A DNA stretch of 64,000 nucleotides. Origin: Acetanaerobacterium elongatum. GTDB lineage: Bacteria > Bacillota > Clostridia > Oscillospirales > Ruminococcaceae. The notes beneath the pieces were generated by a model, which saw nothing but the letters and a program-made list of their open reading frames with translations, did not search any database and was not told the origin of the DNA. Position numbers and translations under genes: made by a program. Position 1 is the first letter of the stretch. Each line of letters opens with the position of its first letter. Below are positions 1-64,000 of this stretch, piece after piece. The stretch covers positions 1 through 64,000 of the forward strand of contig NZ_FNID01000017.1 in the NCBI RefSeq assembly GCF_900103835.1. The letters are read 5' to 3'.

Positions 1-2
1 TG

Positions 3-245
3 TTTGAACAAACGGCACTGAAACTGGGTATCAGACATAAACTTATTCGTCCTTATACACCCCGACACAACGGCAAGGTAGAACGTAGCCACCGTGAAGA
101 CCAAAAGCGTTTCTATGACATACACCACTTTTATTCACTCGCCGATTTTGATGTGCAGCTAGCTGCACATCAAAATCGTTCCAATAACATACCGATGCGC
201 CCACTTCGCTGGCTTTCGCCACTTGAAAAGCTTGCTCTTTCCTAA
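3..245 (+). CDS. IS481-like DDE transposase, C-terminal part (5' end outside window)
   Basis: An open frame enters from the left edge and runs to a TAA at 243-245, giving 80 residues. The residues RPYTPRHNGKVER contain the glutamate of the DDE triad in the usual setting of IS481/IS3-type integrase cores. The tail, with NNIPMRPL and WLSPLEKL, matches the usual end of these transposases. The catalytic aspartates would lie upstream and cannot be seen, so activity cannot be judged. A perfect 36-bp palindrome (143-178) lies inside the coding sequence without breaking the family pattern. Transcription runs towards the 3' end of recN, which is on the opposite strand. Confidence 0.8.
   Translation, partial: FEQTALKLGIRHKLIRPYTPRHNGKVERSHREDQKRFYDIHHFYSLADFDVQLAAHQNRSNNIPMRPLRWLSPLEKLALS
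143..178. repeat. Perfect 36-bp palindrome within the transposase gene
   Basis: The left arm CGATTTTGATGTGCAGCT is followed directly by its exact reverse complement, with the centre between 160 and 161 and no spacer. The flanking bases (142 and 179) do not pair. The palindrome lies in the coding frame and encodes the stretch DFDVQLAAHQNR, which still fits the transposase family pattern. It could fold as a cruciform or as an mRNA hairpin. No function is known to me. Confidence 0.9.
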
Positions 246-277
246 CACTGTCCAAGATGTTTGACAAACCTACAAAT

Positions 278-1948
278 TTAATTTCCTGCAAGCTTAAGCA
301 TTTCATCAGCATTGGATAGCATCAGTTCAGTAATGGCATCGCCACCCATGATGCGCGCAAGCTCTTGCATGCGCTGTTCGCGGCTAAGAGTATGCACCTC
401 AGTATAGGTTTTCCCTTCCCGCACCTTTTTTTCAATCAACATATGATGGTCACCGAGCGCTGCAATCTGAGCAAGATGGGTTACACAGATTACCTGCCGT
501 CCCCTTGCAATCTCACGCAGCTTCAAGCCAATCTTCTGTGCGGCACGACCACTCACACCGGTATCAATCTCATCAAAAATCATGGTATCCACGTCGTCCT
601 TACCTACCAAAACGGTTTTAATGGCAAGCATGATGCGGGAAAGCTCACCGCCGGAAGCAATCTTTGAAAGCGGCTTTGGTGGCTCTCCGGGATTTGTTGA
701 GATTAAGAATTCAATATTGTCTATCCCAGAGGGCCGCATATCGCCCTGCTTATTAGAAATTACCAGCTGTACGCTGGGCATATCCAAAAACTCCAGCTCC
801 AGCTTAACACGACGTGCGAATTCTGTAGCAAACTCATTTCGCTTGGCAGAAAGCAGCATTGCCGCCTCTCGGGTTTTCTCGTAAACCTCAGCACGTTGGA
901 TTGTCAGCTTATTGATCAGTTCATCTGAAAGCTCAATCTCTTCCAGCTCCTGCTTGGCTTTCTCCAGATATTGCAGAACTTCTTCAACGCTGCTGCCATA
1001 CTTCTTTTTAAGCTTATAAATCGTATCTAATCGGTACTCAATTTGGTCAATCAGGCGCGGGTCAAATTCAAAATCATCAAGTATTTCGTGTATATCGTTT
1101 GAAATCTCTTCAAGCTCCAGAGTGATGGAGCCAATACGCTCCGACATTTCGGCAACGTCCTCTAAAAAAGCAGAAAGCTCGTTAAGCGCTTGTGAAGCAT
1201 TGGCAACTAAGCTACAGCCCCCCGCTGTCTCCTCATTGCCCGAAAGATTATCATAGGCTGTATTAAGCCCATCCAGTATCCGTGCAGCATTCTTAATCCG
1301 CTTGCGCTTTGCCAACAGCTCATCCTCTTCATCGGGCTGCAGGCCTGCCTCTTCTATCTCGCTGATTTGGAATTTTAGCAAATCTACCCTGCGTGCCTTC
1401 TCCGCTTCATCGGTAGATATCTTACTGAGGCGGTTTTCAATAGTTCTCAGCTGCTCATACTGGCTTGCATAACAGCTACAATCTGCGGAGAGATTACCGA
1501 AGCTGTCGATGAACTTCATATGCTTATCGGCATCCAGCAGCGCTTGATTATCATGCTGGCCATGAATGTTGATAAGGTATGTACCCAATTCACGTAACAG
1601 TGCCACAGTAGCCGGCCGCCCGCCGATACGACAGTTCGCTCTGCCGTCTGCCGTAAGCTCTCGGGAGATTAGAACCGTGTTGCCCTCATCCGGCTCATAG
1701 CCAAGCTCTTGAAGCTTAAAAACGGCATCCTCAGAAATATCGGTAAATAGAGCGGTAACGCTGGCCTTATTAGCACCGGTACGTATCAAATCCTTCGAGG
1801 TTCGTTCGCCCAGAACCGCGTTGATGGAATCAATAAGTATCGACTTGCCGGCACCGGTCTCACCGGTAAAGATATTAAAACCCTGTCCCAAAACAATAGA
1901 GGTTTGTTCAATCACCGCAATATTATCGATATAGAGTTCAGAAAGCAT
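278..1948 (-). CDS. recN: DNA repair protein RecN
   Basis: RecN is an SMC-like ATPase that acts early in double-strand break repair. The 556-residue product has the usual full length. Walker A is GETGAGKS at residues 29-36, a central coiled coil spans roughly residues 150-380, and the C-terminal half carries the ABC signature region (LSKIASGGELSRIMLAIK) and Walker B (MIFDEIDTGVSG). It follows argR, an arrangement seen throughout the Firmicutes, and probably ends a long operon running from nusB. The stop codon is only 3 bp from the inferred tip of an insertion sequence, so the last codons or the native terminator may have been affected. The end (EMLKLAGN) still looks normal. Confidence 0.97.
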   Translation of the reverse strand: MLSELYIDNIAVIEQTSIVLGQGFNIFTGETGAGKSILIDSINAVLGERTSKDLIRTGANKASVTALFTDISEDAVFKLQELGYEPDEGNTVLISRELTADGRANCRIGGRPATVALLRELGTYLINIHGQHDNQALLDADKHMKFIDSFGNLSADCSCYASQYEQLRTIENRLSKISTDEAEKARRVDLLKFQISEIEEAGLQPDEEDELLAKRKRIKNAARILDGLNTAYDNLSGNEETAGGCSLVANASQALNELSAFLEDVAEMSERIGSITLELEEISNDIHEILDDFEFDPRLIDQIEYRLDTIYKLKKKYGSSVEEVLQYLEKAKQELEEIELSDELINKLTIQRAEVYEKTREAAMLLSAKRNEFATEFARRVKLELEFLDMPSVQLVISNKQGDMRPSGIDNIEFLISTNPGEPPKPLSKIASGGELSRIMLAIKTVLVGKDDVDTMIFDEIDTGVSGRAAQKIGLKLREIARGRQVICVTHLAQIAALGDHHMLIEKKVREGKTYTEVHTLSREQRMQELARIMGGDAITELMLSNADEMLKLAGN

Positions 1949-1988
1949 ATCAAATCACCTGCCATATTTATGACATAACAGCATTTAC

Positions 1989-2450
1989 CTAATCCATCAG
2001 CTTCATCAAATCATGCATCAGCATCATGGAGGTTTCTTCCGAACGGGTTAAGATGAAAATAGTATCGTCGCCCGCCAAAGTTCCGACTACACCCTTCCAG
2101 TTGAGTGAGTCAAATGCTGCACAGGCTGCATTGGCCATACCGGTATAGCATTTCACGCATACAATATTCCCTGAGTAATCTATATGCACTGCCGATTTCA
2201 CAAAAAGGGTATGAAAGTTGTAGTTGATTTCAACATCCTTCTCGCGCAGGTTGGAGGAGTATTTGTAGTTGCCATCCTCCCCTAGGGTTTTAATCAACTT
2301 GAGCTCTTTAATATCGCGGGAAACCGTCGCCTGAGTGACATTGTAACCGCTTTCACGCAGACGACTGAGCAGCTCCTCCTGCGTATTGATACTGTTCTCG
2401 GAGATGAGCTCCAGTATCTTGGTATGCCGTTTTGTTTTCATCATAACCAT
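1989..2450 (-). CDS. argR: Arginine repressor ArgR
   Basis: ArgR is the arginine-responsive hexameric repressor/activator of arginine metabolism genes. The N-terminal winged helix runs over the first 65 residues or so, with the family motif TQATVSRDIKELKL as recognition helix. The C-terminal arginine-binding and trimerisation domain includes GTLAGDDTIFIL. The frame can be extended to a TTG at 2474, but the ATG at 2450 follows a GGCGG at 5 bases and gives about 153 residues, the normal size; ATGs at 2444 and 2441 are also possible. It sits between nadK and recN, as in Bacillus and Clostridium. An effect on recN expression is not shown by the sequence. Confidence 0.95.
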   Translation of the reverse strand: MVMMKTKRHTKILELISENSINTQEELLSRLRESGYNVTQATVSRDIKELKLIKTLGEDGNYKYSSNLREKDVEINYNFHTLFVKSAVHIDYSGNIVCVKCYTGMANAACAAFDSLNWKGVVGTLAGDDTIFILTRSEETSMMLMHDLMKLMD

Positions 2451-2556
2451 CCGTTCCGCCGCTGTGCAGAGCAAGAAGTGAAGCGCATGGGTTTACCTTA
2501 CCATGCACAGCAGACAATGGTAAGGGTAAAAAATACAATGTAAGACACCTTATAGG

Positions 2557-3420
2557 TTAACCACGTAACAATACCTTTTGGTTAAGCACTTCAAAGAAAT
2601 CTTTATATTCAAGGTTTAATAATTTAACATAGACTGATGATTTTTTTATTATTATAGTGTCTTCGATATCTATCTTTATGGCCTCTTCGCCGTCGACAGT
2701 CAGGTAGACTTCACACCCGTCTCTCTCTTTACCGCTCGTAACGGAAATAACATCCTCGGGTGAGAAGATAATCGTTCTTGAAACCAAAGAATGCGCACAG
2801 ATAGGTGTCATCGTAATACATTCAACATACGGCGATATCACCGGCCCTCCCGCCGCCATATTATAAGCCGTGGAACCGGTGGGGGTAGAAAGAATAATAC
2901 CATCAGCACGGTAGCTACTCACAGCTTTATCATTACATGCTACATTAAGGTCAATAATCTGTGCCTTAATGCCCTTAGAGATAACAGCATCATTTAAAGC
3001 ATAATAGCTCTGCTCAATATTGCCGGATTGTTTGATAATCTCCAGCATCATGCGATTTTCGGTGTTGTAGTCTCCGTTCGTAACCCGGTTTAATACCGAA
3101 AGGTTATTGGGCTCAATAAACGACATAAAGCCAAGCCTGCCTACATTAACCCCTACTACAGGCTTACCATAAAAGGCTGCTTTTTTGGCCGCATGCAACA
3201 GAGTGCCGTCACCGCCGATTGTCACGACAAAATTGCAGCCCCGCATTATAGAATCAAACGAACCAAACAGCGCGCCGATACGCGTAAAGTGTTTTTGCTT
3301 GTCATCCTCAAGGCAGGGGATAACCCCGATCTTGAGTAGTTCTCTGCAGACCTCGGTTGTACAATTCAGGCTGTTTGGCTTATCCAGATTAGGGATTAAA
3401 AACGCCTTTAATTCACTCAT
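2557..3420 (-). CDS. nadK: NAD kinase
   Basis: The enzyme phosphorylates NAD+ at the 2' hydroxyl of the adenosine ribose to make NADP+. The 287-residue protein has the diagnostic GGDGT motif (TIGGDGTLLHAAK, about residue 70) and the downstream substrate-binding block (ADGIILSTPTGSTAYNMAAGGP). The ATG at 3420 is the first in-frame start. It lies between tlyA and argR on the same strand, a conserved order (dxs-tlyA-nadK-argR-recN) in Gram-positive bacteria, so co-transcription is likely. Confidence 0.96.
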   Translation of the reverse strand: MSELKAFLIPNLDKPNSLNCTTEVCRELLKIGVIPCLEDDKQKHFTRIGALFGSFDSIMRGCNFVVTIGGDGTLLHAAKKAAFYGKPVVGVNVGRLGFMSFIEPNNLSVLNRVTNGDYNTENRMMLEIIKQSGNIEQSYYALNDAVISKGIKAQIIDLNVACNDKAVSSYRADGIILSTPTGSTAYNMAAGGPVISPYVECITMTPICAHSLVSRTIIFSPEDVISVTSGKERDGCEVYLTVDGEEAIKIDIEDTIIIKKSSVYVKLLNLEYKDFFEVLNQKVLLRG

Positions 3421-3479
3421 ATCCGGTTTAATCCCTCACTAATGGCATGCTTTACTAAACACCTACGACGCATGTAATG

Positions 3480-4292
3480 CTATGCCTTAAAATTCTCATG
3501 AGACGCTTGTACCAAAGCCTCTAAATCAATTGTTGCAGGCGCAAGACACTCAGCGGATTTTTTCAGATAGTACAGGTACTCTATATTCCCCTCTGGCCCT
3601 TTTACGGGAGAATAGTCAGCGCCTAATAAGGTAAAACCTATCTCCGGCAAGGTGTTCGCAATTTTTTGCAGCACCTCTAAATGAATCTCCGGCTCCCGTA
3701 CAACACCCTTTTTGCCCACCTTGCCTTTTCCCGCTTCAAATTGCGGTTTCACAAGACAGACCACCTCACCGTTATTCTTTAAAAGTGAAAAAGCCACCGG
3801 CAACACCAGCGTTAGGGAGATAAAAGATACATCTATACTTGCAAAATCCAACGGTTCACCAACCTGTTCCCGTGTTACATAACGAATGTTGGTACGTTCA
3901 AGGTTGATTACACGTTCATCCGTGCGCAGTTTCCAAGCCAACTGACCGTAACCAACATCAACAGCATACACCTTTTTTGCACCGTTTTGCAACATACAAT
4001 CGGTAAAGCCGCCGGTTGAGGCGCCAATATCCATACATATACAATCATTCAATGAGAGCTGAAAGGTTGTCATTGCTTTTTCGAGCTTTAGGCCGCCACG
4101 GCTGACATATTTTATATCGGAACCGTTTACACGGATATCTGCTCCTTCTTTTATCTCTTCACCGGGCTTATCGACCTTTTGTCCATTTACGAATACCACT
4201 CCGGACATAATCAGCGCCTTGGCGCGTTCCCGGCTTTGCGCAAGCCCCTGTTCAACCAGTGCAGCGTCCAAACGCAATCTATTCTCACTCAC
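3480..4292 (-). CDS. tlyA: TlyA family rRNA (cytidine-2'-O)-methyltransferase
   Basis: TlyA enzymes 2'-O-methylate cytidines in 16S and/or 23S rRNA; the methylation affects capreomycin sensitivity in mycobacteria. The first 60 residues or so form an S4 RNA-binding domain (LDAALVEQGLAQSRERAKALI). After it comes a FtsJ-like Rossmann methyltransferase domain with the SAM-binding motif DIGASTGGFTDCML and a VKPQFEAG block. It starts at a GTG that overlaps the dxs stop codon in a 4-base GTGA, with GGAGAG 8 bases upstream, so it is probably translationally coupled to dxs. The 270-residue length is standard. The rRNA target cannot be told from sequence. Confidence 0.93.
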   Translation of the reverse strand: MSENRLRLDAALVEQGLAQSRERAKALIMSGVVFVNGQKVDKPGEEIKEGADIRVNGSDIKYVSRGGLKLEKAMTTFQLSLNDCICMDIGASTGGFTDCMLQNGAKKVYAVDVGYGQLAWKLRTDERVINLERTNIRYVTREQVGEPLDFASIDVSFISLTLVLPVAFSLLKNNGEVVCLVKPQFEAGKGKVGKKGVVREPEIHLEVLQKIANTLPEIGFTLLGADYSPVKGPEGNIEYLYYLKKSAECLAPATIDLEALVQASHENFKA

Positions 4293-6148
4293 CGCAGGCT
4301 CTCCTGTTTTATATATTCTACAATACTGTCACTGTCCAGCCCTACATTCCTGATGGAGGAGCTAACCGAAGCCTGTGTAACAAAGCAGTTATCCACCGCT
4401 TTTATCGTAAAGCTTCCGGTATAGCCGTTCTTCGCAAGCAGGGTATGAAAATGCTCGGCAACCGAGCCGTTCTGTATGCCTTCTTCGATAAAAAGAATGT
4501 GCTGATAGCCTTTGGCCATAGTCACACATTCCGGCGGAATAGGGGTTATCTTTGTAAGCTTGAGGATATCAAATTTCTCTGTGCTTTTATCCCGTGCGAG
4601 CAATACTTCGCTGAATTCACGGCCATAGGTAATAACCAGTAGATTACTGTCCTTAGAATCTGATAAATGAGTATATTCAATCGAAGACTCAAAGGTATCG
4701 GCATATAAACCTTGCGAGCCTCGTGGGTAACGCACCGCAACCACACCGGGAGTATTATAAAGCGCTTCCTTCAAGGTAAGCTGCAGTTCAGCGTAAGTGA
4801 AAGGCGAAAAGATTGTGATACCAGGAATGGAGGAAAGGAAAGCAACATCGAACAGCCCCTGATGAGTCTCCCCATCATCCCCAACAATTCCCGCACGGTC
4901 TACCGCCAGAACAATATGTGTTTGTTCTATGGCCGCATCATGCAGCACCTCGTCATAAGCACGCTGTAAAAATGTAGAGTAAACCGCAAAAACAGGCAGC
5001 TTTCCGCCCGTGGCAAGACCTGCCGCAAAGGTAACACCGTGTTCTTCGGCGATACCTACATCAAAAAATCGCTCTTTATACTTCTTATAGAAAAAATTCA
5101 GACCGGTCGCATACTTCATTGCCGCGGTAATGGCACAGATTCGGTCGTCTTTATCCGCAAGCTCCAACAGGCACTGTCCAAAACAGGTAGAAAAGGTTTC
5201 ACAGCTTGAAGTAGTTGTATACTTGCCCGAAAGATCCATCTGCGCGATGCCATGGAAGGCTCCCGGGTTCTCTTCTGCACTTGCAAAGCCTTTTCCCTTT
5301 ACAGTATCAACATGAATAAAAACAGGTTCTTTTAAAGCTTTAGCCCTTAAAAGTACGTTTTTTAGCCGTGACAAATCATGCCCGTCTACAGGGCCAAGGT
5401 AGGTAAAACCAAAGGCTTCAAAGTAATTGCTGTGGTATAGCAGCTCTTTAAAGGTGGTTTTTCCTCTTATCAGGAGCTTCTCTATTGGGTCACCCAGCAA
5501 AGGCATATGGTCTAAAATACGGTGTGCCCTGTCTTTGGCATTAAAATAACTTGGACGTGAACGGATTTTTGCTAAATATTTCGCGAGCGCCCCGACATTT
5601 TTTGAGATGGACATCTCGTTGTCGTTTAGGATCACTATCAGGTTTTCAGCCGCCTTACCGGTATTGTTCATCCCCTCAAAGGTAAGACCATTGGTAAAAG
5701 AGCCGTCACCAACAATAGCAAGCACCTTGCCCTCTTCACCGTTTAGGCGTTTTGCAGCCGCGATACCGCACGCTGCGGAGATCGCATTCCCTGCATGCCC
5801 TGAGATAAAGGCATCGTGGATATTCTCTTTGCTTTTTGGAAAGCCGGAGATACCGTTCTCCTGCCTCAAGGAGCTAAACTGCTCTAACCTTCCGGTAAGT
5901 AGCTTATGGGTGTAACATTGATGCCCAACATCAAACAATATACGGTCCTGTGGGGAATCAAATACAGTATGAATTGCAACAGTAAGCTCAACCATGCCCA
6001 GATTGGAAGCCAGATGTCCACCGGTTTGGGAGATTGTTTCTATAAGAACTTCCCGAATCTCAATACAAAGCTGATTTAATTCAAAATCATTCAGCTTTTT
6101 GAGGTCTTCGGGCAGATTCAGTTTTCGCAAAAGACTATCGTTATCCAT
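4289..6148 (-). CDS. dxs: 1-Deoxy-D-xylulose-5-phosphate synthase
   Basis: Dxs condenses pyruvate and glyceraldehyde 3-phosphate to DXP, the first step of the non-mevalonate isoprenoid pathway and a source for thiamine and pyridoxal. The 619-residue product has the thiamine diphosphate motif GDGSFTNG through to LNDNEMSIS. The transketolase-like pyrimidine domain follows (GIAEEHGVTFAAGLA, DRAGIVGDDGETHQG), then a C-terminal domain. It is downstream of ispA and a divergent PAP2 gene and overlaps tlyA by 4 bases. Presence of ispA in the same run supports a shared isoprenoid role. Confidence 0.97.
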   Translation of the reverse strand: MDNDSLLRKLNLPEDLKKLNDFELNQLCIEIREVLIETISQTGGHLASNLGMVELTVAIHTVFDSPQDRILFDVGHQCYTHKLLTGRLEQFSSLRQENGISGFPKSKENIHDAFISGHAGNAISAACGIAAAKRLNGEEGKVLAIVGDGSFTNGLTFEGMNNTGKAAENLIVILNDNEMSISKNVGALAKYLAKIRSRPSYFNAKDRAHRILDHMPLLGDPIEKLLIRGKTTFKELLYHSNYFEAFGFTYLGPVDGHDLSRLKNVLLRAKALKEPVFIHVDTVKGKGFASAEENPGAFHGIAQMDLSGKYTTTSSCETFSTCFGQCLLELADKDDRICAITAAMKYATGLNFFYKKYKERFFDVGIAEEHGVTFAAGLATGGKLPVFAVYSTFLQRAYDEVLHDAAIEQTHIVLAVDRAGIVGDDGETHQGLFDVAFLSSIPGITIFSPFTYAELQLTLKEALYNTPGVVAVRYPRGSQGLYADTFESSIEYTHLSDSKDSNLLVITYGREFSEVLLARDKSTEKFDILKLTKITPIPPECVTMAKGYQHILFIEEGIQNGSVAEHFHTLLAKNGYTGSFTIKAVDNCFVTQASVSSSIRNVGLDSDSIVEYIKQESLR

Positions 6149-6198
6149 CCTATAGGTAGTTCTCCTTTATAAGGCGCGGCATAAGTTTAAAGTGAGAA

Positions 6199-6726
6199 TC
6201 AGCGCATGGGTATAATCAGTGCCATAATAATACCGAGCAGGGCCCCACCTAATACTTCAAGAGGTGTGTGCCCAAGATACTCCTTCAGCTTTTTAAACTG
6301 CATATCATCAATTTTAATAAATTTGTTTTTATCCTTTCGAAACCTTTTCTTACTGATGCACTCGATTTCTTCTTCATGTTTATCTTCCGGGCGCCTGATG
6401 CTTACTACAATTTTATTGATTACCTTTGCCTGTTCGCCTGCCGCACGGCGAACACCCATTGCATCATACATTACTATAGCCGCAAACATTAAAGAAAGTG
6501 CAAACAGTGGTGAACCGAATCCTTCTTTTCTCGCAACCGCAAAGGTCATGGAACAAACAAGGGCCGAATGGGCACTTGGCATACCACCCGCGCCAACCAG
6601 CCGTTCAAACTCAAAACGTTTGGTTGTAATGAGTGTGAGAATTGTTTTAATAACCTGTGCGGTTATCCATGATAATACTGCCGCGGAGAGAATATAGTTG
6701 TTTATAAGATCGTATATATCGTCCAT
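6199..6726 (-). CDS. Divergent PAP2 family membrane protein (DUF212, YuiD-like)
   Basis: A 175-residue membrane protein of the divergent PAP2 family. It has a hydrophobic N terminus, the motif GAGGMPSAHSALV (the PSxH of the acid-phosphatase superfamily), several membrane segments, and a C-terminal block LGHTPLEVLGGALLG. A variable cytoplasmic-looking segment with many charged residues lies around residues 115-150. An upstream GTG at 6750 exists, but the ATG at 6726 has GGGG 5 bases ahead. Family members are uncharacterised or assumed lipid phosphatases. Its place between ispA and dxs makes a prenyl-phosphate substrate a reasonable inference, not a demonstrated one. Confidence 0.85.
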   Translation of the reverse strand: MDDIYDLINNYILSAAVLSWITAQVIKTILTLITTKRFEFERLVGAGGMPSAHSALVCSMTFAVARKEGFGSPLFALSLMFAAIVMYDAMGVRRAAGEQAKVINKIVVSIRRPEDKHEEEIECISKKRFRKDKNKFIKIDDMQFKKLKEYLGHTPLEVLGGALLGIIMALIIPMR

Positions 6727-6781
6727 AACAGCCCCATTCCGCCGCCTCACTGTGCAGCCAAAGTATCGTATACACTATTGC

Positions 6782-7666
6782 TTAACAGGTTCGGCTGGTC
6801 AGCGAATCGGTAAACTCATAGATGAATTCATTCGCTTTCGGGAACCGTTTCAGTAAAGCTTTAGCCTCATCATTAAGGGTTTTAACAATTTGTCTAGCTT
6901 TGTCAACCCCGTACAGGGTTGCAAAGGTTGTTTTATCATTATTCCTATCACTGCCTACAGGCTTCCCCATTTCTTGGGCAAACCCGACAATATCAAGTAT
7001 ATCATCAATAATCTGAAACGACAAGCCGATTTTTTCAGCATATTCATCAGCGCCGCTACACAAACCTTCGTCTGCCTTTGCAGTAATACAGCCCATCTGT
7101 ACCGCGGCACGTATCAATGCACCAGTTTTTAAAGCATGAATATACTCAAGCGTCTCACCTGAGATCGGCTTCCCTTCATTCTGCAGGTCAACCGTCTGCC
7201 CGCCCACCATTCCCTGATACCCCGCAGCCTTGGAGAGTACCCCGGCAGCCTTCACAATCTGCTCCGGTGCTAAATTGCGTGAGGACAGTATTGTTTCAAA
7301 GGCAAGCGTGAGCAGCCCGTCACCGGCAAGTAAGGCGTTTGCTTCACCAAAGGCAATATGACAGGATGGCCTTCCTCTGCGCAGGTCATCATCATCCATG
7401 CACGGAAGATCATCATGTATGAGTGAATAGCAATGAAGCATTTCTACAGCACATGCAATAGGCAGCGCAGCGGCAACATCCCCGCCGCACATACGGCAAA
7501 ATTCCAATACAAGAACAGCACGAATACGCTTACCACCCGATAAAAGGCTGTAGCGCATCGCATCTATTACCACCTGCTGCGGAATTCTCTGCTCCGGTAG
7601 CAGCCTGTCAAGCTCATTATTAACCATGGATATATATTCATTCAACCGCTCGGAATAACTGCTCAT
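6782..7666 (-). CDS. ispA: Polyprenyl synthetase (farnesyl/geranylgeranyl diphosphate synthase)
   Basis: This short-chain trans-prenyltransferase extends dimethylallyl diphosphate with isopentenyl diphosphate. It has the first aspartate-rich motif DDLPCMDDDDLRRG and the second one DDILD, both needed for Mg2+/diphosphate binding. Other family blocks are GGKRIRAVL and KTGALIRAA. The ATG at 7666 is preceded by AAGGG at 7 bases, giving 294 residues; a longer frame to 7705 would run into xseB. It follows xseB by about 22 bases, the standard xseA-xseB-ispA-dxs order. Product chain length cannot be assigned with certainty; farnesyl diphosphate is the usual one. Confidence 0.94.
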   Translation of the reverse strand: MSSYSERLNEYISMVNNELDRLLPEQRIPQQVVIDAMRYSLLSGGKRIRAVLVLEFCRMCGGDVAAALPIACAVEMLHCYSLIHDDLPCMDDDDLRRGRPSCHIAFGEANALLAGDGLLTLAFETILSSRNLAPEQIVKAAGVLSKAAGYQGMVGGQTVDLQNEGKPISGETLEYIHALKTGALIRAAVQMGCITAKADEGLCSGADEYAEKIGLSFQIIDDILDIVGFAQEMGKPVGSDRNNDKTTFATLYGVDKARQIVKTLNDEAKALLKRFPKANEFIYEFTDSLTSRTC

Positions 7667-7688
7667 AACGAAACCCTTTACATAATAT

Positions 7689-7895
7689 TTATTGGCCGGA
7701 TACACCGGATAACTCCGTAATCTTCAGTTCAGCCGTCTTCAGCTTTTTTTGGCACTCAGATAAAAGTAGTGTTCCCTGCTCGTAGAGCTTTAATGAGGTT
7801 TCTAAATCGGTCTCACCGCTTTCAAGCTGCCTGATAATCCCTTCCAGTGCAGAAAAGGTTTCTTCAATACTCATTTGTTTGTCTTGTTTACTCAT
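7689..7895 (-). CDS. xseB: Exodeoxyribonuclease VII small subunit
   Basis: XseB is the small helical subunit that assembles in several copies on XseA to form exonuclease VII, which degrades single-stranded DNA to oligonucleotides. The 68-residue protein shows the family pattern FSALEGIIRQLESGETDLETSL followed by LYEQG. The length is typical. It follows xseA closely on the same strand and precedes ispA. Confidence 0.94.
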   Translation of the reverse strand: MSKQDKQMSIEETFSALEGIIRQLESGETDLETSLKLYEQGTLLLSECQKKLKTAELKITELSGVSGQ

Positions 7896-7917
7896 ATAGC
7901 ATTATACCTTTCATACC

Positions 7918-9111
7918 TCAAAGTACCTTTGCATCAAACTCACCGTCAGCGATTCGGACAGTTACCTGGTCTCCTGTATGAATCTCTCCGGTACTCTTAA
8001 TGACCCTGTTGTTTTTATACGCCAACGCATACCCACGCTGTAAAACCTTTAACGGGCTAAGCGCATCCAACATATCGGTATAATAAAGCCATTGATTCTG
8101 CTTTACTGCAAATTTATTTATCATAACAGAGTTTAGGCGCACAGTGTCGTTTTGCAGTTGCTCGTAATGCCCCTTAAGCTTTTTCAGAGGACTCATGGCA
8201 TAAAAATTATCTGCTATCAAATTCATTCGGGTACTCGCTTTACTGAACTGTTCAGCGTAGGATACATTAAGCTGCCGGCCCAGCTGGTGCAATCGGTTTT
8301 GTAGCTCGGTTAACTCGGGAACTGCCAGCTCTGAGGCCGCTGAGGGAGTTGGCGCGCGTAAATCCGCCACAAAATCAGCAATGGTAAAATCGGTTTCGTG
8401 CCCAATGGCCGAGATTACAGGAACCTTACTGTCATAAATGGCTCTTGCAACCACTTCATCGTTAAAACAGAAAAGGTCTTCGTAGCTACCGCCGCCGCGG
8501 GCAAGAATAATTACATCGATATCATTCAGACGGTTTACTGCCCCCAGTGCGTTTACAATACTTGCAGGAGCGTCAGCGCCTTGTACCGTGACCGGGCACA
8601 GGATGACCTCCGCAACAGGGTATCGCCGTGACAGAACACTGAGGATATCCTGAATTGCCGCCCCTGTCTTTGAGGTGATAACGGCAATCCGCTTAGGAAT
8701 CTGCGGAATAGCCTTTTTATGTTCTGGATTAAATAGTCCTTCCTCACTTAAACGTTGTTTCAATTGCTCAAACGCAAGCGCAAGGCTGCCGATTCCGTCT
8801 GGCATCATATCGGTACAGTAAACCTGATACTGACCTTCCTTTTCGTACACCGAGATATCCCCGCTTACAACCACCGACATCCCGTTTTCAGGGGTAAACC
8901 GTACAGTTGAGGCATATTTTTTGAACATCACCGCGCGGATAGAAGACTCGCTATCCTTTAGCGTAAAATAAAAATGTCCTGAGGAGAATTGACTCTTAAA
9001 GTTAGATATCTCGCCGCGAAGCATAATGCGGTTTAACTTTCGGTCTCCCTCAATAATAGATTTAATATAGGTATTAACCTGTGTTACAGTTAAGATTCTG
9101 GAAGAACCCAT
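7918..9111 (-). CDS. xseA: Exodeoxyribonuclease VII large subunit
   Basis: XseA is the catalytic subunit of exonuclease VII. The protein begins with an OB-fold (ILTVTQVNTYIKSIIEGD, RGEISNFKSQFSSGHFYFTLKD). The catalytic region has ITSKTGAAIQDILSVLSRRYP, ARGGGSYEDLFCFNDE and SAIGHETDFTIADFVADLRAPTPSAA. A helical C-terminal part follows. Two earlier in-frame ATGs exist (9126, 9123), but the ATG at 9111 follows a GGGGG run at 5 bases and matches the usual N terminus. The gene lies directly downstream of the TsaD-like gene and upstream of xseB. Confidence 0.96.
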   Translation of the reverse strand: MGSSRILTVTQVNTYIKSIIEGDRKLNRIMLRGEISNFKSQFSSGHFYFTLKDSESSIRAVMFKKYASTVRFTPENGMSVVVSGDISVYEKEGQYQVYCTDMMPDGIGSLALAFEQLKQRLSEEGLFNPEHKKAIPQIPKRIAVITSKTGAAIQDILSVLSRRYPVAEVILCPVTVQGADAPASIVNALGAVNRLNDIDVIILARGGGSYEDLFCFNDEVVARAIYDSKVPVISAIGHETDFTIADFVADLRAPTPSAASELAVPELTELQNRLHQLGRQLNVSYAEQFSKASTRMNLIADNFYAMSPLKKLKGHYEQLQNDTVRLNSVMINKFAVKQNQWLYYTDMLDALSPLKVLQRGYALAYKNNRVIKSTGEIHTGDQVTVRIADGEFDAKVL

Positions 9112-9128
9112 AGCAACCCCCATCATTA

Positions 9129-10073
9129 CTATCGCAATTGACCGGCTTTACTTGCGGTTAGTATAGCGACCCCTGCAGCGTTATCACTGGAATATTCCGG
9201 CTCTGCAAACATGCCACCGTATTTTTCGGTAAACCGTGCGCGTATGATGGAGTTCGACATCACACCACCCGCATAGATAATCGGCAGGTTACCGTATTCT
9301 TTCAGTACAAGCTCAGTCATTTTATCAAGCGTTGCTGCGATGTGTTCAATGCAATAAAACGCTATATCACAGCTTGGTTTACCATCAACAACCATTCTTT
9401 TGCAGATGTTTTCAAGCCCGGAAAGGCAACAATCCATACCTCGGATAGTGGGTGTTATCTTAAACCGTGTACTGCTCGTAAGTGCTAATTCCTCCAGATG
9501 TCTACCTGCAGGGAACGGCAGCCCCAGCATGACACCTACCCGGTCAATGGCCTGCCCAGCCTTTAAATCAAGGCTGGAGGCTATCTGGTTGATATCTAAA
9601 AGCTGTTCCTTACCGGGGCTCACTAAAAGGCAGTCGGTCGTACCGCCCGAAACATGGAATGCAATAAACCGGCGGTTCATAAGGTCCAGCCGTTTCACAG
9701 AATAAAGGGCCGCAGCAATATGCCCGGCCTGATGTGAAAAACCGTATGCCGGTATTTTAAGTGCTGCGGCTATCGATCTTGCAGCGCATTCCCCCACTAA
9801 AAAGCAGGGCATATAGGAACCTTCAGCATCACGTGGTCTGGCCGAATAGCCAACTGCATCAAAATCAAAAGCAGGCTGTAAGGCCGACAGCTGTTCCATA
9901 ATTACAGGCAACTGCTTAACATGGCAAAACACTGCGTCACTCTGCTTTAGGCCAAGTGCACCGATCTCAACCGGCAGCAGCTTTTTTTGATGTATTATCA
10001 GGTTAGACTTAGCATCATATACCGCGGCTGAGGTAGTATAGTTACTGGTATCGATACCCAAGAAGGCTGCCAT
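9129..10073 (-). CDS. TsaD-like (peptidase M22/glycoprotease family) protein
   Basis: This is a paralogue of TsaD (Kae1), the ASKHA-fold partner in tRNA t6A synthesis. It opens with FLGIDTSNYTTSAAVYD, keeps a histidine pair in HQAGHIAAAL that matches the HxxxH metal site of TsaD, and has the late ASKHA block PIIYAGGVMSNSIIR. At about 314 residues it is somewhat short for TsaD. I start at the ATG at 10073, one base after the nusB stop codon, since the longer frame overlaps nusB. The slot between nusB and xseA is one where Clostridia often carry such a paralogue alongside a true TsaD elsewhere. Its substrate is unknown to me. Confidence 0.8.
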   Translation of the reverse strand: MAAFLGIDTSNYTTSAAVYDAKSNLIIHQKKLLPVEIGALGLKQSDAVFCHVKQLPVIMEQLSALQPAFDFDAVGYSARPRDAEGSYMPCFLVGECAARSIAAALKIPAYGFSHQAGHIAAALYSVKRLDLMNRRFIAFHVSGGTTDCLLVSPGKEQLLDINQIASSLDLKAGQAIDRVGVMLGLPFPAGRHLEELALTSSTRFKITPTIRGMDCCLSGLENICKRMVVDGKPSCDIAFYCIEHIAATLDKMTELVLKEYGNLPIIYAGGVMSNSIIRARFTEKYGGMFAEPEYSSDNAAGVAILTASKAGQLR

Positions 10074-10074
10074 A

Positions 10075-10539
10075 TTACTGTTGCTCCTCAAACTTTTCAG
10101 GCATGGAATTGGCATCGCCCTGTACTTCATCGCCAACTTTGTCTGCTTCGAGCTCTTTTGCCGCAGCACCAAGAACGCCGTTTACAAAAGATGAATCCTC
10201 TTCCCCGGCATACTTTTTGGCAAGCTCAACCGCTTCGTTTATAGAAACACTTACCGGAATGTCGCTTTCATAAATCATTTCATAAAGAGCAAGCCTTAAA
10301 ATGGCAAACGCAACCTTTGATATGCGGTTCATCTTCCATTTTAACGATAATCTTTCTATTCTTGCGTCTAATGCTTCAAAATGTTCTACGGCATGCAGGG
10401 CTACTTCGGCTGCAAAGGGTTCAACCTCCAACTCACGGCTCTTAACGGCAAGATCAATAATCTCCTGCATATTTTCGGTTCTAAAAGATTTTTCAAATAT
10501 CAAAATAAAGGCCTGTTCTCGGGCTTCTCTTCGCGACAT
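10075..10539 (-). CDS. nusB: Transcription antitermination factor NusB
   Basis: NusB binds boxA RNA together with S10 (NusE) and supports antitermination in rRNA operons. The 154-residue protein is all-helical, starting MSRREAREQAFILIFE, with the conserved blocks SKVAFAILRLALYEM and SVSINEAVELAKKYAGEED. A short charged tail extends past the usual end. It starts the nusB-to-recN gene run. AAAGGA lies upstream of the ATG at 10539, at about 11 bases. Confidence 0.95.
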   Translation of the reverse strand: MSRREAREQAFILIFEKSFRTENMQEIIDLAVKSRELEVEPFAAEVALHAVEHFEALDARIERLSLKWKMNRISKVAFAILRLALYEMIYESDIPVSVSINEAVELAKKYAGEEDSSFVNGVLGAAAKELEADKVGDEVQGDANSMPEKFEEQQ

Positions 10540-10587
10540 GTTTTGAGCATCCTTTCAGGTTTATAAAACAGCTTCAATTCAAATGTA

Positions 10588-10619
10588 AAATAAGCCCTCC
10601 GCCTTTAAGGAGGGCTTAT
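10588..10619 (-). terminator. Intrinsic terminator after the Asp23-family gene
   Basis: The arms TAAGCCCTCC and GGAGGGCTTA flank a loop of about 9 bases. Read on the minus strand the hairpin follows the Asp23-family stop codon (10629) and runs into a T-rich stretch. It separates that gene from nusB. Confidence 0.75.
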
Positions 10620-10628
10620 CAAACAGAT

Positions 10629-10997
10629 TTAATGTTTATCCTCGGCATCGCCAAATACAATTGAGATTACATGAACATTTACCTTGGAAACCGCAATTCC
10701 TGTCATACTCTGTACGGAGGCCTTGACATTCGACTGTATCTGCTGCGCAACCTCTTGAATCTTAGCCCCAGCCACAAGATTTACATAAACATCAATTATT
10801 GCCACATCTTCTCGCACCGAAATCTTTACCGGATTCGGAACAACCGGTTTTGTTACCAACCCTTTAAAGCTAGTAGGCATGGTTGCCATCTCGGCTACTC
10901 CGCTTACCTCTTTGGTTGCAGTGCAGGTAATTTTTGAGATAACATCCTCAGAAATCTTTAAGCTGCCAACGGTATCCTTAATCGTACTCTCTTTCAT
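10629..10997 (-). CDS. Asp23/Gls24 family envelope stress response protein
   Basis: A 122-residue Asp23-domain protein (YqhY/YloU type). The family pattern is seen in ISEDVISKITCTATKEVSGVAEM near the start and DVYVNLVAGAKIQEVAQQIQSNVKASV in the second half. Asp23 proteins associate with the envelope; the nusB-linked YqhY type has been tied to acetyl-CoA carboxylase homeostasis in Bacillus. The ATG at 10997 follows CGGAGG at a short distance. The gene has its own predicted promoter (11031-11059) and terminator (10588-10619), so it is likely a single-gene unit between spoIIIA and nusB. Confidence 0.9.
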   Translation of the reverse strand: MKESTIKDTVGSLKISEDVISKITCTATKEVSGVAEMATMPTSFKGLVTKPVVPNPVKISVREDVAIIDVYVNLVAGAKIQEVAQQIQSNVKASVQSMTGIAVSKVNVHVISIVFGDAEDKH

Positions 10998-11030
10998 GTA
11001 AACCTCCGTTTCGCCACATGATTGTAGGGC

Positions 11031-11059
11031 ATTATATTATACTGTTACATTATTCACAA
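11031..11059 (-). promoter_or_regulatory. Predicted sigma-A promoter for the Asp23-family gene
   Basis: On the minus strand TTGTGA (11054-11059) and TATAAT (11031-11036) are separated by exactly 17 bases, about 35-60 bases upstream of the ATG at 10997. Confidence 0.65.
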
Positions 11060-11065
11060 AAGAAA

Positions 11066-11103
11066 GTGGTATAACACCATTTGCTATAATGGTATTATAC
11101 CAC
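11066..11103 (-). terminator. Hairpin after spoIIIAH, likely operon terminator
   Basis: Two 16-base arms (11066-11081 and 11088-11103) pair at 15 of 16 positions around a 6-base loop. The minus-strand copy follows the spoIIIAH stop codon and is succeeded by CTTTCTTTTG. This fits an intrinsic terminator for the spoIIIA operon, although the T run is interrupted. Confidence 0.55.
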
Positions 11104-11121
11104 AAAATGAGAAAGACACAA

Positions 11122-11736
11122 CTATTTTACCGGAATAATCGTGATATTTTCTGCCTTAACCTTGCATTCCTTCAAAACAATATCCTTTATCTGTGCGGCC
11201 TCGCTGTTTAGCAATCCATCAGTTTTTACCACAATGCTAGCCTTTTCGCCGTCTATGAATGCAATGCAGTCCTTAAACCCTTTGGCTTTTATCAGGCTTT
11301 CGATATTGCTTTCTGCGTCTATAGCATCAGAGAGGCTTGCCGCTGTGGCTATGGCGATATTTTTTTCTTCTTCAGACACCTTTGAGTCTTTCAGAATGTC
11401 TTGCAAGGTTTCAACCGCCTTATCGCGACTTTGCTTCTTGTTTAATCGTGCCTCTATGAAGTAATCCTCACCGGCCTCGTTGGTCATGGCTGCCTCAATC
11501 ATCCCTGTTGGATTGGTAATACCTTTATCGGCAACATCCGTAGCATCTACAGCATCGGCGGGCTGATTCTCTTCCTTATCAACAAACTGAGCCTCACCGT
11601 AGTTCTTAGATGCATCCACGTCGTCTGTTAAGGTTAAATCCTTTCCACTCTGTGAGAACTGCCAATTCAGATAGATTGCAACCCCCAGTGCAAGTACTAA
11701 TGTAGCCAGCAATATCTGTCTTTTCCCAAATACCAT
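11122..11736 (-). CDS. spoIIIAH: Stage III sporulation protein SpoIIIAH
   Basis: SpoIIIAH is the mother-cell membrane protein whose periplasmic domain pairs with forespore SpoIIQ to form the channel across the intermembrane space. The 204-residue protein has an N-terminal membrane segment (ILLATLVLALGVAIYLNW), a low-complexity acidic linker, and a C-terminal YscJ/FliF-like ring-building domain (EEKNIAIATAASLSDAIDAE onwards, ending ITIIPVK). The ATG at 11736 has GGAGGG upstream. It is the last gene of the spoIIIA operon. No spoIIQ is seen in this window. Confidence 0.95.
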   Translation of the reverse strand: MVFGKRQILLATLVLALGVAIYLNWQFSQSGKDLTLTDDVDASKNYGEAQFVDKEENQPADAVDATDVADKGITNPTGMIEAAMTNEAGEDYFIEARLNKKQSRDKAVETLQDILKDSKVSEEEKNIAIATAASLSDAIDAESNIESLIKAKGFKDCIAFIDGEKASIVVKTDGLLNSEAAQIKDIVLKECKVKAENITIIPVK

Positions 11737-11759
11737 AAGTACGATTCCCTCCTAAGCCC

Positions 11760-12353
11760 TTATTTGTTTACATTGGACATTTTAGTGACACAAACCCTGT
11801 TAGACCCTATGTCAAGCGCCGTGGTCACTGCGTCTATAATCCGTGACCGCACTGTCGTATCATCACCGCCTTCACATACCACCACAACCCCTTTTACCAG
11901 CGGTGCCTTCTGTGTTGTTAGCAACGCCTGTTTGCCTCCATCTGGATCATCGACAAAGATATATTTCTCTTCGGTGCTGTCCTTCTGGGTTGTTTTGGTG
12001 TCTTGCCCACCTTGGGCATCTTTTGTTACATCAGTATTTCTTTTTTGTTCCTTCGCATAAATATTTTCCGCGCTATTTTCCAGCGTGACGATAACTTTTG
12101 CTTTGCCTACTCCTTCAATGGTTGCAACCATATCATAAATCTGCTTTTCAAGCTCTTGGTTTTCCTGCGAAAGACTGTAATCACTTGCAGTAGTGGCTGC
12201 CTTATTTTCCTTCTTAGGTGCAAATACATCTGAAAGAAGAATTAAAATAATACCCAGTATTCCAACAGCTACAATAAATTTAATTTTCTTGTCACCCTTA
12301 AATAAATCCAGCAGCTTATCTTTTATGCTGATAATGCCTTGCTTACCGCCCAT
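11760..12353 (-). CDS. spoIIIAG: Stage III sporulation protein SpoIIIAG
   Basis: SpoIIIAG builds a large ring in the feeding-tube channel during engulfment. A membrane segment (FIVAVGILGIILILLSDVF) lies near residues 23-45. The extracytoplasmic part carries the ring-building motif: QIYDMVATIEGVGKAKVIVTL and VVVVCEGGDDTTVRSRIIDAV. A variable region between them is rich in K, D, T and Q. An upstream ATG at 12365 exists, but the one at 12353 has GGAGG 5 bases ahead and gives 197 residues. It follows spoIIIAF and precedes spoIIIAH. Confidence 0.94.
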   Translation of the reverse strand: MGGKQGIISIKDKLLDLFKGDKKIKFIVAVGILGIILILLSDVFAPKKENKAATTASDYSLSQENQELEKQIYDMVATIEGVGKAKVIVTLENSAENIYAKEQKRNTDVTKDAQGGQDTKTTQKDSTEEKYIFVDDPDGGKQALLTTQKAPLVKGVVVVCEGGDDTTVRSRIIDAVTTALDIGSNRVCVTKMSNVNK

Positions 12354-12365
12354 AACGTCCTCCAA

Positions 12366-12833
12366 TCAGGAAAAATAAACATTGACCTGATTTCCTGTTT
12401 TACTGCTTAGATATTCTTTAATCTCTGCCTTACGAGAGGCATATTTGTTTTTAAAGACAACATCTATCTGACTAATAGATATGCTGGTATTGTCCGCAGT
12501 ATTATACCTAACTGAAATATTTTCTGCCTCAACCCTGATATCCTTTAACAGTTTTTTTACCCTTTCTGTTACTGCCGCGGATACCTGCCCATCCACAGCT
12601 GATACCAAATTCTCTTGAACCTCATTTACCCTAGCCTTCACATCCTGCGTAAGCGTAAGCCTTATTTCGGGGAATCGCATAATCACCGGTGAGATTACAC
12701 AGCTTAAGAAGAAGGCCGCTACTACCAGCTTCATAATCTTTTCAAGGCTTGTGTTGGGGATCAGCAGATTCATGATACCCCCGGCTACGGCAGCAACACA
12801 AAGCGAAATAGCCCAGATTTTAATATCAGCCAT
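12366..12833 (-). CDS. spoIIIAF: Stage III sporulation protein SpoIIIAF
   Basis: SpoIIIAF is a membrane-anchored component of the SpoIIIA complex. Two membrane segments are present at the N terminus (IWAISLCVAAVAGGIMNLLIP and MKLVVAAFFLSCVISPVIM), followed by an extracytoplasmic domain ending SQIDVVFKNKYASRKAEIKEYL. The ATG at 12833 is chosen over that at 12845 because GGAGG lies 5 bases upstream, giving about 155 residues. Downstream spoIIIAG starts only 12 bases beyond its stop codon. Confidence 0.92.
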   Translation of the reverse strand: MADIKIWAISLCVAAVAGGIMNLLIPNTSLEKIMKLVVAAFFLSCVISPVIMRFPEIRLTLTQDVKARVNEVQENLVSAVDGQVSAAVTERVKKLLKDIRVEAENISVRYNTADNTSISISQIDVVFKNKYASRKAEIKEYLSSKTGNQVNVYFS

Positions 12834-12899
12834 ATAATCCTCCATCTCTCTACACCAGCGTCAGAAAAAATCCGTAAAGTGTGAAAAGAATTTTCACGC

Positions 12900-14069
12900 T
12901 TACGCTGCTCCAGAGCTTATCATCAGGGTAATGGTGGTGGTAACAATAAGCAGCAGTGCAAAGCACAGAATGATAGTCATCAACAACGATACCGCAGTAG
13001 CGGAAGCCTTAAGAACCTCACTTACAGATTTTAGTTCAAAAATATCACTGACCGCTGCGGAGATGTTCAGTGTAAGGTACCATACAGCCGATTCTACCAA
13101 TACCGGCAGGAAGATGATTGAAGCCGAAACAATACCGAAGCCGCCTACTACATTCTTTAACAGTGTTAGACAGCCGCCTACCGAGGTGACCGCATCGGCT
13201 AAGGCCCCACCAACAACCGGCACAAAACTGCCGATAAGGAATTTTCCGGCTTTTAATGCCACACTGTCTGCACCGGTTGAAACGATAGTTTGTACACCCA
13301 AAAGCGCTACAAATACAGTGATAATAAATCCTAAAATCCATGTTGCGCTGCTTTTTATCATCTTTGCAACTCCGGCAATGTTTATTTGGGGCGATACTGC
13401 TGAGATGATACAGAACGCAAGATAGATACATAAGAGCGGTACAACGGTGGATGACGCAATCTGCGAAACAAGCTCTGCTGCAGAGAATAAAAAAATGCTG
13501 TAGGTTGAGGCAGTTACTGGCTGCCCGGATACCGACATGATGCCTGAAAGCACCGGTACAAAGCCCAGCATAAAGTTTGAGCAGTTCTCTACCGCCTGAG
13601 CAGTGTTTTGGATGCATGTCCATACCGGACCGATGATTCCAGCAATAATGCAAAGCACCGATACGGTTGAAAAAACACCGCCAATCGGCTTCTGCAAAAA
13701 GCCTTCTTTAAAACCGTCTACCAGCGAGCATAAAATGATGATGCCTAATATTGAAAAAAACAAAATTCTGGGCTTAGCAAGCGTGTCCTTAATCATAAGC
13801 CAGATAATCTTAAAAAATTGTAAGGGTTCCAGGTTTAAAAAACTGCCAATACTAATCTTATCTATTCCAAGCTTTTGTAAATACTCCTGTGTTTCATTAG
13901 GCAGCGTAAACATTAAATCACCCGCACCGCTTGCCTCCAACTGCTGTTCAAATACCTCGTTCGGCACAGGTTCTTCTGTATCTATGTCAGGAGCCTCCGC
14001 AAACACGGGGGTTGTAAGTAACAAAAGCATGCAAATTAAAACCAACAGCCTTTTCATTTGCTTTTCCAT
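12900..14069 (-). CDS. spoIIIAE: Stage III sporulation protein SpoIIIAE
   Basis: SpoIIIAE is the large polytopic membrane protein of the spoIIIA channel. It begins with a cleavable-looking signal peptide (LLVLICMLLLLTTPVFA), continues with an extracytoplasmic segment that includes NETQEYLQKLGIDKISIGSFLNLEP, then has at least six hydrophobic segments. The length of 389 residues matches the family. An alternative ATG at 14057 is possible. Order AD-AE-AF is the canonical one. Confidence 0.94.
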   Translation of the reverse strand: MEKQMKRLLVLICMLLLLTTPVFAEAPDIDTEEPVPNEVFEQQLEASGAGDLMFTLPNETQEYLQKLGIDKISIGSFLNLEPLQFFKIIWLMIKDTLAKPRILFFSILGIIILCSLVDGFKEGFLQKPIGGVFSTVSVLCIIAGIIGPVWTCIQNTAQAVENCSNFMLGFVPVLSGIMSVSGQPVTASTYSIFLFSAAELVSQIASSTVVPLLCIYLAFCIISAVSPQINIAGVAKMIKSSATWILGFIITVFVALLGVQTIVSTGADSVALKAGKFLIGSFVPVVGGALADAVTSVGGCLTLLKNVVGGFGIVSASIIFLPVLVESAVWYLTLNISAAVSDIFELKSVSEVLKASATAVSLLMTIILCFALLLIVTTTITLMISSGAA

Positions 14070-14153
14070 TCTGCCTATCGGCTTTCTACTGGGCTTGTCT
14101 TAAAATTCACTCGTTATTTGTGATTATTGGGCATGAATAATAATAAATAAAGC

Positions 14154-14546
14154 TTAACCTGCTGAGATCAAATTCTTGGCAACCTCAAGTATCTGCTTAA
14201 ACAGTGGCAGCGACTGAAGCAACACCGCAATTTTACCGGCAGTCTCCACTTTGGTGGCAATGCTGCCCGCACCGGAATCACGACAGACATCGGCAGCCAA
14301 CTGAGTGATAAAGCAGATACCCAGGCATTTAAAAAGAATAACGATATATTCTGCAGGTAGGTTGGTGGATTCAATCAGTTCCTGCACCTGTGTGAGAATC
14401 GGGGCCGCAGCCGCTATTACCAGCACAAGGATTACAATACCTGCACCGAGGTTTATAATCATGGAGTATTCAGGTTTATATTGTTTCAGCAGCACCGAGA
14501 TTGCGGCGGCGATAATGGCTACTCCGGCAATGGTTATGATATTCAT
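14154..14546 (-). CDS. spoIIIAD: Stage III sporulation protein SpoIIIAD
   Basis: SpoIIIAD is a small membrane protein related to SpoIIIAC. The 130-residue product has four hydrophobic segments: IITIAGVAIIAAAISVLL, IINLGAGIVILVLVIAAAAPIL, IVILFKCLGICFITQLAADVC, and a C-terminal one with LLQSLPLFKQILEVAKNLI. It starts just after the spoIIIAC stop codon and precedes spoIIIAE. Confidence 0.94.
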   Translation of the reverse strand: MNIITIAGVAIIAAAISVLLKQYKPEYSMIINLGAGIVILVLVIAAAAPILTQVQELIESTNLPAEYIVILFKCLGICFITQLAADVCRDSGAGSIATKVETAGKIAVLLQSLPLFKQILEVAKNLISAG

Positions 14547-14548
14547 GT

Positions 14549-14743
14549 CTATAATCCAAACACACTTTTTACCGTTTCAAACAGGTTGCTGATTTCATAG
14601 ATAATCATCATCAGTACGACAATCAGGCCGGCCAGCGTTGTCATCATGGCCTGTTCTTCCCTGCCGGAACGGATAAGCACCTGATTGAGAACTGCTACGA
14701 TAATCCCGATAGCCGCAATCTTAAAGATTAAATCCACTTCCAT
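14549..14743 (-). CDS. spoIIIAC: Stage III sporulation protein SpoIIIAC
   Basis: A 64-residue membrane protein with two hydrophobic helices (LIFKIAAIGIIVAVLNQVLI and a second over MMTTLAGLIVVLMMIIYEI). The start MEVDLIFKIAAIG matches the usual N terminus of the family, so I use the ATG at 14743 rather than the one at 14758; a GGAG lies about 9 bases upstream of it. It sits between spoIIIAB and spoIIIAD, with a 2-base gap to the latter. Confidence 0.94.
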   Translation of the reverse strand: MEVDLIFKIAAIGIIVAVLNQVLIRSGREEQAMMTTLAGLIVVLMMIIYEISNLFETVKSVFGL

Positions 14744-14783
14744 AGATATAAACTCCATTCCGATATAATTGGGTCTGCACTGC

Positions 14784-15296
14784 TTACAGTATTAAAACCG
14801 CAAGGCCAAGGCCGGACAGAACACCAAGGGTGGTATACATCCTTGAGTGTGAACTGCTTTCACTTTTTGCTTTTTCATAGCTTTGAGTAAACAGCTTTTG
14901 GTAGAGCACTAATGTTTTGTTCTGCTCTTCAGAATCAGTGGTTCCAATATACTCTCCCAAAGCGAGCAATCGGCTGATATCCTCATCCTCAATAGGCATG
15001 GACTTTTTATAATATGTAACCGCTAAACACCATGCCTTCTGGAATGTCTGGCCAGAATTTAGCTCTTCCAGACACTTTTGTAAAAAGAGCAGTGTACCAA
15101 ATCTTTCTGAGCACGCAAGGGCCTTAATAATATCGGGAACTGGCTGCCGTGAATAACTGATTTGAGCCGAGAAATAATCCAGCATTCCAATAATTTTCTC
15201 AAGGAATTTAACCTTTTCAATAAGCTTGCGGCACATAGATATCCCTACCGCCGAACAGGTTATTACGATACAGATGGCTCCTGCTACCTTGAGCAA
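14784..15296 (-). CDS. spoIIIAB: Stage III sporulation protein SpoIIIAB
   Basis: SpoIIIAB is a membrane-anchored protein with a GspF-like (type II secretion) domain. It has a hydrophobic N terminus (LKVAGAICIVITCSAVGISM), a helical cytoplasmic part (FLEKIIGMLDYFSAQISYS) and a C-terminal membrane helix (LGVLSGLGLAVLIL). The start is a TTG at 15296, inside the 3' end of spoIIIAA, preceded by AGGTGAG about 4 bases upstream. The N-terminal sequence read from it (M-LKVAGAICI) fits the family, whereas the first ATG (15236) would cut off the membrane segment. The gene therefore overlaps spoIIIAA by 80 bases in a different frame. Confidence 0.9.
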   Translation of the reverse strand: MLKVAGAICIVITCSAVGISMCRKLIEKVKFLEKIIGMLDYFSAQISYSRQPVPDIIKALACSERFGTLLFLQKCLEELNSGQTFQKAWCLAVTYYKKSMPIEDEDISRLLALGEYIGTTDSEEQNKTLVLYQKLFTQSYEKAKSESSSHSRMYTTLGVLSGLGLAVLIL

Positions 15297-16236
15297 TTAT
15301 CTCACCTGCCTTTATTACTTCCTGAACCCTGCCGGGTGTTCCAACATTCTTTAAAAAAACAATGTATTCAAAAGCACCTAGTGCGATAAGGCGCATGATC
15401 TGTTTTTTATGGTAAAGCTCGGTACTGTCATAAGCATGGGCGGAAGCAATGACGCATACCCCACAGTTTAAGCCGGTATGTATGGCATTTGCCTCTTCCT
15501 CTGTGCCGATTTCATCACATATAATAACATCCGGTGCTAAGCATTTTATTGCTATCATCATTCCTTTACCCTTTGGGTAACCATCCAATACATCACATCG
15601 CGGCCCAAGATTGTTACCCGCCTGTCCGCAATAGGTGGCGGCTAATTCTCCGCGTTCATCTACTACAGCCACACGCGTATTTCTAAGCGAAAGCTGTCGT
15701 GCCAGATCTCGCAATACCGTGGTTTTACCGCTGGCAGGTGCCCCGCATATCAATACGCTGCTGGTTTTATTGGTCATTATCCGGTTCATAATTTCGTCAG
15801 CGGCTCCAAAAATTTCACGTGCAACACGAATGTTCAACGATGATATGTCCCTAAGCCCAACTACCTTGCCGTTTTCTATCACAGCGGTACCGCAGATGCC
15901 CGCCCGATGCCCGTTTTTTACCGTTAAAAAGCCGGAAGCAATCTCATTTTGGTGGCTGTAAACCGAATAACCGCACAGCTTTTTAAAGCACTCAGATACA
16001 TCTTCTTTTGTTACCACCACCGATTTTAGGGTGCATATTGACGAAAGACTGCCGTCCTGCTGAAAAAACAGGTCTTTGTCGGTCAGGTTTACAGCAAGCG
16101 GCTTGCCGCAGCGCAGGCGAATCTCGCGTACTTGTCCCTTTTTATCATCTGAAAGTTCATATATGTATCTGCTTAAATGGGGTGCCAGTAACCCCGCCGC
16201 ATCGTCAACACGTTGTAAACTTGACATCGGTTCCAC
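15217..16236 (-). CDS. spoIIIAA: Stage III sporulation protein SpoIIIAA (ATPase)
   Basis: SpoIIIAA is the cytoplasmic secretion-type ATPase of the SpoIIIA channel, related to GspE/VirB11. Walker A is GAPASGKTTVLRDLA; the later blocks VVDERGELAATYCG and DVIICDEIGTEEEANAI supply the Walker B region. I take the GTG at 16236 with GGAGGTG 6 bases upstream; a GTG at 16245 and an ATG at 16227 are alternatives. At about 339 residues it is longer than the roughly 307 of Bacillus. The last 26 residues are encoded in the stretch shared with spoIIIAB. A sigma-E-like promoter lies immediately upstream. Confidence 0.94.
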   Translation of the reverse strand: MEPMSSLQRVDDAAGLLAPHLSRYIYELSDDKKGQVREIRLRCGKPLAVNLTDKDLFFQQDGSLSSICTLKSVVVTKEDVSECFKKLCGYSVYSHQNEIASGFLTVKNGHRAGICGTAVIENGKVVGLRDISSLNIRVAREIFGAADEIMNRIMTNKTSSVLICGAPASGKTTVLRDLARQLSLRNTRVAVVDERGELAATYCGQAGNNLGPRCDVLDGYPKGKGMMIAIKCLAPDVIICDEIGTEEEANAIHTGLNCGVCVIASAHAYDSTELYHKKQIMRLIALGAFEYIVFLKNVGTPGRVQEVIKAGEIIAQGSRSHLYRNNLFGGRDIYVPQAY

Positions 16237-16250
16237 TACCTTCACCTCCG

Positions 16251-16277
16251 TGTATAACCCTTGCTACTTTAATATAT
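16251..16277 (-). promoter_or_regulatory. Candidate sigma-E promoter of the spoIIIA operon
   Basis: On the minus strand ATATATT (16271-16277) is followed after 14 bases by TATACA (16251-16256), close to the sigma-E pattern of an ATATT-type -35 box and a CATACAnT -10 box at 13-14 bases. The spoIIIA operon is known to be under sigma-E in Bacillus. The -10 lies almost on the ribosome binding site, so the transcript would begin near 16244 and might use the ATG at 16227 rather than the GTG at 16236. Confidence 0.5.
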
Positions 16278-16302
16278 TCACCGGTTGTCCGTTTAGAACA
16301 AA

Positions 16303-16337
16303 GAAAAAGCAGAAAGGTCTTAAACCTTTCTGCTTTT
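16303..16337 (-). terminator. Intrinsic terminator after secF
   Basis: The arms AAGCAGAAAGGT and ACCTTTCTGCTT flank a short loop. On the minus strand the hairpin follows the secF stop codon and runs into TTTTTCTTTG. It separates secDF from the spoIIIA operon. Confidence 0.8.
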
Positions 16338-16370
16338 ATAGGTAAACTATTCAGTTTATCTGAAGGATAA

Positions 16371-17324
16371 TTAAATTTTAATCTTGCCGATAGAGGAAGA
16401 AGGTTTGCTGCCACCGGTTTTCTGGCTGAGTTTCTTTGCGCGGTAGTTCTTCCAAACTACCCACAGAGGACCAGCAATGCAGATGGTGGAGTATACACCT
16501 GAAATCATACCGATAATCATGGGCAGTGCAAAGGTAAGAATAGAGGTAACACCATTAATATAGGCAACGATACAGGTAACGATCATAACCAACAAACCGC
16601 AGCCACTGGTATTGATGGAACGGGTTAACGACTGGTTGATGCTGAGATTTACTATCTCAGCAAGCTCTTTCTTATTGCCATAAATCTTCTCATTCTCGCG
16701 AATACGGTCGTAGATAACGATGGTATCGTTAATCGAGAAGCCGAGAATGGTTAAAACAACGGCAATAAAGTTATCGTTAATCGGGAACTGGAAGAAGGTA
16801 AACGCAGCAAATACCATGAATGCGTCATGAAATAACGCTATTACACCCATAGCGCCTGCCGAGATACCGCCGATTTTACGGAAACGGAAGCCAACATAGA
16901 TTATAATCAAGAGTGACGCCAAGGCAATGGCCACCATACACTTAGCGAAGAACTCTTTACCCATTGAGGCGTTTACGTTAGAGGAATCTAATAGTACTAT
17001 ATTGTTGCTGGGGAATGCCTTTGCAATTTCATCAGTCATTTTTTTCTGGCTGTCGATTGAAAGGCTTTTGGGCAATGAAACTATCAGCTTATTAATATTA
17101 CCTTGCGTCTTCTGTACACTGACATCTTCACCCGTAGCTTTTTCAACTACACCTTCAACGTCATCTGTGTTGATATCCCCGCTGTAGGAATAGTTAATCA
17201 TTGCGCCGCCTTTAAACTGAATGTCGAGCTTTACGCCAAAGATAAAAGAGTAAATTAACGAAATAGCTATAATGACAATGGAGATTGTAAAATAAATCTT
17301 CTTTTTTCCCATGAAGTCTATCAT
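16371..17324 (-). CDS. secF: Protein translocase subunit SecF
   Basis: SecF works with SecD at the Sec translocon to promote late steps of protein export, using the proton-motive force. The 317-residue protein has a first membrane helix (ISIVIIAISLIYSFIFGVKL), an extracytoplasmic domain starting DIQFKGGAMINYSYSG, and five more helices. Family motifs are IGFSINDTIVIYDRIREN and NQSLTRSINTS. Its ATG overlaps the last base of the secD stop codon (TAATG), so it is likely coupled. The two genes are separate here, unlike the fused secDF of Bacillus. Confidence 0.96.
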   Translation of the reverse strand: MIDFMGKKKIYFTISIVIIAISLIYSFIFGVKLDIQFKGGAMINYSYSGDINTDDVEGVVEKATGEDVSVQKTQGNINKLIVSLPKSLSIDSQKKMTDEIAKAFPSNNIVLLDSSNVNASMGKEFFAKCMVAIALASLLIIIYVGFRFRKIGGISAGAMGVIALFHDAFMVFAAFTFFQFPINDNFIAVVLTILGFSINDTIVIYDRIRENEKIYGNKKELAEIVNLSINQSLTRSINTSGCGLLVMIVTCIVAYINGVTSILTFALPMIIGMISGVYSTICIAGPLWVVWKNYRAKKLSQKTGGSKPSSSIGKIKI

Positions 17325-18724
17325 TATTTTGCACCTCCATACATCCAGGGCTTACGCAGACCTTTGAATTTAGAAATAGAACGAAGCATCAGTCTGGATG
17401 CTGTTACACCCATTAAGAAGTTGAAGATTACACCAATCAGCAGTGTATAACCAAAGGAATAGATGGCGCCGGTTGTAGCTGCACCGAACATAAACATAAA
17501 GGGTGTCAGCAGCTTAGCCCAGAAGCTGGACGACGGGCCAAACGAACCCATTAGAATGATTGCAACGATAATAACGGTGACATTACCGTCAAAGATAGCG
17601 GTAAAGCCACGCTCATAGCCTAGGTCGATAGCTCCTTCAATAGTTTTTCCGGCGCGCAGTTCTTCCTTAACACGCTCAGAAGTAATAACGTTCGCATCAA
17701 CGCCCATACCGATACTCAGGATGATACCTGCGATACCAGGCAGCGTAAGCGTAAAGCTGGGGATGAAGGGTAGGTAGCCGGAAACCGCAATAATAAAGCC
17801 TGCAAACTGCCCCAGCAATGCGATTGAAGCGATTAGGCCTGGCACTTTATAATAGCAAATCATGAATACGCAAACCAGAATATACGCAATCAACAGTGCA
17901 AGCAGCATGGAATCCTTTGCTGCGACGCCAAGTGTTGCTGCAATTGAGCTGTAGTTCTCGGTTACAAGCTTAAACGGAAGCGCACCGCCGTTAATCTTGT
18001 TAGCCAGATCCGTGGCCTCTTGAGTAGTGAAGGGCTTGGCCGTACTTCCGGAAATGCTGGCAATACCTCCGGTGATGGCCGATTTAACCACCGGGTCGGA
18101 GATCATCGTGTCATCCATCCAGATGGATATCGGCTGGCCTATAAGCCTCGTGGTAGCCTCACCGAATTTCTTTGCACCCTCACTGGTAAGTTCAAGCTGT
18201 ACCTCGGGCTCAGAAGTCTGGGTATTAGTTACAGCGCTTGCCGCTTTTACATCCTTGCCCTCAATAACAATATTATCCTTGGTAACACCGGTAGGCTTTC
18301 CGGATGAATCCTGATTATTACCTTCACGGAAGGTAAGCAATGCGGTATCACCCAGTTCTTTGATTGCCTTCTCGGGGTTTTTACTGGCTGCTTCATCTTT
18401 CCAAGGGAAACGAACAACAATACGGTCTTTAGTAGTGTCGGTATAAACTTCGTAGTCGGTAATATTCTGGGTAACAAGACGCTGTTTGATTACCGATTCG
18501 GCTGCCAGCATCTGAGCGTCGGTTGCATCAAAGCCAGCGGGGGGAGTAAACGTTACATCTACACCGCCTCGGATATCGATACCCCATCGGATATCATTAG
18601 CACCCTTGACATACACGGTTTTGGTATCACCATATGTAGTGCTGATACCAAAAAATGATGTCACAGCTAAAAAAACAATTAGCGCAAACACAACAAAGAA
18701 TGTTGCTTTTGAGCTCTTTTTCAT
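17324..18724 (-). CDS. secD: Protein translocase subunit SecD
   Basis: SecD is the larger partner of SecF. It has an N-terminal membrane helix (FFVVFALIVFLAVTSFFGIS), the extracytoplasmic P1 domain (DIRGGVDVTFTPPAGFDA, then VVRFPWKD), and five C-terminal helices with GIILSIGMGVDANVITSERVKEELRAG and the RND-type block GYERGFTAIFDGNVT. The length of 466 residues is typical. AGGAGG lies upstream of the ATG at 18724. It begins the secD-secF unit, which ends at the terminator near 16320. Confidence 0.96.
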   Translation of the reverse strand: MKKSSKATFFVVFALIVFLAVTSFFGISTTYGDTKTVYVKGANDIRWGIDIRGGVDVTFTPPAGFDATDAQMLAAESVIKQRLVTQNITDYEVYTDTTKDRIVVRFPWKDEAASKNPEKAIKELGDTALLTFREGNNQDSSGKPTGVTKDNIVIEGKDVKAASAVTNTQTSEPEVQLELTSEGAKKFGEATTRLIGQPISIWMDDTMISDPVVKSAITGGIASISGSTAKPFTTQEATDLANKINGGALPFKLVTENYSSIAATLGVAAKDSMLLALLIAYILVCVFMICYYKVPGLIASIALLGQFAGFIIAVSGYLPFIPSFTLTLPGIAGIILSIGMGVDANVITSERVKEELRAGKTIEGAIDLGYERGFTAIFDGNVTVIIVAIILMGSFGPSSSFWAKLLTPFMFMFGAATTGAIYSFGYTLLIGVIFNFLMGVTASRLMLRSISKFKGLRKPWMYGGAK

Positions 18725-18878
18725 AGCCCAATCCTCCTAGTAATAGTATGCCCAATTTTATAAGAGTTGCAGCCGACCGTAAGGTGATTAAGGGCTGGTA
18801 ACGATTAGCCGAACGATTAATGAAAATTGGCAATCACAACGATTATTATATTGTTTTCCACACAAAAAGTCAATAAAA

Positions 18879-20309
18879 CTAAACACTTAACTCGGCTTTT
18901 TCACCAATTATTTCTTTATTAGCATCAAGAAGGGGTTTTACACAATTCATCGAAAATTCCTCAACCTGTTTCGATGCCCTGCCGGTGAAGTTTTGAGGCT
19001 TTAAAACAGAAAGGATGTCCTCTTTGGTTAGCTTAAATGCCTTGTCATTAACAATACGGTCAATTAAGTCGTTCTCCCCTCCCTGCTCCTTTACCACCTT
19101 TGCGGCCGCCAGAGAATGCTCCCGCAATTTCTCATGAAGCACCTGACGATCCCCGCCCTTTTTGACAGCCTGCATCATGATATTCTCAGTTGCCATAAAC
19201 GGCAGTTCCTTCATTACCCGCTGCTCAATCACCTTGGGGTATACCACGATACCGTCGCATACGTTCAGCATGATATTCAGAATTGCATCCACACCTAAGA
19301 ATGCCTCCGCCACGCTGATTCTCTTGTTTGCGGAATCGTCCAGTGTACGTTCAAACCATTGCGTTGCAGCGGTAAACGAAGGGTTCAGACTATCTACCAT
19401 CACATATCTGGCCAGAGAGGTAATACGCTCGCTGCGCATAGGGTTACGCTTATAAGGCATCGCGGATGAACCAATTTGATTCTTTTCAAACGGCTCTTCC
19501 ATCTCCTTAAAGCTTTGCAGGATACGCATGTCATTGGAGAATTTAGAGGCAGACTGGGCAATACCGCTCAGCGTAGCCAAAACCTGCGAATCTATCTTTC
19601 TGGAGTAGGTTTGCCCTGAAACCGGAACAACACCCTCAAAGCCCATGTCCTGTGCAATTAATGCTTCAAGGCGGCGGATTTTTTCATCGTTGCCGTCAAA
19701 AAGCTCCACAAAGCTTGCCTGAGTACCAGTTGTCCCCTTTGAGCCCAGCAGTTTGAGGCTTCTGATACGATATTCCACCTCATCGAAATCATATAGCAGC
19801 TCGTTCAGCCAAAGCGTAGCCCGCTTGCCGACGGTGGTAAGCTGAGCGGGCTGCAAGTGAGTATAAGCAAGTGCCGGTAAATCCTTGTATTTCAGCGCGA
19901 AATCGTTTAATAGTGCGATTACATTTAACAGCTTGCGGCGTACAACCTTCAATGCGTCGCGCATGACAATGATATCGGTATTGTCGCCCACATAACAGGA
20001 GGTTGCCCCCAGATGGATGATCCCCTTTGCCGTCGGGCACTGCAGACCATATGCATAAACATGTGCCATCACATCATGGCGTACCAGCCGTTCACGTTGT
20101 TCGGCTTCTTCATAGTTTATGTTGTCGATATTTTCCTCAAGCTCGCCAATCTGGGTGTCGGTTATATCCAGCCCCAGCGTCTTTTCAGCCTTTGCAAGCG
20201 CTACCCAAAGCCTTCTCCACGTTTTGAATTTTTTATCAGCGGAAAAGATATACTGCATCTCGTCGCTTGCATATCGCGTGCAGAATGGGCTTTCGTATGA
20301 GTTGTGCAA
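18879..20309 (-). CDS. purB: Adenylosuccinate lyase
   Basis: PurB cleaves SAICAR to AICAR and adenylosuccinate to AMP in purine synthesis. The fumarase/aspartase-superfamily signature GSSAMPYKRNPMRSE is present, with the earlier conserved block GATSCYVGDNTDI and KGTTGTQASF. The preferred start is a TTG at 20309, five bases after GGAGGTG; it gives M-HNSYESPFCTRYAS, which fits the usual clostridial N terminus. A GTG at 20318 is an alternative but overlaps the ribosome binding site. No other pur genes are nearby. Confidence 0.95.
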   Translation of the reverse strand: MHNSYESPFCTRYASDEMQYIFSADKKFKTWRRLWVALAKAEKTLGLDITDTQIGELEENIDNINYEEAEQRERLVRHDVMAHVYAYGLQCPTAKGIIHLGATSCYVGDNTDIIVMRDALKVVRRKLLNVIALLNDFALKYKDLPALAYTHLQPAQLTTVGKRATLWLNELLYDFDEVEYRIRSLKLLGSKGTTGTQASFVELFDGNDEKIRRLEALIAQDMGFEGVVPVSGQTYSRKIDSQVLATLSGIAQSASKFSNDMRILQSFKEMEEPFEKNQIGSSAMPYKRNPMRSERITSLARYVMVDSLNPSFTAATQWFERTLDDSANKRISVAEAFLGVDAILNIMLNVCDGIVVYPKVIEQRVMKELPFMATENIMMQAVKKGGDRQVLHEKLREHSLAAAKVVKEQGGENDLIDRIVNDKAFKLTKEDILSVLKPQNFTGRASKQVEEFSMNCVKPLLDANKEIIGEKAELSV

Positions 20310-20458
20310 ACTATACACCTCCGAATATTATCTGCTTGATAGAGCAATGTGTAAACTACGCTATTACTATCTGCAAAAGCATAGTAAAAAGAGCGCAATA
20401 ATTATTATACCACGTTAAGCGTCTGTTGTTCTACTTTAATATTAAAAACGTCTAGCAA

Positions 20459-20498
20459 AAAAAATACCCGAAAAAGCTTTGCTCTTCGGATATTTTTA
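20459..20498 (-). terminator. Intrinsic terminator after the aminotransferase gene
   Basis: The arms AAAAATACCCGAA (20460-20472) and TTCGGATATTTTT (20485-20497) pair with one mismatch around a 12-base loop. On the minus strand the hairpin follows the stop codon at 20513 and ends in a T-rich tract. Confidence 0.7.
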
Positions 20499-20512
20499 AT
20501 AATTATAGCGAA

Positions 20513-21793
20513 TTAAACACTTAATATCTTTTCGGCACCAGCAAGCTTTACGCACAAGCAGAAAAGCTCCATCGCTGTTTTAAGCTCTGAAAGAGGCGGG
20601 AAGGTTGGCGCAATACGGATGTTGCTATCATCCGGATCCTTACCGTAGGGGTATGTAGCACCGGCAGCGGTAAGTACGACTCCAGCTTCCTTACAAAGCT
20701 GTACAACGCGTTTTGCGCAACCATTGGGAACATTTACCGATATGAAATAGCCGCCATTCGGCTTATGAAAGCTTACAAGGCCCAGTTCGGTCAGCTCCCG
20801 CTCCAGCATGTTTGTAACCAGTTCAAACTTAGGGATAAGAACCTCCGCTTGCTTCTTCATATGCTGCCGGATACCGTCCATATTCTTAAAGTACTTCACA
20901 TGCCGCAACTGGTTAAGCTTATCGGGGCCGATAGACTGAATTGTCAGGATGCTTTTAATCTGCTTGATGTTGTTTTCAGAAGCAGCCATTACTGCAACGC
21001 CGGAACCCGGGAACGAGATCTTCGAGGTAGAGGCAAACTCGAAAACCATATCCTCGGTACCCGCAGCTTTGCATTCATCAAAGATATTTAGCAGCTGATC
21101 GGCTATATACAGATCATGAACTGCGTAGGCATTATCCCAGAAAATTCTGAAGTCTTCGGCTGCGGGCTTCAGGTGGGCAAAACGCTTTACAACGGCATCC
21201 GAGTAGGTAATGCCCTCGGGGTTTGAATATTTCGGCACACACCAAATACCCTTAATTGCACTGTCATTGGATACAAGGCGTTCAACCTCATCCATATCGG
21301 GGCCATCGCTGTTCATCTTGATGGTAATAAGCTCAAAGCCAAACAGCTCGGTAATAGCAAAATGGCGGTCATACCCCGGAGACGGGCAAAGGAATTTTAT
21401 CTTATCAAGCTTCATCCACGGCTGTTTTGAACCGTAAACACCGTGTGTCATCGCCCGGGAGATAGCATCAAACATCATGTTCAGGCTGGAATTACCACCT
21501 ATGATGATATTCTGTGCGGGTATACCCAGCATATCTGAAAATAAGCGTTTTGCTTCAGGTATACCGTCAAGCAGGCCATAATTTCTGCAGTCAGTACCAT
21601 CCTCGGCCTTCATAACATCGCTGCTGCTTAAACAATCGAAAATACCGTTTGAGATATCCAACTGTGATGAGGAAGGCTTACCACGCGACATATCTAGCTT
21701 TAATCCGGCAGCTTTCATTTCACTATATTGTGATTCCCACTGCTTTTTTAACTCCAGAATGTGCTCTCTGGGTTGCTGTGCAAGCTTTAACAT
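20513..21793 (-). CDS. Aspartate aminotransferase (class I PLP, AspT-like subgroup)
   Basis: A PLP-dependent aminotransferase of the Asp_aminotransf type, the subgroup characterised in Corynebacterium as an aspartate aminotransferase. It has LDMSRGKPSSSQLDIS near the start, a YGLLDGIPEAK block, the cofactor-side IWDNAYAVHDLY, and the PLP lysine in FASTSKISFPGSGVAV. The C-terminal arginine is in SNIRIAPTFPPLSEL. The ATG at 21793 follows AGGGGG at 9 bases; a longer frame to 21916 runs through promoter sequence and is not used. It would convert aspartate and 2-oxoglutarate to oxaloacetate and glutamate. The substrate is assigned by family only. Confidence 0.88.
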   Translation of the reverse strand: MLKLAQQPREHILELKKQWESQYSEMKAAGLKLDMSRGKPSSSQLDISNGIFDCLSSSDVMKAEDGTDCRNYGLLDGIPEAKRLFSDMLGIPAQNIIIGGNSSLNMMFDAISRAMTHGVYGSKQPWMKLDKIKFLCPSPGYDRHFAITELFGFELITIKMNSDGPDMDEVERLVSNDSAIKGIWCVPKYSNPEGITYSDAVVKRFAHLKPAAEDFRIFWDNAYAVHDLYIADQLLNIFDECKAAGTEDMVFEFASTSKISFPGSGVAVMAASENNIKQIKSILTIQSIGPDKLNQLRHVKYFKNMDGIRQHMKKQAEVLIPKFELVTNMLERELTELGLVSFHKPNGGYFISVNVPNGCAKRVVQLCKEAGVVLTAAGATYPYGKDPDDSNIRIAPTFPPLSELKTAMELFCLCVKLAGAEKILSV

Positions 21794-21865
21794 GAATAGA
21801 TCCCCCTGTAATACTGCATAAAAGATCAAGTGAACATAAAATGATGATAGATAAATAACATGCTT

Positions 21866-21894
21866 ATTGTAATATACTTTTAATGTTTTTGCAA
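21866..21894 (-). promoter_or_regulatory. Predicted sigma-A promoter for the aminotransferase gene
   Basis: On the minus strand TTGCAA (21889-21894) and TACAAT (21866-21871) are 17 bases apart, about 75 bases upstream of the ATG at 21793. The position rules out the longer frame for the gene. Confidence 0.65.
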
Positions 21895-21963
21895 GTTTAT
21901 TTTTGAACGCTTGCAAATTTGTATTACTAGTATATGAAATAGTGCTATGGGGGTTCCTATTGT

Positions 21964-23364
21964 TTAAAACTCACAAAGACCAGTGGTGCGTGGAAACGGA
22001 AGCACATCACGGATATTAGTGATACCGGTTAGATACATTACAAGCCGTTCAAAACCAAGCCCAAAGCCTGCATGGCGGGTACCGCCGTATCTTCTGAGGT
22101 CGAGATACCATGAGTAATCCTCTGTCGCTAAGCCCAGCTCGTTCATTCTTGAAGTAAGAACATCCAAGCGCTCTTCACGCTGGCTTCCGCCAATCAGCTC
22201 ACCAATGCCGGGCACCAGCATATCCATAGCCGCAACCGTCTTACCGTCGCTATTCAAACGCATATAGAATGCCTTAATCTCCTTAGGATAGTCAATCACA
22301 AAAACCGGCTTCTTAAAGATCTGTTCGGTTAAGAACCGCTCATGTTCAGTTTGAAGGTCACAGCCCCAAGAAACAGGATATTCAAAGGCTTCATTATTCT
22401 GCTTGAGCAGCTCCACTGCCTCTGTATAGGTTACACAACCAAAATCAGCGTTCACAATGGAGGTAAGCCGCTCGATAAGCGCCTTATCCTTATCATAGAA
22501 GTCATTAAAGAATTGCATCTCTTGAGGACAGGTTTGTAATACATAGCTAATTACAAACTTCACCATGCGTTCTGCAAGACGCATATCATCAGAAAGGTCT
22601 GCAAACGCAATCTCCGGCTCAATCATCCAAAACTCGGCGGCATGGCGGGGGGTGTTGGAGTTTTCAGCCCGGAAGGTCGGCCCAAAGGTATACACCTTTC
22701 CGAATGCAAGTGCCATGCATTCAGCCTCAAGCTGACCGGAAACCGTAAGACTTGCGGGCTTTTCGAAAAAGTCGCGGCTAAAATCCACTCTTCCCTGTTC
22801 TGTGAGCGGCGGGTTTAAAGAGTCCAGCGTGGTTACGCGGAACATCTCGCCCGCGCCCTCGCAATCGCTGCCGGTAATAATCGGGGTGTGCGCGTAAACA
22901 AACCCATCTTCCTGGAAGAATTTGTGAATGGCATAGGCCGCTGCCGAACGTACCCTGAATGCTGCGCTGAAGGTATTGGTGCGGGGGCGCAGATGCTGTA
23001 TTGTTCGCAGAAATTCCAAGCTGTGTCGCTTTTTCTGCAGCGGGTAATCGGGAGTGGACACCCCTTCAATCTCTGCGGCAACCGCATGAATCTCCAATGG
23101 TTGTTTGGCCTCGGGTGTTAGCACAACGTTACCGTGTATAATTATAGCTGAGCCAACGTTCAGCTTGGTAATCTCGCGATAATTCGTTAGCTTGGCTTCC
23201 TCCATCACTATCTGCAGGTTTATAAAACAGCTTCCGTCATTTAATTCGATAAAACAGAGTGCTTTGGAATCACGCAAGGTTTTAATCCATCCGCATACCG
23301 TTACCTGTTGATTTGCATAATTATTTGCATTTGAAAACAACGTTTTTATTTCTACCCGTTCCAT
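21964..23364 (-). CDS. asnS: Asparaginyl-tRNA synthetase
   Basis: AsnRS charges tRNA-Asn. It has an N-terminal OB-fold anticodon-binding domain ([25 protein letters not shown]) and a class IIb catalytic core. Motif 2 is [21 protein letters not shown] and motif 3 is [15 protein letters not shown]. The length of 466 residues is normal. The genome also encodes GatCAB in this window, so amidated tRNA-Asn/Gln could be made by both routes; GatCAB probably serves mainly Glu-tRNA-Gln. No T-box leader is visible upstream. Confidence 0.97.
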
Positions 23365-23396
23365 ATTGATGTTTCATATCCTTTCGTTATGTTGCA

Positions 23397-24050
23397 TTAT
23401 TCAAAGGGATGAAGCTCTTTATCCAATAAAATAGTGCGCAATACAGTAATATGGCTGAAACTGCTTGGATTTTGCTGCTGAAAAGCCTTGATAAGCAGGG
23501 ATGGATTTAACCCCTCATTTACCCCTGCCGTCAAACGAAGGGCTATTACTACGTTACCTTCCTGCTTTGATGCAGATGCCTCTCCGATGTAATCCTTAAG
23601 GTTTACTTCCTTAAACCCTTTTTTTGTTTTCTTCTGGCTCATTATCTCTGGCTGTGCGATAAAGGCTTCCCACAGAGGAAGAAAATTATCAGGCTGCGTA
23701 CCATGCACTGTTAACTGATACTCAGAGAATGCAATATCCTCAAATTTTTTTTGAGGTTCTGCGGCTTGCAATACTCGAATTTCAGGTGGTAGCGCCTCGT
23801 TAAGACGCTTAATAAGCGATGGCATGGCAAGCTCTTCAGTAAGTTTAAAATCCATGGTTTCATAGACGCTCTCAAAGCCAAGCGAAAGCGGCATAGCGAA
23901 GGTTACATACATATGCGGGTTAAAGCCCTGTGTGTACCATACGGGTATCTTTGAACGTTTAAGCGCTCGCTGCATGCAGCGCATCATGTCCAAGTGTGAA
24001 ATGTAGGCCGCGCGACCTAGCTTTGAAAAGCGGATTCTAACGTTGTTCAA
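23397..24050 (-). CDS. TIGR03936 family radical SAM-associated protein (DUF2344)
   Basis: A 217-residue protein of the DUF2344 family, encoded next to or fused with TIGR03960 radical SAM proteins in many bacteria. The conserved opening is NNVRIRFSKLGRAAYISHLDMMR, followed by SKIPVWYTQGFNPHMYVTFAMPLSLGFES. The start is a TTG at 24050 preceded by GGGGGG at 6 bases, overlapping the upstream radical SAM gene by 14 bases. A longer frame to 24146 lies entirely inside that gene and is not used. The biochemical role is unknown; a partner role is inferred from the constant pairing. Confidence 0.85.
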   Translation of the reverse strand: MNNVRIRFSKLGRAAYISHLDMMRCMQRALKRSKIPVWYTQGFNPHMYVTFAMPLSLGFESVYETMDFKLTEELAMPSLIKRLNEALPPEIRVLQAAEPQKKFEDIAFSEYQLTVHGTQPDNFLPLWEAFIAQPEIMSQKKTKKGFKEVNLKDYIGEASASKQEGNVVIALRLTAGVNEGLNPSLLIKAFQQQNPSSFSHITVLRTILLDKELHPFE

Positions 24051-25890
24051 CGCACACCCCCCTTTCGGCATCGCTGGCTCCACAGCCTGCACAGCGAATT
24101 CTGCAATGCGGGGTAGTTTCATTTTTGTGTGCCGTTTGATTCTCACGCACTAAAAACGACTTGGTAATATAATAATCCAAATGGTCCCACGGCATAACCT
24201 CGTCGTAGGTTCTTGCCCGGTTTGCATAAAACGCTGGGTCTAACCCTTTTGACTTCATGGCATTTTCCCAAGTTGAATAATGGAAGCATTCGGTCCAGCT
24301 ATCAAAAAAACTGCCATTATGGTAAGCCTCTTCTATCACCTCGCCTAACCGGCGGTCACCACGGGCAAGCACAGCCTCGAGCAAACTTGCATCCACACCG
24401 CTCCAACTGACAGTTATCTTTCGGTCTTTTCTTACAGCTTCCAGCAATGCACTGTGCTTATGAATTACCGACTCGCGTGTGTCCTGCGGCTCAAATTCAA
24501 AGGGTGTAAACGGTTTCGGAACAAAGGTTGCAACGCTTACGCTCACCGTTACCCCCTTCCCTTTCTGGCGGGTAGGAAGTGAATAATAAAGATCAACAAC
24601 CTTTTGAGCCAACTCAATAATGCCCAGTACATCTTCCATGGTTTCGGTTGGAAGTCCAAGCATAAAATACAGCTTTACCGCAGTATAACCACCTTCAAAC
24701 GCGGTTTTACAAGTATTCAGTATCTCATCCTCGGTGATATTCTTATTTATAACATCGCGCAGGCGCTGTGTTCCCGCCTCCGGCGCGAAGGTAAGGCCGC
24801 TTTTGCGAACCCGTTTAATCTTCTCCATCAGTTCTTCCGAGAAGTTATCGATACGCAGGCTTGGCAGCGCCAGATTTATTTTCTCACTGCTTGTCCAGTC
24901 TATCATCGCACCTAAGAGGTCATTGAGCTGTGAATAGTCGCTGGTACTGAGGGAGGAAAGTGAAACCTCTTCATATCCGGTGCTTTCACACAGGCTGTGC
25001 GCATCATTGTTCAAGGTGTTTGCATCCTTTTCGCGCAGTGGGCGGTAGATAAACCCGGCCTGACAGAACCTACATCCACGCAAACAACCACGCATCACCT
25101 CTAACTGAGCACGGTCAAACACAATATCCACAAAAGGAACTACAAACTGTTTAGGGTAGAACACCTTGTCCAGATCTTTAATAATAGCTTTTCTTATACG
25201 GTTCGGTGCACCGTCATGCGCGGTTACCTTAGCAATGGTTCCATCATGGTTATAGTCCACCGTATATAGAGAAGGAGCATATACTCCTTCAATTTGCGCA
25301 GCCTGTTTTAGGAATTCACGTTTACTGAGCTTCTGCTCCTTCGCCTTTATATAAAGGTCACTGAGTAACAGGATATGTTCTTCTCCCTCGCCGAGCATAA
25401 AAAGGTCGATAAAATCTGCCATCGGTTCCGGGTTGCAGGTACAAGGCCCGCCCGCAACCACCAGCGGTGAAAGGTCATGCCGATCGCATGCCTTCAGCGG
25501 TACACCGGCTAAATCCAGCATGTTCAATACATTGGTATAGCTCAGTTCGTATTGAAGGGAAAATCCGATAATATCAAAACCGGCAATCGGATCTAAGCTT
25601 TCAAGACCATATAAGGGGATATGATACTCGCGCATCTTCTGCTGCATATCCAGCCACGGGGTAAAAACCCGTTCACACCAAATCTCTTCGCGGCTGTTCA
25701 GCAGTGAATATAATATCTTCATGCCAAGGTGTGACATACCCACCTCGTAGGTATCAGGGAAACAAAACGCAAAACGAAGCTTGACATCTTTAGGATTCTT
25801 AACCACACAGCCAAGCTCACCGCCAATATATCTGGCCGGCTTCTCTACTGATGTAAGGAAACTGTCAAGTGTTTCTTTAAGCTGCAACAT
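24037..25890 (-). CDS. TIGR03960 family B12-binding domain/radical SAM protein
   Basis: A 617-residue radical SAM protein with an N-terminal cobalamin-binding-like domain (about residues 40-200, with GFSLQYELSYTNVLNMLDLAGV). The radical SAM core begins near residue 270, and the 4Fe-4S cluster cysteines are in RGCLRGCRFCQAG (Cx3Cx2C). Later blocks include TFAPEAGTQRLRDVINK. Family members occur widely in Firmicutes, often upstream of rng and rplU, and their substrate is unknown. Here asnS follows the partner gene and no ribosomal-protein genes are close. AAAGGA lies upstream of the ATG at 25890. Confidence 0.9.
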   Translation of the reverse strand: MLQLKETLDSFLTSVEKPARYIGGELGCVVKNPKDVKLRFAFCFPDTYEVGMSHLGMKILYSLLNSREEIWCERVFTPWLDMQQKMREYHIPLYGLESLDPIAGFDIIGFSLQYELSYTNVLNMLDLAGVPLKACDRHDLSPLVVAGGPCTCNPEPMADFIDLFMLGEGEEHILLLSDLYIKAKEQKLSKREFLKQAAQIEGVYAPSLYTVDYNHDGTIAKVTAHDGAPNRIRKAIIKDLDKVFYPKQFVVPFVDIVFDRAQLEVMRGCLRGCRFCQAGFIYRPLREKDANTLNNDAHSLCESTGYEEVSLSSLSTSDYSQLNDLLGAMIDWTSSEKINLALPSLRIDNFSEELMEKIKRVRKSGLTFAPEAGTQRLRDVINKNITEDEILNTCKTAFEGGYTAVKLYFMLGLPTETMEDVLGIIELAQKVVDLYYSLPTRQKGKGVTVSVSVATFVPKPFTPFEFEPQDTRESVIHKHSALLEAVRKDRKITVSWSGVDASLLEAVLARGDRRLGEVIEEAYHNGSFFDSWTECFHYSTWENAMKSKGLDPAFYANRARTYDEVMPWDHLDYYITKSFLVRENQTAHKNETTPHCRIRCAGCGASDAERGVCVEQR

Positions 25891-25974
25891 AGATTTGTCC
25901 TTTCAAACTCGCATAAGGGTACAAAATCGCTCCAATACCATATCATACCTCATTAAGCACATGAACACAATACA

Positions 25975-26592
25975 TTATGCCGATTTATTCGGTGCATAGC
26001 TTTTCTTTGGCTTAATACTAAACAACAAACCTGCCAGAAGAAAAAGTGATACGGCTAGCAGACTGAAATTGGTGCGTGTTTGTAATAATAAAATGATACC
26101 GAGCACAACAAGCGGCACCAGTATAATTAGTGAAATTGCAAATGCTACCCTGTTTCCTGTTTGGGAGCCCCAGAAATGAGTACACAATAAGTTTACTACC
26201 ATACCACCGTCTAAAGAGCCTACCGGCAGCAGATTGAACACCCCAATGGCAAGATTCACTGCTGCTATTAAAGAGACTGAAGGCAAGGCTGCACCGCTGC
26301 ATAAAAAGAACAGCAGAATATTGACAGAAGGCCCAGCAAGCAGTGTGATAATCTCTTCGTGCAGCAGTAAGGAATCGGCTTTTACAATCCTGATGCCAAA
26401 AATCTCAAAGCTGACAGAAAGTATATTCCCCTTAAACAGCAGCATCGCCAGTAGATGGGCAAGCTCATGTGCAGCAGAGGATATAAACGCATAAAGCACC
26501 ACACCGGAACGATCAACCGTCAACAGCAAGGCCAATACCGCAATGAAAAGAAACTTTACCTCAATGCGAACACCATAAAACTGAAAGCTCAT
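25975..26592 (-). CDS. spoIVFB: Site-2 protease of the M50 family, SpoIVFB-like
   Basis: An intramembrane zinc metalloprotease. The zinc motif HELAHLLAML is in the second hydrophobic segment and the third zinc ligand lies in NLLPVGSLDGG, the standard pair for S2P enzymes. At 205 residues it is short and lacks a PDZ domain, but ends in further hydrophobic segments. Its ATG overlaps the stop of the M23 gene in ATGA. The pairing with an M23 membrane protein mirrors spoIVFA-spoIVFB, in which FB cleaves pro-sigma-K. The identity rests on family and context; no CBS domain is visible. Confidence 0.85.
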   Translation of the reverse strand: MSFQFYGVRIEVKFLFIAVLALLLTVDRSGVVLYAFISSAAHELAHLLAMLLFKGNILSVSFEIFGIRIVKADSLLLHEEIITLLAGPSVNILLFFLCSGAALPSVSLIAAVNLAIGVFNLLPVGSLDGGMVVNLLCTHFWGSQTGNRVAFAISLIILVPLVVLGIILLLQTRTNFSLLAVSLFLLAGLLFSIKPKKSYAPNKSA

Positions 26593-27392
26593 AAGCTTTC
26601 ACCTTTATCGAACACCCACATCGGGTCGGCCGCCACACTGTCTTTACGCATCTCAAAATGCAGGTGAGGGCCGGTTGTTTCTCCTGTGCTGCCAACCAGT
26701 GCAATGATTTCCCCGCGCTTGATTTTTGCTCCCTTAGGGGCAAGGATTTTCTCACAGTGGCAGTATCTTGTTTCAAAACCGGCACCGTGATTCAGTATTA
26801 TCACATTGCCATATATTCTTGAAAAGGTAATCTCCTTAACAGTTCCGCCAATCGCCGCCATAATTCTTGTCCCCTTAGGAGCGCAGATATCTATACCGGT
26901 GTGAAAATCCGGCTTACCGGTTATAGGGTGGGTACGATAACCAAAATCACTTAATACATTACCACCCTCAACCGGAAACGTAACCCCAGTAAAAACCATA
27001 ATCGGTGAAAGCGTTGTTCCCTTTGGGGCTTTCAGGTATTTTAAATTTTTAAAAGAAGAAACAGGCATCTCTCCTCCCATGCCTGTTTCTTCTTTTTGAG
27101 TATCATTTAGAAATGAAAAGGTTTTGCTGACGGCATTTTCAATGGAATCGAGGTTTTCGCTCAACACCTTACCGGTAAAGCTTTCGCGAATGATTTCATT
27201 ATATGATTGTTTTAATGTATCGTAGGCGCCTGCCCCGAATTGTTTTACAACGACCGCCGAAAGCAGAATTAATACGCACAAAAACAGCTGAAGCGTTAAT
27301 ATTTTTATATAACTTCCGCTGATGTTTGCGCTATCCTTTTGGTTTGCCTTTGACGCTCTGCTGCGGTACTCTGTTCTGGTTATTTCCGACAT
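26589..27392 (-). CDS. M23 (LytM) peptidase-domain membrane protein, SpoIVFA position
   Basis: This protein has a single N-terminal membrane helix (ILTLQLFLCVLILLSAVVV), a helical extracytoplasmic stretch, and a C-terminal LytM domain (from about residue 140). Zinc and catalytic residues look intact: HTGIDIC supplies His and Asp, and HLHFEM the later His pair. SpoIVFA of Bacillus, which it matches by position, has a LytM domain regarded as non-enzymatic. Start: the ATG at 27392 has GAGGAG 8 bases upstream; a GTG at 27401 is too close to that site. It could regulate the protease encoded just downstream, act on peptidoglycan, or both. Confidence 0.8.
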   Translation of the reverse strand: MSEITRTEYRSRASKANQKDSANISGSYIKILTLQLFLCVLILLSAVVVKQFGAGAYDTLKQSYNEIIRESFTGKVLSENLDSIENAVSKTFSFLNDTQKEETGMGGEMPVSSFKNLKYLKAPKGTTLSPIMVFTGVTFPVEGGNVLSDFGYRTHPITGKPDFHTGIDICAPKGTRIMAAIGGTVKEITFSRIYGNVIILNHGAGFETRYCHCEKILAPKGAKIKRGEIIALVGSTGETTGPHLHFEMRKDSVAADPMWVFDKGESL

Positions 27393-27482
27393 ATACGTCA
27401 CTCCTCTGAGGATAGTATATTCAAAACAACGTCAAAAAATAACCGAACAGGCGCTTAGGTTAAAAATATAAAAAAACAACTG

Positions 27483-28919
27483 CTAATTCTTTTCAATAAT
27501 CGATAATAAAATCTCGCGAAGAACGGTTGGGTTTCCTTGCCCCTTCGATGCTCGCATACACTGGCCAACCAAAAAACCAAGTACATTGGTTTTACCCTTT
27601 TTATAATCTTCAATTGATTTTTGGTTTGCGGCAATAATTTCCTGAGCAATAGCTTCAAGCGCAGAGGTATCGCTGATTTGTGCAAGCCCCTTTTCCTCAA
27701 TTACCTTCTCTGGAGATACATCAGCGTCAACGATAACCTCAAGTACAGTTTTTCCCGCAGTATTGGAGATGATTCCCTTGTCAATAAGAGCAATCATATG
27801 GGTAAGATTCTTGGAGGTAAGCCTAGTCGCAGAAATCTCGCAATTACGTTCGTTTAATATCCTTGTAACGTCGCCAAGCAGCCAATTAAGAATATTCTTC
27901 GGTTCACAGATGTTTAGGGCAACACAATCCTCAAAAAAATGTGCCTTCTCAATGTTTTCAACCAGCAAACCGGCTTCAAATTCCGGCAGCCCGTATTCAC
28001 TGATATACCGCATCTGCTTTTTGTTGGGCAGCTCGGGAATGCTATCTTTTAGGCGTTTCAGTTCTTTCTCATCCACTACAATAGTGCCCAAATCAGGCTC
28101 CGGGAAGTAGCGGTAATCCATTGCGTCTTCCTTGCTTCGAAGTATAAAGTTCTTTCCCTTTACATCATCCCAGCGACGGGTTTCCTGAAAGATTTCTTCG
28201 CCTTTTTCCAGTGCCTCTATCTGCCGCTGTGCCTCATATTCAATAGCTCTTACCGTACCGCTGAAGCCGTTAACATTCTTCATCTCAACGCGAGTTCCGA
28301 AATGTTCGGCGCCCTTTTTCATAACAGAAACGTTTACATCGCAGCGAATCGAACCCTCCTGCATCTTGCAGTCGGAGATGTCAAGGTATTGCAGTATGGA
28401 ACGGATGGTGTCAAGGTATGCCTTCGCCTCTGCGGAGCTGCGCATATCCGGCTCGGAAACTATCTCAATCAGCGGCACCCCGCAGCGGTTGAAATCTACG
28501 AGGGAGCCGGAAAAGCTGTCGTCGTGCAGCAGTTTGCCAGCATCCTCTTCAATATGAATTCTTGTTACACCGATGCGCTTCTGTGCACCGTTAACCAATA
28601 CATCAACATACCCATGCTCACAAAGCGGGATATCATATTGAGAAATCTGATATGCCTTGGGCAGGTCGGGATAGAAATAGCTTTTCCGGTCCTGCTTGCA
28701 GACATTGTTGATGGTGCAGTTTAACGCATAACCCATCTTAACAGCCGATTTCACCACCTGTTTGTTGAGCGTGGGCAGCGTGCCGGGCATTCCCGTACAC
28801 TTGGGGCAGATGTTGGTATTAACCTCGCCGCCAAAGGCATTTTTGCAGGAGCAATATATCTTGGTTTTGGTGTTCAGCTCGGCATGAACCTCAAGCCCCA
28901 CCACTACTTCATATTCCAT
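27483..28919 (-). CDS. gatB: Aspartyl/glutamyl-tRNA amidotransferase subunit B
   Basis: GatB holds the tRNA-binding and kinase-like part of the GatCAB complex, which converts Glu-tRNA-Gln (and Asp-tRNA-Asn) to the amide form. The N-terminal signature KQDRKSYFYPDLPKAYQIS and the block LVDFNRCGVPLIEIVSEPD are present. The C-terminal YqeY-like tail ends VLGFLVGQCMRASKGQGNP. The 478-residue length is normal. It follows gatA, with GGAGG before the ATG at 28919. Confidence 0.97.
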   Translation of the reverse strand: MEYEVVVGLEVHAELNTKTKIYCSCKNAFGGEVNTNICPKCTGMPGTLPTLNKQVVKSAVKMGYALNCTINNVCKQDRKSYFYPDLPKAYQISQYDIPLCEHGYVDVLVNGAQKRIGVTRIHIEEDAGKLLHDDSFSGSLVDFNRCGVPLIEIVSEPDMRSSAEAKAYLDTIRSILQYLDISDCKMQEGSIRCDVNVSVMKKGAEHFGTRVEMKNVNGFSGTVRAIEYEAQRQIEALEKGEEIFQETRRWDDVKGKNFILRSKEDAMDYRYFPEPDLGTIVVDEKELKRLKDSIPELPNKKQMRYISEYGLPEFEAGLLVENIEKAHFFEDCVALNICEPKNILNWLLGDVTRILNERNCEISATRLTSKNLTHMIALIDKGIISNTAGKTVLEVIVDADVSPEKVIEEKGLAQISDTSALEAIAQEIIAANQKSIEDYKKGKTNVLGFLVGQCMRASKGQGNPTVLREILLSIIEKN

Positions 28920-28961
28920 ATTAACCTCCAGAAATGAATTCCTTCCATAAGGGTATGTCTG

Positions 28962-30425
28962 TTACACAGGAACATGTACAACCTTCTGCGGCCCGCCAGT
29001 AAGCGCTTCGTAAAAGCTTGCAACATCAAATAGCTTTTGTTCAGTAAACTTAGCACCAATAATCTGCATGCCGACAGGTAAGCCCTTAGAGTCCTTGCCG
29101 CAGGGTACGGAGATTGCAGGCAGCCCGGCAATGTTTACGGTAACCGTACAGATATCGGAAGCATACATCTTCACCGGGTCGCTTACCTTTTCACCAAGCT
29201 TAAAGGCGGTATCCGGTGCGGTGGGGGTAATAATTATATCACAGCCCTTAAACGCCTCTTCAAACTCCAGCGAGATACGTTTCTGGAACAGCTTGGCCTT
29301 TTTATAGTAGGCATCATAATATCCTGAGCTCAGCACAAAGGTTCCAAGCATAATTCGGCGTTTTACCTCGTCACCAAAGCCCTCGCTGCGCGTTTTCTCG
29401 TACATATCAATCAGGCCGTCAAAGCTCTCGGTACGGTAACCGTATTTTACCCCGTCAAACCTCGCCAGATTGGAGGATGCCTCTGCCGACGAAATAATAT
29501 AATAGGCGGAAAGTGCGTTATCGGTGCTTGGCAGCGAAATCTGCTTTACAACAGCGCCTGCCTTCTCCAACTCCGACACAGCAGCTGTCACAGCCTTTTT
29601 AACCTCTGCATCCACACCTTCGCCGAAGTATTCCTTGGGCAATCCAATTCTTAACCCTCTGATATCGGTACAGTTTGCCGTAAAGCGGGGGTACTTACAA
29701 ATTACGCTAGTTGCGTCGTTTTCATCCCGGCCACAGATGGCACTATACAGCATCGCCACATCCTCAACGCACCGCCCAAACGGGCCGATCTGATCCAGTG
29801 ACGAAGCAAAAGCCACCAAACCGTAACGTGATACGCTGCCATAGGTAGGCTTTAAACCGACAATGCCGCAGTAAGAAGCCGGCATACGGATGGAACCGCC
29901 GGTATCAGACCCCAGCGACAAAAACACCTCGCCTGCCGCTACGGCTGCAGCAGAGCCACCAGAGGAACCGCCGGGAACGCAAGATAGATTGTGGGGGTTC
30001 TTGGTCTTTTTAAAGTAGGAATTCTCGCAGGAGGAACCCATTGCAAACTCATCCATATTCAGCTTGCCGGTCATCACCATATCCTGTGAACACAGCTTAT
30101 CAATAACGGTGGCATTATATGGCGGCACAAAACTATAAAGCATCTTGGAGGCACAGGTAGTAAGCACCCCTTTTGTGCAGATGTTATCCTTTATGCCAAT
30201 TGGCACACCAGCTATCGGAGAGAGCGCTTCACCCTTTGCCCGCTTCTCATCTACCTCTTTAGCTTTATTGAGGGCTTCTTCTTTTGTAACGGCAAGGTAA
30301 GCCTCAACCTTGCCCTCCACCTCTTCAATTCGATCAAAAACTGATTTTGTTGCCTCTACCGCAGAGCAATCCTTGCTCGCGAGCTTTTTTGAAAGTTCTG
30401 TTGCTGTTAGTTCGTAAAGATTCAT
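28962..30425 (-). CDS. gatA: Aspartyl/glutamyl-tRNA amidotransferase subunit A
   Basis: GatA is the glutaminase subunit of GatCAB. The amidase Ser-cisSer-Lys triad lies in GVPIGIKDNI (Lys), GGSSGGSAAAVAAG and LGSDTGGSIRMPASYCG. The preferred start is the ATG at 30425 (MNLYELTATELSKKLAS), the normal N terminus; the frame extends upstream to 30479 without family similarity. The GGAGG before it is only about 2 bases away. It lies between gatC and gatB, likely one transcript. Confidence 0.96.
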   Translation of the reverse strand: MNLYELTATELSKKLASKDCSAVEATKSVFDRIEEVEGKVEAYLAVTKEEALNKAKEVDEKRAKGEALSPIAGVPIGIKDNICTKGVLTTCASKMLYSFVPPYNATVIDKLCSQDMVMTGKLNMDEFAMGSSCENSYFKKTKNPHNLSCVPGGSSGGSAAAVAAGEVFLSLGSDTGGSIRMPASYCGIVGLKPTYGSVSRYGLVAFASSLDQIGPFGRCVEDVAMLYSAICGRDENDATSVICKYPRFTANCTDIRGLRIGLPKEYFGEGVDAEVKKAVTAAVSELEKAGAVVKQISLPSTDNALSAYYIISSAEASSNLARFDGVKYGYRTESFDGLIDMYEKTRSEGFGDEVKRRIMLGTFVLSSGYYDAYYKKAKLFQKRISLEFEEAFKGCDIIITPTAPDTAFKLGEKVSDPVKMYASDICTVTVNIAGLPAISVPCGKDSKGLPVGMQIIGAKFTEQKLFDVASFYEALTGGPQKVVHVPV

Positions 30426-30532
30426 AGCCTCCGCCGTTTCTCCGCGCCATGTAATATCAATGTCCCACACATCCCGCACGGAAGATGAGGGGGTAAATGC
30501 TTTTTAAGGTATTGCCTGCCAAAGTTTTAATA

Positions 30533-30805
30533 CTACTCTTCAACTACCTTGGGAACAACGAAACAGCCCGCTTCCACCTGCGGGGCGTTTTTGAGCATAT
30601 CTGTCCGCTTTACCGAAGCCCCTATCACATCCTCACGAAGAACCATCGGGTCATTCCGGTCTAACGAAAGGGTTAGATCAGAAACGTCCGGGAGCTTGTC
30701 TACCATATCCACGATACTCTGCATATCCCGTTCAAACTTTGGGATATCCTGCTCACTGATTTTGAGCCGTGACAACTTGGCCACCTTTTTAATGTCGATG
30801 TTCAT
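30533..30805 (-). CDS. gatC: Aspartyl/glutamyl-tRNA amidotransferase subunit C
   Basis: GatC is the small subunit that wraps between GatA and GatB. The family pattern is DIKKVAKLSRLKISEQD near the start and LREDVIGASVKRTDMLKNAPQ near the end. The ATG at 30805 gives a 90-residue product of normal size; ATG at 30817 is also possible, and the ribosome binding site (AAAGGA) does not clearly decide between them. It is the first gene of gatC-gatA-gatB. Confidence 0.93.
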   Translation of the reverse strand: MNIDIKKVAKLSRLKISEQDIPKFERDMQSIVDMVDKLPDVSDLTLSLDRNDPMVLREDVIGASVKRTDMLKNAPQVEAGCFVVPKVVEE

Positions 30806-30960
30806 ATTAAGAACCATGTCCTTTCTTTGGGGTTCTATGCCCAAAAGCAAGGACATAAAACCGATTATAAAAGTGCCGGCACCGCATAGCGGCAGGAAGG
30901 GGCCGCCCTAATAGGCTGCTTTTCGAAAGTTGAAAGACATTCTTTCAACCTACCTCCATA

Positions 30961-32991
<2,031 letters not shown>

Positions 32992-33112
32992 TTAGTATAC
33001 CATGATAAATAACATCCAGGTATGCCACTATAACAGCTCACTCGTGAATTGAGGCAGAAAATTCTGCTATGTATACTTTGTTTAGTATACCATATTTATA
33101 ACCATTTTTAAA

Positions 33113-33796
33113 TTATTTTTGATCGGCATAATCGTTAATTTTCGAAATTGTAGATGAATTATCGCCATTGATATCGGTAAAAGAATTTGGCACCTTTCCT
33201 ACAATAATCGTATCCACGATCAAGAAATTACAGGGCACCACCACCTTGCTGGAGGTTCCGGCGATTACCGCAGTTACTGTAACATTTACGCTTAGCAGAA
33301 TTTGGTGGCGTGTTTGGTTAATACCCGCAGCCTCAAAGGAATGTGAAAGGTCGGTAGAGACATCCCCCGTTGGAACAATTTTAAAGGGCAGATTCGGCCC
33401 GCGCCCCATAAAGGCCTGTGCCCCCAGCAGTGTACCAAGATGCACCTTAATTTCGGTACTTTCCATTGAAGATAGCTTCTCAAGGATTGCCGCGCTAATT
33501 CTGGACTTTAAGATATTGACGGCCATTGAATTGGTCTGTATTGCAGTTATCGCGCCAGAACTATCGGTGGAAAGCGTGATAATGTCATTATACTTCACTG
33601 CGTTATTTTCAAGCTCGTTACATACCGCATCGTTAATCATGCGTGCGGATATTATTTTAGCCTCATACTCCGCAAAGGTTTTTATAACCGGCCTCATTCT
33701 GATATCACAGATAATAAGTACCACAACGATTATGACCAAAGTAATAAGTATCTTCAACTCAACCTGCTGCCATCTATTCATTCTTACTCTGCGCAT
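33113..33796 (-). CDS. yunB: Sporulation protein YunB
   Basis: YunB is a sigma-E-dependent sporulation protein of Bacillus with an unknown molecular role. The protein has one N-terminal membrane helix (LKILITLVIIVVVLIICDI). An extracytoplasmic domain follows with the family blocks INDAVCNELENNAVKYNDIITL and GTLLGAQAFMGRGPNLPFKIVPTGDV. The start is uncertain: ATG at 33796 or 33781, with a TTG at 33817 possible. The gene stands alone between ligA and pfkA. Confidence 0.9.
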   Translation of the reverse strand: MRRVRMNRWQQVELKILITLVIIVVVLIICDIRMRPVIKTFAEYEAKIISARMINDAVCNELENNAVKYNDIITLSTDSSGAITAIQTNSMAVNILKSRISAAILEKLSSMESTEIKVHLGTLLGAQAFMGRGPNLPFKIVPTGDVSTDLSHSFEAAGINQTRHQILLSVNVTVTAVIAGTSSKVVVPCNFLIVDTIIVGKVPNSFTDINGDNSSTISKINDYADQK

Positions 33797-33962
33797 GCTG
33801 CAACCACGGCCTTTCAATGCTGTTTAATATATAAAAAGGCTGTATTTGATAAAAAGCTGTGAGAATTCACATGTTTTTATGCAATTAAGCTACAGTTATA
33901 TATATTCGCTGTTGCGGCATTATGTGACAGTAAGCGTATGTTAGTTATAGATGATAGCATAA

Positions 33963-33990
33963 GAAAAAGCCTCCCATCGCTGAGAGGCCT
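33963..33990 (-). terminator. Intrinsic terminator after pfkA
   Basis: On the minus strand the arms GCCTCTC and GGGAGGC flank a short loop and are followed by TTTTTCTTA, just past the pfkA stop codon at 34009. Confidence 0.85.
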
Positions 33991-34008
33991 GATTGGATGC
34001 TGAATAAA

Positions 34009-35001
34009 TCAGATAGAAATCTGGTGTGCTACCTCGTAGGTATGCATATCAATTGTTTTTTTCATCTGCAGTGCTTCGTAGATATCGATATCTACTATCT
34101 TATTGTCTCTCATAACAACCACACGGTTGCCGATACCTCTGTTTAAAAGCTCTACCGCATAGTTACCCATTAAACTTGCGTTTACGCGGTCTTCAACTGT
34201 GGGAGAACCGCCTCGCTGTACATGCCCAAGCACGGTAGCACGTGTTTCAATACCGGTTTCGGTCTGAATACGTTTAGCCAATTCATCAATACTGGGATTA
34301 TTTTCGGCTACTACACCCTCGGCAACAACAATAATGAAATGCTGCTTGCCGGTTTTACGGGTGTTCATCATTCTGTCGTAGATATCGCGTTTAAAATCAA
34401 ACGGCACTTCAGGAACAAGAATAGATGTAGCACCGCAGGCAATACCAGTATTCAGCGCAATATAGCCCGCATGACGACCCATTACCTCTACCACACTGCA
34501 GCGGTCGTGAGACTGGGTAGTATCACGCAGCCTATCCACCATCTGCATGGCAGTGTTCATAGCGGTATCAAATCCAATAGTGTAATCAGACGAGGCAATG
34601 TCGTTATCAATCGTGCCGGGAAGGCCTACACAAGGAATACCAAGCAACGATAAATCGCGAGCACCCCTGAAGGAACCGTCGCCACCGATAACAACAATGC
34701 CGTCAAGCCCGGCAGCTTGACAGGTCTTTTTTGCCTTTTCAAGACCTGCTTGCTCACGAAATTCCGGGCAGCGCGCGGTGTAAAGAATAGTACCGCCGCG
34801 GTGAATGATATCCGATACGCTTCTAAGGTTCATTTCTACCATGTCACCGGAAATGAGGCCATTATAGCCATGACGTATGCCAAGCACACGCATACCCATG
34901 TGCAAGCCCGTTCTTACCACAGAACGAACGGTAGCATTCATACCGGGGGCGTCTCCGCCACTGGTAAGAACACCGATTGTTTTTACTGAATCACTCATCA
35001 T
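34009..35001 (-). CDS. pfkA: ATP-dependent 6-phosphofructokinase
   Basis: PfkA makes fructose 1,6-bisphosphate, the committed step of glycolysis. It has the ATP site GVLTSGGDAPGMN, the conserved GGDGSFRGARDL, and the catalytic block GTIDNDIASSDYTIGFDTA with the essential aspartate. At 330 residues it is the standard bacterial ATP-type enzyme. AGGA lies upstream of the ATG at 35001; the next codon is also ATG. A predicted promoter (35151-35179) lies downstream of dnaE and a terminator follows the gene, so it is probably a unit of its own although it follows dnaE as in many Clostridia. Confidence 0.97.
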   Translation of the reverse strand: MMSDSVKTIGVLTSGGDAPGMNATVRSVVRTGLHMGMRVLGIRHGYNGLISGDMVEMNLRSVSDIIHRGGTILYTARCPEFREQAGLEKAKKTCQAAGLDGIVVIGGDGSFRGARDLSLLGIPCVGLPGTIDNDIASSDYTIGFDTAMNTAMQMVDRLRDTTQSHDRCSVVEVMGRHAGYIALNTGIACGATSILVPEVPFDFKRDIYDRMMNTRKTGKQHFIIVVAEGVVAENNPSIDELAKRIQTETGIETRATVLGHVQRGGSPTVEDRVNASLMGNYAVELLNRGIGNRVVVMRDNKIVDIDIYEALQMKKTIDMHTYEVAHQISI

Positions 35002-35150
35002 AGAACATCCTTTCTGAAATACCGGGGAAACGTGCGTTGTTAAAACGATTACACAAAATCCTAGCCTGATATATTTTTCAGACTTCCCCTTTTAAGGATT
35101 TATCCTCTTCCCGCTTTACGGAGATCTCAACTCTAATCATACCTTTTACG

Positions 35151-35179
35151 ATTATAATATATAAAAAATCGTTTTTCAA
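35151..35179 (-). promoter_or_regulatory. Predicted sigma-A promoter for pfkA
   Basis: On the minus strand TTGAAA (35174-35179) and TATAAT (35151-35156) are exactly 17 bases apart. The implied leader to the pfkA start codon is about 140 bases and contains a small open frame of 20 codons (35078-35140). Confidence 0.7.
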
Positions 35180-35226
35180 TAATTTCTGCAAGGATATCGG
35201 GAAAGTTTGTTGTAAGTTTATCTGAA

Positions 35227-38200
35227 TTACTCTCTTAAAACTACATTTTCTGCGCCAAGAATACGTTTTAACTCTAATAGCATATTGGGGTAAGGGGTTA
35301 TCCATAGGCTGGCCGGGGCCTGCGTTAGTTCTTTTTCATGATTAAAATAGACATAAACAGCCGTCGTACCGTTAAAGTATTCAAGTATATTCTGCGCCTT
35401 TTTGAGCCGTTCATCCTGCCGCGACTCAAGCTTTAAAAACAAGCCGGTACGCCCCTTCTTTTCGGGTGCAGTGTTGATTCGTTCGGCAGCAACGGAGGAA
35501 GCCACAGCTTGTTCTACGGATTCTATGTTCTCACATACAATCTTTGGCTCCTCTTCTTCTCGAACTGATACTCTGCCCGTAATAACGACAGTGCCACCCA
35601 CTGTTAACAACTTTGTATTATCAGCAAGCAGCTTTGGGAAAACAATAGCCTCAACTGATGCAGTAGTATCCTCAATTTCTATAAACGCCATCGTTTCATT
35701 GGATTTGGTTGTTTTAAGTTTTTTTGAAGTTACAATGCAAAGCAGTTTTACGATGTCTCTATCCTTAAAACGGCCAGTTTCTTCCTTCTGGCTGGCTATT
35801 ACGTCAGAAAGGTTTACGGTTCCGATCCGTTCGGCTGCATGCCTAAAATCGTTGAGCGGATGCCCGGAAATAAACAGCCCTATAGTCTCTTTTTCATAAT
35901 GCAGCAGCTCGGTAAGGCTGAATTCTTCGGTATCCGCCATAACAGGCTCGCTCTGCTTAATAGGATTGTTCAGCGCAAAAAGGTCAATCTGCCCCTCCAG
36001 CATACTGCGGCTGCGAGAACCGATAGCGTTAAGAATTGATTCACTGTTTAAACAAAGCTGCCTGCGCTTATAGCCAAGGCTGTCAAAGGCTCCTGCTTTT
36101 ATCAGGCTTTCCATACCGCGCTTATTTAAATCGGAACCCTGCATACGCTCACAGAAGCTGTAGAACGAAGTAAACGGCCCATTTCTTCGTTCATTGATTA
36201 GATCACGGATAAGATTTCTGCCAAGGTTTTTAATCGCAACCAACCCAAACCGAATCCCCTCGCCCGCAACAGTAAAGCCCTCCCCGCTCTGGTTGATATC
36301 CGGCGGGAGCACCTTAATATTCATCCGGCTGCATTCTCCAATATATTCCACCACTTTATCGGTATTATCCAGTACGCTGGTAAGTAACGCCGCCATATAC
36401 TCCTTGGGGTAATGATACTTAAGGTAGGCTGTTTGATATGCCACGAAGGCATAGGCCGCAGCATGCGACTTATTAAAGGCGTAGGAGGCAAAGCTGGACA
36501 TCTCGTTAAAGATGTCGTTTGCAACCTCTTCTGATACGCCGTTACTCACGGCGCCGACACATTCTATACTGCCGTCATCACGTTTCGCGCCATAGATAAA
36601 GTTATGGCGTTCCTTCTCCATGACATCTGCCTTCTTTTTGGACATAGCGCGGCGTACCAGATCCGCACGCCCATACGAATAACCGGCAAGCTGGCGGCAA
36701 ATCTGCATAACCTGCTCCTGATACACAATACAACCGTAGGTTACATCCAGAATGGGCTTGAGCAGCGGCGTTTTATAGGTAACCAGCTCAGGACGGTGAC
36801 GATTCGCGATGTACTTGGGAATAGACTCCATCGGCCCCGGGCGGTAAAGCGAGTTGATGGCAATTAAGTCTTCTATCTTATCCGGCTTAAGGTCTGTTAG
36901 CACACGTTTCATACCAGCCGATTCAAACTGGAAAACACCCAGGGTATACCCCTGCGACAGCATTTTGAAGACATCTTGGTCTCCATTTGGTATATGCTCC
37001 ATCGAAAAATCGGGAGTCGTACAACGAATCATTTCTTCGCAGTCGTGGATAACGGTGAGGTTGCGCAGGCCAAGAAAGTCCATTTTTAACAGCCCAAGTT
37101 CCTCAAGGGTGGTCATGGTAAACTGGGTGATAATAGACTCATCACTTTTTGAAAGCGGTACATATGAGCTTACCGGATCGCGTGTAATTACTACACCCGC
37201 CGCATGGGTAGAGGCATGGCGCGGCATCCCCTCCAGCTTCCGGGCCATATCAATCAGTTCCCGAATCTTAACGTCGTTTTCATACAGGGTTTTAAGCTCC
37301 GGCATTACAGAAAGTGCCTTTTCAATAGTCATGTGCAGCTCAGTAGGTATCAGCTTGGCAACCGTGTCCACCGCTTGAAATGTGAGCCCTAATGCGCGCC
37401 CAACATCGCGGATTGCCGCACGTGCTGCCATTGTACCGAAGGTTATAATCTGCGCCACATGGTCACTGCCGTATTTGGAGATAACATAATCTATAACCTT
37501 CTGTCGTTTTTCATAGCAAAAGTCGATATCAAAGTCCGGCATGCTTACACGCTCTGGGTTTAAAAAACGTTCAAACAGCAGGTTGTATTTAATCGGGTCT
37601 ATACCCGTGATGCCGATGCAGTATGCCGCAAGGCTTCCGGCACCTGAACCTCTACCTGGGCCTACGGGAATATCGTTTCTTTTTGCATAAGCAATAAAGT
37701 CGTGAACGATTAGAAAGTAATCCACATACCCCATCTTGATGATAACCGAAAGCTCATAATCAAGTCTTTCGTAAAGTGTGGGTGCAGGATTATCGCCGTA
37801 GTTTCGCTTTAACCCTTCATAGCATTTCTCTTTAAAGTACTCAACATTATCCTTGTTTTCCGGTGCTTTAAAGTATGGCAGTTTTGTAACACCGAACTCA
37901 AATGTAACCTCGCAGCGTTCGGCAATTGCTAGGGTATTGGAAATTGCCTGCGGTGCATAAGAAAAAAGCGATTTCATCTCTTCGCCGCTTTTAATATAAA
38001 ATTCTTCGGTGGGAAATTCGAGCGTATCATCGTCATCCACGGTATGCCCGGTTTGAATACATACCATAACATGCTGCATCTTGGCATCTTCCCTTACCAA
38101 ATAATGCGCATCGTTGGTAGCAACCAGCCCAATACCTGTTTCCTGCGAAAGTCGTATAATATAAGGGATGATCTGTTTCTGTTCCTCTATACCGTGATCC

Positions 38201-38727
38201 TGTATCTCTAAGTAATAGTTTCCTTTTCCAAAGATAGCCTCATATTCAAGGGCTACGCGCTTGGCTTCATCATACTCGCCATTTAAGAGCTTTCGAGGTA
38301 TCTCACCCGCAAGGCAGGCGGAAAGGCAGATAAGCCCATCGCTGTACCTTTTCAGCAGCTCCATATCTACTCTGGGGCGGTTATAGAAGCCATCGATAAA
38401 GCCCAACGAAACCAGCTGTATCAGATTTTGGTAGCCCTGATTATTTTGGCACAGCAAAACCAGATGATAGGGGCTGGAATCCAATGCATGCACCTTATCA
38501 AATCGTGTTCGAGGCGCTACATAAACCTCACAGCCGATAATTGGTTTAATGCCATTCTTTTTTGCTTCCTTATAAAAATCAACCACGCCGTACATTACGC
38601 CGTGGTCGGTTATGGCTACAGAGGTTTGCCCCAGATCTTTAACCCGTTTTATCAACTGAGGAATACGGCACGCACCATCCAGCAAGCTGTACTCGGTATG
38701 CACATGAAGGTGGACAAACTCGTTCAT
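35227..38727 (-). CDS. dnaE: DNA polymerase III alpha subunit DnaE
   Basis: DnaE is a replicative polymerase; in Firmicutes it extends primers before hand-over to PolC. The protein starts with a PHP domain (FVHLHVHTEYSLLDGACR). The polymerase core contains the catalytic acidic residues in SMPDFDIDFCYEKR and the block GPGRGSGAGSLAAYCIGITGIDP. Finger and thumb regions follow, then a helix-hairpin-helix part and an OB fold (VVITGRVSVREEEEPKIVCE). The length of 1166 residues is typical. The ATG at 38727 is preferred over a GTG at 38739. It follows whiA closely. Confidence 0.96.
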   Translation of the reverse strand: MNEFVHLHVHTEYSLLDGACRIPQLIKRVKDLGQTSVAITDHGVMYGVVDFYKEAKKNGIKPIIGCEVYVAPRTRFDKVHALDSSPYHLVLLCQNNQGYQNLIQLVSLGFIDGFYNRPRVDMELLKRYSDGLICLSACLAGEIPRKLLNGEYDEAKRVALEYEAIFGKGNYYLEIQDHGIEEQKQIIPYIIRLSQETGIGLVATNDAHYLVREDAKMQHVMVCIQTGHTVDDDDTLEFPTEEFYIKSGEEMKSLFSYAPQAISNTLAIAERCEVTFEFGVTKLPYFKAPENKDNVEYFKEKCYEGLKRNYGDNPAPTLYERLDYELSVIIKMGYVDYFLIVHDFIAYAKRNDIPVGPGRGSGAGSLAAYCIGITGIDPIKYNLLFERFLNPERVSMPDFDIDFCYEKRQKVIDYVISKYGSDHVAQIITFGTMAARAAIRDVGRALGLTFQAVDTVAKLIPTELHMTIEKALSVMPELKTLYENDVKIRELIDMARKLEGMPRHASTHAAGVVITRDPVSSYVPLSKSDESIITQFTMTTLEELGLLKMDFLGLRNLTVIHDCEEMIRCTTPDFSMEHIPNGDQDVFKMLSQGYTLGVFQFESAGMKRVLTDLKPDKIEDLIAINSLYRPGPMESIPKYIANRHRPELVTYKTPLLKPILDVTYGCIVYQEQVMQICRQLAGYSYGRADLVRRAMSKKKADVMEKERHNFIYGAKRDDGSIECVGAVSNGVSEEVANDIFNEMSSFASYAFNKSHAAAYAFVAYQTAYLKYHYPKEYMAALLTSVLDNTDKVVEYIGECSRMNIKVLPPDINQSGEGFTVAGEGIRFGLVAIKNLGRNLIRDLINERRNGPFTSFYSFCERMQGSDLNKRGMESLIKAGAFDSLGYKRRQLCLNSESILNAIGSRSRSMLEGQIDLFALNNPIKQSEPVMADTEEFSLTELLHYEKETIGLFISGHPLNDFRHAAERIGTVNLSDVIASQKEETGRFKDRDIVKLLCIVTSKKLKTTKSNETMAFIEIEDTTASVEAIVFPKLLADNTKLLTVGGTVVITGRVSVREEEEPKIVCENIESVEQAVASSVAAERINTAPEKKGRTGLFLKLESRQDERLKKAQNILEYFNGTTAVYVYFNHEKELTQAPASLWITPYPNMLLELKRILGAENVVLRE

Positions 38728-38760
38728 ATTGTTTATCACTCTTTCGGTACACAGTATGGT

Positions 38761-39681
38761 TTACTTCTTGATAAGCTGCTTTTGTTCTTTTGCCATAGCT
38801 GAAAGTCTTCTTAGCCTGTGGCTAACCCCAGAACGCGAAAGGGGCGGCTTCAACATCTGCCCAAGCTCGCTTAAAGAGCTTTCAGGGTATTTAATCCTAA
38901 GCAGTGCAATCTCCCTTAATTCTTCCGGCAAAAGTGCAAGGCCAAGCGCCTTTTTTAAATATTTAATATCCCGAATCTGGGCGGCGGAAGCGGTAATGGT
39001 CTTTTCAATATTTGCTGTTTCACAGTTGGTTTTACGGTTAATATTATTACGCAAATCTTTGATTATTTTAATATCCATCAGTTCCAGTGTAAACCGCGAA
39101 GCGCCCATATAGGTAATTACATCTTCAATTACACCGCTGTCTTTCACATAGAGTACATAACTCCCCTTACGAACCGAGCTTTTAAAGGTAAAGCCCGCAT
39201 CCTCCAACAGCAGTGCAAGATTCCTGCTAAGGGTGAAACGAGGTTCAACAAACTCTAACCGATAAGCCTTATGTGGGTCACTGACATAACCGCATGCCAA
39301 AAAAGCACCGCGGATAAAATGGCAGATATCCTCCGGTGTATCGATGTTAGCCATATTAACCTTTAACGCAATCTCATTAAACTCATGCGCGAAATATTCT
39401 AGTACCCTCTGCCGGTCAATTTCTCGTAAAACAGATACGGCAAACGCCTTCGCTTCAGTGCCCATTACCCTCAACTTTGCCTCGGCACCGCATAATTCGT
39501 GCAAAAGGTCTTGGTAGAGGGTGGCTACGCACTCGTATTCGGTTTGAATAGATATCCCGGAAGAGTTAAAGCTTCGCGAAAAAAGCATTAACCCGTAAAG
39601 TAACGCTTTTTTACCAGCCGATGAAAGCTTGGCCGTATTACACAACTCGGCTTTGAGCTTGTATCCGTAAGTGTCTGCCAT
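38761..39681 (-). CDS. whiA: DNA-binding protein WhiA
   Basis: WhiA is a conserved Gram-positive regulator with an N-terminal fold like LAGLIDADG endonucleases and a C-terminal helix-turn-helix. It controls sporulation septation in Streptomyces and affects division and chromosome segregation in Bacillus. The N-terminal region includes LCGAEAKLRVMG, DICHFIRGAFLACGYVSDP and YRLEFVEP. The C-terminal HTH is in LRIKYPESSLSELGQMLKPP followed by LSRSGVSHRLRRL. The length of 306 residues is normal. In most Firmicutes yvcK separates it from rapZ; here it follows rapZ directly. Confidence 0.95.
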   Translation of the reverse strand: MADTYGYKLKAELCNTAKLSSAGKKALLYGLMLFSRSFNSSGISIQTEYECVATLYQDLLHELCGAEAKLRVMGTEAKAFAVSVLREIDRQRVLEYFAHEFNEIALKVNMANIDTPEDICHFIRGAFLACGYVSDPHKAYRLEFVEPRFTLSRNLALLLEDAGFTFKSSVRKGSYVLYVKDSGVIEDVITYMGASRFTLELMDIKIIKDLRNNINRKTNCETANIEKTITASAAQIRDIKYLKKALGLALLPEELREIALLRIKYPESSLSELGQMLKPPLSRSGVSHRLRRLSAMAKEQKQLIKK

Positions 39682-39726
39682 ACTAATGCCAAACCCCGTT
39701 TCGCAAAGTAAGCTATGAATATGCCG

Positions 39727-40590
39727 TTATCTGTCTTTGGTGATATCGCGATGATTTGCAATTGCGATAATACCCTTTTCATTAAGGTACTTTGAAAGCT
39801 CCTGTGCAAACGTCACCGAACGATGCTTGCCGCCGGTACAGCCGATGGCAACTACCAACTGACTTTTTCCTTCATTTGTATAAAGAGGAAGCGTAAAATC
39901 AATGAGGTCTTTAATCTTGCTTAAAAAGGTACGTGACTCCTCAAAGCTGAGCACAAAATCGTGTACCTCCTTGTCCAGCCCCGATTTAGGTTTTAGTTCA
40001 TCATAGTAAAACGGGTTGGGCAGGCAACGCACATCAAAAACTAGGTCTGCCTCACTCGGAAGGCCATATTTAAAGCCAAAGGACATACAGTTCACAAGCA
40101 TGCCCGAAGAGTTATCCTCAAGAAATAACGCGGAAATGCGCTCTTTCAGCTGCGCAGTTGATAATATGGAGGTATCGATAACATAGTCAGCCATGCTTTT
40201 AATCTTCTTAAGCATAACGCGCTCTACGGCTATCGCATTTTCTACCGAAGCATTTTCACTGTCAACCAATGGGTGCTTTCGCCTTGTTTCCTTATACCGT
40301 CTGATTAATACATCGTCACGGCAATCCAAAAACAAAATCTTATACCGATAGCCATTCTTTTTCATCTCGTCAAGGCTGTCAACCAGCCCACTAAACATAT
40401 TCCCGCCGCGAATATCGGTAACGACCGCAATCTTGCTGATTTTACCGTCGGATTGAGAGCACAGCTCGGCGAATTTAGGAATCAGCATGGGAGGCATATT
40501 ATCTGCGCAAAAGAAACCAATATCCTCCAGTACGTTGATTGCTCTTGTTTTTCCGGCGCCCGAAAGCCCGGTTATAATTACGAGCTGCAT
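39727..40590 (-). CDS. rapZ: RNase adapter/nucleotide-binding protein RapZ (YvcJ)
   Basis: RapZ/YvcJ proteins bind and hydrolyse nucleotides; in E. coli RapZ controls GlmS synthesis through small RNAs. The N-terminal P-loop is GLSGAGKT, after MQLVIIT. Other family blocks are DNMPPMLIPKFAEL, DVRCLPNPFYYDELKP and the C-terminal VAIGCTGGKHRSV. The ATG at 40590 gives the normal N terminus and 287 residues; the frame extends to 40620. It sits between murB and whiA, which supports a link to cell-wall precursor control. Confidence 0.94.
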   Translation of the reverse strand: MQLVIITGLSGAGKTRAINVLEDIGFFCADNMPPMLIPKFAELCSQSDGKISKIAVVTDIRGGNMFSGLVDSLDEMKKNGYRYKILFLDCRDDVLIRRYKETRRKHPLVDSENASVENAIAVERVMLKKIKSMADYVIDTSILSTAQLKERISALFLEDNSSGMLVNCMSFGFKYGLPSEADLVFDVRCLPNPFYYDELKPKSGLDKEVHDFVLSFEESRTFLSKIKDLIDFTLPLYTNEGKSQLVVAIGCTGGKHRSVTFAQELSKYLNEKGIIAIANHRDITKDR

Positions 40591-40669
40591 TTTGTATCCA
40601 TGCCTTTCTTTAACTTGCAAATGTCTAAACCGCTTGAGCGGCAGCTTTATTTTTCAAAATGGTATGATT

Positions 40670-41584
40670 CTAGTCGCAACCAAAGAATCGAATCTCACAT
40701 TCAAGTGTAACCCCTGTCTGCCTTAAAACCTCTTCTTTAATAATTTCTATCAGCCGTAAGATGTCATTACAGGTTGCGGTTCCGGTATTAATAACAAAGC
40801 CCGAATGCTTAATACTAACCATAGCGCCTCCTACCGATTTGCCCTTTAACCCGCACTGCTCAATCAAGGCGGCCGCAAAATACCCTTCCGGCCTTTTAAA
40901 GGTACTTCCTGCACTGGGATATTCCAACGGCTGCTTTGTTTTTCGTCGCTGGAACAGCTCATCCATACGCTCTTTAATGATTTCCTTGTTGCCGGGCTTT
41001 AGCTGTATTTTTACACTTGTGATGCAAGAGTCGCTTCCGCTATAGATACTCTTTCGGTAACCAAGCGCAAGCTCGCTGCCTGCAAACTCGCCCATTTCCC
41101 CATTATGGTCAACATGCCTGCATGAAATGAGGATGTCCTTCATCTCTCCGCCATAGGCACCCGCATTCATATAGGCGGCGCCACCAACGCTTCCGGGAAT
41201 ACCCCACGCAAACTCAATGCCCGTAAGGGCCGCCTGATATGCAGTATAGCTAAGCTGCGCAAGTGGTGTGCCCGCCCTGCACTCCATAACCTCACCATAC
41301 TGGCTAATACCTGAAAAACGATGTCCTAGGTGGATTACCGCACCCCGTATACCGGCATCACAAACTAATATATTGGAACCCTTGCCTAAAATACAATAGG
41401 GAATCTCGTGATCTTTAAAATAAGAGATTAATGCGGAAACTTGGTTTTCCTCACTGGGAGAAATAAACACATCAGCCGGGCCGCCTACTTTAAAGGTGGA
41501 ATGCAGTGACATAGGTTCATCAATTTTTACATGGCAGTTGATTGAGCCACAAAAATCTCTCACCAATAAAGCAGTATCCTTCAA
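40670..41584 (-). CDS. murB: UDP-N-acetylenolpyruvoylglucosamine reductase
   Basis: MurB reduces UDP-GlcNAc-enolpyruvate to UDP-MurNAc, using NADPH and bound FAD. It shows the FAD-binding block GGPADVFISPSEENQ, the signature GIPGSVGGAAYMNAGAYGG and the catalytic region YPSAGSTFKRPEGYFAAALIEQCG. The start is a TTG at 41584, eight bases after GAGG. The length of 304 residues fits the type found in Firmicutes. The gene lies upstream of rapZ. Confidence 0.96.
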   Translation of the reverse strand: MKDTALLVRDFCGSINCHVKIDEPMSLHSTFKVGGPADVFISPSEENQVSALISYFKDHEIPYCILGKGSNILVCDAGIRGAVIHLGHRFSGISQYGEVMECRAGTPLAQLSYTAYQAALTGIEFAWGIPGSVGGAAYMNAGAYGGEMKDILISCRHVDHNGEMGEFAGSELALGYRKSIYSGSDSCITSVKIQLKPGNKEIIKERMDELFQRRKTKQPLEYPSAGSTFKRPEGYFAAALIEQCGLKGKSVGGAMVSIKHSGFVINTGTATCNDILRLIEIIKEEVLRQTGVTLECEIRFFGCD

Positions 41585-41665
41585 GCCAAAAACCTCAATT
41601 TCATATGGTATTAGACAGCAACTATATAAATTTTCCTATAGCTCTTAACACAGTATAATACCGCT

Positions 41666-42625
41666 TTATGCGTAAAGATTGCCTAAAAATGCCGCACCGA
41701 TAATGCCGGCATCGTTGCCAAGCTGTGCAACACAAAGCTCCGTGTTCTTTTCGGAATATTTCGTGTAAACCTCACGTTTGATATATTCACGAAGCGGTTT
41801 TAAGATGGTTTCTCCTTCTTTTGAGATACCGCCGCCCAGGAATAGAATTTCCGGTTGAAAGATGTTAATCATATTTACCAACCCGCAGCCAAGATAGTTT
41901 AGGTAGGTGTCTACAATCTCCTTGCCGCCCTCAACGCCCCCGCGCATTGCATCAAACGCTACACGCCCGTTTACCTTGTTAATGTCACTATCCACCAGTT
42001 TCCACATAGCGGAACCGGGGTGCTGAGTAAGATAATCCTTGGTCATGTTGATAAGCCCAGTAGCTGACGAATAGGCCTCAAAGCAGCCTTTTCTGCCGCA
42101 GGTGCACTGCCTGCCATCGTAAACAATAACGGTATGCCCCAGCTCTGCACCCGAAAAGTTAAAGCCTGAATAGATTTTGCCATCAATAATAATACCGCCG
42201 CCAACACCCGTGCCAAGTGTAATACCTATTACATTGCTGCGACCCTTTGCGGCTCCTGCAAGTGCCTCGCCATAAACCGCAGCGTTCGCGTCGTTTTCCA
42301 TATAGACGCTTTTACCAAGGCGCTCTTTCAGCATTTTAACCATCGGAACGTTGCGGAAGTAGAGGTTATTGGCATATTCAATCTCACCTGTTTGTTGGTT
42401 TACCGTACCGGGGGTACCTATTCCAACCCATTCAATCTGGCTGATATCGATGTTGGCATCCTGAACAGCAGCCCTTGTAGCCGCTGCCATATCATCAGCG
42501 ATTAATTCTGCCGCACGGGGAGCATTGGTTTTCATCTTACCCCTGCCGATAATCTTATAGTTTTCGTCTACAATACCAACCGCAATATTGGTTCCGCCAA
42601 GGTCGATGCCTGCATAATATCTCAT
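41666..42625 (-). CDS. glcK: ROK family glucokinase
   Basis: A ROK-family sugar kinase, most likely glucokinase. The ATP-binding motif is GIDLGGTNIAVGIVD; the ROK zinc motif is CTCGRKGCFEAYSS; the block ITLGTGVGGGIIIDG precedes it, and the catalytic aspartate is probably in YMENDANAAVYGEA. No N-terminal DNA-binding domain is present, so this is an enzyme rather than a repressor. The ATG at 42625 gives 319 residues; an ATG at 42637 is possible. The location beside hprK and pfkA fits a role in carbon metabolism. Confidence 0.88.
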   Translation of the reverse strand: MRYYAGIDLGGTNIAVGIVDENYKIIGRGKMKTNAPRAAELIADDMAAATRAAVQDANIDISQIEWVGIGTPGTVNQQTGEIEYANNLYFRNVPMVKMLKERLGKSVYMENDANAAVYGEALAGAAKGRSNVIGITLGTGVGGGIIIDGKIYSGFNFSGAELGHTVIVYDGRQCTCGRKGCFEAYSSATGLINMTKDYLTQHPGSAMWKLVDSDINKVNGRVAFDAMRGGVEGGKEIVDTYLNYLGCGLVNMINIFQPEILFLGGGISKEGETILKPLREYIKREVYTKYSEKNTELCVAQLGNDAGIIGAAFLGNLYA

Positions 42626-42657
42626 TGCTAAAACCATCTTTCCTTAAATGATTAAAT

Positions 42658-43398
42658 TTATATCTCGGCTTTAATGCCGCAGTATTTCTCTACCGTTTCC
42701 AGAAAGCGCTGCTTGTCAATATTTAAGACCAATTGCTCAGGGAACCCGATTTCGTCCAACATATCCAGTGATGGCTGTACCCGGCCTATCTCAAGCGCAA
42801 AATGCGCATCAGCGCTAACTACGACCGGCACCTCATACTTTTTGCACAATCGTGCAATTTCTGCACAATTTTTGTCGGCACCTTTGCGTACTTTAAATGA
42901 ATGAGCATTTATTTCTACGATCTTTCCATATTCTTTAAAGGCCTTTACTCCCTGCTCGTAGTCAAAACGAAATGCCTCGGTGCCACAGTGGCCGATTACC
43001 TTCACATACGGGTTTTTAGCTACGCCAATATAGGCGCTGGTGTAATCCTTTACAGTTGCCCACTCCCCTAGTGAAAAATGGAAAGAAGCGATGACCCAAT
43101 CCAAACACGCCAATGATTGGGCGGTTAAGTCCATCCCCCCGTCAGCGGTAATGATGTCCGCTTCGGCTCCGCGCAGGATGAGCATATCATCTATTACGCG
43201 ATCAAGGGTGGAAAGGTTATTAAAAAACCAAAGATATGGCCCATCGGGCATCTGCGGGCAATGCTCCGTAATAGCCAGTGCGCACATTCCATATTTCTTA
43301 GCGTATTGGATATTCTCAAGCAAGGTACTGTAGGCGTGACTGGAGGCGACAGTGTGACAATGTGTTTCGGCAACAGATTTTGCATCTTTAAGTTTCAA
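42658..43398 (-). CDS. PHP-domain phosphatase (YcdX-like)
   Basis: A 246-residue PHP-superfamily protein. The metal-binding residues are in AETHCHT (HxH), AITEHCP, VIGHCG, EINAHSF and VSADAHF, arranged as in E. coli YcdX, a trinuclear zinc phosphatase. Start is a TTG at 43398. The gene lies between hprK and the ROK kinase, a place often taken by a PHP phosphatase in Clostridia. The substrate is unknown. Confidence 0.85.
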   Translation of the reverse strand: MKLKDAKSVAETHCHTVASSHAYSTLLENIQYAKKYGMCALAITEHCPQMPDGPYLWFFNNLSTLDRVIDDMLILRGAEADIITADGGMDLTAQSLACLDWVIASFHFSLGEWATVKDYTSAYIGVAKNPYVKVIGHCGTEAFRFDYEQGVKAFKEYGKIVEINAHSFKVRKGADKNCAEIARLCKKYEVPVVVSADAHFALEIGRVQPSLDMLDEIGFPEQLVLNIDKQRFLETVEKYCGIKAEI

Positions 43399-43457
43399 TG
43401 TTTAATCATGCCTTTCCGGCAACATTATGCCTATATGAAAGAATTATCATTACAATA

Positions 43458-44420
43458 TTAGTACGCGTTCCAATCGGTGTCAGTGCTAGTTGTCTCGGAG
43501 CTAGCCATACCGAGCTTTTCAAGCAGCTCCCGCGCCGCATTGTAACCCATTTTCTTCTGGCGGTTATTCATCGCGGCCACCTCAATAATAATAGCCAGAT
43601 TTCGGCCAGGCTTAACAGGAATGGTAAGAGAGGGCAGCTCTATACCCAGAATCTCAGTAAACTCGTTTTCCATGCCCATGCGATCATAAACCTTGTTCTG
43701 ATCCCAAAGCTCAAGCTGGATGATCATATCCACCTTCTCGGTTACTTTTACCGAGCCCATACCGAAAATACGTCTGGCGTTAATAATACCAATACCGCGA
43801 AGCTCTAAAAAGTGTCGTATATTCTCGGGCGCTGTACCCACCAAGGTTTTATTGGATACCTTTCTCAGCTCAACTGCATCATCTGCAATCAGTCGATGCC
43901 CGCGCTTTACAAGTTCAATCGCCGTTTCACTCTTACCTACGCCGCTTTCACCCAGCAGAAGTATACCTTCGCCGTAAACTTCAACTAAAACGCCGTGGCG
44001 CGTGATTCTGGGTGCAAGCTCAACATTCAGTTTCGAAATAAGCCCAGAAAGAAATGAAGAGGTAGACTCACTGGTTCGCAAAACAGGAACCGCGTATTCT
44101 TTGGCATAGTCGTACATCTCGGGGAAGATCTCTAAGCTTCGGGCAACAATAACGGCCGCAGGCTTTTCCATAAAGAAACGCTTGAGGCTTTCTCTGCGAG
44201 CTTCTTCCGTAATGTTGGCAAGGTAGCCGCATTCAGCTTTCCCCAGTATTTGAATGCGCTGGCAGTCAAAATATTCATGAAAGCCTGCGAAATATAAGCC
44301 CGGCCTGTTTACTTCGCTGCTGGATATCAGAATTTGTGAAGGATCTACCGGAAGATAGATAGCCTCGAGCTTGAACTCATCAATCAGCTTATTTAATGCT
44401 ACCGTAAATATTGTCGACAT
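43458..44420 (-). CDS. hprK: HPr kinase/phosphorylase
   Basis: HprK phosphorylates HPr (and Crh) on Ser46 to drive catabolite repression, and also removes the phosphate. The C-terminal kinase domain has Walker A GESGVGKSETAI, the family signature around RGIGIINARRIFGMGSV and the block VPVKPGRNLAIIIEVAAMN. The N-terminal domain (residues 1-130) is of the MurE-like type. The ATG at 44420 gives 320 residues; a GTG at 44429 has GGAG at 5 bases and is a close rival. No ptsH or crh gene is found in the window. Confidence 0.95.
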   Translation of the reverse strand: MSTIFTVALNKLIDEFKLEAIYLPVDPSQILISSSEVNRPGLYFAGFHEYFDCQRIQILGKAECGYLANITEEARRESLKRFFMEKPAAVIVARSLEIFPEMYDYAKEYAVPVLRTSESTSSFLSGLISKLNVELAPRITRHGVLVEVYGEGILLLGESGVGKSETAIELVKRGHRLIADDAVELRKVSNKTLVGTAPENIRHFLELRGIGIINARRIFGMGSVKVTEKVDMIIQLELWDQNKVYDRMGMENEFTEILGIELPSLTIPVKPGRNLAIIIEVAAMNNRQKKMGYNAARELLEKLGMASSETTSTDTDWNAY

Positions 44421-44530
44421 CTTGTCCACCACTTCTCCGACAAAAAGAATAAGGTTTGCAAACCGTTGTCGGACGGTTATAAATGCTTTTTCCAGAACAG
44501 AGTTCAAAATAGTACAAATACTATTATATA

Positions 44531-44559
44531 ATTATACCGTAACGATTAAATTCTTTCAA
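44531..44559 (-). promoter_or_regulatory. Predicted sigma-A promoter for hprK
   Basis: On the minus strand TTTCAA's complement gives TTGAAA (44554-44559), then 17 bases, then TATAAT (44531-44536). It lies about 110 bases upstream of the hprK start and likely drives the cluster from hprK onwards. Confidence 0.7.
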
Positions 44560-44613
44560 TTAATATTTTCGAAATTGCTCGAAAACTTAAATACAATGAA
44601 GCAGACTAAATTG

Positions 44614-44642
44614 CTGAAAATTTCGTAATTATATGTTATAAT
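44614..44642 (+). promoter_or_regulatory. Predicted promoter for the glycosyltransferase gene
   Basis: CTGAAA (44614-44619) and TATAAT (44637-44642) are 17 bases apart. The -35 box is weak and the -10 box perfect. The promoter faces away from that of hprK; the two lie about 55 bases apart. Confidence 0.5.
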
Positions 44643-44696
44643 CAATTTGCAATGTTTTTTGGTACCTACAATGAAGAATTTAAAGGAGCATAACTG

Positions 44697-45944
44697 ATGA
44701 AGATTGCCATATTTGCTGAAACGTATCTTCCCTACCTTAACGGAGTGGTAACGCATATCAGTGTATTAAAAAGCGGGCTTGAAAAGCTAGGGCATGAGGT
44801 GTTGATTGTATCTGCAGATGCACATGCCAAGCACCATTATATCGAAAATGGTATCCTGCACTGCCCGGCAGTCACCTCAAAACGCATTTACGGTTATGGT
44901 CTTGCCTCTCCGCTCAGCCAAAAGCGCTTAAATATGATTTTAAAATTCAACCCCGATATTATACATGTGCAAACGGAATTCGGCGTTGGGCTTTCGGGCA
45001 TTATGATTGCAAAGATTTTGCGTATCCCGTTGGTTTATACGCTTCATACCATGTATGACGATTACATTTACTATGTGGCACCCAGCAAGCTGGTACCACT
45101 GGTTAAAAAGCTTTCTCACGGCTACGCAAAGATTATTGCGGGCTCGGTAAATGCCATCACCGGCCCATCCGTAAAAATACAGGATTATTTCCAATCTCAT
45201 GGGGTTAAAAAACCTGTGAATATCATTCCCAATACCATTGAAATTGAAAAGTTTGATCCCAATAACTTTAGTGAAGAACAGAAAAAAGAGTTAAAACAGC
45301 GTTATAACATTCCAGACGATCAGATGATAGCCATCTTTGTCGGGCGCATTGGTAAGGAAAAAAGTGTTGACGTGCTGCTGGAGTATTGGGCACAAACGAT
45401 AAAGCCAGAGGATGGGATTCACCTGCTAATTGTTGGCGGTGGGCCAGACAGTGAGCCCCTCCAAGAGCTCGCCAAAACATTAAATCTTGATTCAATGGTT
45501 ACCTTCACGGGGCCTGTACCTCACGAGGAGGTAGCGTCTTATTACGCGATTTCTGATGTATTCGTAACCGCTTCCCTCTCTGAAGTATACTCAATGACCA
45601 TTCTTGAGAGTATGGCCTCCGGTCTGCCGGTACTTCAGCGGTTCGACGAGCTCATCTCAAACCAGATACAGGCGGGTAAAAACGGCTTCTTCTTTAACAG
45701 CGCTACCGAAATGGCTTCGGTTTTAAGGATACTCAAACGTAAGAACCCTGAAGACATGAAAAAGATGAGAGAGGCTGTTATCAATTCCGTAAAGGATTCC
45801 GGCGCCGAGTCGCTTGCAAAAAGCCTGCTGGAGATATACACCGACTTAACCGGGAAGAAAAAATACAAAAAAGCCACACAGCTACGTGATTCAATTAACA
45901 ACTCCAAAATTAAGCTGACAAAGCTGCATCGAGTAAAGAAATAA
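44697..45944 (+). CDS. Glycosyltransferase family 4 protein
   Basis: A retaining GT-B glycosyltransferase. The N-terminal acceptor domain opens MKIAIFAETYLPYLNGVVTHI. The C-terminal donor domain has IAIFVGRIGKEKSVDVLLEY, and the EX7E motif in SEVYSMTILESMASGLPVL. The layout is that of the diacylglycerol glucosyltransferase and 1,2-diacylglycerol 3-glucosyltransferase group, so membrane glycolipid synthesis is the best guess. AAGGAG lies 8 bases before the ATG. The next gene on this strand starts 27 bases after the stop. The charged C-terminal tail ends in several lysines. Confidence 0.85.
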   Translation: MKIAIFAETYLPYLNGVVTHISVLKSGLEKLGHEVLIVSADAHAKHHYIENGILHCPAVTSKRIYGYGLASPLSQKRLNMILKFNPDIIHVQTEFGVGLSGIMIAKILRIPLVYTLHTMYDDYIYYVAPSKLVPLVKKLSHGYAKIIAGSVNAITGPSVKIQDYFQSHGVKKPVNIIPNTIEIEKFDPNNFSEEQKKELKQRYNIPDDQMIAIFVGRIGKEKSVDVLLEYWAQTIKPEDGIHLLIVGGGPDSEPLQELAKTLNLDSMVTFTGPVPHEEVASYYAISDVFVTASLSEVYSMTILESMASGLPVLQRFDELISNQIQAGKNGFFFNSATEMASVLRILKRKNPEDMKKMREAVINSVKDSGAESLAKSLLEIYTDLTGKKKYKKATQLRDSINNSKIKLTKLHRVKK

Positions 45945-45971
45945 TTCTGCGAACCAGAAACGGAGTAGAAC

Positions 45972-47366
45972 ATGACCGCAAAAAAGCATTATGATATCGC
46001 CATTATCGGCGGAGGTATCGGCGGGCTGATGACGGCTTACCGGCTATGTGAAAAGGCGCCTAAGCTTTCGGTTTGCATTCTTGAAAAAGGCCATGACATT
46101 GGCAAGCGCGTCTGCCCTATTGTTACTAAAAAAACTGAAAGCTGCGTTCACTGTGCCTCCTGTGCCATCATGGAGGGCATGGCAGGTGCTGGTGCATTCT
46201 CTGACGGTAAGTATGTAATCTCTACCGAGTACGGCGGCTGGCTGACAGATTTTCTGCCTGCTTCGACCGTGATTAACTATATAGAACAGGCGGACAGCAT
46301 CCTTGTGAACTTTGGTGCTACCACCGAGCGTTTTATGCCTGATAACGAATTGAAAAAACTCTGTTTGCAGCACGACCTGCATATGAGCCAAGCTCAGCTT
46401 AAGCATCTGGGCACCGATTCAAACTTTGATACAATGTGCCGGATGATTGATTCTCTTCGGAATAAATGTGACATTATCACCGATACCGAGGTAACCGATG
46501 TTGACACAAAATCCAGTACGATCTTCTACAAGCAGCGTTCAACTGAAGACAGTCTTACCGCCGAAAATATAGTTTTCGCGGTAGGCCGTGCCGGAAGCCG
46601 CTTCTTCTCCAGATGGTGTACCGACCACAATATTCCACTTACAAACAATCAAGTGGATATCGGCGTTCGGGTAGAACTGCCTTCAATAATCTGGGAGCAT
46701 TTTTCTAAAAAGATTTATGAGCCGAAGATATGGTACCGCAGCAAAGGTTATGGTGACATTACCAGAATGTTCTGCTTCAACGAGCGCGGACATGTAGTAA
46801 CCGAAAATACTGATGGGGTATTAACCGTAAACGGTCATTCGTTCCGGGAGGAAGAGCGGAAAACCAGTAACTCCAACTTTGCGCTGCTCACAACGATTCG
46901 GTTTACCCAGCCATTTAAGTACCCCATTGAATATGCTCGCCATGTTGCAAGCCTTGCAAACCTCATCAGCGGAGGCAGTGTACTTGTGCAGCGGCTTGGC
47001 GACCTTGAAATCGGGCGCCGAACCGATGAGAAGCGGCTCGGCCAATCCACGACTATCCCTACCCTTAAGGCTGTTGCGGGTGATTTAAGCCTTTGTCTGC
47101 CAAAACGGCAGATTGACAATATTGTTGAAACACTGCACGCCTTGGATAAGATTGCCCCCGGCACCGCAAACTACGATACGCTGCTTTATGGGGTAGAATG
47201 CAAATACTACTCCGCACGCCCGGAATGCAAGAATTTCAGGTTGAATGGGTTTGACAATATCTATGCAATCGGCGACGGAGCAGGCTTTACACGATCCTTA
47301 TCACAGGCTGCTGCAAATGGTTTGTATGTAGCGGATTTACTGGCGAATAAATCTAAACAATATTAA
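45972..47366 (+). CDS. FAD-dependent dehydrogenase (COG2509 type)
   Basis: A 464-residue flavoprotein. The N-terminal Rossmann motif is IIGGGIGGLMTAYRL. A cysteine cluster follows (CPIVTKKTESCVHCASC), then GMAGAGAFSDGKY. The C-terminal FAD-binding end is IYAIGDGAGFTRSLSQAAANG. This pattern matches COG2509, described only as uncharacterised FAD-dependent dehydrogenases. GGAG is found upstream of the ATG at 45972. It shares the strand with the glycosyltransferase and is probably co-transcribed with it. A hairpin terminator follows. Confidence 0.83.
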   Translation: MTAKKHYDIAIIGGGIGGLMTAYRLCEKAPKLSVCILEKGHDIGKRVCPIVTKKTESCVHCASCAIMEGMAGAGAFSDGKYVISTEYGGWLTDFLPASTVINYIEQADSILVNFGATTERFMPDNELKKLCLQHDLHMSQAQLKHLGTDSNFDTMCRMIDSLRNKCDIITDTEVTDVDTKSSTIFYKQRSTEDSLTAENIVFAVGRAGSRFFSRWCTDHNIPLTNNQVDIGVRVELPSIIWEHFSKKIYEPKIWYRSKGYGDITRMFCFNERGHVVTENTDGVLTVNGHSFREEERKTSNSNFALLTTIRFTQPFKYPIEYARHVASLANLISGGSVLVQRLGDLEIGRRTDEKRLGQSTTIPTLKAVAGDLSLCLPKRQIDNIVETLHALDKIAPGTANYDTLLYGVECKYYSARPECKNFRLNGFDNIYAIGDGAGFTRSLSQAAANGLYVADLLANKSKQY

Positions 47367-47372
47367 CGAAAA

Positions 47373-47415
47373 CAGCTCATGATATGATTTTTTAATCATC
47401 TCATGGGCTGCTTTT
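47373..47415 (+). terminator. Terminator after the flavoprotein gene
   Basis: The 17-base arms CAGCTCATGATATGATT and AATCATCTCATGGGCTG pair at 15 of 17 positions around a short T-rich loop and are followed by CTTTTATAT. It lies just past the stop codon at 47366. Confidence 0.7.
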
Positions 47416-47673
47416 ATATCTACGCATAACTTGCCAATCAACCAAGGTGAGATTCGTTATCTGAAGATGAAGCTCCCGCATTAAATTCTCTTTATAATGT
47501 AGCCTGAAACACAAACAATCCGTCCATAACTGAGAATAGATATCTTGTCGTCTATACTTCGGTGCAAATACTATATGATATTTACATCTCCATTTCGAAT
47601 GTGTTAAACTATTTATGTCATCCATTGACATGTCCTCCTTTGTTCTTTGATGCGGTTGGTGAACCTTCATCAT
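47401..47673 (-). pseudogene. IS200/IS605 transposase TnpA remnant
   Basis: The first part of the frame reads SLTHSKWRCKYHIVFAPKYRRQDIY, the usual start of IS200-type TnpA (a Y1 HUH transposase). The remaining 40 residues or so do not resemble TnpA, and the HUH motif (normally DHIHML) and the catalytic tyrosine are missing. The product would be only 90 residues, or about 75 from the likely ATG at 47628, rather than about 140-150. I read this as a decayed copy that cannot act on its own. Confidence 0.7.
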
Positions 47674-47715
47674 TCTATCACTGGAGGACCTCTTTTCGCT
47701 ATTAGCGTTTTAATT

Positions 47716-47740
47716 CCACCAGCAGTGCTGGTGGTTTTTT
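47716..47740 (+). terminator. Short hairpin with T run at the end of the IS200-like remnant
   Basis: The arms CCACCAGCA and TGCTGGTGG are separated by a single base and followed by TTTTTT on the plus strand. IS200/IS605 elements carry hairpins at their ends, upstream of tnpA, that both mark the transposase site and block outside transcription. It may be the left-end hairpin of the remnant, or just a terminator. Confidence 0.6.
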
Positions 47741-47756
47741 GCGCTGAAACTACAAC

Positions 47757-47801
47757 AAAAAGGCCAACTGCCGGATAATAAAACCCTGCGATTGGCCTTC
47801 T
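47757..47801 (-). terminator. Intrinsic terminator after mreB
   Basis: The arms AAGGCCAA and TTGGCCTT flank a long loop of 24 bases. On the minus strand they follow the mreB stop codon (47816) and are succeeded by TTTTTG. Confidence 0.65.
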
Positions 47802-47815
47802 TAATTTCATAATAT

Positions 47816-48835
47816 TTATTGATATTTATAGGTGGATGGGTTAAAGAAACCATCCTGCAGAATATTCAGGTATTCAAATGCTTTACCGGTACCGATAGCC
47901 ACACAGTTGGTAGGGTCTTCGGCAACGCGAGCTTTCATGCGCAGCTCAGCGGTAATATATTCTGCCAACCCTCTTAACAGTGAACCGCCGCCGGTAAGCA
48001 CGATGCCATTTTCCGAAATATCAGCTACAAGCTCCGGAGGGGTACGCTCAACAACCGACTGGATGGCCTGAACAATCAGTGAAACCGGTTCGTTCAGCGC
48101 CTCACAGGTTTCTTCGGCTGATATCGCTATCTTCTGCGGAAGACCAGTAATCAGATTTCTGCCTTTAACCTCCATCACCGAATCGGGCTGGGGGTTCCAC
48201 ACACAGGCAATCTCTTTCTTCAGGCGCTCGGCTGACTTTTCGCCGATTAAAACACTGTACTTATTACGGATGTATTTAACCAGTGCGTTATCAAACTTAT
48301 TACCCGCAATCTTCAGCGAGGTTTTACATACGATACCGTTGAGCGAAATAACAGCAATATCAGTGGTACCACCGCCGATATCAAGAATCATACAGCCGTT
48401 CGGACGAGAAATATCAATCCCTGCACCAATCGCCGCAGCAACCGGCTCTTCTATTAAAAACACTTTTCGAGCGCCGGCTGTAATCGCCGCCTCAATAACG
48501 GCACGCGACTCCACATCGGTAATACCAGAGGGTACGCAGAGCGCCACGCGCGGTTTAAACATCATGTTGCCGCAGGATTTTTTAAGAAAATGCTTGATCA
48601 TCTGCTCGGTAAGTACATAATCCGAGATAACGCCATCTTGCAGCGGCCTTACTGCACGGATATTATCAGGGGTTCTGCCAAGAACCTTAAAAGCCTCTTC
48701 ACCTACGCTTACAATCTTGCCCGAAACTGTTTCAACCGCTACAATTGACGGTTCGCAAAGAACTACGCCCTTGCCTACAATATAAACAATTACGGTAGCC
48801 GTACCTAAATCAATTCCTATGTCTTTATTTGCCAT
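47816..48835 (-). CDS. mreB: MreB/Mbl family rod-shape actin homologue
   Basis: MreB-type proteins polymerise on the membrane and guide lateral wall synthesis. The actin-fold motifs are GIDLGTATVIVYI (phosphate 1), CMILDIGGGTTDIAVISL (phosphate 2), and ENGIVLTGGGSLLRGLAEYI (adenosine). The ATG at 48835 gives the normal N terminus and 339 residues; the frame reaches to 48865. It is not next to mreC/mreD here, and Mbl or MreBH is equally possible. comF lies upstream. Confidence 0.92.
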   Translation of the reverse strand: MANKDIGIDLGTATVIVYIVGKGVVLCEPSIVAVETVSGKIVSVGEEAFKVLGRTPDNIRAVRPLQDGVISDYVLTEQMIKHFLKKSCGNMMFKPRVALCVPSGITDVESRAVIEAAITAGARKVFLIEEPVAAAIGAGIDISRPNGCMILDIGGGTTDIAVISLNGIVCKTSLKIAGNKFDNALVKYIRNKYSVLIGEKSAERLKKEIACVWNPQPDSVMEVKGRNLITGLPQKIAISAEETCEALNEPVSLIVQAIQSVVERTPPELVADISENGIVLTGGGSLLRGLAEYITAELRMKARVAEDPTNCVAIGTGKAFEYLNILQDGFFNPSTYKYQ

Positions 48836-48973
48836 TCCTATTTCGTTCCTTTCAGCTGCACCCACAGGGTTGATATACTCTATAACGATATGAATGTTCT
48901 AGTTCACTTCACAATTAAAGGTAACTATACATCCTTAATTTGCTCGGATAAGCACATCGCAATTTTTATTATA

Positions 48974-49693
48974 CTAATTATTCTTATGTATTTCAAGCTT
49001 TATCGGCTTGGTTGTACAAAAAACGGCACAATACACGTTGGTTGCTCCAGCGCCCTTAAGCATACGCGTACATTCGTTCAGGGTGGCACCGGTAGTAAAA
49101 ATGTCATCAATCAGCAGGATTGTTTTATCCGTCAAATCCATTTTTTCCTGTACCTTGTAAATACCTTTAACATTCTCAGCACGTTCTTTACGATGCTTTC
49201 GATGCTGAGATTCGTTGTTTTTAACCTGAATAAGCAGATGCTTGGCAGGCTTTATTGAAAGGCTGCGACATACTGAGCGCAAAAGCAGTTCAGATTGATT
49301 ATAGCCGCGTTCTAGCTCCTTTAAACGGTGCATCGGAACACAGCAAGCATAATCAAAGACTACATCCTTATACTGCTTTTTAACTAGCCGGCTGATATAA
49401 CACGCAAGATACTTTGCAATATACGGAACCCCGCCATACTTGAGCGTATTAATACCTTTCTTTGCTGTCCCTTCATAATAAAACGGGGCAATACAGCGCT
49501 CAAACTCAAAATGATTTACCTCGCAACCGCAGAAGCCCTGCTCTTTACCGCAAACACTGCAGGTAATACCGTTAATAGGCTCTATGCTGTCTTTACAATA
49601 AGCACAGACCTCTTGATCATATGCTATGACCTTACCGCAGAATTTACAGACATTGGGGAATATAAAATTTAATAGCATTTCCCATATTGTCAT
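48974..49693 (-). CDS. comF: ComF family protein
   Basis: ComF proteins are linked to DNA uptake in competent bacteria. Zinc-finger cysteines lie at the N terminus (CKFCGK, CAYCKD, CSVCGK, CGC). The C-terminal half is a phosphoribosyltransferase-like domain with the PRPP loop ILLIDDIFTTGATLNE. GGAG is 7 bases upstream of the ATG. It lies between recD2 and mreB. No other competence genes occur in the window. Confidence 0.9.
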   Translation of the reverse strand: MTIWEMLLNFIFPNVCKFCGKVIAYDQEVCAYCKDSIEPINGITCSVCGKEQGFCGCEVNHFEFERCIAPFYYEGTAKKGINTLKYGGVPYIAKYLACYISRLVKKQYKDVVFDYACCVPMHRLKELERGYNQSELLLRSVCRSLSIKPAKHLLIQVKNNESQHRKHRKERAENVKGIYKVQEKMDLTDKTILLIDDIFTTGATLNECTRMLKGAGATNVYCAVFCTTKPIKLEIHKNN

Positions 49694-49733
49694 TTTGCCG
49701 CTCCTTAATTATGACAAGGGGTTTATCTGTAAG

Positions 49734-51941
49734 TTAACCAAGCACTTCATCGGTGATAAACTGCTGCAGATTGGTATAACGATAGGTCTTACGGTTGTTG
49801 CCTACCATATAAGACAGTGTTTCAGGTGCACCCAGAATAATCAACAGTTTCTTCGCGCGTGTGACCGCAGTGTATAGCAGATTACGGTAATACAGATTTT
49901 GCATAGGCTTGGCCAGCGGAATAATCACCGCCTCATACTCGCTGCCTTGGCTTTTGTGCACCGTAATAGCATACGCAAGCTCAAGCTCTATAAGCTGATC
50001 AAATGTATAATCGGCTACCCTGTCATCAAACCGGATGGTCAGCAGCTGCGCCGGACGATCGATGCTTTCAATAATACCAATATCGCCGTTAAACACGCCG
50101 GCACCGTTCTCACCGTCATCCCGTGTCCAGATAATATCATAATTATTGCGTATCTGCATGACCTTATCGCCTAATCTGAACAGGTTTGGCCCCGATTTTA
50201 CCTCCGGCCTATCCGCTTGTTTGGGGTTTATGGATGCCTGTAGCTTTGAGTTCAACGCTGCTGTACCCAATTCCCCCTGACGACTGGGGCAAAGCACCTG
50301 AATATCCCACAGCGGTGAATACGCATATGCCTTGGGGAGCCTGTCCCTGCAAAGTGAAACCACAGTCTGCGCTATCTGATCCAAATCTCTTTTTATAAAG
50401 AAGAAATCGTTATCCTTTACCTCGATCTGCGGAACCTCTCCGTTAATAATGTCGTGTGCATTGGTTACAATCAAGCTTTGAGCGGCTTGGCGGAATATCT
50501 CGGTAAGGGTGACGGTGGGTACACAATCGCTCTGAATCAGATCGTGCAGTATATTACCTGCCCCCACCGAGGGTAACTGATCAGAATCACCCACTAACAC
50601 AATGCGGCAGGAGAGCCTTACAGCACTGAGCAGCGATTCAAACAATAGCGTATCCACCATTGAAAACTCATCAATAATAATGACATCGCAGTTCAGTGGG
50701 TTACGGCTGTTGCGGCGGAAGGAAGGCTGGTCACCCTTGGAGTATTCCACCTCCAGCAGGCGGTGAATGGTTTTAGCCTCATAGCCGGAAAGCTCACTCA
50801 TGCGTTTTGCCGCGCGCCCTGTAGGGGCGGCCAGCAGTACCTTTTTACCCATGCGCTTATAAAGTTCGATAATGCCCATAATGGTTGTTGTTTTTCCGGT
50901 ACCAGGCCCGCCGGTAAGAACGGTAATGCCGTTAGATAGTGCCATGGCGATTGCTTTCTTTTGCAGCCGTTCATAGTGAATGCCCTTTTCGGCTTCAAGC
51001 CTTGAAATGTCTTCATCGTAGCTTTTCATTGTATCAGGGATGGATTTAATAATCAATGAAAGCCTGCATGCAATAAAACGTTCCGCATCATAATATTGCG
51101 GCAGATACACATATTCGGCATCGCCAATCTGCTCTGTTACTATCGTCTGAGCTTGATTTTGCTCGTAAAGTACGTTTTCAATTTCATCAGTTGAAACATC
51201 TAATAACTGTTGGGCACGTTCAACGAGCTTTGCATAAAGCATACAGGTATGCCCATTGCGGTTAGCCGCCGAAAGCTCATATTGAATTCCCGCGAGAATA
51301 CGGGCAGGCGCATCGGTGGGTAGCGACAATGCCCGGCTAATCTCATCGGTGGCTTTAAAAGCCAGCCCAATATCATCACTACACAGGGCAAATGGATTTT
51401 CGTTCACCACATCAATGGTCATGGGGCCAAACTTCTTCCATGCCCGAATACAATAGTAAGGCGTAATATTGAACCTTTTCAGGTAAGCCATTACCGTACG
51501 AATGCCAAAAACCTTTTTAAAATCATTCTCGATCTGTTTCGCCTTGCTTTGCGAAATGCCGTTTACTTCTGAAAGCAGTTCGGGTTGTTTCTCGATAATC
51601 TCAAGCGTTTTATCGCCAAACGCCTCTACAATCTTTCTGGCTGTTTTAGGCCCAATCCCTTTAATAGCGCCGGCAGAAAGATATTTCAGTATAGCCCCTG
51701 CGGTTGCAGGCAGCTTTACCTCGCAGGTTGCGGCACGGAACTGCGAACCATAAGAGGCATGGGTTGCATACTGCCCCATCAGGCGTACCTCTTCCCCTTC
51801 TCCAAGGCTACCAAGCTCGCCAACGGCAGTAATCAACTCTCCACCGCAATTAACCTCGATGACTGTAAACCCGCTGTCGTCGTTATGATATACAATTGTC
51901 TCAACCGTTCCTTCAAGAACGGTAAATTCCTCTTGCTGCAC
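49734..51941 (-). CDS. recD2: ATP-dependent RecD-like DNA helicase (RecD2)
   Basis: RecD2 is a 5'-3' SF1B helicase that is independent of RecBC. The 735-residue protein has the N-terminal OB and HhH domain (AGAIKGIGPKTARKIVEAFG), Walker A VLTGGPGTGKTTTIM, Walker B CDVIIIDEFSMVDT and a late motif TVHKSQGSEYEAVIIPL. The start is a GTG at 51941 with AAGGA upstream. It precedes comF by about 40 bases, so the two probably share a transcript. Confidence 0.95.
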   Translation of the reverse strand: MQQEEFTVLEGTVETIVYHNDDSGFTVIEVNCGGELITAVGELGSLGEGEEVRLMGQYATHASYGSQFRAATCEVKLPATAGAILKYLSAGAIKGIGPKTARKIVEAFGDKTLEIIEKQPELLSEVNGISQSKAKQIENDFKKVFGIRTVMAYLKRFNITPYYCIRAWKKFGPMTIDVVNENPFALCSDDIGLAFKATDEISRALSLPTDAPARILAGIQYELSAANRNGHTCMLYAKLVERAQQLLDVSTDEIENVLYEQNQAQTIVTEQIGDAEYVYLPQYYDAERFIACRLSLIIKSIPDTMKSYDEDISRLEAEKGIHYERLQKKAIAMALSNGITVLTGGPGTGKTTTIMGIIELYKRMGKKVLLAAPTGRAAKRMSELSGYEAKTIHRLLEVEYSKGDQPSFRRNSRNPLNCDVIIIDEFSMVDTLLFESLLSAVRLSCRIVLVGDSDQLPSVGAGNILHDLIQSDCVPTVTLTEIFRQAAQSLIVTNAHDIINGEVPQIEVKDNDFFFIKRDLDQIAQTVVSLCRDRLPKAYAYSPLWDIQVLCPSRQGELGTAALNSKLQASINPKQADRPEVKSGPNLFRLGDKVMQIRNNYDIIWTRDDGENGAGVFNGDIGIIESIDRPAQLLTIRFDDRVADYTFDQLIELELAYAITVHKSQGSEYEAVIIPLAKPMQNLYYRNLLYTAVTRAKKLLIILGAPETLSYMVGNNRKTYRYTNLQQFITDEVLG

Positions 51942-52065
51942 GGCACTATCCTTCCGGTCACGTTAAACGCCCTATGTAAAGCTTATATATTCAACAATAG
52001 GGATTTCGGTAATTTATATTTTTGAAAATCATGAAAATTCACACTTAGTTTTAGTATAATCCCTA

Positions 52066-52425
52066 TCATGGCATTTGTAAACCTGCTAGCTGCATAAGCT
52101 CCTGCGTCAGCATTCCTTCACTGCACAAACGTATGTTGCCGCATTCATCGCAAAACCTTCTGCAAACCTCATCGGCATCTCCGTCGTTATCGCCACATAC
52201 CAGCAGTATGACAGTATTTCGCTCTAACCCCCCGCGGGCGATAGTATATTGCACAGAACGCAGCACATACTCCATATCCTGCTTATGTTCACTTACCCGT
52301 ATAATCTTTATCAGCGGGCTGGTATCATGATTAAAGATGAATAGGGGCAGCACCCAGTGAAGGGCCCAGAAGATACCTGCTACGGTTAACATCGTTAAAA
52401 GAAGTATTTTTACGCTTTCGGCCAC
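52066..52425 (-). CDS. Small membrane-anchored protein of unknown function
   Basis: I do not recognise this family. The start is likely a GTG at 52425 with AGGGG 9 bases upstream, giving 119 residues; a TTG at 52434 is closer to the AGGGG. There is one hydrophobic segment near the start (ILLLTMLTVAGIFWALHWVLPLFIF), followed by a soluble domain of about 85 residues. In it are a hydrophobic strand (TVILLVCG), an acidic run (DNDGDADE), and four cysteines in CRRFCDECGNIRLC. It precedes recD2 on the same strand by about 125 bases, divergent from the ribU leader. Confidence 0.6.
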   Translation of the reverse strand: MAESVKILLLTMLTVAGIFWALHWVLPLFIFNHDTSPLIKIIRVSEHKQDMEYVLRSVQYTIARGGLERNTVILLVCGDNDGDADEVCRRFCDECGNIRLCSEGMLTQELMQLAGLQMP

Positions 52426-52498
52426 AAAAAACAACCCCTTTTGTATAAAATGCCATCTATTTCATAGTATGAGAGCTGATAATTATTGTGAATTCATC

Positions 52499-52527
52499 TT
52501 GACACTGCGCCGCAACATACATATAAT
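52499..52527 (+). promoter_or_regulatory. Consensus sigma-A promoter for ribU
   Basis: TTGACA (52499-52504) and TATAAT (52522-52527) are both perfect and exactly 17 bases apart. The FMN riboswitch starts about 15 bases downstream. Confidence 0.9.
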
Positions 52528-52542
52528 GTGAATATAATCTGT

Positions 52543-52669
52543 TTCAGGGCGAGGTGTAAATCCTCACCGGCGGTAATGGGCATATTTTTGCCACAAGTCC
52601 GCGAGCGGGTAATCCCCGCAGATTTCGGTTAGATTCCGAAACCGACGGTATAGTCCGGATGAAAGAAAC
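52543..52669 (+). ncRNA. FMN riboswitch (RFN element)
   Basis: The conserved RFN core is easy to recognise: CAGGGCGAGGTG near the 5' end, CCTCACCGGCGGT, CCGCGAGCGG, the arm around ATTCCGAAACCGACGGT and the 3' part AGTCCGGATGAAAG. It binds FMN, and lies upstream of a riboflavin transporter gene. A terminator hairpin follows at 52702-52730, so control is most likely by premature termination when FMN is bound. Confidence 0.95.
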
Positions 52670-52701
52670 AAAACCATACCCAAAAGTAAGGTTTATTTTC
52701 A

Positions 52702-52730
52702 CCCTTGAACAATTTGTTCAAGGGTTTTTA
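52702..52730 (+). terminator. Riboswitch-controlled terminator ahead of ribU
   Basis: The 11-base arms CCCTTGAACAA and TTGTTCAAGGG pair perfectly around one T, followed by TTTTTATTTT. It sits between the FMN riboswitch and the ribU start codon (52802), as an expression platform. Confidence 0.9.
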
Positions 52731-52801
52731 TTTTGCCTTCGTGTGGTTTTGCATAAAAAGAACTCCTAAAACAGAGAATTATAGTTTGGAGGCTTATTCT
52801 T

Positions 52802-53398
52802 ATGCAGTTGAACAGCAAAACAAGAAAACTTACCTATCTTGCCATGTTTGCGGCAATATCCTCGGTACTGATGTACATCCCCGAATTTCCGCTGCCATTT
52901 CTCCCGCCGTTTTTAAAGCTTGACCTGAGCGGTATACCGATATTGCTGGCGGCCTTTATGTTCGGCCCCTTGGAGGGTATAACCGTAACCCTAATTAAAG
53001 ACATAGCTCATCTGTTTGGCAGTACCTCAGGCGGAGTTGGAGAGCTTTCAGATTTTATTATCTATACCTCGTTTATATTGGTTGCTTTTCTAGTTTACCG
53101 CACTAAGAAAACCAAAAAAGCTGCTGTACTAGCCTGCGCAGCAGGAACCGCAACTATTTTGATTACAGGCTCTCTCTCAAACAAATACCTGATTATCCCA
53201 TTTTACGAAAAAATTATGCCGATTGATGCAATTATTCAGGCTTGCAAAGCCGTAAACCCTTACATTGACAGTATTAATGCATATATTCTGTTTGGGGTAG
53301 TACCGTTTAATTTTATCAAGGGTACGATTATATCCGTAGTCACTCTGCTGGTTTATAAAAGACTTTCAGTTCTGATTAAGGGCAGAATTGCAGCATAA
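52802..53398 (+). CDS. ribU: Riboflavin ECF transporter S component RibU
   Basis: RibU is the substrate-binding membrane subunit of an energy-coupling-factor riboflavin transporter. The 198-residue protein has five to six hydrophobic segments. Family blocks are YIPEFPLPFLPPFLKLDLSG (with the proline-rich turn), FMFGPLEGITVTLIKDI and GGVGELSDFI. GGAGG precedes the ATG at 52802. The FMN riboswitch upstream supports the substrate. The shared EcfA/EcfT energising module is not in this window. Confidence 0.94.
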   Translation: MQLNSKTRKLTYLAMFAAISSVLMYIPEFPLPFLPPFLKLDLSGIPILLAAFMFGPLEGITVTLIKDIAHLFGSTSGGVGELSDFIIYTSFILVAFLVYRTKKTKKAAVLACAAGTATILITGSLSNKYLIIPFYEKIMPIDAIIQACKAVNPYIDSINAYILFGVVPFNFIKGTIISVVTLLVYKRLSVLIKGRIAA

Positions 53399-53417
53399 AA
53401 TATTTATAGAAAAAATA

Positions 53418-53448
53418 TTGACAATTCTACAACGTATGATATTATAAT
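53418..53448 (+). promoter_or_regulatory. Predicted promoter for the SAM-I leader and metK
   Basis: TTGACA (53418-53423) is perfect. The -10 is either TATTAT (53440-53445, 16-base spacer) or TATAAT (53443-53448, 19-base spacer). It lies just upstream of the SAM-I riboswitch. Confidence 0.75.
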
Positions 53449-53462
53449 AGCAATTAAATAAT

Positions 53463-53560
53463 CCTTATCAAGAGTGGTGGAGGGACAGGCCCTGTGAAAC
53501 CCGGCAACCTGCGTAACAGTAAGGTGCCAAATCCTGCGTAGAAAACGAGAGATGAGGCTG
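53463..53560 (+). ncRNA. SAM-I (S-box) riboswitch
   Basis: The element shows the S-box core: CTTATCAAGAGTGGTGGAGG, GGACAGGCC, TGAAACCCGGCAACC, GGTGCCAAATCCTGC and the closing GATGAGG, which pairs with CTTATC to form helix P1. Segment GAGGC at its end can instead pair with GCCTC in the terminator hairpin, giving mutually exclusive structures. SAM binding would stabilise P1 and let the terminator form, turning metK off. Confidence 0.95.
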
Positions 53561-53573
53561 AATTCTTATTAAA

Positions 53574-53612
53574 AAGCGCCTCAACTTGCAGTTGGGGCGT
53601 TTATTTTTAATT
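53574..53612 (+). terminator. Riboswitch-controlled terminator ahead of metK
   Basis: The arms GCGCCTCAACT and AGTTGGGGCGT form a stem with a short loop, followed by TTATTTTTAATTTT. It lies between the SAM-I aptamer and metK. Confidence 0.85.
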
Positions 53613-53713
53613 TTATGCCTTACAATAATTAAGTAAAATGAAATTGATATTCGCCGCCCAATATAAAATTACCACAGGATTATTTAATCAACTTTTTTAA
53701 CGGAGGAATTGAA

Positions 53714-54895
53714 ATGTCAAAAATGCTGTTTACATCTGAATCGGTGACCGAAGGGCACCCCGACAAGATATGTGACCAAATCTCTGATGCAGTGCTGGAT
53801 GCTATTTTAAAGGAGGACCCGCTTGCCCGTGTGGCGTGCGAAACCACCGTAACCACCGGTATGGTTCTGTTGATGGGTGAAATAACCTGCAACTGTTATG
53901 TGGATATTCCCAAAATTGCCCGTTCGGTTATTGCCGATATCGGCTATAACCGTGCGAAGTTCGGCTTTGATGCAACCACCTGCGCAGTTCTTACTTCTAT
54001 CGACGAGCAGTCGCCCGATATCGCGATGGGTGTAAACAATGCGTTGGAAACCCGCAACGGAGCTGACAATGCATTCGATACCGGTGCCGGGGATCAGGGC
54101 ATGATGTTCGGATATGCGTGCGATGAAACCAGTGAGCTGATGCCAATGCCGATTGCACTGGCACACCGTCTTGCCAAACGTCTTACCGAGGTGCGTAAGG
54201 ATGGCACACTCCCCTATCTGCGTCCGGACGGTAAAACACAGGTTACGGTTGAATACCAAGACGGTAAGCCCAAGCGGATTGATACCATCGTGGTTTCTTC
54301 ACAGCATAACCCTGAGATTACTCTTGACCAAATACGAAGCGACATTATTGAGCATGTTATTCGCCCGGTGATATCCTCTGCTCTGCTGGACGAAAATACC
54401 CACTACTTTGTAAACCCAACCGGACGCTTTGTAATAGGCGGCCCGCAGGGCGACAGCGGTCTTACAGGGCGAAAGATTATCGTAGATACCTACGGCGGCT
54501 ATGCACGCCACGGCGGCGGTGCTTTTTCGGGTAAAGACCCTACGAAGGTAGACCGTTCCGCTGCCTATGCGGCACGTTATGTTGCAAAGAATATTGTTGC
54601 AGCGAAGCTTGCCAGCAAGTGCGAAATTCAGCTGGCTTATGCCATTGGAGTAGCACACCCAGTTTCGGTAATGGTTGATACCTTCGGTACCGGCGTTGTT
54701 TCTGACGAAGCCCTTTCACAAGCGGTTAACGAGCTGTTTGACCTGCGGCCGGCCGCAATTATCAGTTCTTTAGACTTGCGAAAGCCAATTTACAGGCAGC
54801 TTGCAGCCTACGGGCACATGGGACGCGAGGATTTAGGCGTTGCCTGGGAGAAAACCGACAAAGCGGATGCTTTGAAAAAGTATTTTAACCAATAA
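53714..54895 (+). CDS. metK: S-Adenosylmethionine synthetase
   Basis: MetK makes S-adenosylmethionine from methionine and ATP. The ATP-binding block [22 protein letters not shown], the signature [12 protein letters not shown] and the P-loop-like [19 protein letters not shown] are all intact. The length of 393 residues is standard. GGAGG precedes the ATG at 53714. The S-box leader gives product feedback. A long perfect hairpin follows the gene. Confidence 0.97.
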
Positions 54896-54908
54896 ATCTT
54901 TGATTACG

Positions 54909-54945
54909 AAAATGTGGCAGGAGCTTTCGCTCCTGCCACATTTTT
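54909..54945. terminator. Bidirectional terminator between metK and the FlgN-like gene
   Basis: Arms of 16 bases (AAAATGTGGCAGGAGC and its complement) flank a TTTC loop, with A residues on one side and T residues on the other. It ends metK transcripts on the plus strand and can end the fliD-fliS-FlgN transcript on the minus strand, whose last gene stops at 54944. Confidence 0.9.
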
Positions 54946-55426
54946 ATCTCTTAATATCGTAGTTTTTACCGATTGAGGGGTTTTGTCCAGTAAAATAAAG
55001 TGTATCTACCACTTTGCGCTGGCCAGACATTCCTTTCAGTTCTTCAAGCATACCATTTTTCTTTTCTTCTGTTTTTAGTATCAGCTTTTTATCAAGAAGT
55101 GCAATATCGTTAATCAGCTCATAGATTTGCTTGGTTAGCTTTAGAGCTGCGTTAAACCTTGGATCGGAAACCTTTGCTTCCTTTCCACGCATCGCCTGCT
55201 CTATTGCCTTTAACGAGGCATCCTCTGCGGAAAGGCAACGCTTGATTCTAAGGTTAGCAGCATTTACCTCGTCAATAATATGCTGCCGTTCATCCAAAAA
55301 GGTGCCGTACTGATCAATTTCATTATTGAGCAGCGCAACCGTAAGCGAATGGTAGATGCGCATTTGATTAAGCTTATATGTAAGATGTTCGTTGAGCGCT
55401 GCTATATCCTGATCACTGATCTTCAT
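54944..55426 (-). CDS. FlgN-like flagellar export chaperone
   Basis: A 160-residue, almost wholly helical protein of the FlgN/FliT chaperone type. It is rich in heptad-like leucine and isoleucine spacing (NEHLTYKLNQMRIYHSLTVALLNNEID, then ELINDIALLDKKLIL), and lacks membrane segments. Similar genes follow fliS in several Clostridia. FlgN binds the hook-associated proteins FlgK and FlgL before export. Sequence identity alone would not be enough; the context after fliD and fliS is the main support. Confidence 0.65.
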   Translation of the reverse strand: MKISDQDIAALNEHLTYKLNQMRIYHSLTVALLNNEIDQYGTFLDERQHIIDEVNAANLRIKRCLSAEDASLKAIEQAMRGKEAKVSDPRFNAALKLTKQIYELINDIALLDKKLILKTEEKKNGMLEELKGMSGQRKVVDTLYFTGQNPSIGKNYDIKR

Positions 55427-55463
55427 ATTGCATATACCTCAATACTTATTGTGCCAACAGCAC

Positions 55464-55838
55464 TTATGATTTACGAACGGATTTTTCAGCAGTGGAAAAC
55501 GCATCACGCAGCTCCTTTAAAAGGGGCAGAACATCGTTTATCGGCTGAGTATCCTTTTTAATATTCGCAGTAATCAGCTGATTTTTAATATAGTCGTACA
55601 ACGGGGACAGTTCTGCCGATAGACTGTAGTTTTTGTCTAAAGACGAATTCAAATACGAAACGATATCCTGAGCCTTCTTCAGACAAACATTTGCCGCCTC
55701 ATAATCCTTATCGTCGAGGTACTTTACAGAAAAGTTGCAGCGCTTAATGGCTTCATCGTAAAGCTTTACAATCATTTCGCCAGGTGTAAGCGTAACGATA
55801 GATTGCTGCTTGTATTGATCATAAGCTGATGTTAACAT
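55464..55838 (-). CDS. fliS: Flagellar export chaperone FliS
   Basis: FliS keeps flagellin unpolymerised in the cytoplasm. The 124-residue helical protein opens with the family pattern AYDQYKQQSIVTLTPGEMIVKLYDEAIKRC. GGAGG lies close to the ATG at 55838. It follows fliD directly. The flagellin gene itself is not in the window. Confidence 0.95.
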   Translation of the reverse strand: MLTSAYDQYKQQSIVTLTPGEMIVKLYDEAIKRCNFSVKYLDDKDYEAANVCLKKAQDIVSYLNSSLDKNYSLSAELSPLYDYIKNQLITANIKKDTQPINDVLPLLKELRDAFSTAEKSVRKS

Positions 55839-55926
55839 AATCCTCCGCCGTTTCTCCGGCGATATGTTATAGAAAACTCCCCGCAGGTTCGCCGGAATAC
55901 GGAAAGCTGATATTATTAAGAATGAA

Positions 55927-58449
55927 CTATTGCTGGCTATTTAGCGAGGTAAGCCAACTTGCCTGAGAATTCAGCTGACTGAGAGCTGTCTCCATAGCAG
56001 AAAACTGTTTCCATAGCTTTGTCTCCTCTGCAGTTAGCTTATTCTTTAGTTCAGTAATCTTTTCATCAATATCTGATAATTGTTGGGCTTCCTGACTATC
56101 TTTATATCCGGCTGTACCTGCGATTTCAACGAGCGCGCCGGTGGAAACCACGCTGGAACTTCCGTATTTATCAATCGCAGCAGAAAGTTTATCAGAAAAA
56201 CCGTCTGTCGGGTCAGTAAACAGTCTGGTTACACCCTCATGGTCCTTGGTAAGCATCTCTCGGAATTTTTCCTCATTAAAGACAAGCTTTGTCCCTTCAG
56301 TTGTACTTACCGATGTAGTTAACCCGATATCCTCAAGCGAATAGGGAGAGTTGGATGAACCGGATACCAATACATCGTAAAAATCATCCAGCATTTCATT
56401 TACGGTACGGTCATTCTTAAGAATACCGCTCTTGGCCTTATCTTCCCACAGCTTAACCTGGCTCTCAGACATATCTTCACGCTGCGCGTCTGTTAACGGA
56501 AGATAATCTTTATTCACATCCTCCGTTAGCTTGGTTTTAACACTTGCAACCATTGCATTATAGCCTTCAACAAAGCTTTTAACCGTTTTGACGATATCGT
56601 CAAGGTTCTGGGTGGAACGTATGGTAATACTCTTTACAGCCTCTGAACTCGTAAAGGTTTCGTTAAGCTGTAAGTTAATGCCCTTCACGTTGAAGGAATT
56701 TGAGTTGCGCTCAATCGTGGTGCCGTCTTTAAGTGTAATAACAGCGTTTTTCCCCTCTGTTTCAGCTACTGTATTATTAGCACTGGTTGAAAATGCAGCT
56801 GTTCCGAAGAATGTCTTTGCAAGACTACCGCTATCGCTAAACGAGAAGGGTTTGGTTCCGTCAGACTTTAAAGAAAGCTTTCCGCTGTCAAAGGAAGCGG
56901 TAATGCCTGTAGTGGCTTTTTGAGCATTAATTAATTCTAACAAATCCTCAATAGTCGTACTTCCCGTATATGTAATCTTATTTTCGGTATCACCACCCAG
57001 TATTAGCTCTCCACCACTTAAGCCTAGAGATGACAATGTGGTTCCGGGAATTTCCGGAGTTCCGGCTACAATGCTGTTATTAATATTCTTATTATATCCC
57101 AGTAGTTTTAAGGCTTCATTAACTTTTCCTTCGCTGTCAACAGGGTTCAAGGATACTGATTTATTATTCTTTGCGGTAACCTCTACGGTTTTATTATTCA
57201 GAGAAAATTGAACATCGGAGTTACCATATACACTCTTTAATTGATCGTTTAATGAATCAACAATTGCCTTAACAGCATCTATTTTTTCCTCATCCGTATC
57301 ATATTTTGTTGGATCAAACGCAGAAACAGTTAGCGTTTTTGTAACACCGTTTACAGTAATATCAAAGGTTTTTAAACCCTCCCAACCGGAATCGGGCATA
57401 ACAAACTCACCCTGCGCTACCATTCTGGAAGCGTATGTAACTGGGCTGGCCACCTCGGTAACTGTATCGGTGGCAAAGCCAAACATGGCGCTGAGGAGAT
57501 TGCCCTTCAACTGTGAAGCAGTGATATTACTGCCGGTACCAGCGGTGGTAGATGTAAGCGAAAATGTATCATCCGTTTCGGAATAGGTCATCTTCACACC
57601 GGCGTTGCTGGAGTTAACGGTGTTAATTACCTTCATTACCGAATCGCTGCTGGTAAAGTTAAAGTCTACGCCATTTATGGTGAAAGCAAAGGCTCCACCC
57701 ACCAATGCCGTTTTAAACGAGGTATCACCAAGCGATTTCGTAATATCTACAAGGTTGGAGGCGCCGGATTTCAGGCCTACCGAAGCGAGGGTATCAGCAT
57801 CGCCGGAAATGCTGAGCTTACTGGTGCCGTTAGTAGAAAAACCGAAAGTTCCGTTTTCATTATCGATAAGCTTCACACGCGGTTGGCCTGTAGAGGTTGA
57901 TAATCCAAATGCAGCATTTAAATCCGCCTGAGGGTCAGTGCTGAATGTAATCGTTTTTGTTAAACTATCCAGTGTAACCTTCATCTCTTTGCCTGTTAAA
58001 TTCTCAATCGCACCGGTAGCAACAATACCGCCAGAAACAGCCGAACCGCTCTCGAACGAATTTGCAACCGCAAGGCTGTTGATTGATGATATTTCGAGCA
58101 TCTCTCCGGTATTGGTGGTGGAAGACGATACTGTTACAGCACTTGATGAGGAGCTTACCGACCATGTATTGAACGCGGAGGAGCTGCTCAGGTTTGAAGT
58201 AGGGTTCGTTACATCAAAAAAGCTGCTCTTAAGGTTGTTAATCTTCGTAATAATGTCTTGATAAGCAGTCTGCTTCCACTGAATCTTCTGCTTCTGCTGT
58301 ACCGCACTATCAATTTTAGACTGCGAAAGGGCCGTAAGCTTCTTGATGATATCATCCGTATCAATACCGGAAACAAGCCCCCCAATACCCTTACTGCTGG
58401 AAGTCTTTTTCGAAGAATTCGTACCTAATCCCGCAACTGAACTAAACAT
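55927..58449 (-). CDS. fliD: Flagellar filament capping protein FliD
   Basis: FliD caps the growing filament and promotes flagellin folding. The N terminus (IGGLVSGIDTDDIIKKLTALSQSKID, then QWKQTAYQDIITKINNL) and the C terminus (DLGLTT-like SLEDIGLTTS, GVTRLFTDPTDGF, coiled coil) are those of the family. At 840 residues it is longer than the usual 450-700. The extra length is in the surface-exposed middle, which is serine/threonine-rich and has several beta-type segments. GGGGG lies upstream of the ATG. A near-consensus sigma-28 promoter is about 70 bases upstream. Confidence 0.93.
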   Translation of the reverse strand: MFSSVAGLGTNSSKKTSSSKGIGGLVSGIDTDDIIKKLTALSQSKIDSAVQQKQKIQWKQTAYQDIITKINNLKSSFFDVTNPTSNLSSSSAFNTWSVSSSSSAVTVSSSTTNTGEMLEISSINSLAVANSFESGSAVSGGIVATGAIENLTGKEMKVTLDSLTKTITFSTDPQADLNAAFGLSTSTGQPRVKLIDNENGTFGFSTNGTSKLSISGDADTLASVGLKSGASNLVDITKSLGDTSFKTALVGGAFAFTINGVDFNFTSSDSVMKVINTVNSSNAGVKMTYSETDDTFSLTSTTAGTGSNITASQLKGNLLSAMFGFATDTVTEVASPVTYASRMVAQGEFVMPDSGWEGLKTFDITVNGVTKTLTVSAFDPTKYDTDEEKIDAVKAIVDSLNDQLKSVYGNSDVQFSLNNKTVEVTAKNNKSVSLNPVDSEGKVNEALKLLGYNKNINNSIVAGTPEIPGTTLSSLGLSGGELILGGDTENKITYTGSTTIEDLLELINAQKATTGITASFDSGKLSLKSDGTKPFSFSDSGSLAKTFFGTAAFSTSANNTVAETEGKNAVITLKDGTTIERNSNSFNVKGINLQLNETFTSSEAVKSITIRSTQNLDDIVKTVKSFVEGYNAMVASVKTKLTEDVNKDYLPLTDAQREDMSESQVKLWEDKAKSGILKNDRTVNEMLDDFYDVLVSGSSNSPYSLEDIGLTTSVSTTEGTKLVFNEEKFREMLTKDHEGVTRLFTDPTDGFSDKLSAAIDKYGSSSVVSTGALVEIAGTAGYKDSQEAQQLSDIDEKITELKNKLTAEETKLWKQFSAMETALSQLNSQASWLTSLNSQQ

Positions 58450-58512
58450 AACAGTTCCCCCTGTCTGAGAATATCTACAAAATATAATATAAGCATATCT
58501 TTCTATTGATTA

Positions 58513-58539
58513 TTATCGACCTGTTGACCTAATAGTTTA
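58513..58539 (-). promoter_or_regulatory. Near-consensus sigma-28 (sigma-D) promoter for fliD
   Basis: On the minus strand TAAA (58536-58539) is followed after exactly 15 bases by GTCGATAA (58513-58520). The flagellar consensus is TAAA-N15-GCCGATAA, so 11 of 12 positions match. It lies upstream of fliD and in its direction. Confidence 0.8.
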
Positions 58540-58565
58540 GTTTCTTCTATAAAATTTAACAAATA

Positions 58566-58606
58566 AAACACCCTGACTGTCGGTTCATTAAGCAACAGTC
58601 AGGGTA
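58566..58606 (-). terminator. Intrinsic terminator after the M18 aminopeptidase gene
   Basis: The arms ACCCTGACTGT and ACAGTCAGGGT flank a loop of about 13 bases; on the minus strand they are followed by GTTTTATTTG. It isolates the aminopeptidase run from fliD. Confidence 0.85.
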
Positions 58607-58613
58607 TGAATTA

Positions 58614-60023
58614 CTATTTAACGTTTAAAAACTCAAAGAAAGCACGGTATGCGCTGTATACGTCAATCTTTGAAACAACCTCCATCGGTGCGTGCATCGA
58701 CAACACCGGCACACCGACATCCAATACATCTACATTCAAACCTGCAATGTATTTCGCGACAGTACCTCCGCCGCCCATATCAACCTTTCCAAGCTCCCCT
58801 ATTTGCCACAAAACATTCTTTTCGTTTAGCAGGCGGCGAACCTCTCCAAAGAACTCGGCGGAGCAATCGGAGGTGCCGGATTTTCCTCTGGAACCGGTAT
58901 ACTTGGTAACAACCACGCCGTAGTTTACAAAGGCACAGTTACGTTTATCCAAAACATCCGGGAAGGTGGGGTCAAACCCCGCATTTACATCGGCAGAAAG
59001 ACACTTTGAAGCCGAGAGAACTGTTCTGGCATTTACACCGTAAGGCTCCGCCAGATCAGCTATAAAATAACGAAGATAGGAAGAATCCAATCCTGTATTA
59101 CCCTCGCTGCCGGTTTCTTCCTTGTCGGTTAAAACCGTTACTGTGGTGTAACGCGGGTTCACGCAATCAAGCGCTGCTATAAGAGCCGGATAGGCGCATA
59201 CCCTGTCGTCGTGGCCGTAGGCGGCTACCATTCCACGATCAAAGCCTAAGTCCTTCGCTTTATAGGCAGGAACTGCCTCAAGCTCTGCCGAAAGGAAATC
59301 GGCCTCGGTAATCCCATATTTCTCATTAAGGATGTTCAAGATATTCAGCTTAACGGCTTCGCTGGCCTTATCGTCTTTAAACGGCATACAGCCGATGAGA
59401 ATGTTCAGTTCCTCACCCTTAATACCCTGTGCAAGCGGACGTTTGCTCTGCTCTTCAGCTAAGTGGGGCAATAGGTCGGTTACACAAAAGATCGGGTCTT
59501 TTTCATCCTCGCCGATATTAACCACAATCTTTGTGCCGTCATTTCGAATAATAACTCCATGCAGAGCCAATGGAATGGTTGTCCATTGATATTTCTTAAT
59601 GCCACCGTAATAATGGGTTTTAAGTAATGCAAGCTGGGAATCTTCATAAACAGGGCGAGGCTTTAAATCCAGCCGCGGGCTGTCGATATGCGCCGCAGCA
59701 ATACGTACGCCGCTTTTAATGGGCTCGGTACCAATAGTCGTCAGTATAAGCGATTTGCCACGATTGTTATAATATACCTTATCCCCCGCCTTATACTTTC
59801 TTCCGGTCTCAAATACCTGATAGCCCTTTGCGGTAAGCATTGCAATTGCAGTTTCTACTGCCTCACGCTCTGTTTTTGCACTGTCTAAAAAACGCTTGTA
59901 GCCCTCAGAAAAATCGTATGCCTCCTTCAATTGCTCTTCACTTAATAGAAGGCCTCCGTTCTTTTGATCAAATACCAGCTTCTCCTTCAATTCTTCTGCA
60001 GCGCTTTTGATAGTTTCGTCCAT
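58614..60023 (-). CDS. M18 family aminopeptidase
   Basis: A zinc aminopeptidase of the M18 (aspartyl/aminopeptidase I) family. Metal and catalytic residues lie in AAHIDSPRLDLKPRP, LTDKEETGSEGNTG, SADVNAGFDPTF and the C-terminal VPVLSMHAPMEVVSK. The 469-residue length is typical of the clostridial type. AGGA lies upstream of the ATG at 60023. It probably ends the prfA-to-M18 run. Confidence 0.9.
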   Translation of the reverse strand: MDETIKSAAEELKEKLVFDQKNGGLLLSEEQLKEAYDFSEGYKRFLDSAKTEREAVETAIAMLTAKGYQVFETGRKYKAGDKVYYNNRGKSLILTTIGTEPIKSGVRIAAAHIDSPRLDLKPRPVYEDSQLALLKTHYYGGIKKYQWTTIPLALHGVIIRNDGTKIVVNIGEDEKDPIFCVTDLLPHLAEEQSKRPLAQGIKGEELNILIGCMPFKDDKASEAVKLNILNILNEKYGITEADFLSAELEAVPAYKAKDLGFDRGMVAAYGHDDRVCAYPALIAALDCVNPRYTTVTVLTDKEETGSEGNTGLDSSYLRYFIADLAEPYGVNARTVLSASKCLSADVNAGFDPTFPDVLDKRNCAFVNYGVVVTKYTGSRGKSGTSDCSAEFFGEVRRLLNEKNVLWQIGELGKVDMGGGGTVAKYIAGLNVDVLDVGVPVLSMHAPMEVVSKIDVYSAYRAFFEFLNVK

Positions 60024-60046
60024 GATAATTCCTCCAATTGAATTTG

Positions 60047-60607
60047 TTATTTACGTTCACTGTATATGTTAATGGCTTTTTCAACCTTATCCACGTAGTG
60101 AGCCGTATCCTTATACGGTATTTTGTCCAAATCAGACCCGTTTAATGAATACTCCTTATTTGCCAACCACTTTTTTACGATATTTATACCCGCATGATAG
60201 GCACACAGAATATTCCGTTGGCTTCCATACTCCTTCTTCAGGTAACCCAGCAAATAGGTGCCATAACGTATATTGGTTTCGGGATCATACATTTTATCAA
60301 AGGTAAGCTCCTCGGGGTCACCCAGCCGGTATTTTACCCAGTCAAAGGTTTCCTCTGTAAGCTGCATGAGTCCTCTCGCACCAACGTTTGATTCGGCCTC
60401 TGGTTTAAATCGGCTTTCGGTATAGATTACCGCATAAACCAAGGTTGGTTCAATGCCGTTATCCTGCGCATATTTCTCAATCAACTGTTCGTATTCCATG
60501 GGGTATAGCTGCTCAATAATCGGCTCTTTCAATAGAATAAACAGCACCACAACCACCAGAATAACAACTGCCAGAGTAATTGCCGCAGCCAAGATTCGTT
60601 TACTCAT
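60047..60607 (-). CDS. Membrane-anchored lytic transglycosylase
   Basis: A 186-residue protein with one N-terminal membrane helix (AAAITLAVVILVVVVLFILL) and an SLT domain. The catalytic glutamate is in YTESRFKPEA; the family blocks GARGLMQLTEETFDW and DPETNIRYGTYLLGYL follow. Such enzymes cut the glycan strand of peptidoglycan to give 1,6-anhydro ends. It lies between coaE and the aminopeptidase; this neighbourhood is common in Clostridia. Confidence 0.9.
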   Translation of the reverse strand: MSKRILAAAITLAVVILVVVVLFILLKEPIIEQLYPMEYEQLIEKYAQDNGIEPTLVYAVIYTESRFKPEAESNVGARGLMQLTEETFDWVKYRLGDPEELTFDKMYDPETNIRYGTYLLGYLKKEYGSQRNILCAYHAGINIVKKWLANKEYSLNGSDLDKIPYKDTAHYVDKVEKAINIYSERK

Positions 60608-60647
60608 GTTTGCCCATACCTTTCAACCCGAATATACCCCGACGCAA

Positions 60648-61244
60648 TCATTCCAAACTTGAAAGCCAGCTTAAAAGATTGCTGTAATCTGCCTGCGGCT
60701 TTGAATTATCCACTATAAAGTCAGCCTGCTCGGTATAAAATGCATCGTCATGCTGTGCTGAAATTCGCTGCATGGCCTGTTCAAAGGAAATACCGTCGCG
60801 GCTAACAATACGCAACAAGCGGGCGTTCAATGGAGCAATTACCACAATCACTTGATCACAAAGCTTGTCGCAACCGCTTTCAAACAGAGTTGGGGCATCA
60901 AGTATCACTATATGGTTTCCCTGCTCTTCACTTTGCTTTATCATCTGTTGGATATCATGAATGATGTACGGGAAAATGATACCCTCAAGTTGCTTAAGCT
61001 TATCCTTATTTGAGAAAACAATCCGGCCCAAGGCTTGCCGATTAAGGCTTTGGTCTGGATTAAGAACTTCCCCGCCAAATACCCCGGCAATTTTAAGCAG
61101 GCATTCACTGCCCGGCAGTACAACCTTGCGCGCTACTTGGTCAGCATCAATAATATAATAGCCTTTTTGCTCCAGAGCCTTAGACACCGTTGTTTTACCC
61201 GCGCCTGTGGGACCCGTTAAACCAATTACTTTTTGTCTGGCCAA
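60648..61244 (-). CDS. coaE: Dephospho-CoA kinase
   Basis: CoaE phosphorylates dephospho-CoA at the 3' hydroxyl, the last step of coenzyme A synthesis. P-loop is GLTGPTGAGKTTVSK, followed by the conserved DADQVARKV and the lid block VIVVIAPLNARLLRIVSRDGIS. Start is a TTG at 61244 with GGTGG upstream. The length of 198 residues is normal. Confidence 0.94.
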   Translation of the reverse strand: MARQKVIGLTGPTGAGKTTVSKALEQKGYYIIDADQVARKVVLPGSECLLKIAGVFGGEVLNPDQSLNRQALGRIVFSNKDKLKQLEGIIFPYIIHDIQQMIKQSEEQGNHIVILDAPTLFESGCDKLCDQVIVVIAPLNARLLRIVSRDGISFEQAMQRISAQHDDAFYTEQADFIVDNSKPQADYSNLLSWLSSLE

Positions 61245-61258
61245 AAATGTCCACCGCC

Positions 61259-62287
61259 TTAACTGATTTTGATTACCTGAAAACCTGCCGCACGCAGCAA
61301 TCGGTTATAAACCGCAAGGCTCACGCCAGTCTGTTTAGGAGCTCTGGCATAAACAGTTTTGGCACCTCGCCTATCCAGCTCACGCAATGCATTAAAAAGC
61401 AGGTGTGCCTGCTCGGAATCATCCTTTTCTGAACCGAAGCTTACATAAGGAACAGTAAGCTTTGGAATATCCTCTTGAAAGCAAAGCCCAAAGGCATTGG
61501 GAATACTATTGACATATTTGCAGTATAAATCACTGTCTCCATCTAGTATGATAACGTTGGCCTTTGGTGAATAGTGCTTGTACTTCATACCGGGGGAGCT
61601 TACCTTACGGTTATCCTCCAGTTTATTCAGAATACCCTTATCAATTGTAATCTCACCGATTACTGCCGAAAGCTGCTCAACCGAGATTCCGCCCGGACGC
61701 AGAAGCGCAGGCGTTTCACCGACAAGTGAAACTACTGTGGATTCTAAACCCACGTTGCAGGTGCCGCCGTCTATAATCAGGGGGATACGCCCGTTCAAAT
61801 CCTGCAAAACATGCTGTGCGCAGGTTGGGCTAGGGCTGCCAGAAAGGTTTGCGGAGGGCGCTGCAAGCGGAACCCCCGCAGCCTTAATAATCGCACGCGC
61901 TAACGGATGGGATGGCATTCTTATTGCCACAGAATCCAACCCCGCCGAAACCACAGCGGGTATAAGCGGTGAACGCTTGAATATCATGGTAAGCGGCCCC
62001 GGCCAGAAGGCCTTTGCCAAGAGCCTTGCTTTTTCGGGAATATCAGTTACTAAAGGCTGTAACTCACTAATTTCGGCAATGTGAACGATGAGCGGATTAT
62101 CCTGCGGGCGCCCCTTCGCGTCAAATATACCGGCTACGGCATTTTCATCCAACGCATTGGCTGCCAGCCCATAAACCGTTTCGGTGGGAATCGCCACCAG
62201 ACCGCCTTTTTTAAGCACCTCTGCCGCCATTAAAACAGGCTCTGAAACCTCAGAATCGGCATTGGCCTTTATAAGCTTTGTTTCCAT
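61259..62287 (-). CDS. L-Threonylcarbamoyladenylate synthase (Sua5/YwlC type)
   Basis: This enzyme makes threonylcarbamoyl-AMP, the donor for the t6A modification of tRNA. The YrdC domain is clear: KGGLVAIPTETVYGLAANA, KGRPQDNPLIVHI, AIRMPSHPLARAIIKAAGVPLAAPSANLSG. A C-terminal Sua5 domain follows (about residues 220-342), so this is the long form. The ATG at 62287 is preferred over a TTG at 62293. It lies between prfA and coaE. Confidence 0.93.
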   Translation of the reverse strand: METKLIKANADSEVSEPVLMAAEVLKKGGLVAIPTETVYGLAANALDENAVAGIFDAKGRPQDNPLIVHIAEISELQPLVTDIPEKARLLAKAFWPGPLTMIFKRSPLIPAVVSAGLDSVAIRMPSHPLARAIIKAAGVPLAAPSANLSGSPSPTCAQHVLQDLNGRIPLIIDGGTCNVGLESTVVSLVGETPALLRPGGISVEQLSAVIGEITIDKGILNKLEDNRKVSSPGMKYKHYSPKANVIILDGDSDLYCKYVNSIPNAFGLCFQEDIPKLTVPYVSFGSEKDDSEQAHLLFNALRELDRRGAKTVYARAPKQTGVSLAVYNRLLRAAGFQVIKIS

Positions 62288-62332
62288 TAACAATCTTCTT
62301 TTCTTGTTAAAACATTATCATCTACAAGTTCT

Positions 62333-63412
62333 TTAATCGTTCTCGCCGGAGGCCTTTAACTTCTCGGCCTGGTCATAGGTGGTAAGAGCATCAATTATTT
62401 CATCAAGGTCGCCGTTCAATATCGAATCAATCCGGTAAAGAGTAAGGCCGATACGGTGATCGGTAACACGTCCCTGAGGATAGTTATAGGTGCGGATACG
62501 CTCGGAGCGATCCCCGGTACCCACCTGTGACCTGCGCTCGGCTGCAATCTCATCGCTCTGGGCGCGCTGCTTCGCTTCCAAAAGGCGGGAGCGCAGAATC
62601 TTCATTGCCTTATCCTTGTTTTTATACTGGCTGCGTTCATCCTGGCATTCCACCACAACACCGGTAGGAATATGGGTGATACGAATCGCCGACTCGGTTT
62701 TGTTTACATGCTGGCCGCCTGCACCACTGGCTCGGTAGGTAGCTATCTGCAGGTCTCCCGGCAGTATCTCCAGCTCGACCTCTTCCGCTTCAGGCAAAAC
62801 CGCTACAGTAACCGTAGAGGTATGGATACGGCCCTGTGTTTCAGTTTCAGGCACGCGCTGTACCCGGTGCACGCCGCTTTCGTATTTATAGCGGGAGTAG
62901 GCGCCTTCACCTTCAATATTAATGCTAACCTCTTTTATACCGCCTAGCTCAGTTTCGTTGATGTTCAGAATCTCCCACTTAAAGCGTTTGGTTTCAGCGT
63001 ACATGGTGTACATCCGCATTAACGAGTTAGCAAAAAGAGCTGCTTCTTCCCCTCCGGCACCGCCGCGGATTTCAAGAATAACGTTCTTATCGTCGTTCGG
63101 ATCTTTGGGCAGCAACAGAATCTTTAACTCTTCTGCGCTAGTCTCAGCCTTTTGTTTGCTTTCGGCATACTGTTCTTCTACCATATCGCGAAAATCTTTA
63201 TCGAGCCCGCCTGCATCCAGCATTTCGCGGGCCTCTTCCATATCGGCCTTTGCACGATTGTATTCGCGGTATTTATCTACAATCGGGGTAAGGGATTTAT
63301 ATTCCTTCATAAGTGCTCTATAGATTTCCTGATTGCCTACTACATTCGGCTCGGTAAGCTTTTGGCTGATTTCATCGTATCTTTCTTCTACAAATTTGAG
63401 TTTATCGAGCAT
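62333..63412 (-). CDS. prfA: Peptide chain release factor 1
   Basis: RF1 releases peptides at UAA and UAG. The GGQ loop is in [17 protein letters not shown]. The codon-recognition region between domains contains [16 protein letters not shown], the RF1 pattern (PET for RF1's PxT motif). The length of 359 residues is normal. AGGAGG is upstream of the ATG at 63412. Confidence 0.96.
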
Positions 63413-63472
63413 ACAATCCTCCGTAAGTAGTTATTTTCAAATTATAAAAGTCGTGCTACCAGGCCAACATAG

Positions 63473-63661
63473 CTAATGGCCGTCCTCACGGATGATCTTT
63501 TTAATATTCTTTTCAATCTTCGCACGCGGTACCAGTACCTCGTGCCCGCATTTTAGGCAACGAATACGAAAATCCATCCCCGCACGCGTTACTAAAAAAC
63601 GTTTTTCACCGCAGGGGTGGTTCTTTTTCATCTCCAGTATATCTCCCGGACGAACATCCAT
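63473..63661 (-). CDS. DUF951 family protein
   Basis: A 62-residue conserved Firmicutes protein of unknown function. It has the family blocks DVRPGDILEMKKNHPCGEK and FRIRCLKCGHEVLVPRAKIEK; the CxxC with other cysteines suggests a zinc ribbon. I use the ATG at 63661, which has GGAGG 8 bases upstream and the normal N terminus; an ATG at 63685 is possible. Basic residues hint at nucleic-acid contact, but nothing more can be said. Confidence 0.85.
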   Translation of the reverse strand: MDVRPGDILEMKKNHPCGEKRFLVTRAGMDFRIRCLKCGHEVLVPRAKIEKNIKKIIREDGH

Positions 63662-63724
63662 AAAACGAACCTCCGCTGTAATCATTTACAGCCTGACATT
63701 AAGCCTTATATAATATACCATTGT

Positions 63725-63754
63725 ATTATACCACTTTTCGTGTTGCCAAATCAA
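63725..63754 (-). promoter_or_regulatory. Predicted promoter for the DUF951-prfA run
   Basis: On the minus strand TTGATT (63749-63754) is followed after 18 bases by TATAAT (63725-63730), with an extended -10 TGG directly before it. Confidence 0.55.
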
Positions 63755-63838
63755 ACGTAATATTCCAAGGTTAAGGATAACATGAGGGGCAGCAAAAGAG
63801 CGCCCGAAGCTTAACCCCTAGCGCCGTATATTTATGTG

Positions 63839-64000
63839 TTATTTTGAGCTATCTTCCGGTGCAGCAGATTTAGCTTCGCCTTTTTGGGCTTTTGCAAGCG
63901 CCTCATTTAAAAGTGCTTTAAATGAATTGGTAGACTTTGTAGCGCCTGTAATGGTGTCCATTTTATCTGCTGAGCCCTTTTTCTGAAACTCACTGATAAT
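63839..64000 (-). CDS. FMN-binding domain protein, C-terminal part (5' end outside window)
   Basis: An open frame enters from the right edge and runs for 53 residues to a TAA at 63839-63841. The motif DTITGATKSTNSF matches the flavinylation motif of FMN-binding domains, in which ApbE attaches FMN to the threonine of a D-x-x-T/S-GA-T pattern (as in NqrC and RnfG). The last residues (GEAKSAAPEDSSK) are an unstructured-looking tail. The rest of the protein, including any signal or membrane segment, is beyond the window. Confidence 0.75.
   Translation of the reverse strand: MISEFQKKGSADKMDTITGATKSTNSFKALLNEALAKAQKGEAKSAAPEDSSK

Follow-up and report, generated by a model that had tools for sequence, protein, structure and literature searches.

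Comparison with related sequences indicates that a palindrome carried by a mobile element of gut bacteria is no accident: its two arms change together. The element is an insertion sequence (IS) of Acetanaerobacterium elongatum, and the palindrome lies within its transposase gene, at the start of the stretch of 64,000 nucleotides analysed here, which we call the window. In this natural case the self-complementarity of DNA, and not the needs of the protein, has for a long evolutionary time dictated which amino acids stand at two separate positions of an enzyme. It makes it possible to test in one short sequence whether covarying stems prove a selected structure or can persist through template switching with no other cause. 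Should the palindrome serve its element, a common IS family would have a cis-acting part not described before; should it serve nothing, all claims of RNA or DNA structure that are based on covariation would call for caution.

The palindrome and the element that carries it

The following features were located in the window:

1..274, plus strand: right-hand part of the IS in the contig, from comparison of copies and ends
3..245, plus strand: 3' part of an IS481-like transposase gene, 80 aa, open at the window start
143..178: perfect 36-bp palindrome (site A), centred between 160 and 161, within the Leu codon of the QLA motif
143..160, plus strand: left arm of site A, from the third base of A47 to the second base of L53 (numbering of the 80-aa fragment)
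161..178, plus strand: right arm of site A, from the third base of L53 to the second base of R59 (same numbering)
251..274, minus strand: terminal inverted repeat of the right end, TGTAGGTTTGTCAAACATCTTGGA, with 274 as the last base of the IS

Positions 143-178 (CGATTTTGATGTGCAGCT/AGCTGCACATCAAAATCG) consist of two 18-nt arms, 100% complementary and separated by 0 nt, and a direct check found the segment identical to its own reverse complement. The spacer-free perfect palindrome of the initial annotation is therefore real, the residues encoded there are those it gave (DFDVQLAAHQNR), and the structure is indeed superimposed on an IS481-type transposase gene: the 80-aa frame 3-245, which is open at its start, since the first base of the contig (C24 of 73) already lies within the IS, matches Pfam rve_3 (3.7e-10) with the last 80 aa that the window contains. 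By simple arithmetic, about 64000 x 4^-18 = 1e-6 such 36-mers would be expected in 64 kb of random sequence. Regarding an intrinsic terminator, the sequence has no T run after the stem. With loops of up to 4 nt allowed, this is the strongest stem of the window (score 18), followed by a perfect 16-bp stem with a 4-nt loop at 54909-54944, outside the long ORFs counted, which is possibly a terminator; the best other stem within the window ORFs of at least 150 aa (56,463 nt) scores 11.

The end of the IS was defined by seven copies in the same genome, which agree up to CCTACA and differ in their flanks beyond it. All seven right ends carry the identical palindrome (7/7), each with a different flank, and all lie at contig ends. 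The own-genome search also found seven pieces of the left part of the IS. Other own-genome matches were those of the palindrome to its reverse strand and one 25-nt match outside the IS, and no short derivatives made of the right end alone occurred among the matches listed. The recN stop codon (278-280, other strand) begins three bases past the IS end at 274; along 278-4292 the IS lies just after recN, which is followed by argR, an NAD kinase gene and tlyA, all on the minus strand.

Terminal inverted repeats of the IS481 family begin with TGT. Ends resembling TGTAG...ACATMTTGGA were found in five relatives (L057, L069, L080, L090 and L135), and in these both-end elements the centre of the palindrome lies 110-131 bp from the right end; the other relatives scanned gave no pair of ends that passed, or a spurious one inside the gene. 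The right repeat at 251-274 is an imperfect match to the left ends of relatives, and the few full elements examined, whose ends may be off by some bases, showed no clear target-site duplication. Like the IS481 family, these elements have a single transposase frame, ends beginning with TGT and their best match among all models in NF033577 (transpos_IS481; E 3.6e-60 and 8e-60 for full-length relatives); unlike it, the same relatives score 203.9 and 202.8 bits, below the curated cut-off of 224. The accessible portions of the IS481-family listings make no mention of a conserved internal palindrome.

Paired changes in the relatives

A reading of the homologous 36 nt in 136 stretches, from own copies and from relatives and with some places covered repeatedly, gave two sorts, with either 12-18 or 1-11 complementary pairs of 18. 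Perfect or near-perfect palindromes made of different letters occur in many Clostridia, in dozens of genomes. Those with 18/18 pairs include L084 (CGACTATGGTGCACAGCT/AGCTGTGCACCATAGTCG), L088 (CGACTTTGGAGCCCAGCT/AGCTGGGCTCCAAAGTCG), L041 (TGATCTAAACGCGCAGCT/AGCTGCGCGTTTAGATCA), L080, L160, L169, L245 and L255, and wider searches added the centres CAATTAATTG and CAGTTAACTG and the arms GTTG/CAAC and GCCAGG/CCTGGC.

Among 39 distinct segments, 13 of the 18 pairs have changed on both sides, and 67 cells are changed on both sides against 13.7 in shuffles. The covariation score is 0.312 versus 0.123 when shuffled, none of 500 shuffles scoring as high, and slid controls gave 0.03-0.12. Since the segments were picked with at least 11 pairs, the percentage paired is biased, and covariation less so; the decayed copies L250, L268 and L296 were excluded from the covariation alignment (42 members listed). 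Chance, which the initial annotation had allowed for, is thus ruled out by the expectation of about 1e-6 per window, by the covariation and by the palindromes of other letters at the same codons. Its fold-back assembly artefact is suggested at most by the location of all seven right ends at contig ends, as for repeats in short-read assemblies, and it is refuted by seven contigs of one genome, dozens of other assemblies and a 3.97-Mb contig with nine full copies of the palindromic element. We regard either of these two explanations as hardly conceivable.

On a quick tree of flanking DNA (72 copies, including four poorly paired) that places L041, L424 and L430 oddly, parsimony over pairs 2-14 counted 39 changes that were compensated and 28 that broke the pair on one side, besides 5 restorations and a single two-sided break. 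About four of the 39 are perhaps counted twice, since L041 stands apart from L239/L246 on that tree whereas the protein tree unites them (100/100; there as L041 and L169). The initial annotation had set silent breaks against a maintained palindrome; on the tree, joint changes of the arms number 39 versus 28 one-sided breaks. Pair 1 is free, the outer pairs are eroded in some lineages, and there is no sequence conservation outside a core fixed by coding. In one copy of the palindromic IS, L424 (G1102:C3:2268000-2271500), an IS110-family element (NF033542, 260 bits) is inserted shortly upstream of the palindrome.

The palindrome runs from a third to a second codon position, so that third positions pair with second ones and first with first; a compensated change therefore nearly always replaces an amino acid. 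Residues 50 and 56 occur together as D/H, G/H, G/L, V/Q, N/R and A/W, the last in two copies of one genome (L297 and L413). Protein need was rejected as the cause, given that these residues vary widely and yet with complementary codons. The frame is open through the palindrome in the 32 intact copies. In an AlphaFold model of a relative, residues 246-295, which hold those of the palindrome, have pLDDT under 50, and for this reason we draw no structural argument.

On a tree of 86 transposases, built without the residues of the palindrome, 28 palindromic rows are spread over several branches and 47 rows without the palindrome group together in a single clade with support of 100/97; a few other rows without it (L121, L197) lie in or beside palindromic branches. 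A scan of 200 distinct frames, including members of the 47-row clade, found no other stem of score 11 in those members, so the palindrome is dispensable. The palindrome is probably an old feature with one main loss, in that clade. This history is inferred, since the root is a midpoint chosen for drawing, the palindrome label changes five times on the tree and supported branches force at least two changes. Stems at L034/L096, L053 and L106, in non-palindromic relatives, were discarded as lying outside the transposase open frame and absent from the frame scan.

Within 24 palindromic elements of about 1.1 kb no other strong stem was found, in a scan where the palindrome itself passed the threshold in 21 of the 24. 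A separate perfect 36-nt palindrome (AAAAAGTACGGAGAAAATATTTTCTCCGTACTTTTT) was observed at L251, in a mechanical ORF beside the IS481-like gene, and may be a terminator.

Pairing of DNA or of RNA

Silent codon choice points to the molecule in which the arms pair. In copies with at least 12 pairs, codon 56 is CAC in 56/56 cases where the partner base is G and CAT in 19/19 where it is A, with one CAT facing C; since copies of the same genome are not independent, these counts become 32, 5 and 1 over 45 distinct segments. Non-palindromic relatives have 40 CAC and 27 CAT at this codon. Codon 57 is CAA in 63/63 copies with at least 12 pairs, and silent G-U pairs are absent at pair 10 (0/56 copies) and pair 13 (0/63). 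The 28 one-sided breaks comprise 5 G-U, 13 A-C and 10 others, types that by our reasoning fit codon opportunity. The silent codon thus follows its partner base, without a preference for G-U over A-C, which argues from the sequences that pairing is upheld at the DNA level and not as a messenger-RNA fold.

The initial annotation had proposed that an mRNA hairpin dampens translation. More broadly, a selected hairpin of the mRNA or of an antisense RNA could slow translation, be cut by an RNase III-type enzyme or otherwise limit the transposase, and it would agree with a very stable predicted fold (16 bp, 4-nt loop, -24.7 kcal/mol; z -7.3 sense, z -7.6 antisense) and with a position late in the gene. 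However, a sense RNA stem would survive the G-U pairs arising from CAT or CAG, which are not seen at pairs 10 and 13, and G-U makes up 5 of the 28 breaks versus 13 for A-C; an mRNA fold is therefore disfavoured. Among the features of structured RNA, covariation is present and tolerance of G-U on the transcribed strand is absent. A search of Rfam with eight sources at the gathering threshold returned nothing but a tRNA. On balance, we consider a role as RNA improbable.

The initial annotation had also suggested a binding site for a dimer. An operator for a dimeric protein, whether the transposase or a host regulator, would be two-fold symmetric, as is this segment of about 36 bp, present once per element scanned. 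Against it, the arms differ widely between lineages, as between the window and L041, with no conservation beyond the needs of the QLA codons, which makes an operator very improbable.

Proposed template switching and selection, and a second site

Our preferred reading, on which we are almost evenly divided, sees in the palindrome a long-standing DNA feature of one IS481-like lineage that matters by its structure alone, owed to template switching together with selection in active copies. The palindrome would be overprinted on the end of the transposase gene, its letters free and its self-complementarity kept. New paired changes would arise largely by template switching at replication: folding back on itself or jumping, the growing strand would take one arm as the template for the other, and hence the rewriting of both arms in blocks would also be explained. 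In active elements, selection may in addition keep a strand able to form a hairpin or a cruciform, the latter already among the suggestions of the initial annotation, that aids the element's own cycle; our guess is that it acts while the transposing element is single-stranded or being replicated, and not in translation. Template switching can supply the paired changes and is a good source of them, selection in active copies is suggested rather than proved, and a function is what we infer.

The main argument for selection comes from 86 copies classed as 32 intact, 12 interrupted and 42 at contig edges, the latter unclassable. Silently repairable mismatches at pairs 2-12 occur in 7/12 interrupted versus 2/32 intact copies (Fisher p 0.0006; 7/12 versus 2/23 among distinct segments, p 0.003), and mismatches of any kind in 7/12 versus 4/32 (p 0.004; 7/12 versus 4/23 distinct, p 0.022), in groups that are small and partly related (L296 with L268, L298 with L260). 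Copies with silent differences that break the palindrome, which the initial annotation had counted against it, thus exist, but they are relatively commoner among interrupted copies. This contrast favours selection in active elements, or a correction tied to activity. Against it, the intact copy L218 has three mismatches and the 47-row clade does without the palindrome. Of the 42 edge copies, 18 are mismatched, 11 of these from the genome G1388.

Homogenisation by template switching alone is a doubtful though serious alternative, in which a near-palindrome at CAGCTNGCTG, encoding QLA, corrects itself with no function and the protein tolerates the result. It agrees with the free pair 1, the outer pairs eroded in some lineages and the lack of conservation outside the coding-fixed core, and its best case is L245, an interrupted copy whose frame contains two stops and whose QTDNG motif has Asn for Asp, at what we take to be a catalytic residue. 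L245 is 93.3% identical over 1004 nt to the intact L080 of the same genome, and its only two changes within the 36 nt make one compensated pair, which counts against selection, because selection on the decayed copy itself would not yield it. Changes on its branch divide 7:7:11 over codon positions, a rough split because the outgroup is poorly aligned and only 64% identical in register. The decayed L250 has a stop at codon 57 whose paired base has changed too, among several unpaired changes, in an ungapped reading of an alignment made ambiguous by a deletion nearby.

From the published side, the available parts of the sources report that template switching creates and keeps hairpins (PMC8794818) and that arms are homogenised in yeast genes (PMC8604942), and they raise repeat conversion or template switching for the coding palindromes of hairworms (PMC6649704). 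Homogenisation alone nevertheless predicts interrupted copies as well paired as intact ones, and this is not what was observed. Long palindromes are also rare in the flanking ORFs of the same loci, where five stems reach a score of at least 12 in 304,665 nt. Two draft genomes, G1388 and G1209, hold high-copy expansions of the palindromic element, with 31 and 13 right ends. In G1388 a common T-T mismatch stands uncorrected in 27/31 right ends, two have one more mismatch and two have none, which fits neither strict selection nor rapid correction in that genome; in G1209 the core is matched in 13/13. The local correction event proposed in the initial annotation is supported as part of the answer.

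Reportedly, van Noort in 2003 dealt with quasipalindrome correction, or template-switch mutation. As far as the accessible text of the sources goes, this process is described in bacteria and yeast (PMC7202029, PMC8604942), and like the combination of template switching and selection that we prefer, it perfects imperfect palindromes by copying arm to arm, with amino-acid changes of several bases. Those events are mutations of individual genes, whereas here mobile elements of deep divergence share a palindrome at one site. The compensated change of the decayed L245 is as expected of such a process, yet the core is mismatched in 7/12 interrupted copies.

The nearest published precedent found is in the mitochondrial genes of Nematomorpha, where, in the portion of the paper available, coding palindromes are described for which repeat conversion and template switching are considered as origins (PMC6649704). 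In both cases perfect inverted repeats lie in protein-coding genes, both arms code for conserved protein and they are kept matched. Ours is a bacterial IS with 36 bp at one gene site common to many Clostridia relatives, whereas the hairworm repeats reach 284 bp and are scattered, gained and lost; here, moreover, intact copies are better paired than interrupted ones. No published report of this IS481-like palindrome was found in the open-licence literature, mostly titles and abstract openings.

Subterminal hairpins of the IS200/IS605 elements lie at the element ends and are read by an HUH transposase. They too are structure-bearing DNA inside an IS, whereas this palindrome lies inside the gene of a DDE-type element.

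A second site was found in a related IS481-like subfamily. Site B lies 149 nt upstream of site A, at LFEA[RSH]L, and reaches 18/18 pairs (36 bp) in L180 (CCCACACTGTTTGAGGCG/CGCCTCAAACAGTGTGGG), 17 in L198 and L039, 16 in L199, 12 in L256, L177 and L174, and 11 in L210. Its paired changes include CTG/CAG, TTG/CAA and CTC/GAG, as well as TTTGAG/CTCAAA and TTCGAG/CTCGAA; a wider search for this subfamily found no further palindrome of its kind. The existence of this second site speaks for our preferred reading. A bolder proposal, which we think unlikely, would be that IS481-like elements of Clostridia need a movable 36-bp palindrome, at site A or B, whose letters do not matter, and that its hairpin or cruciform in replication or transposition forces the paired amino-acid changes.

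Contigs of some genomes start near the palindrome, at a distance from the IS end that is constant per genome; this would be expected from k-mer overlap, and breakage at the palindrome itself was rejected as the cause. In-frame stems of score 11 or more in 230 distinct copies comprise 52 at site A, 7 at site B and one each at offsets -265 and -380, the last two being single in-gene palindromes of 17 bp with one mismatch (L131) and of 14 bp (L172).
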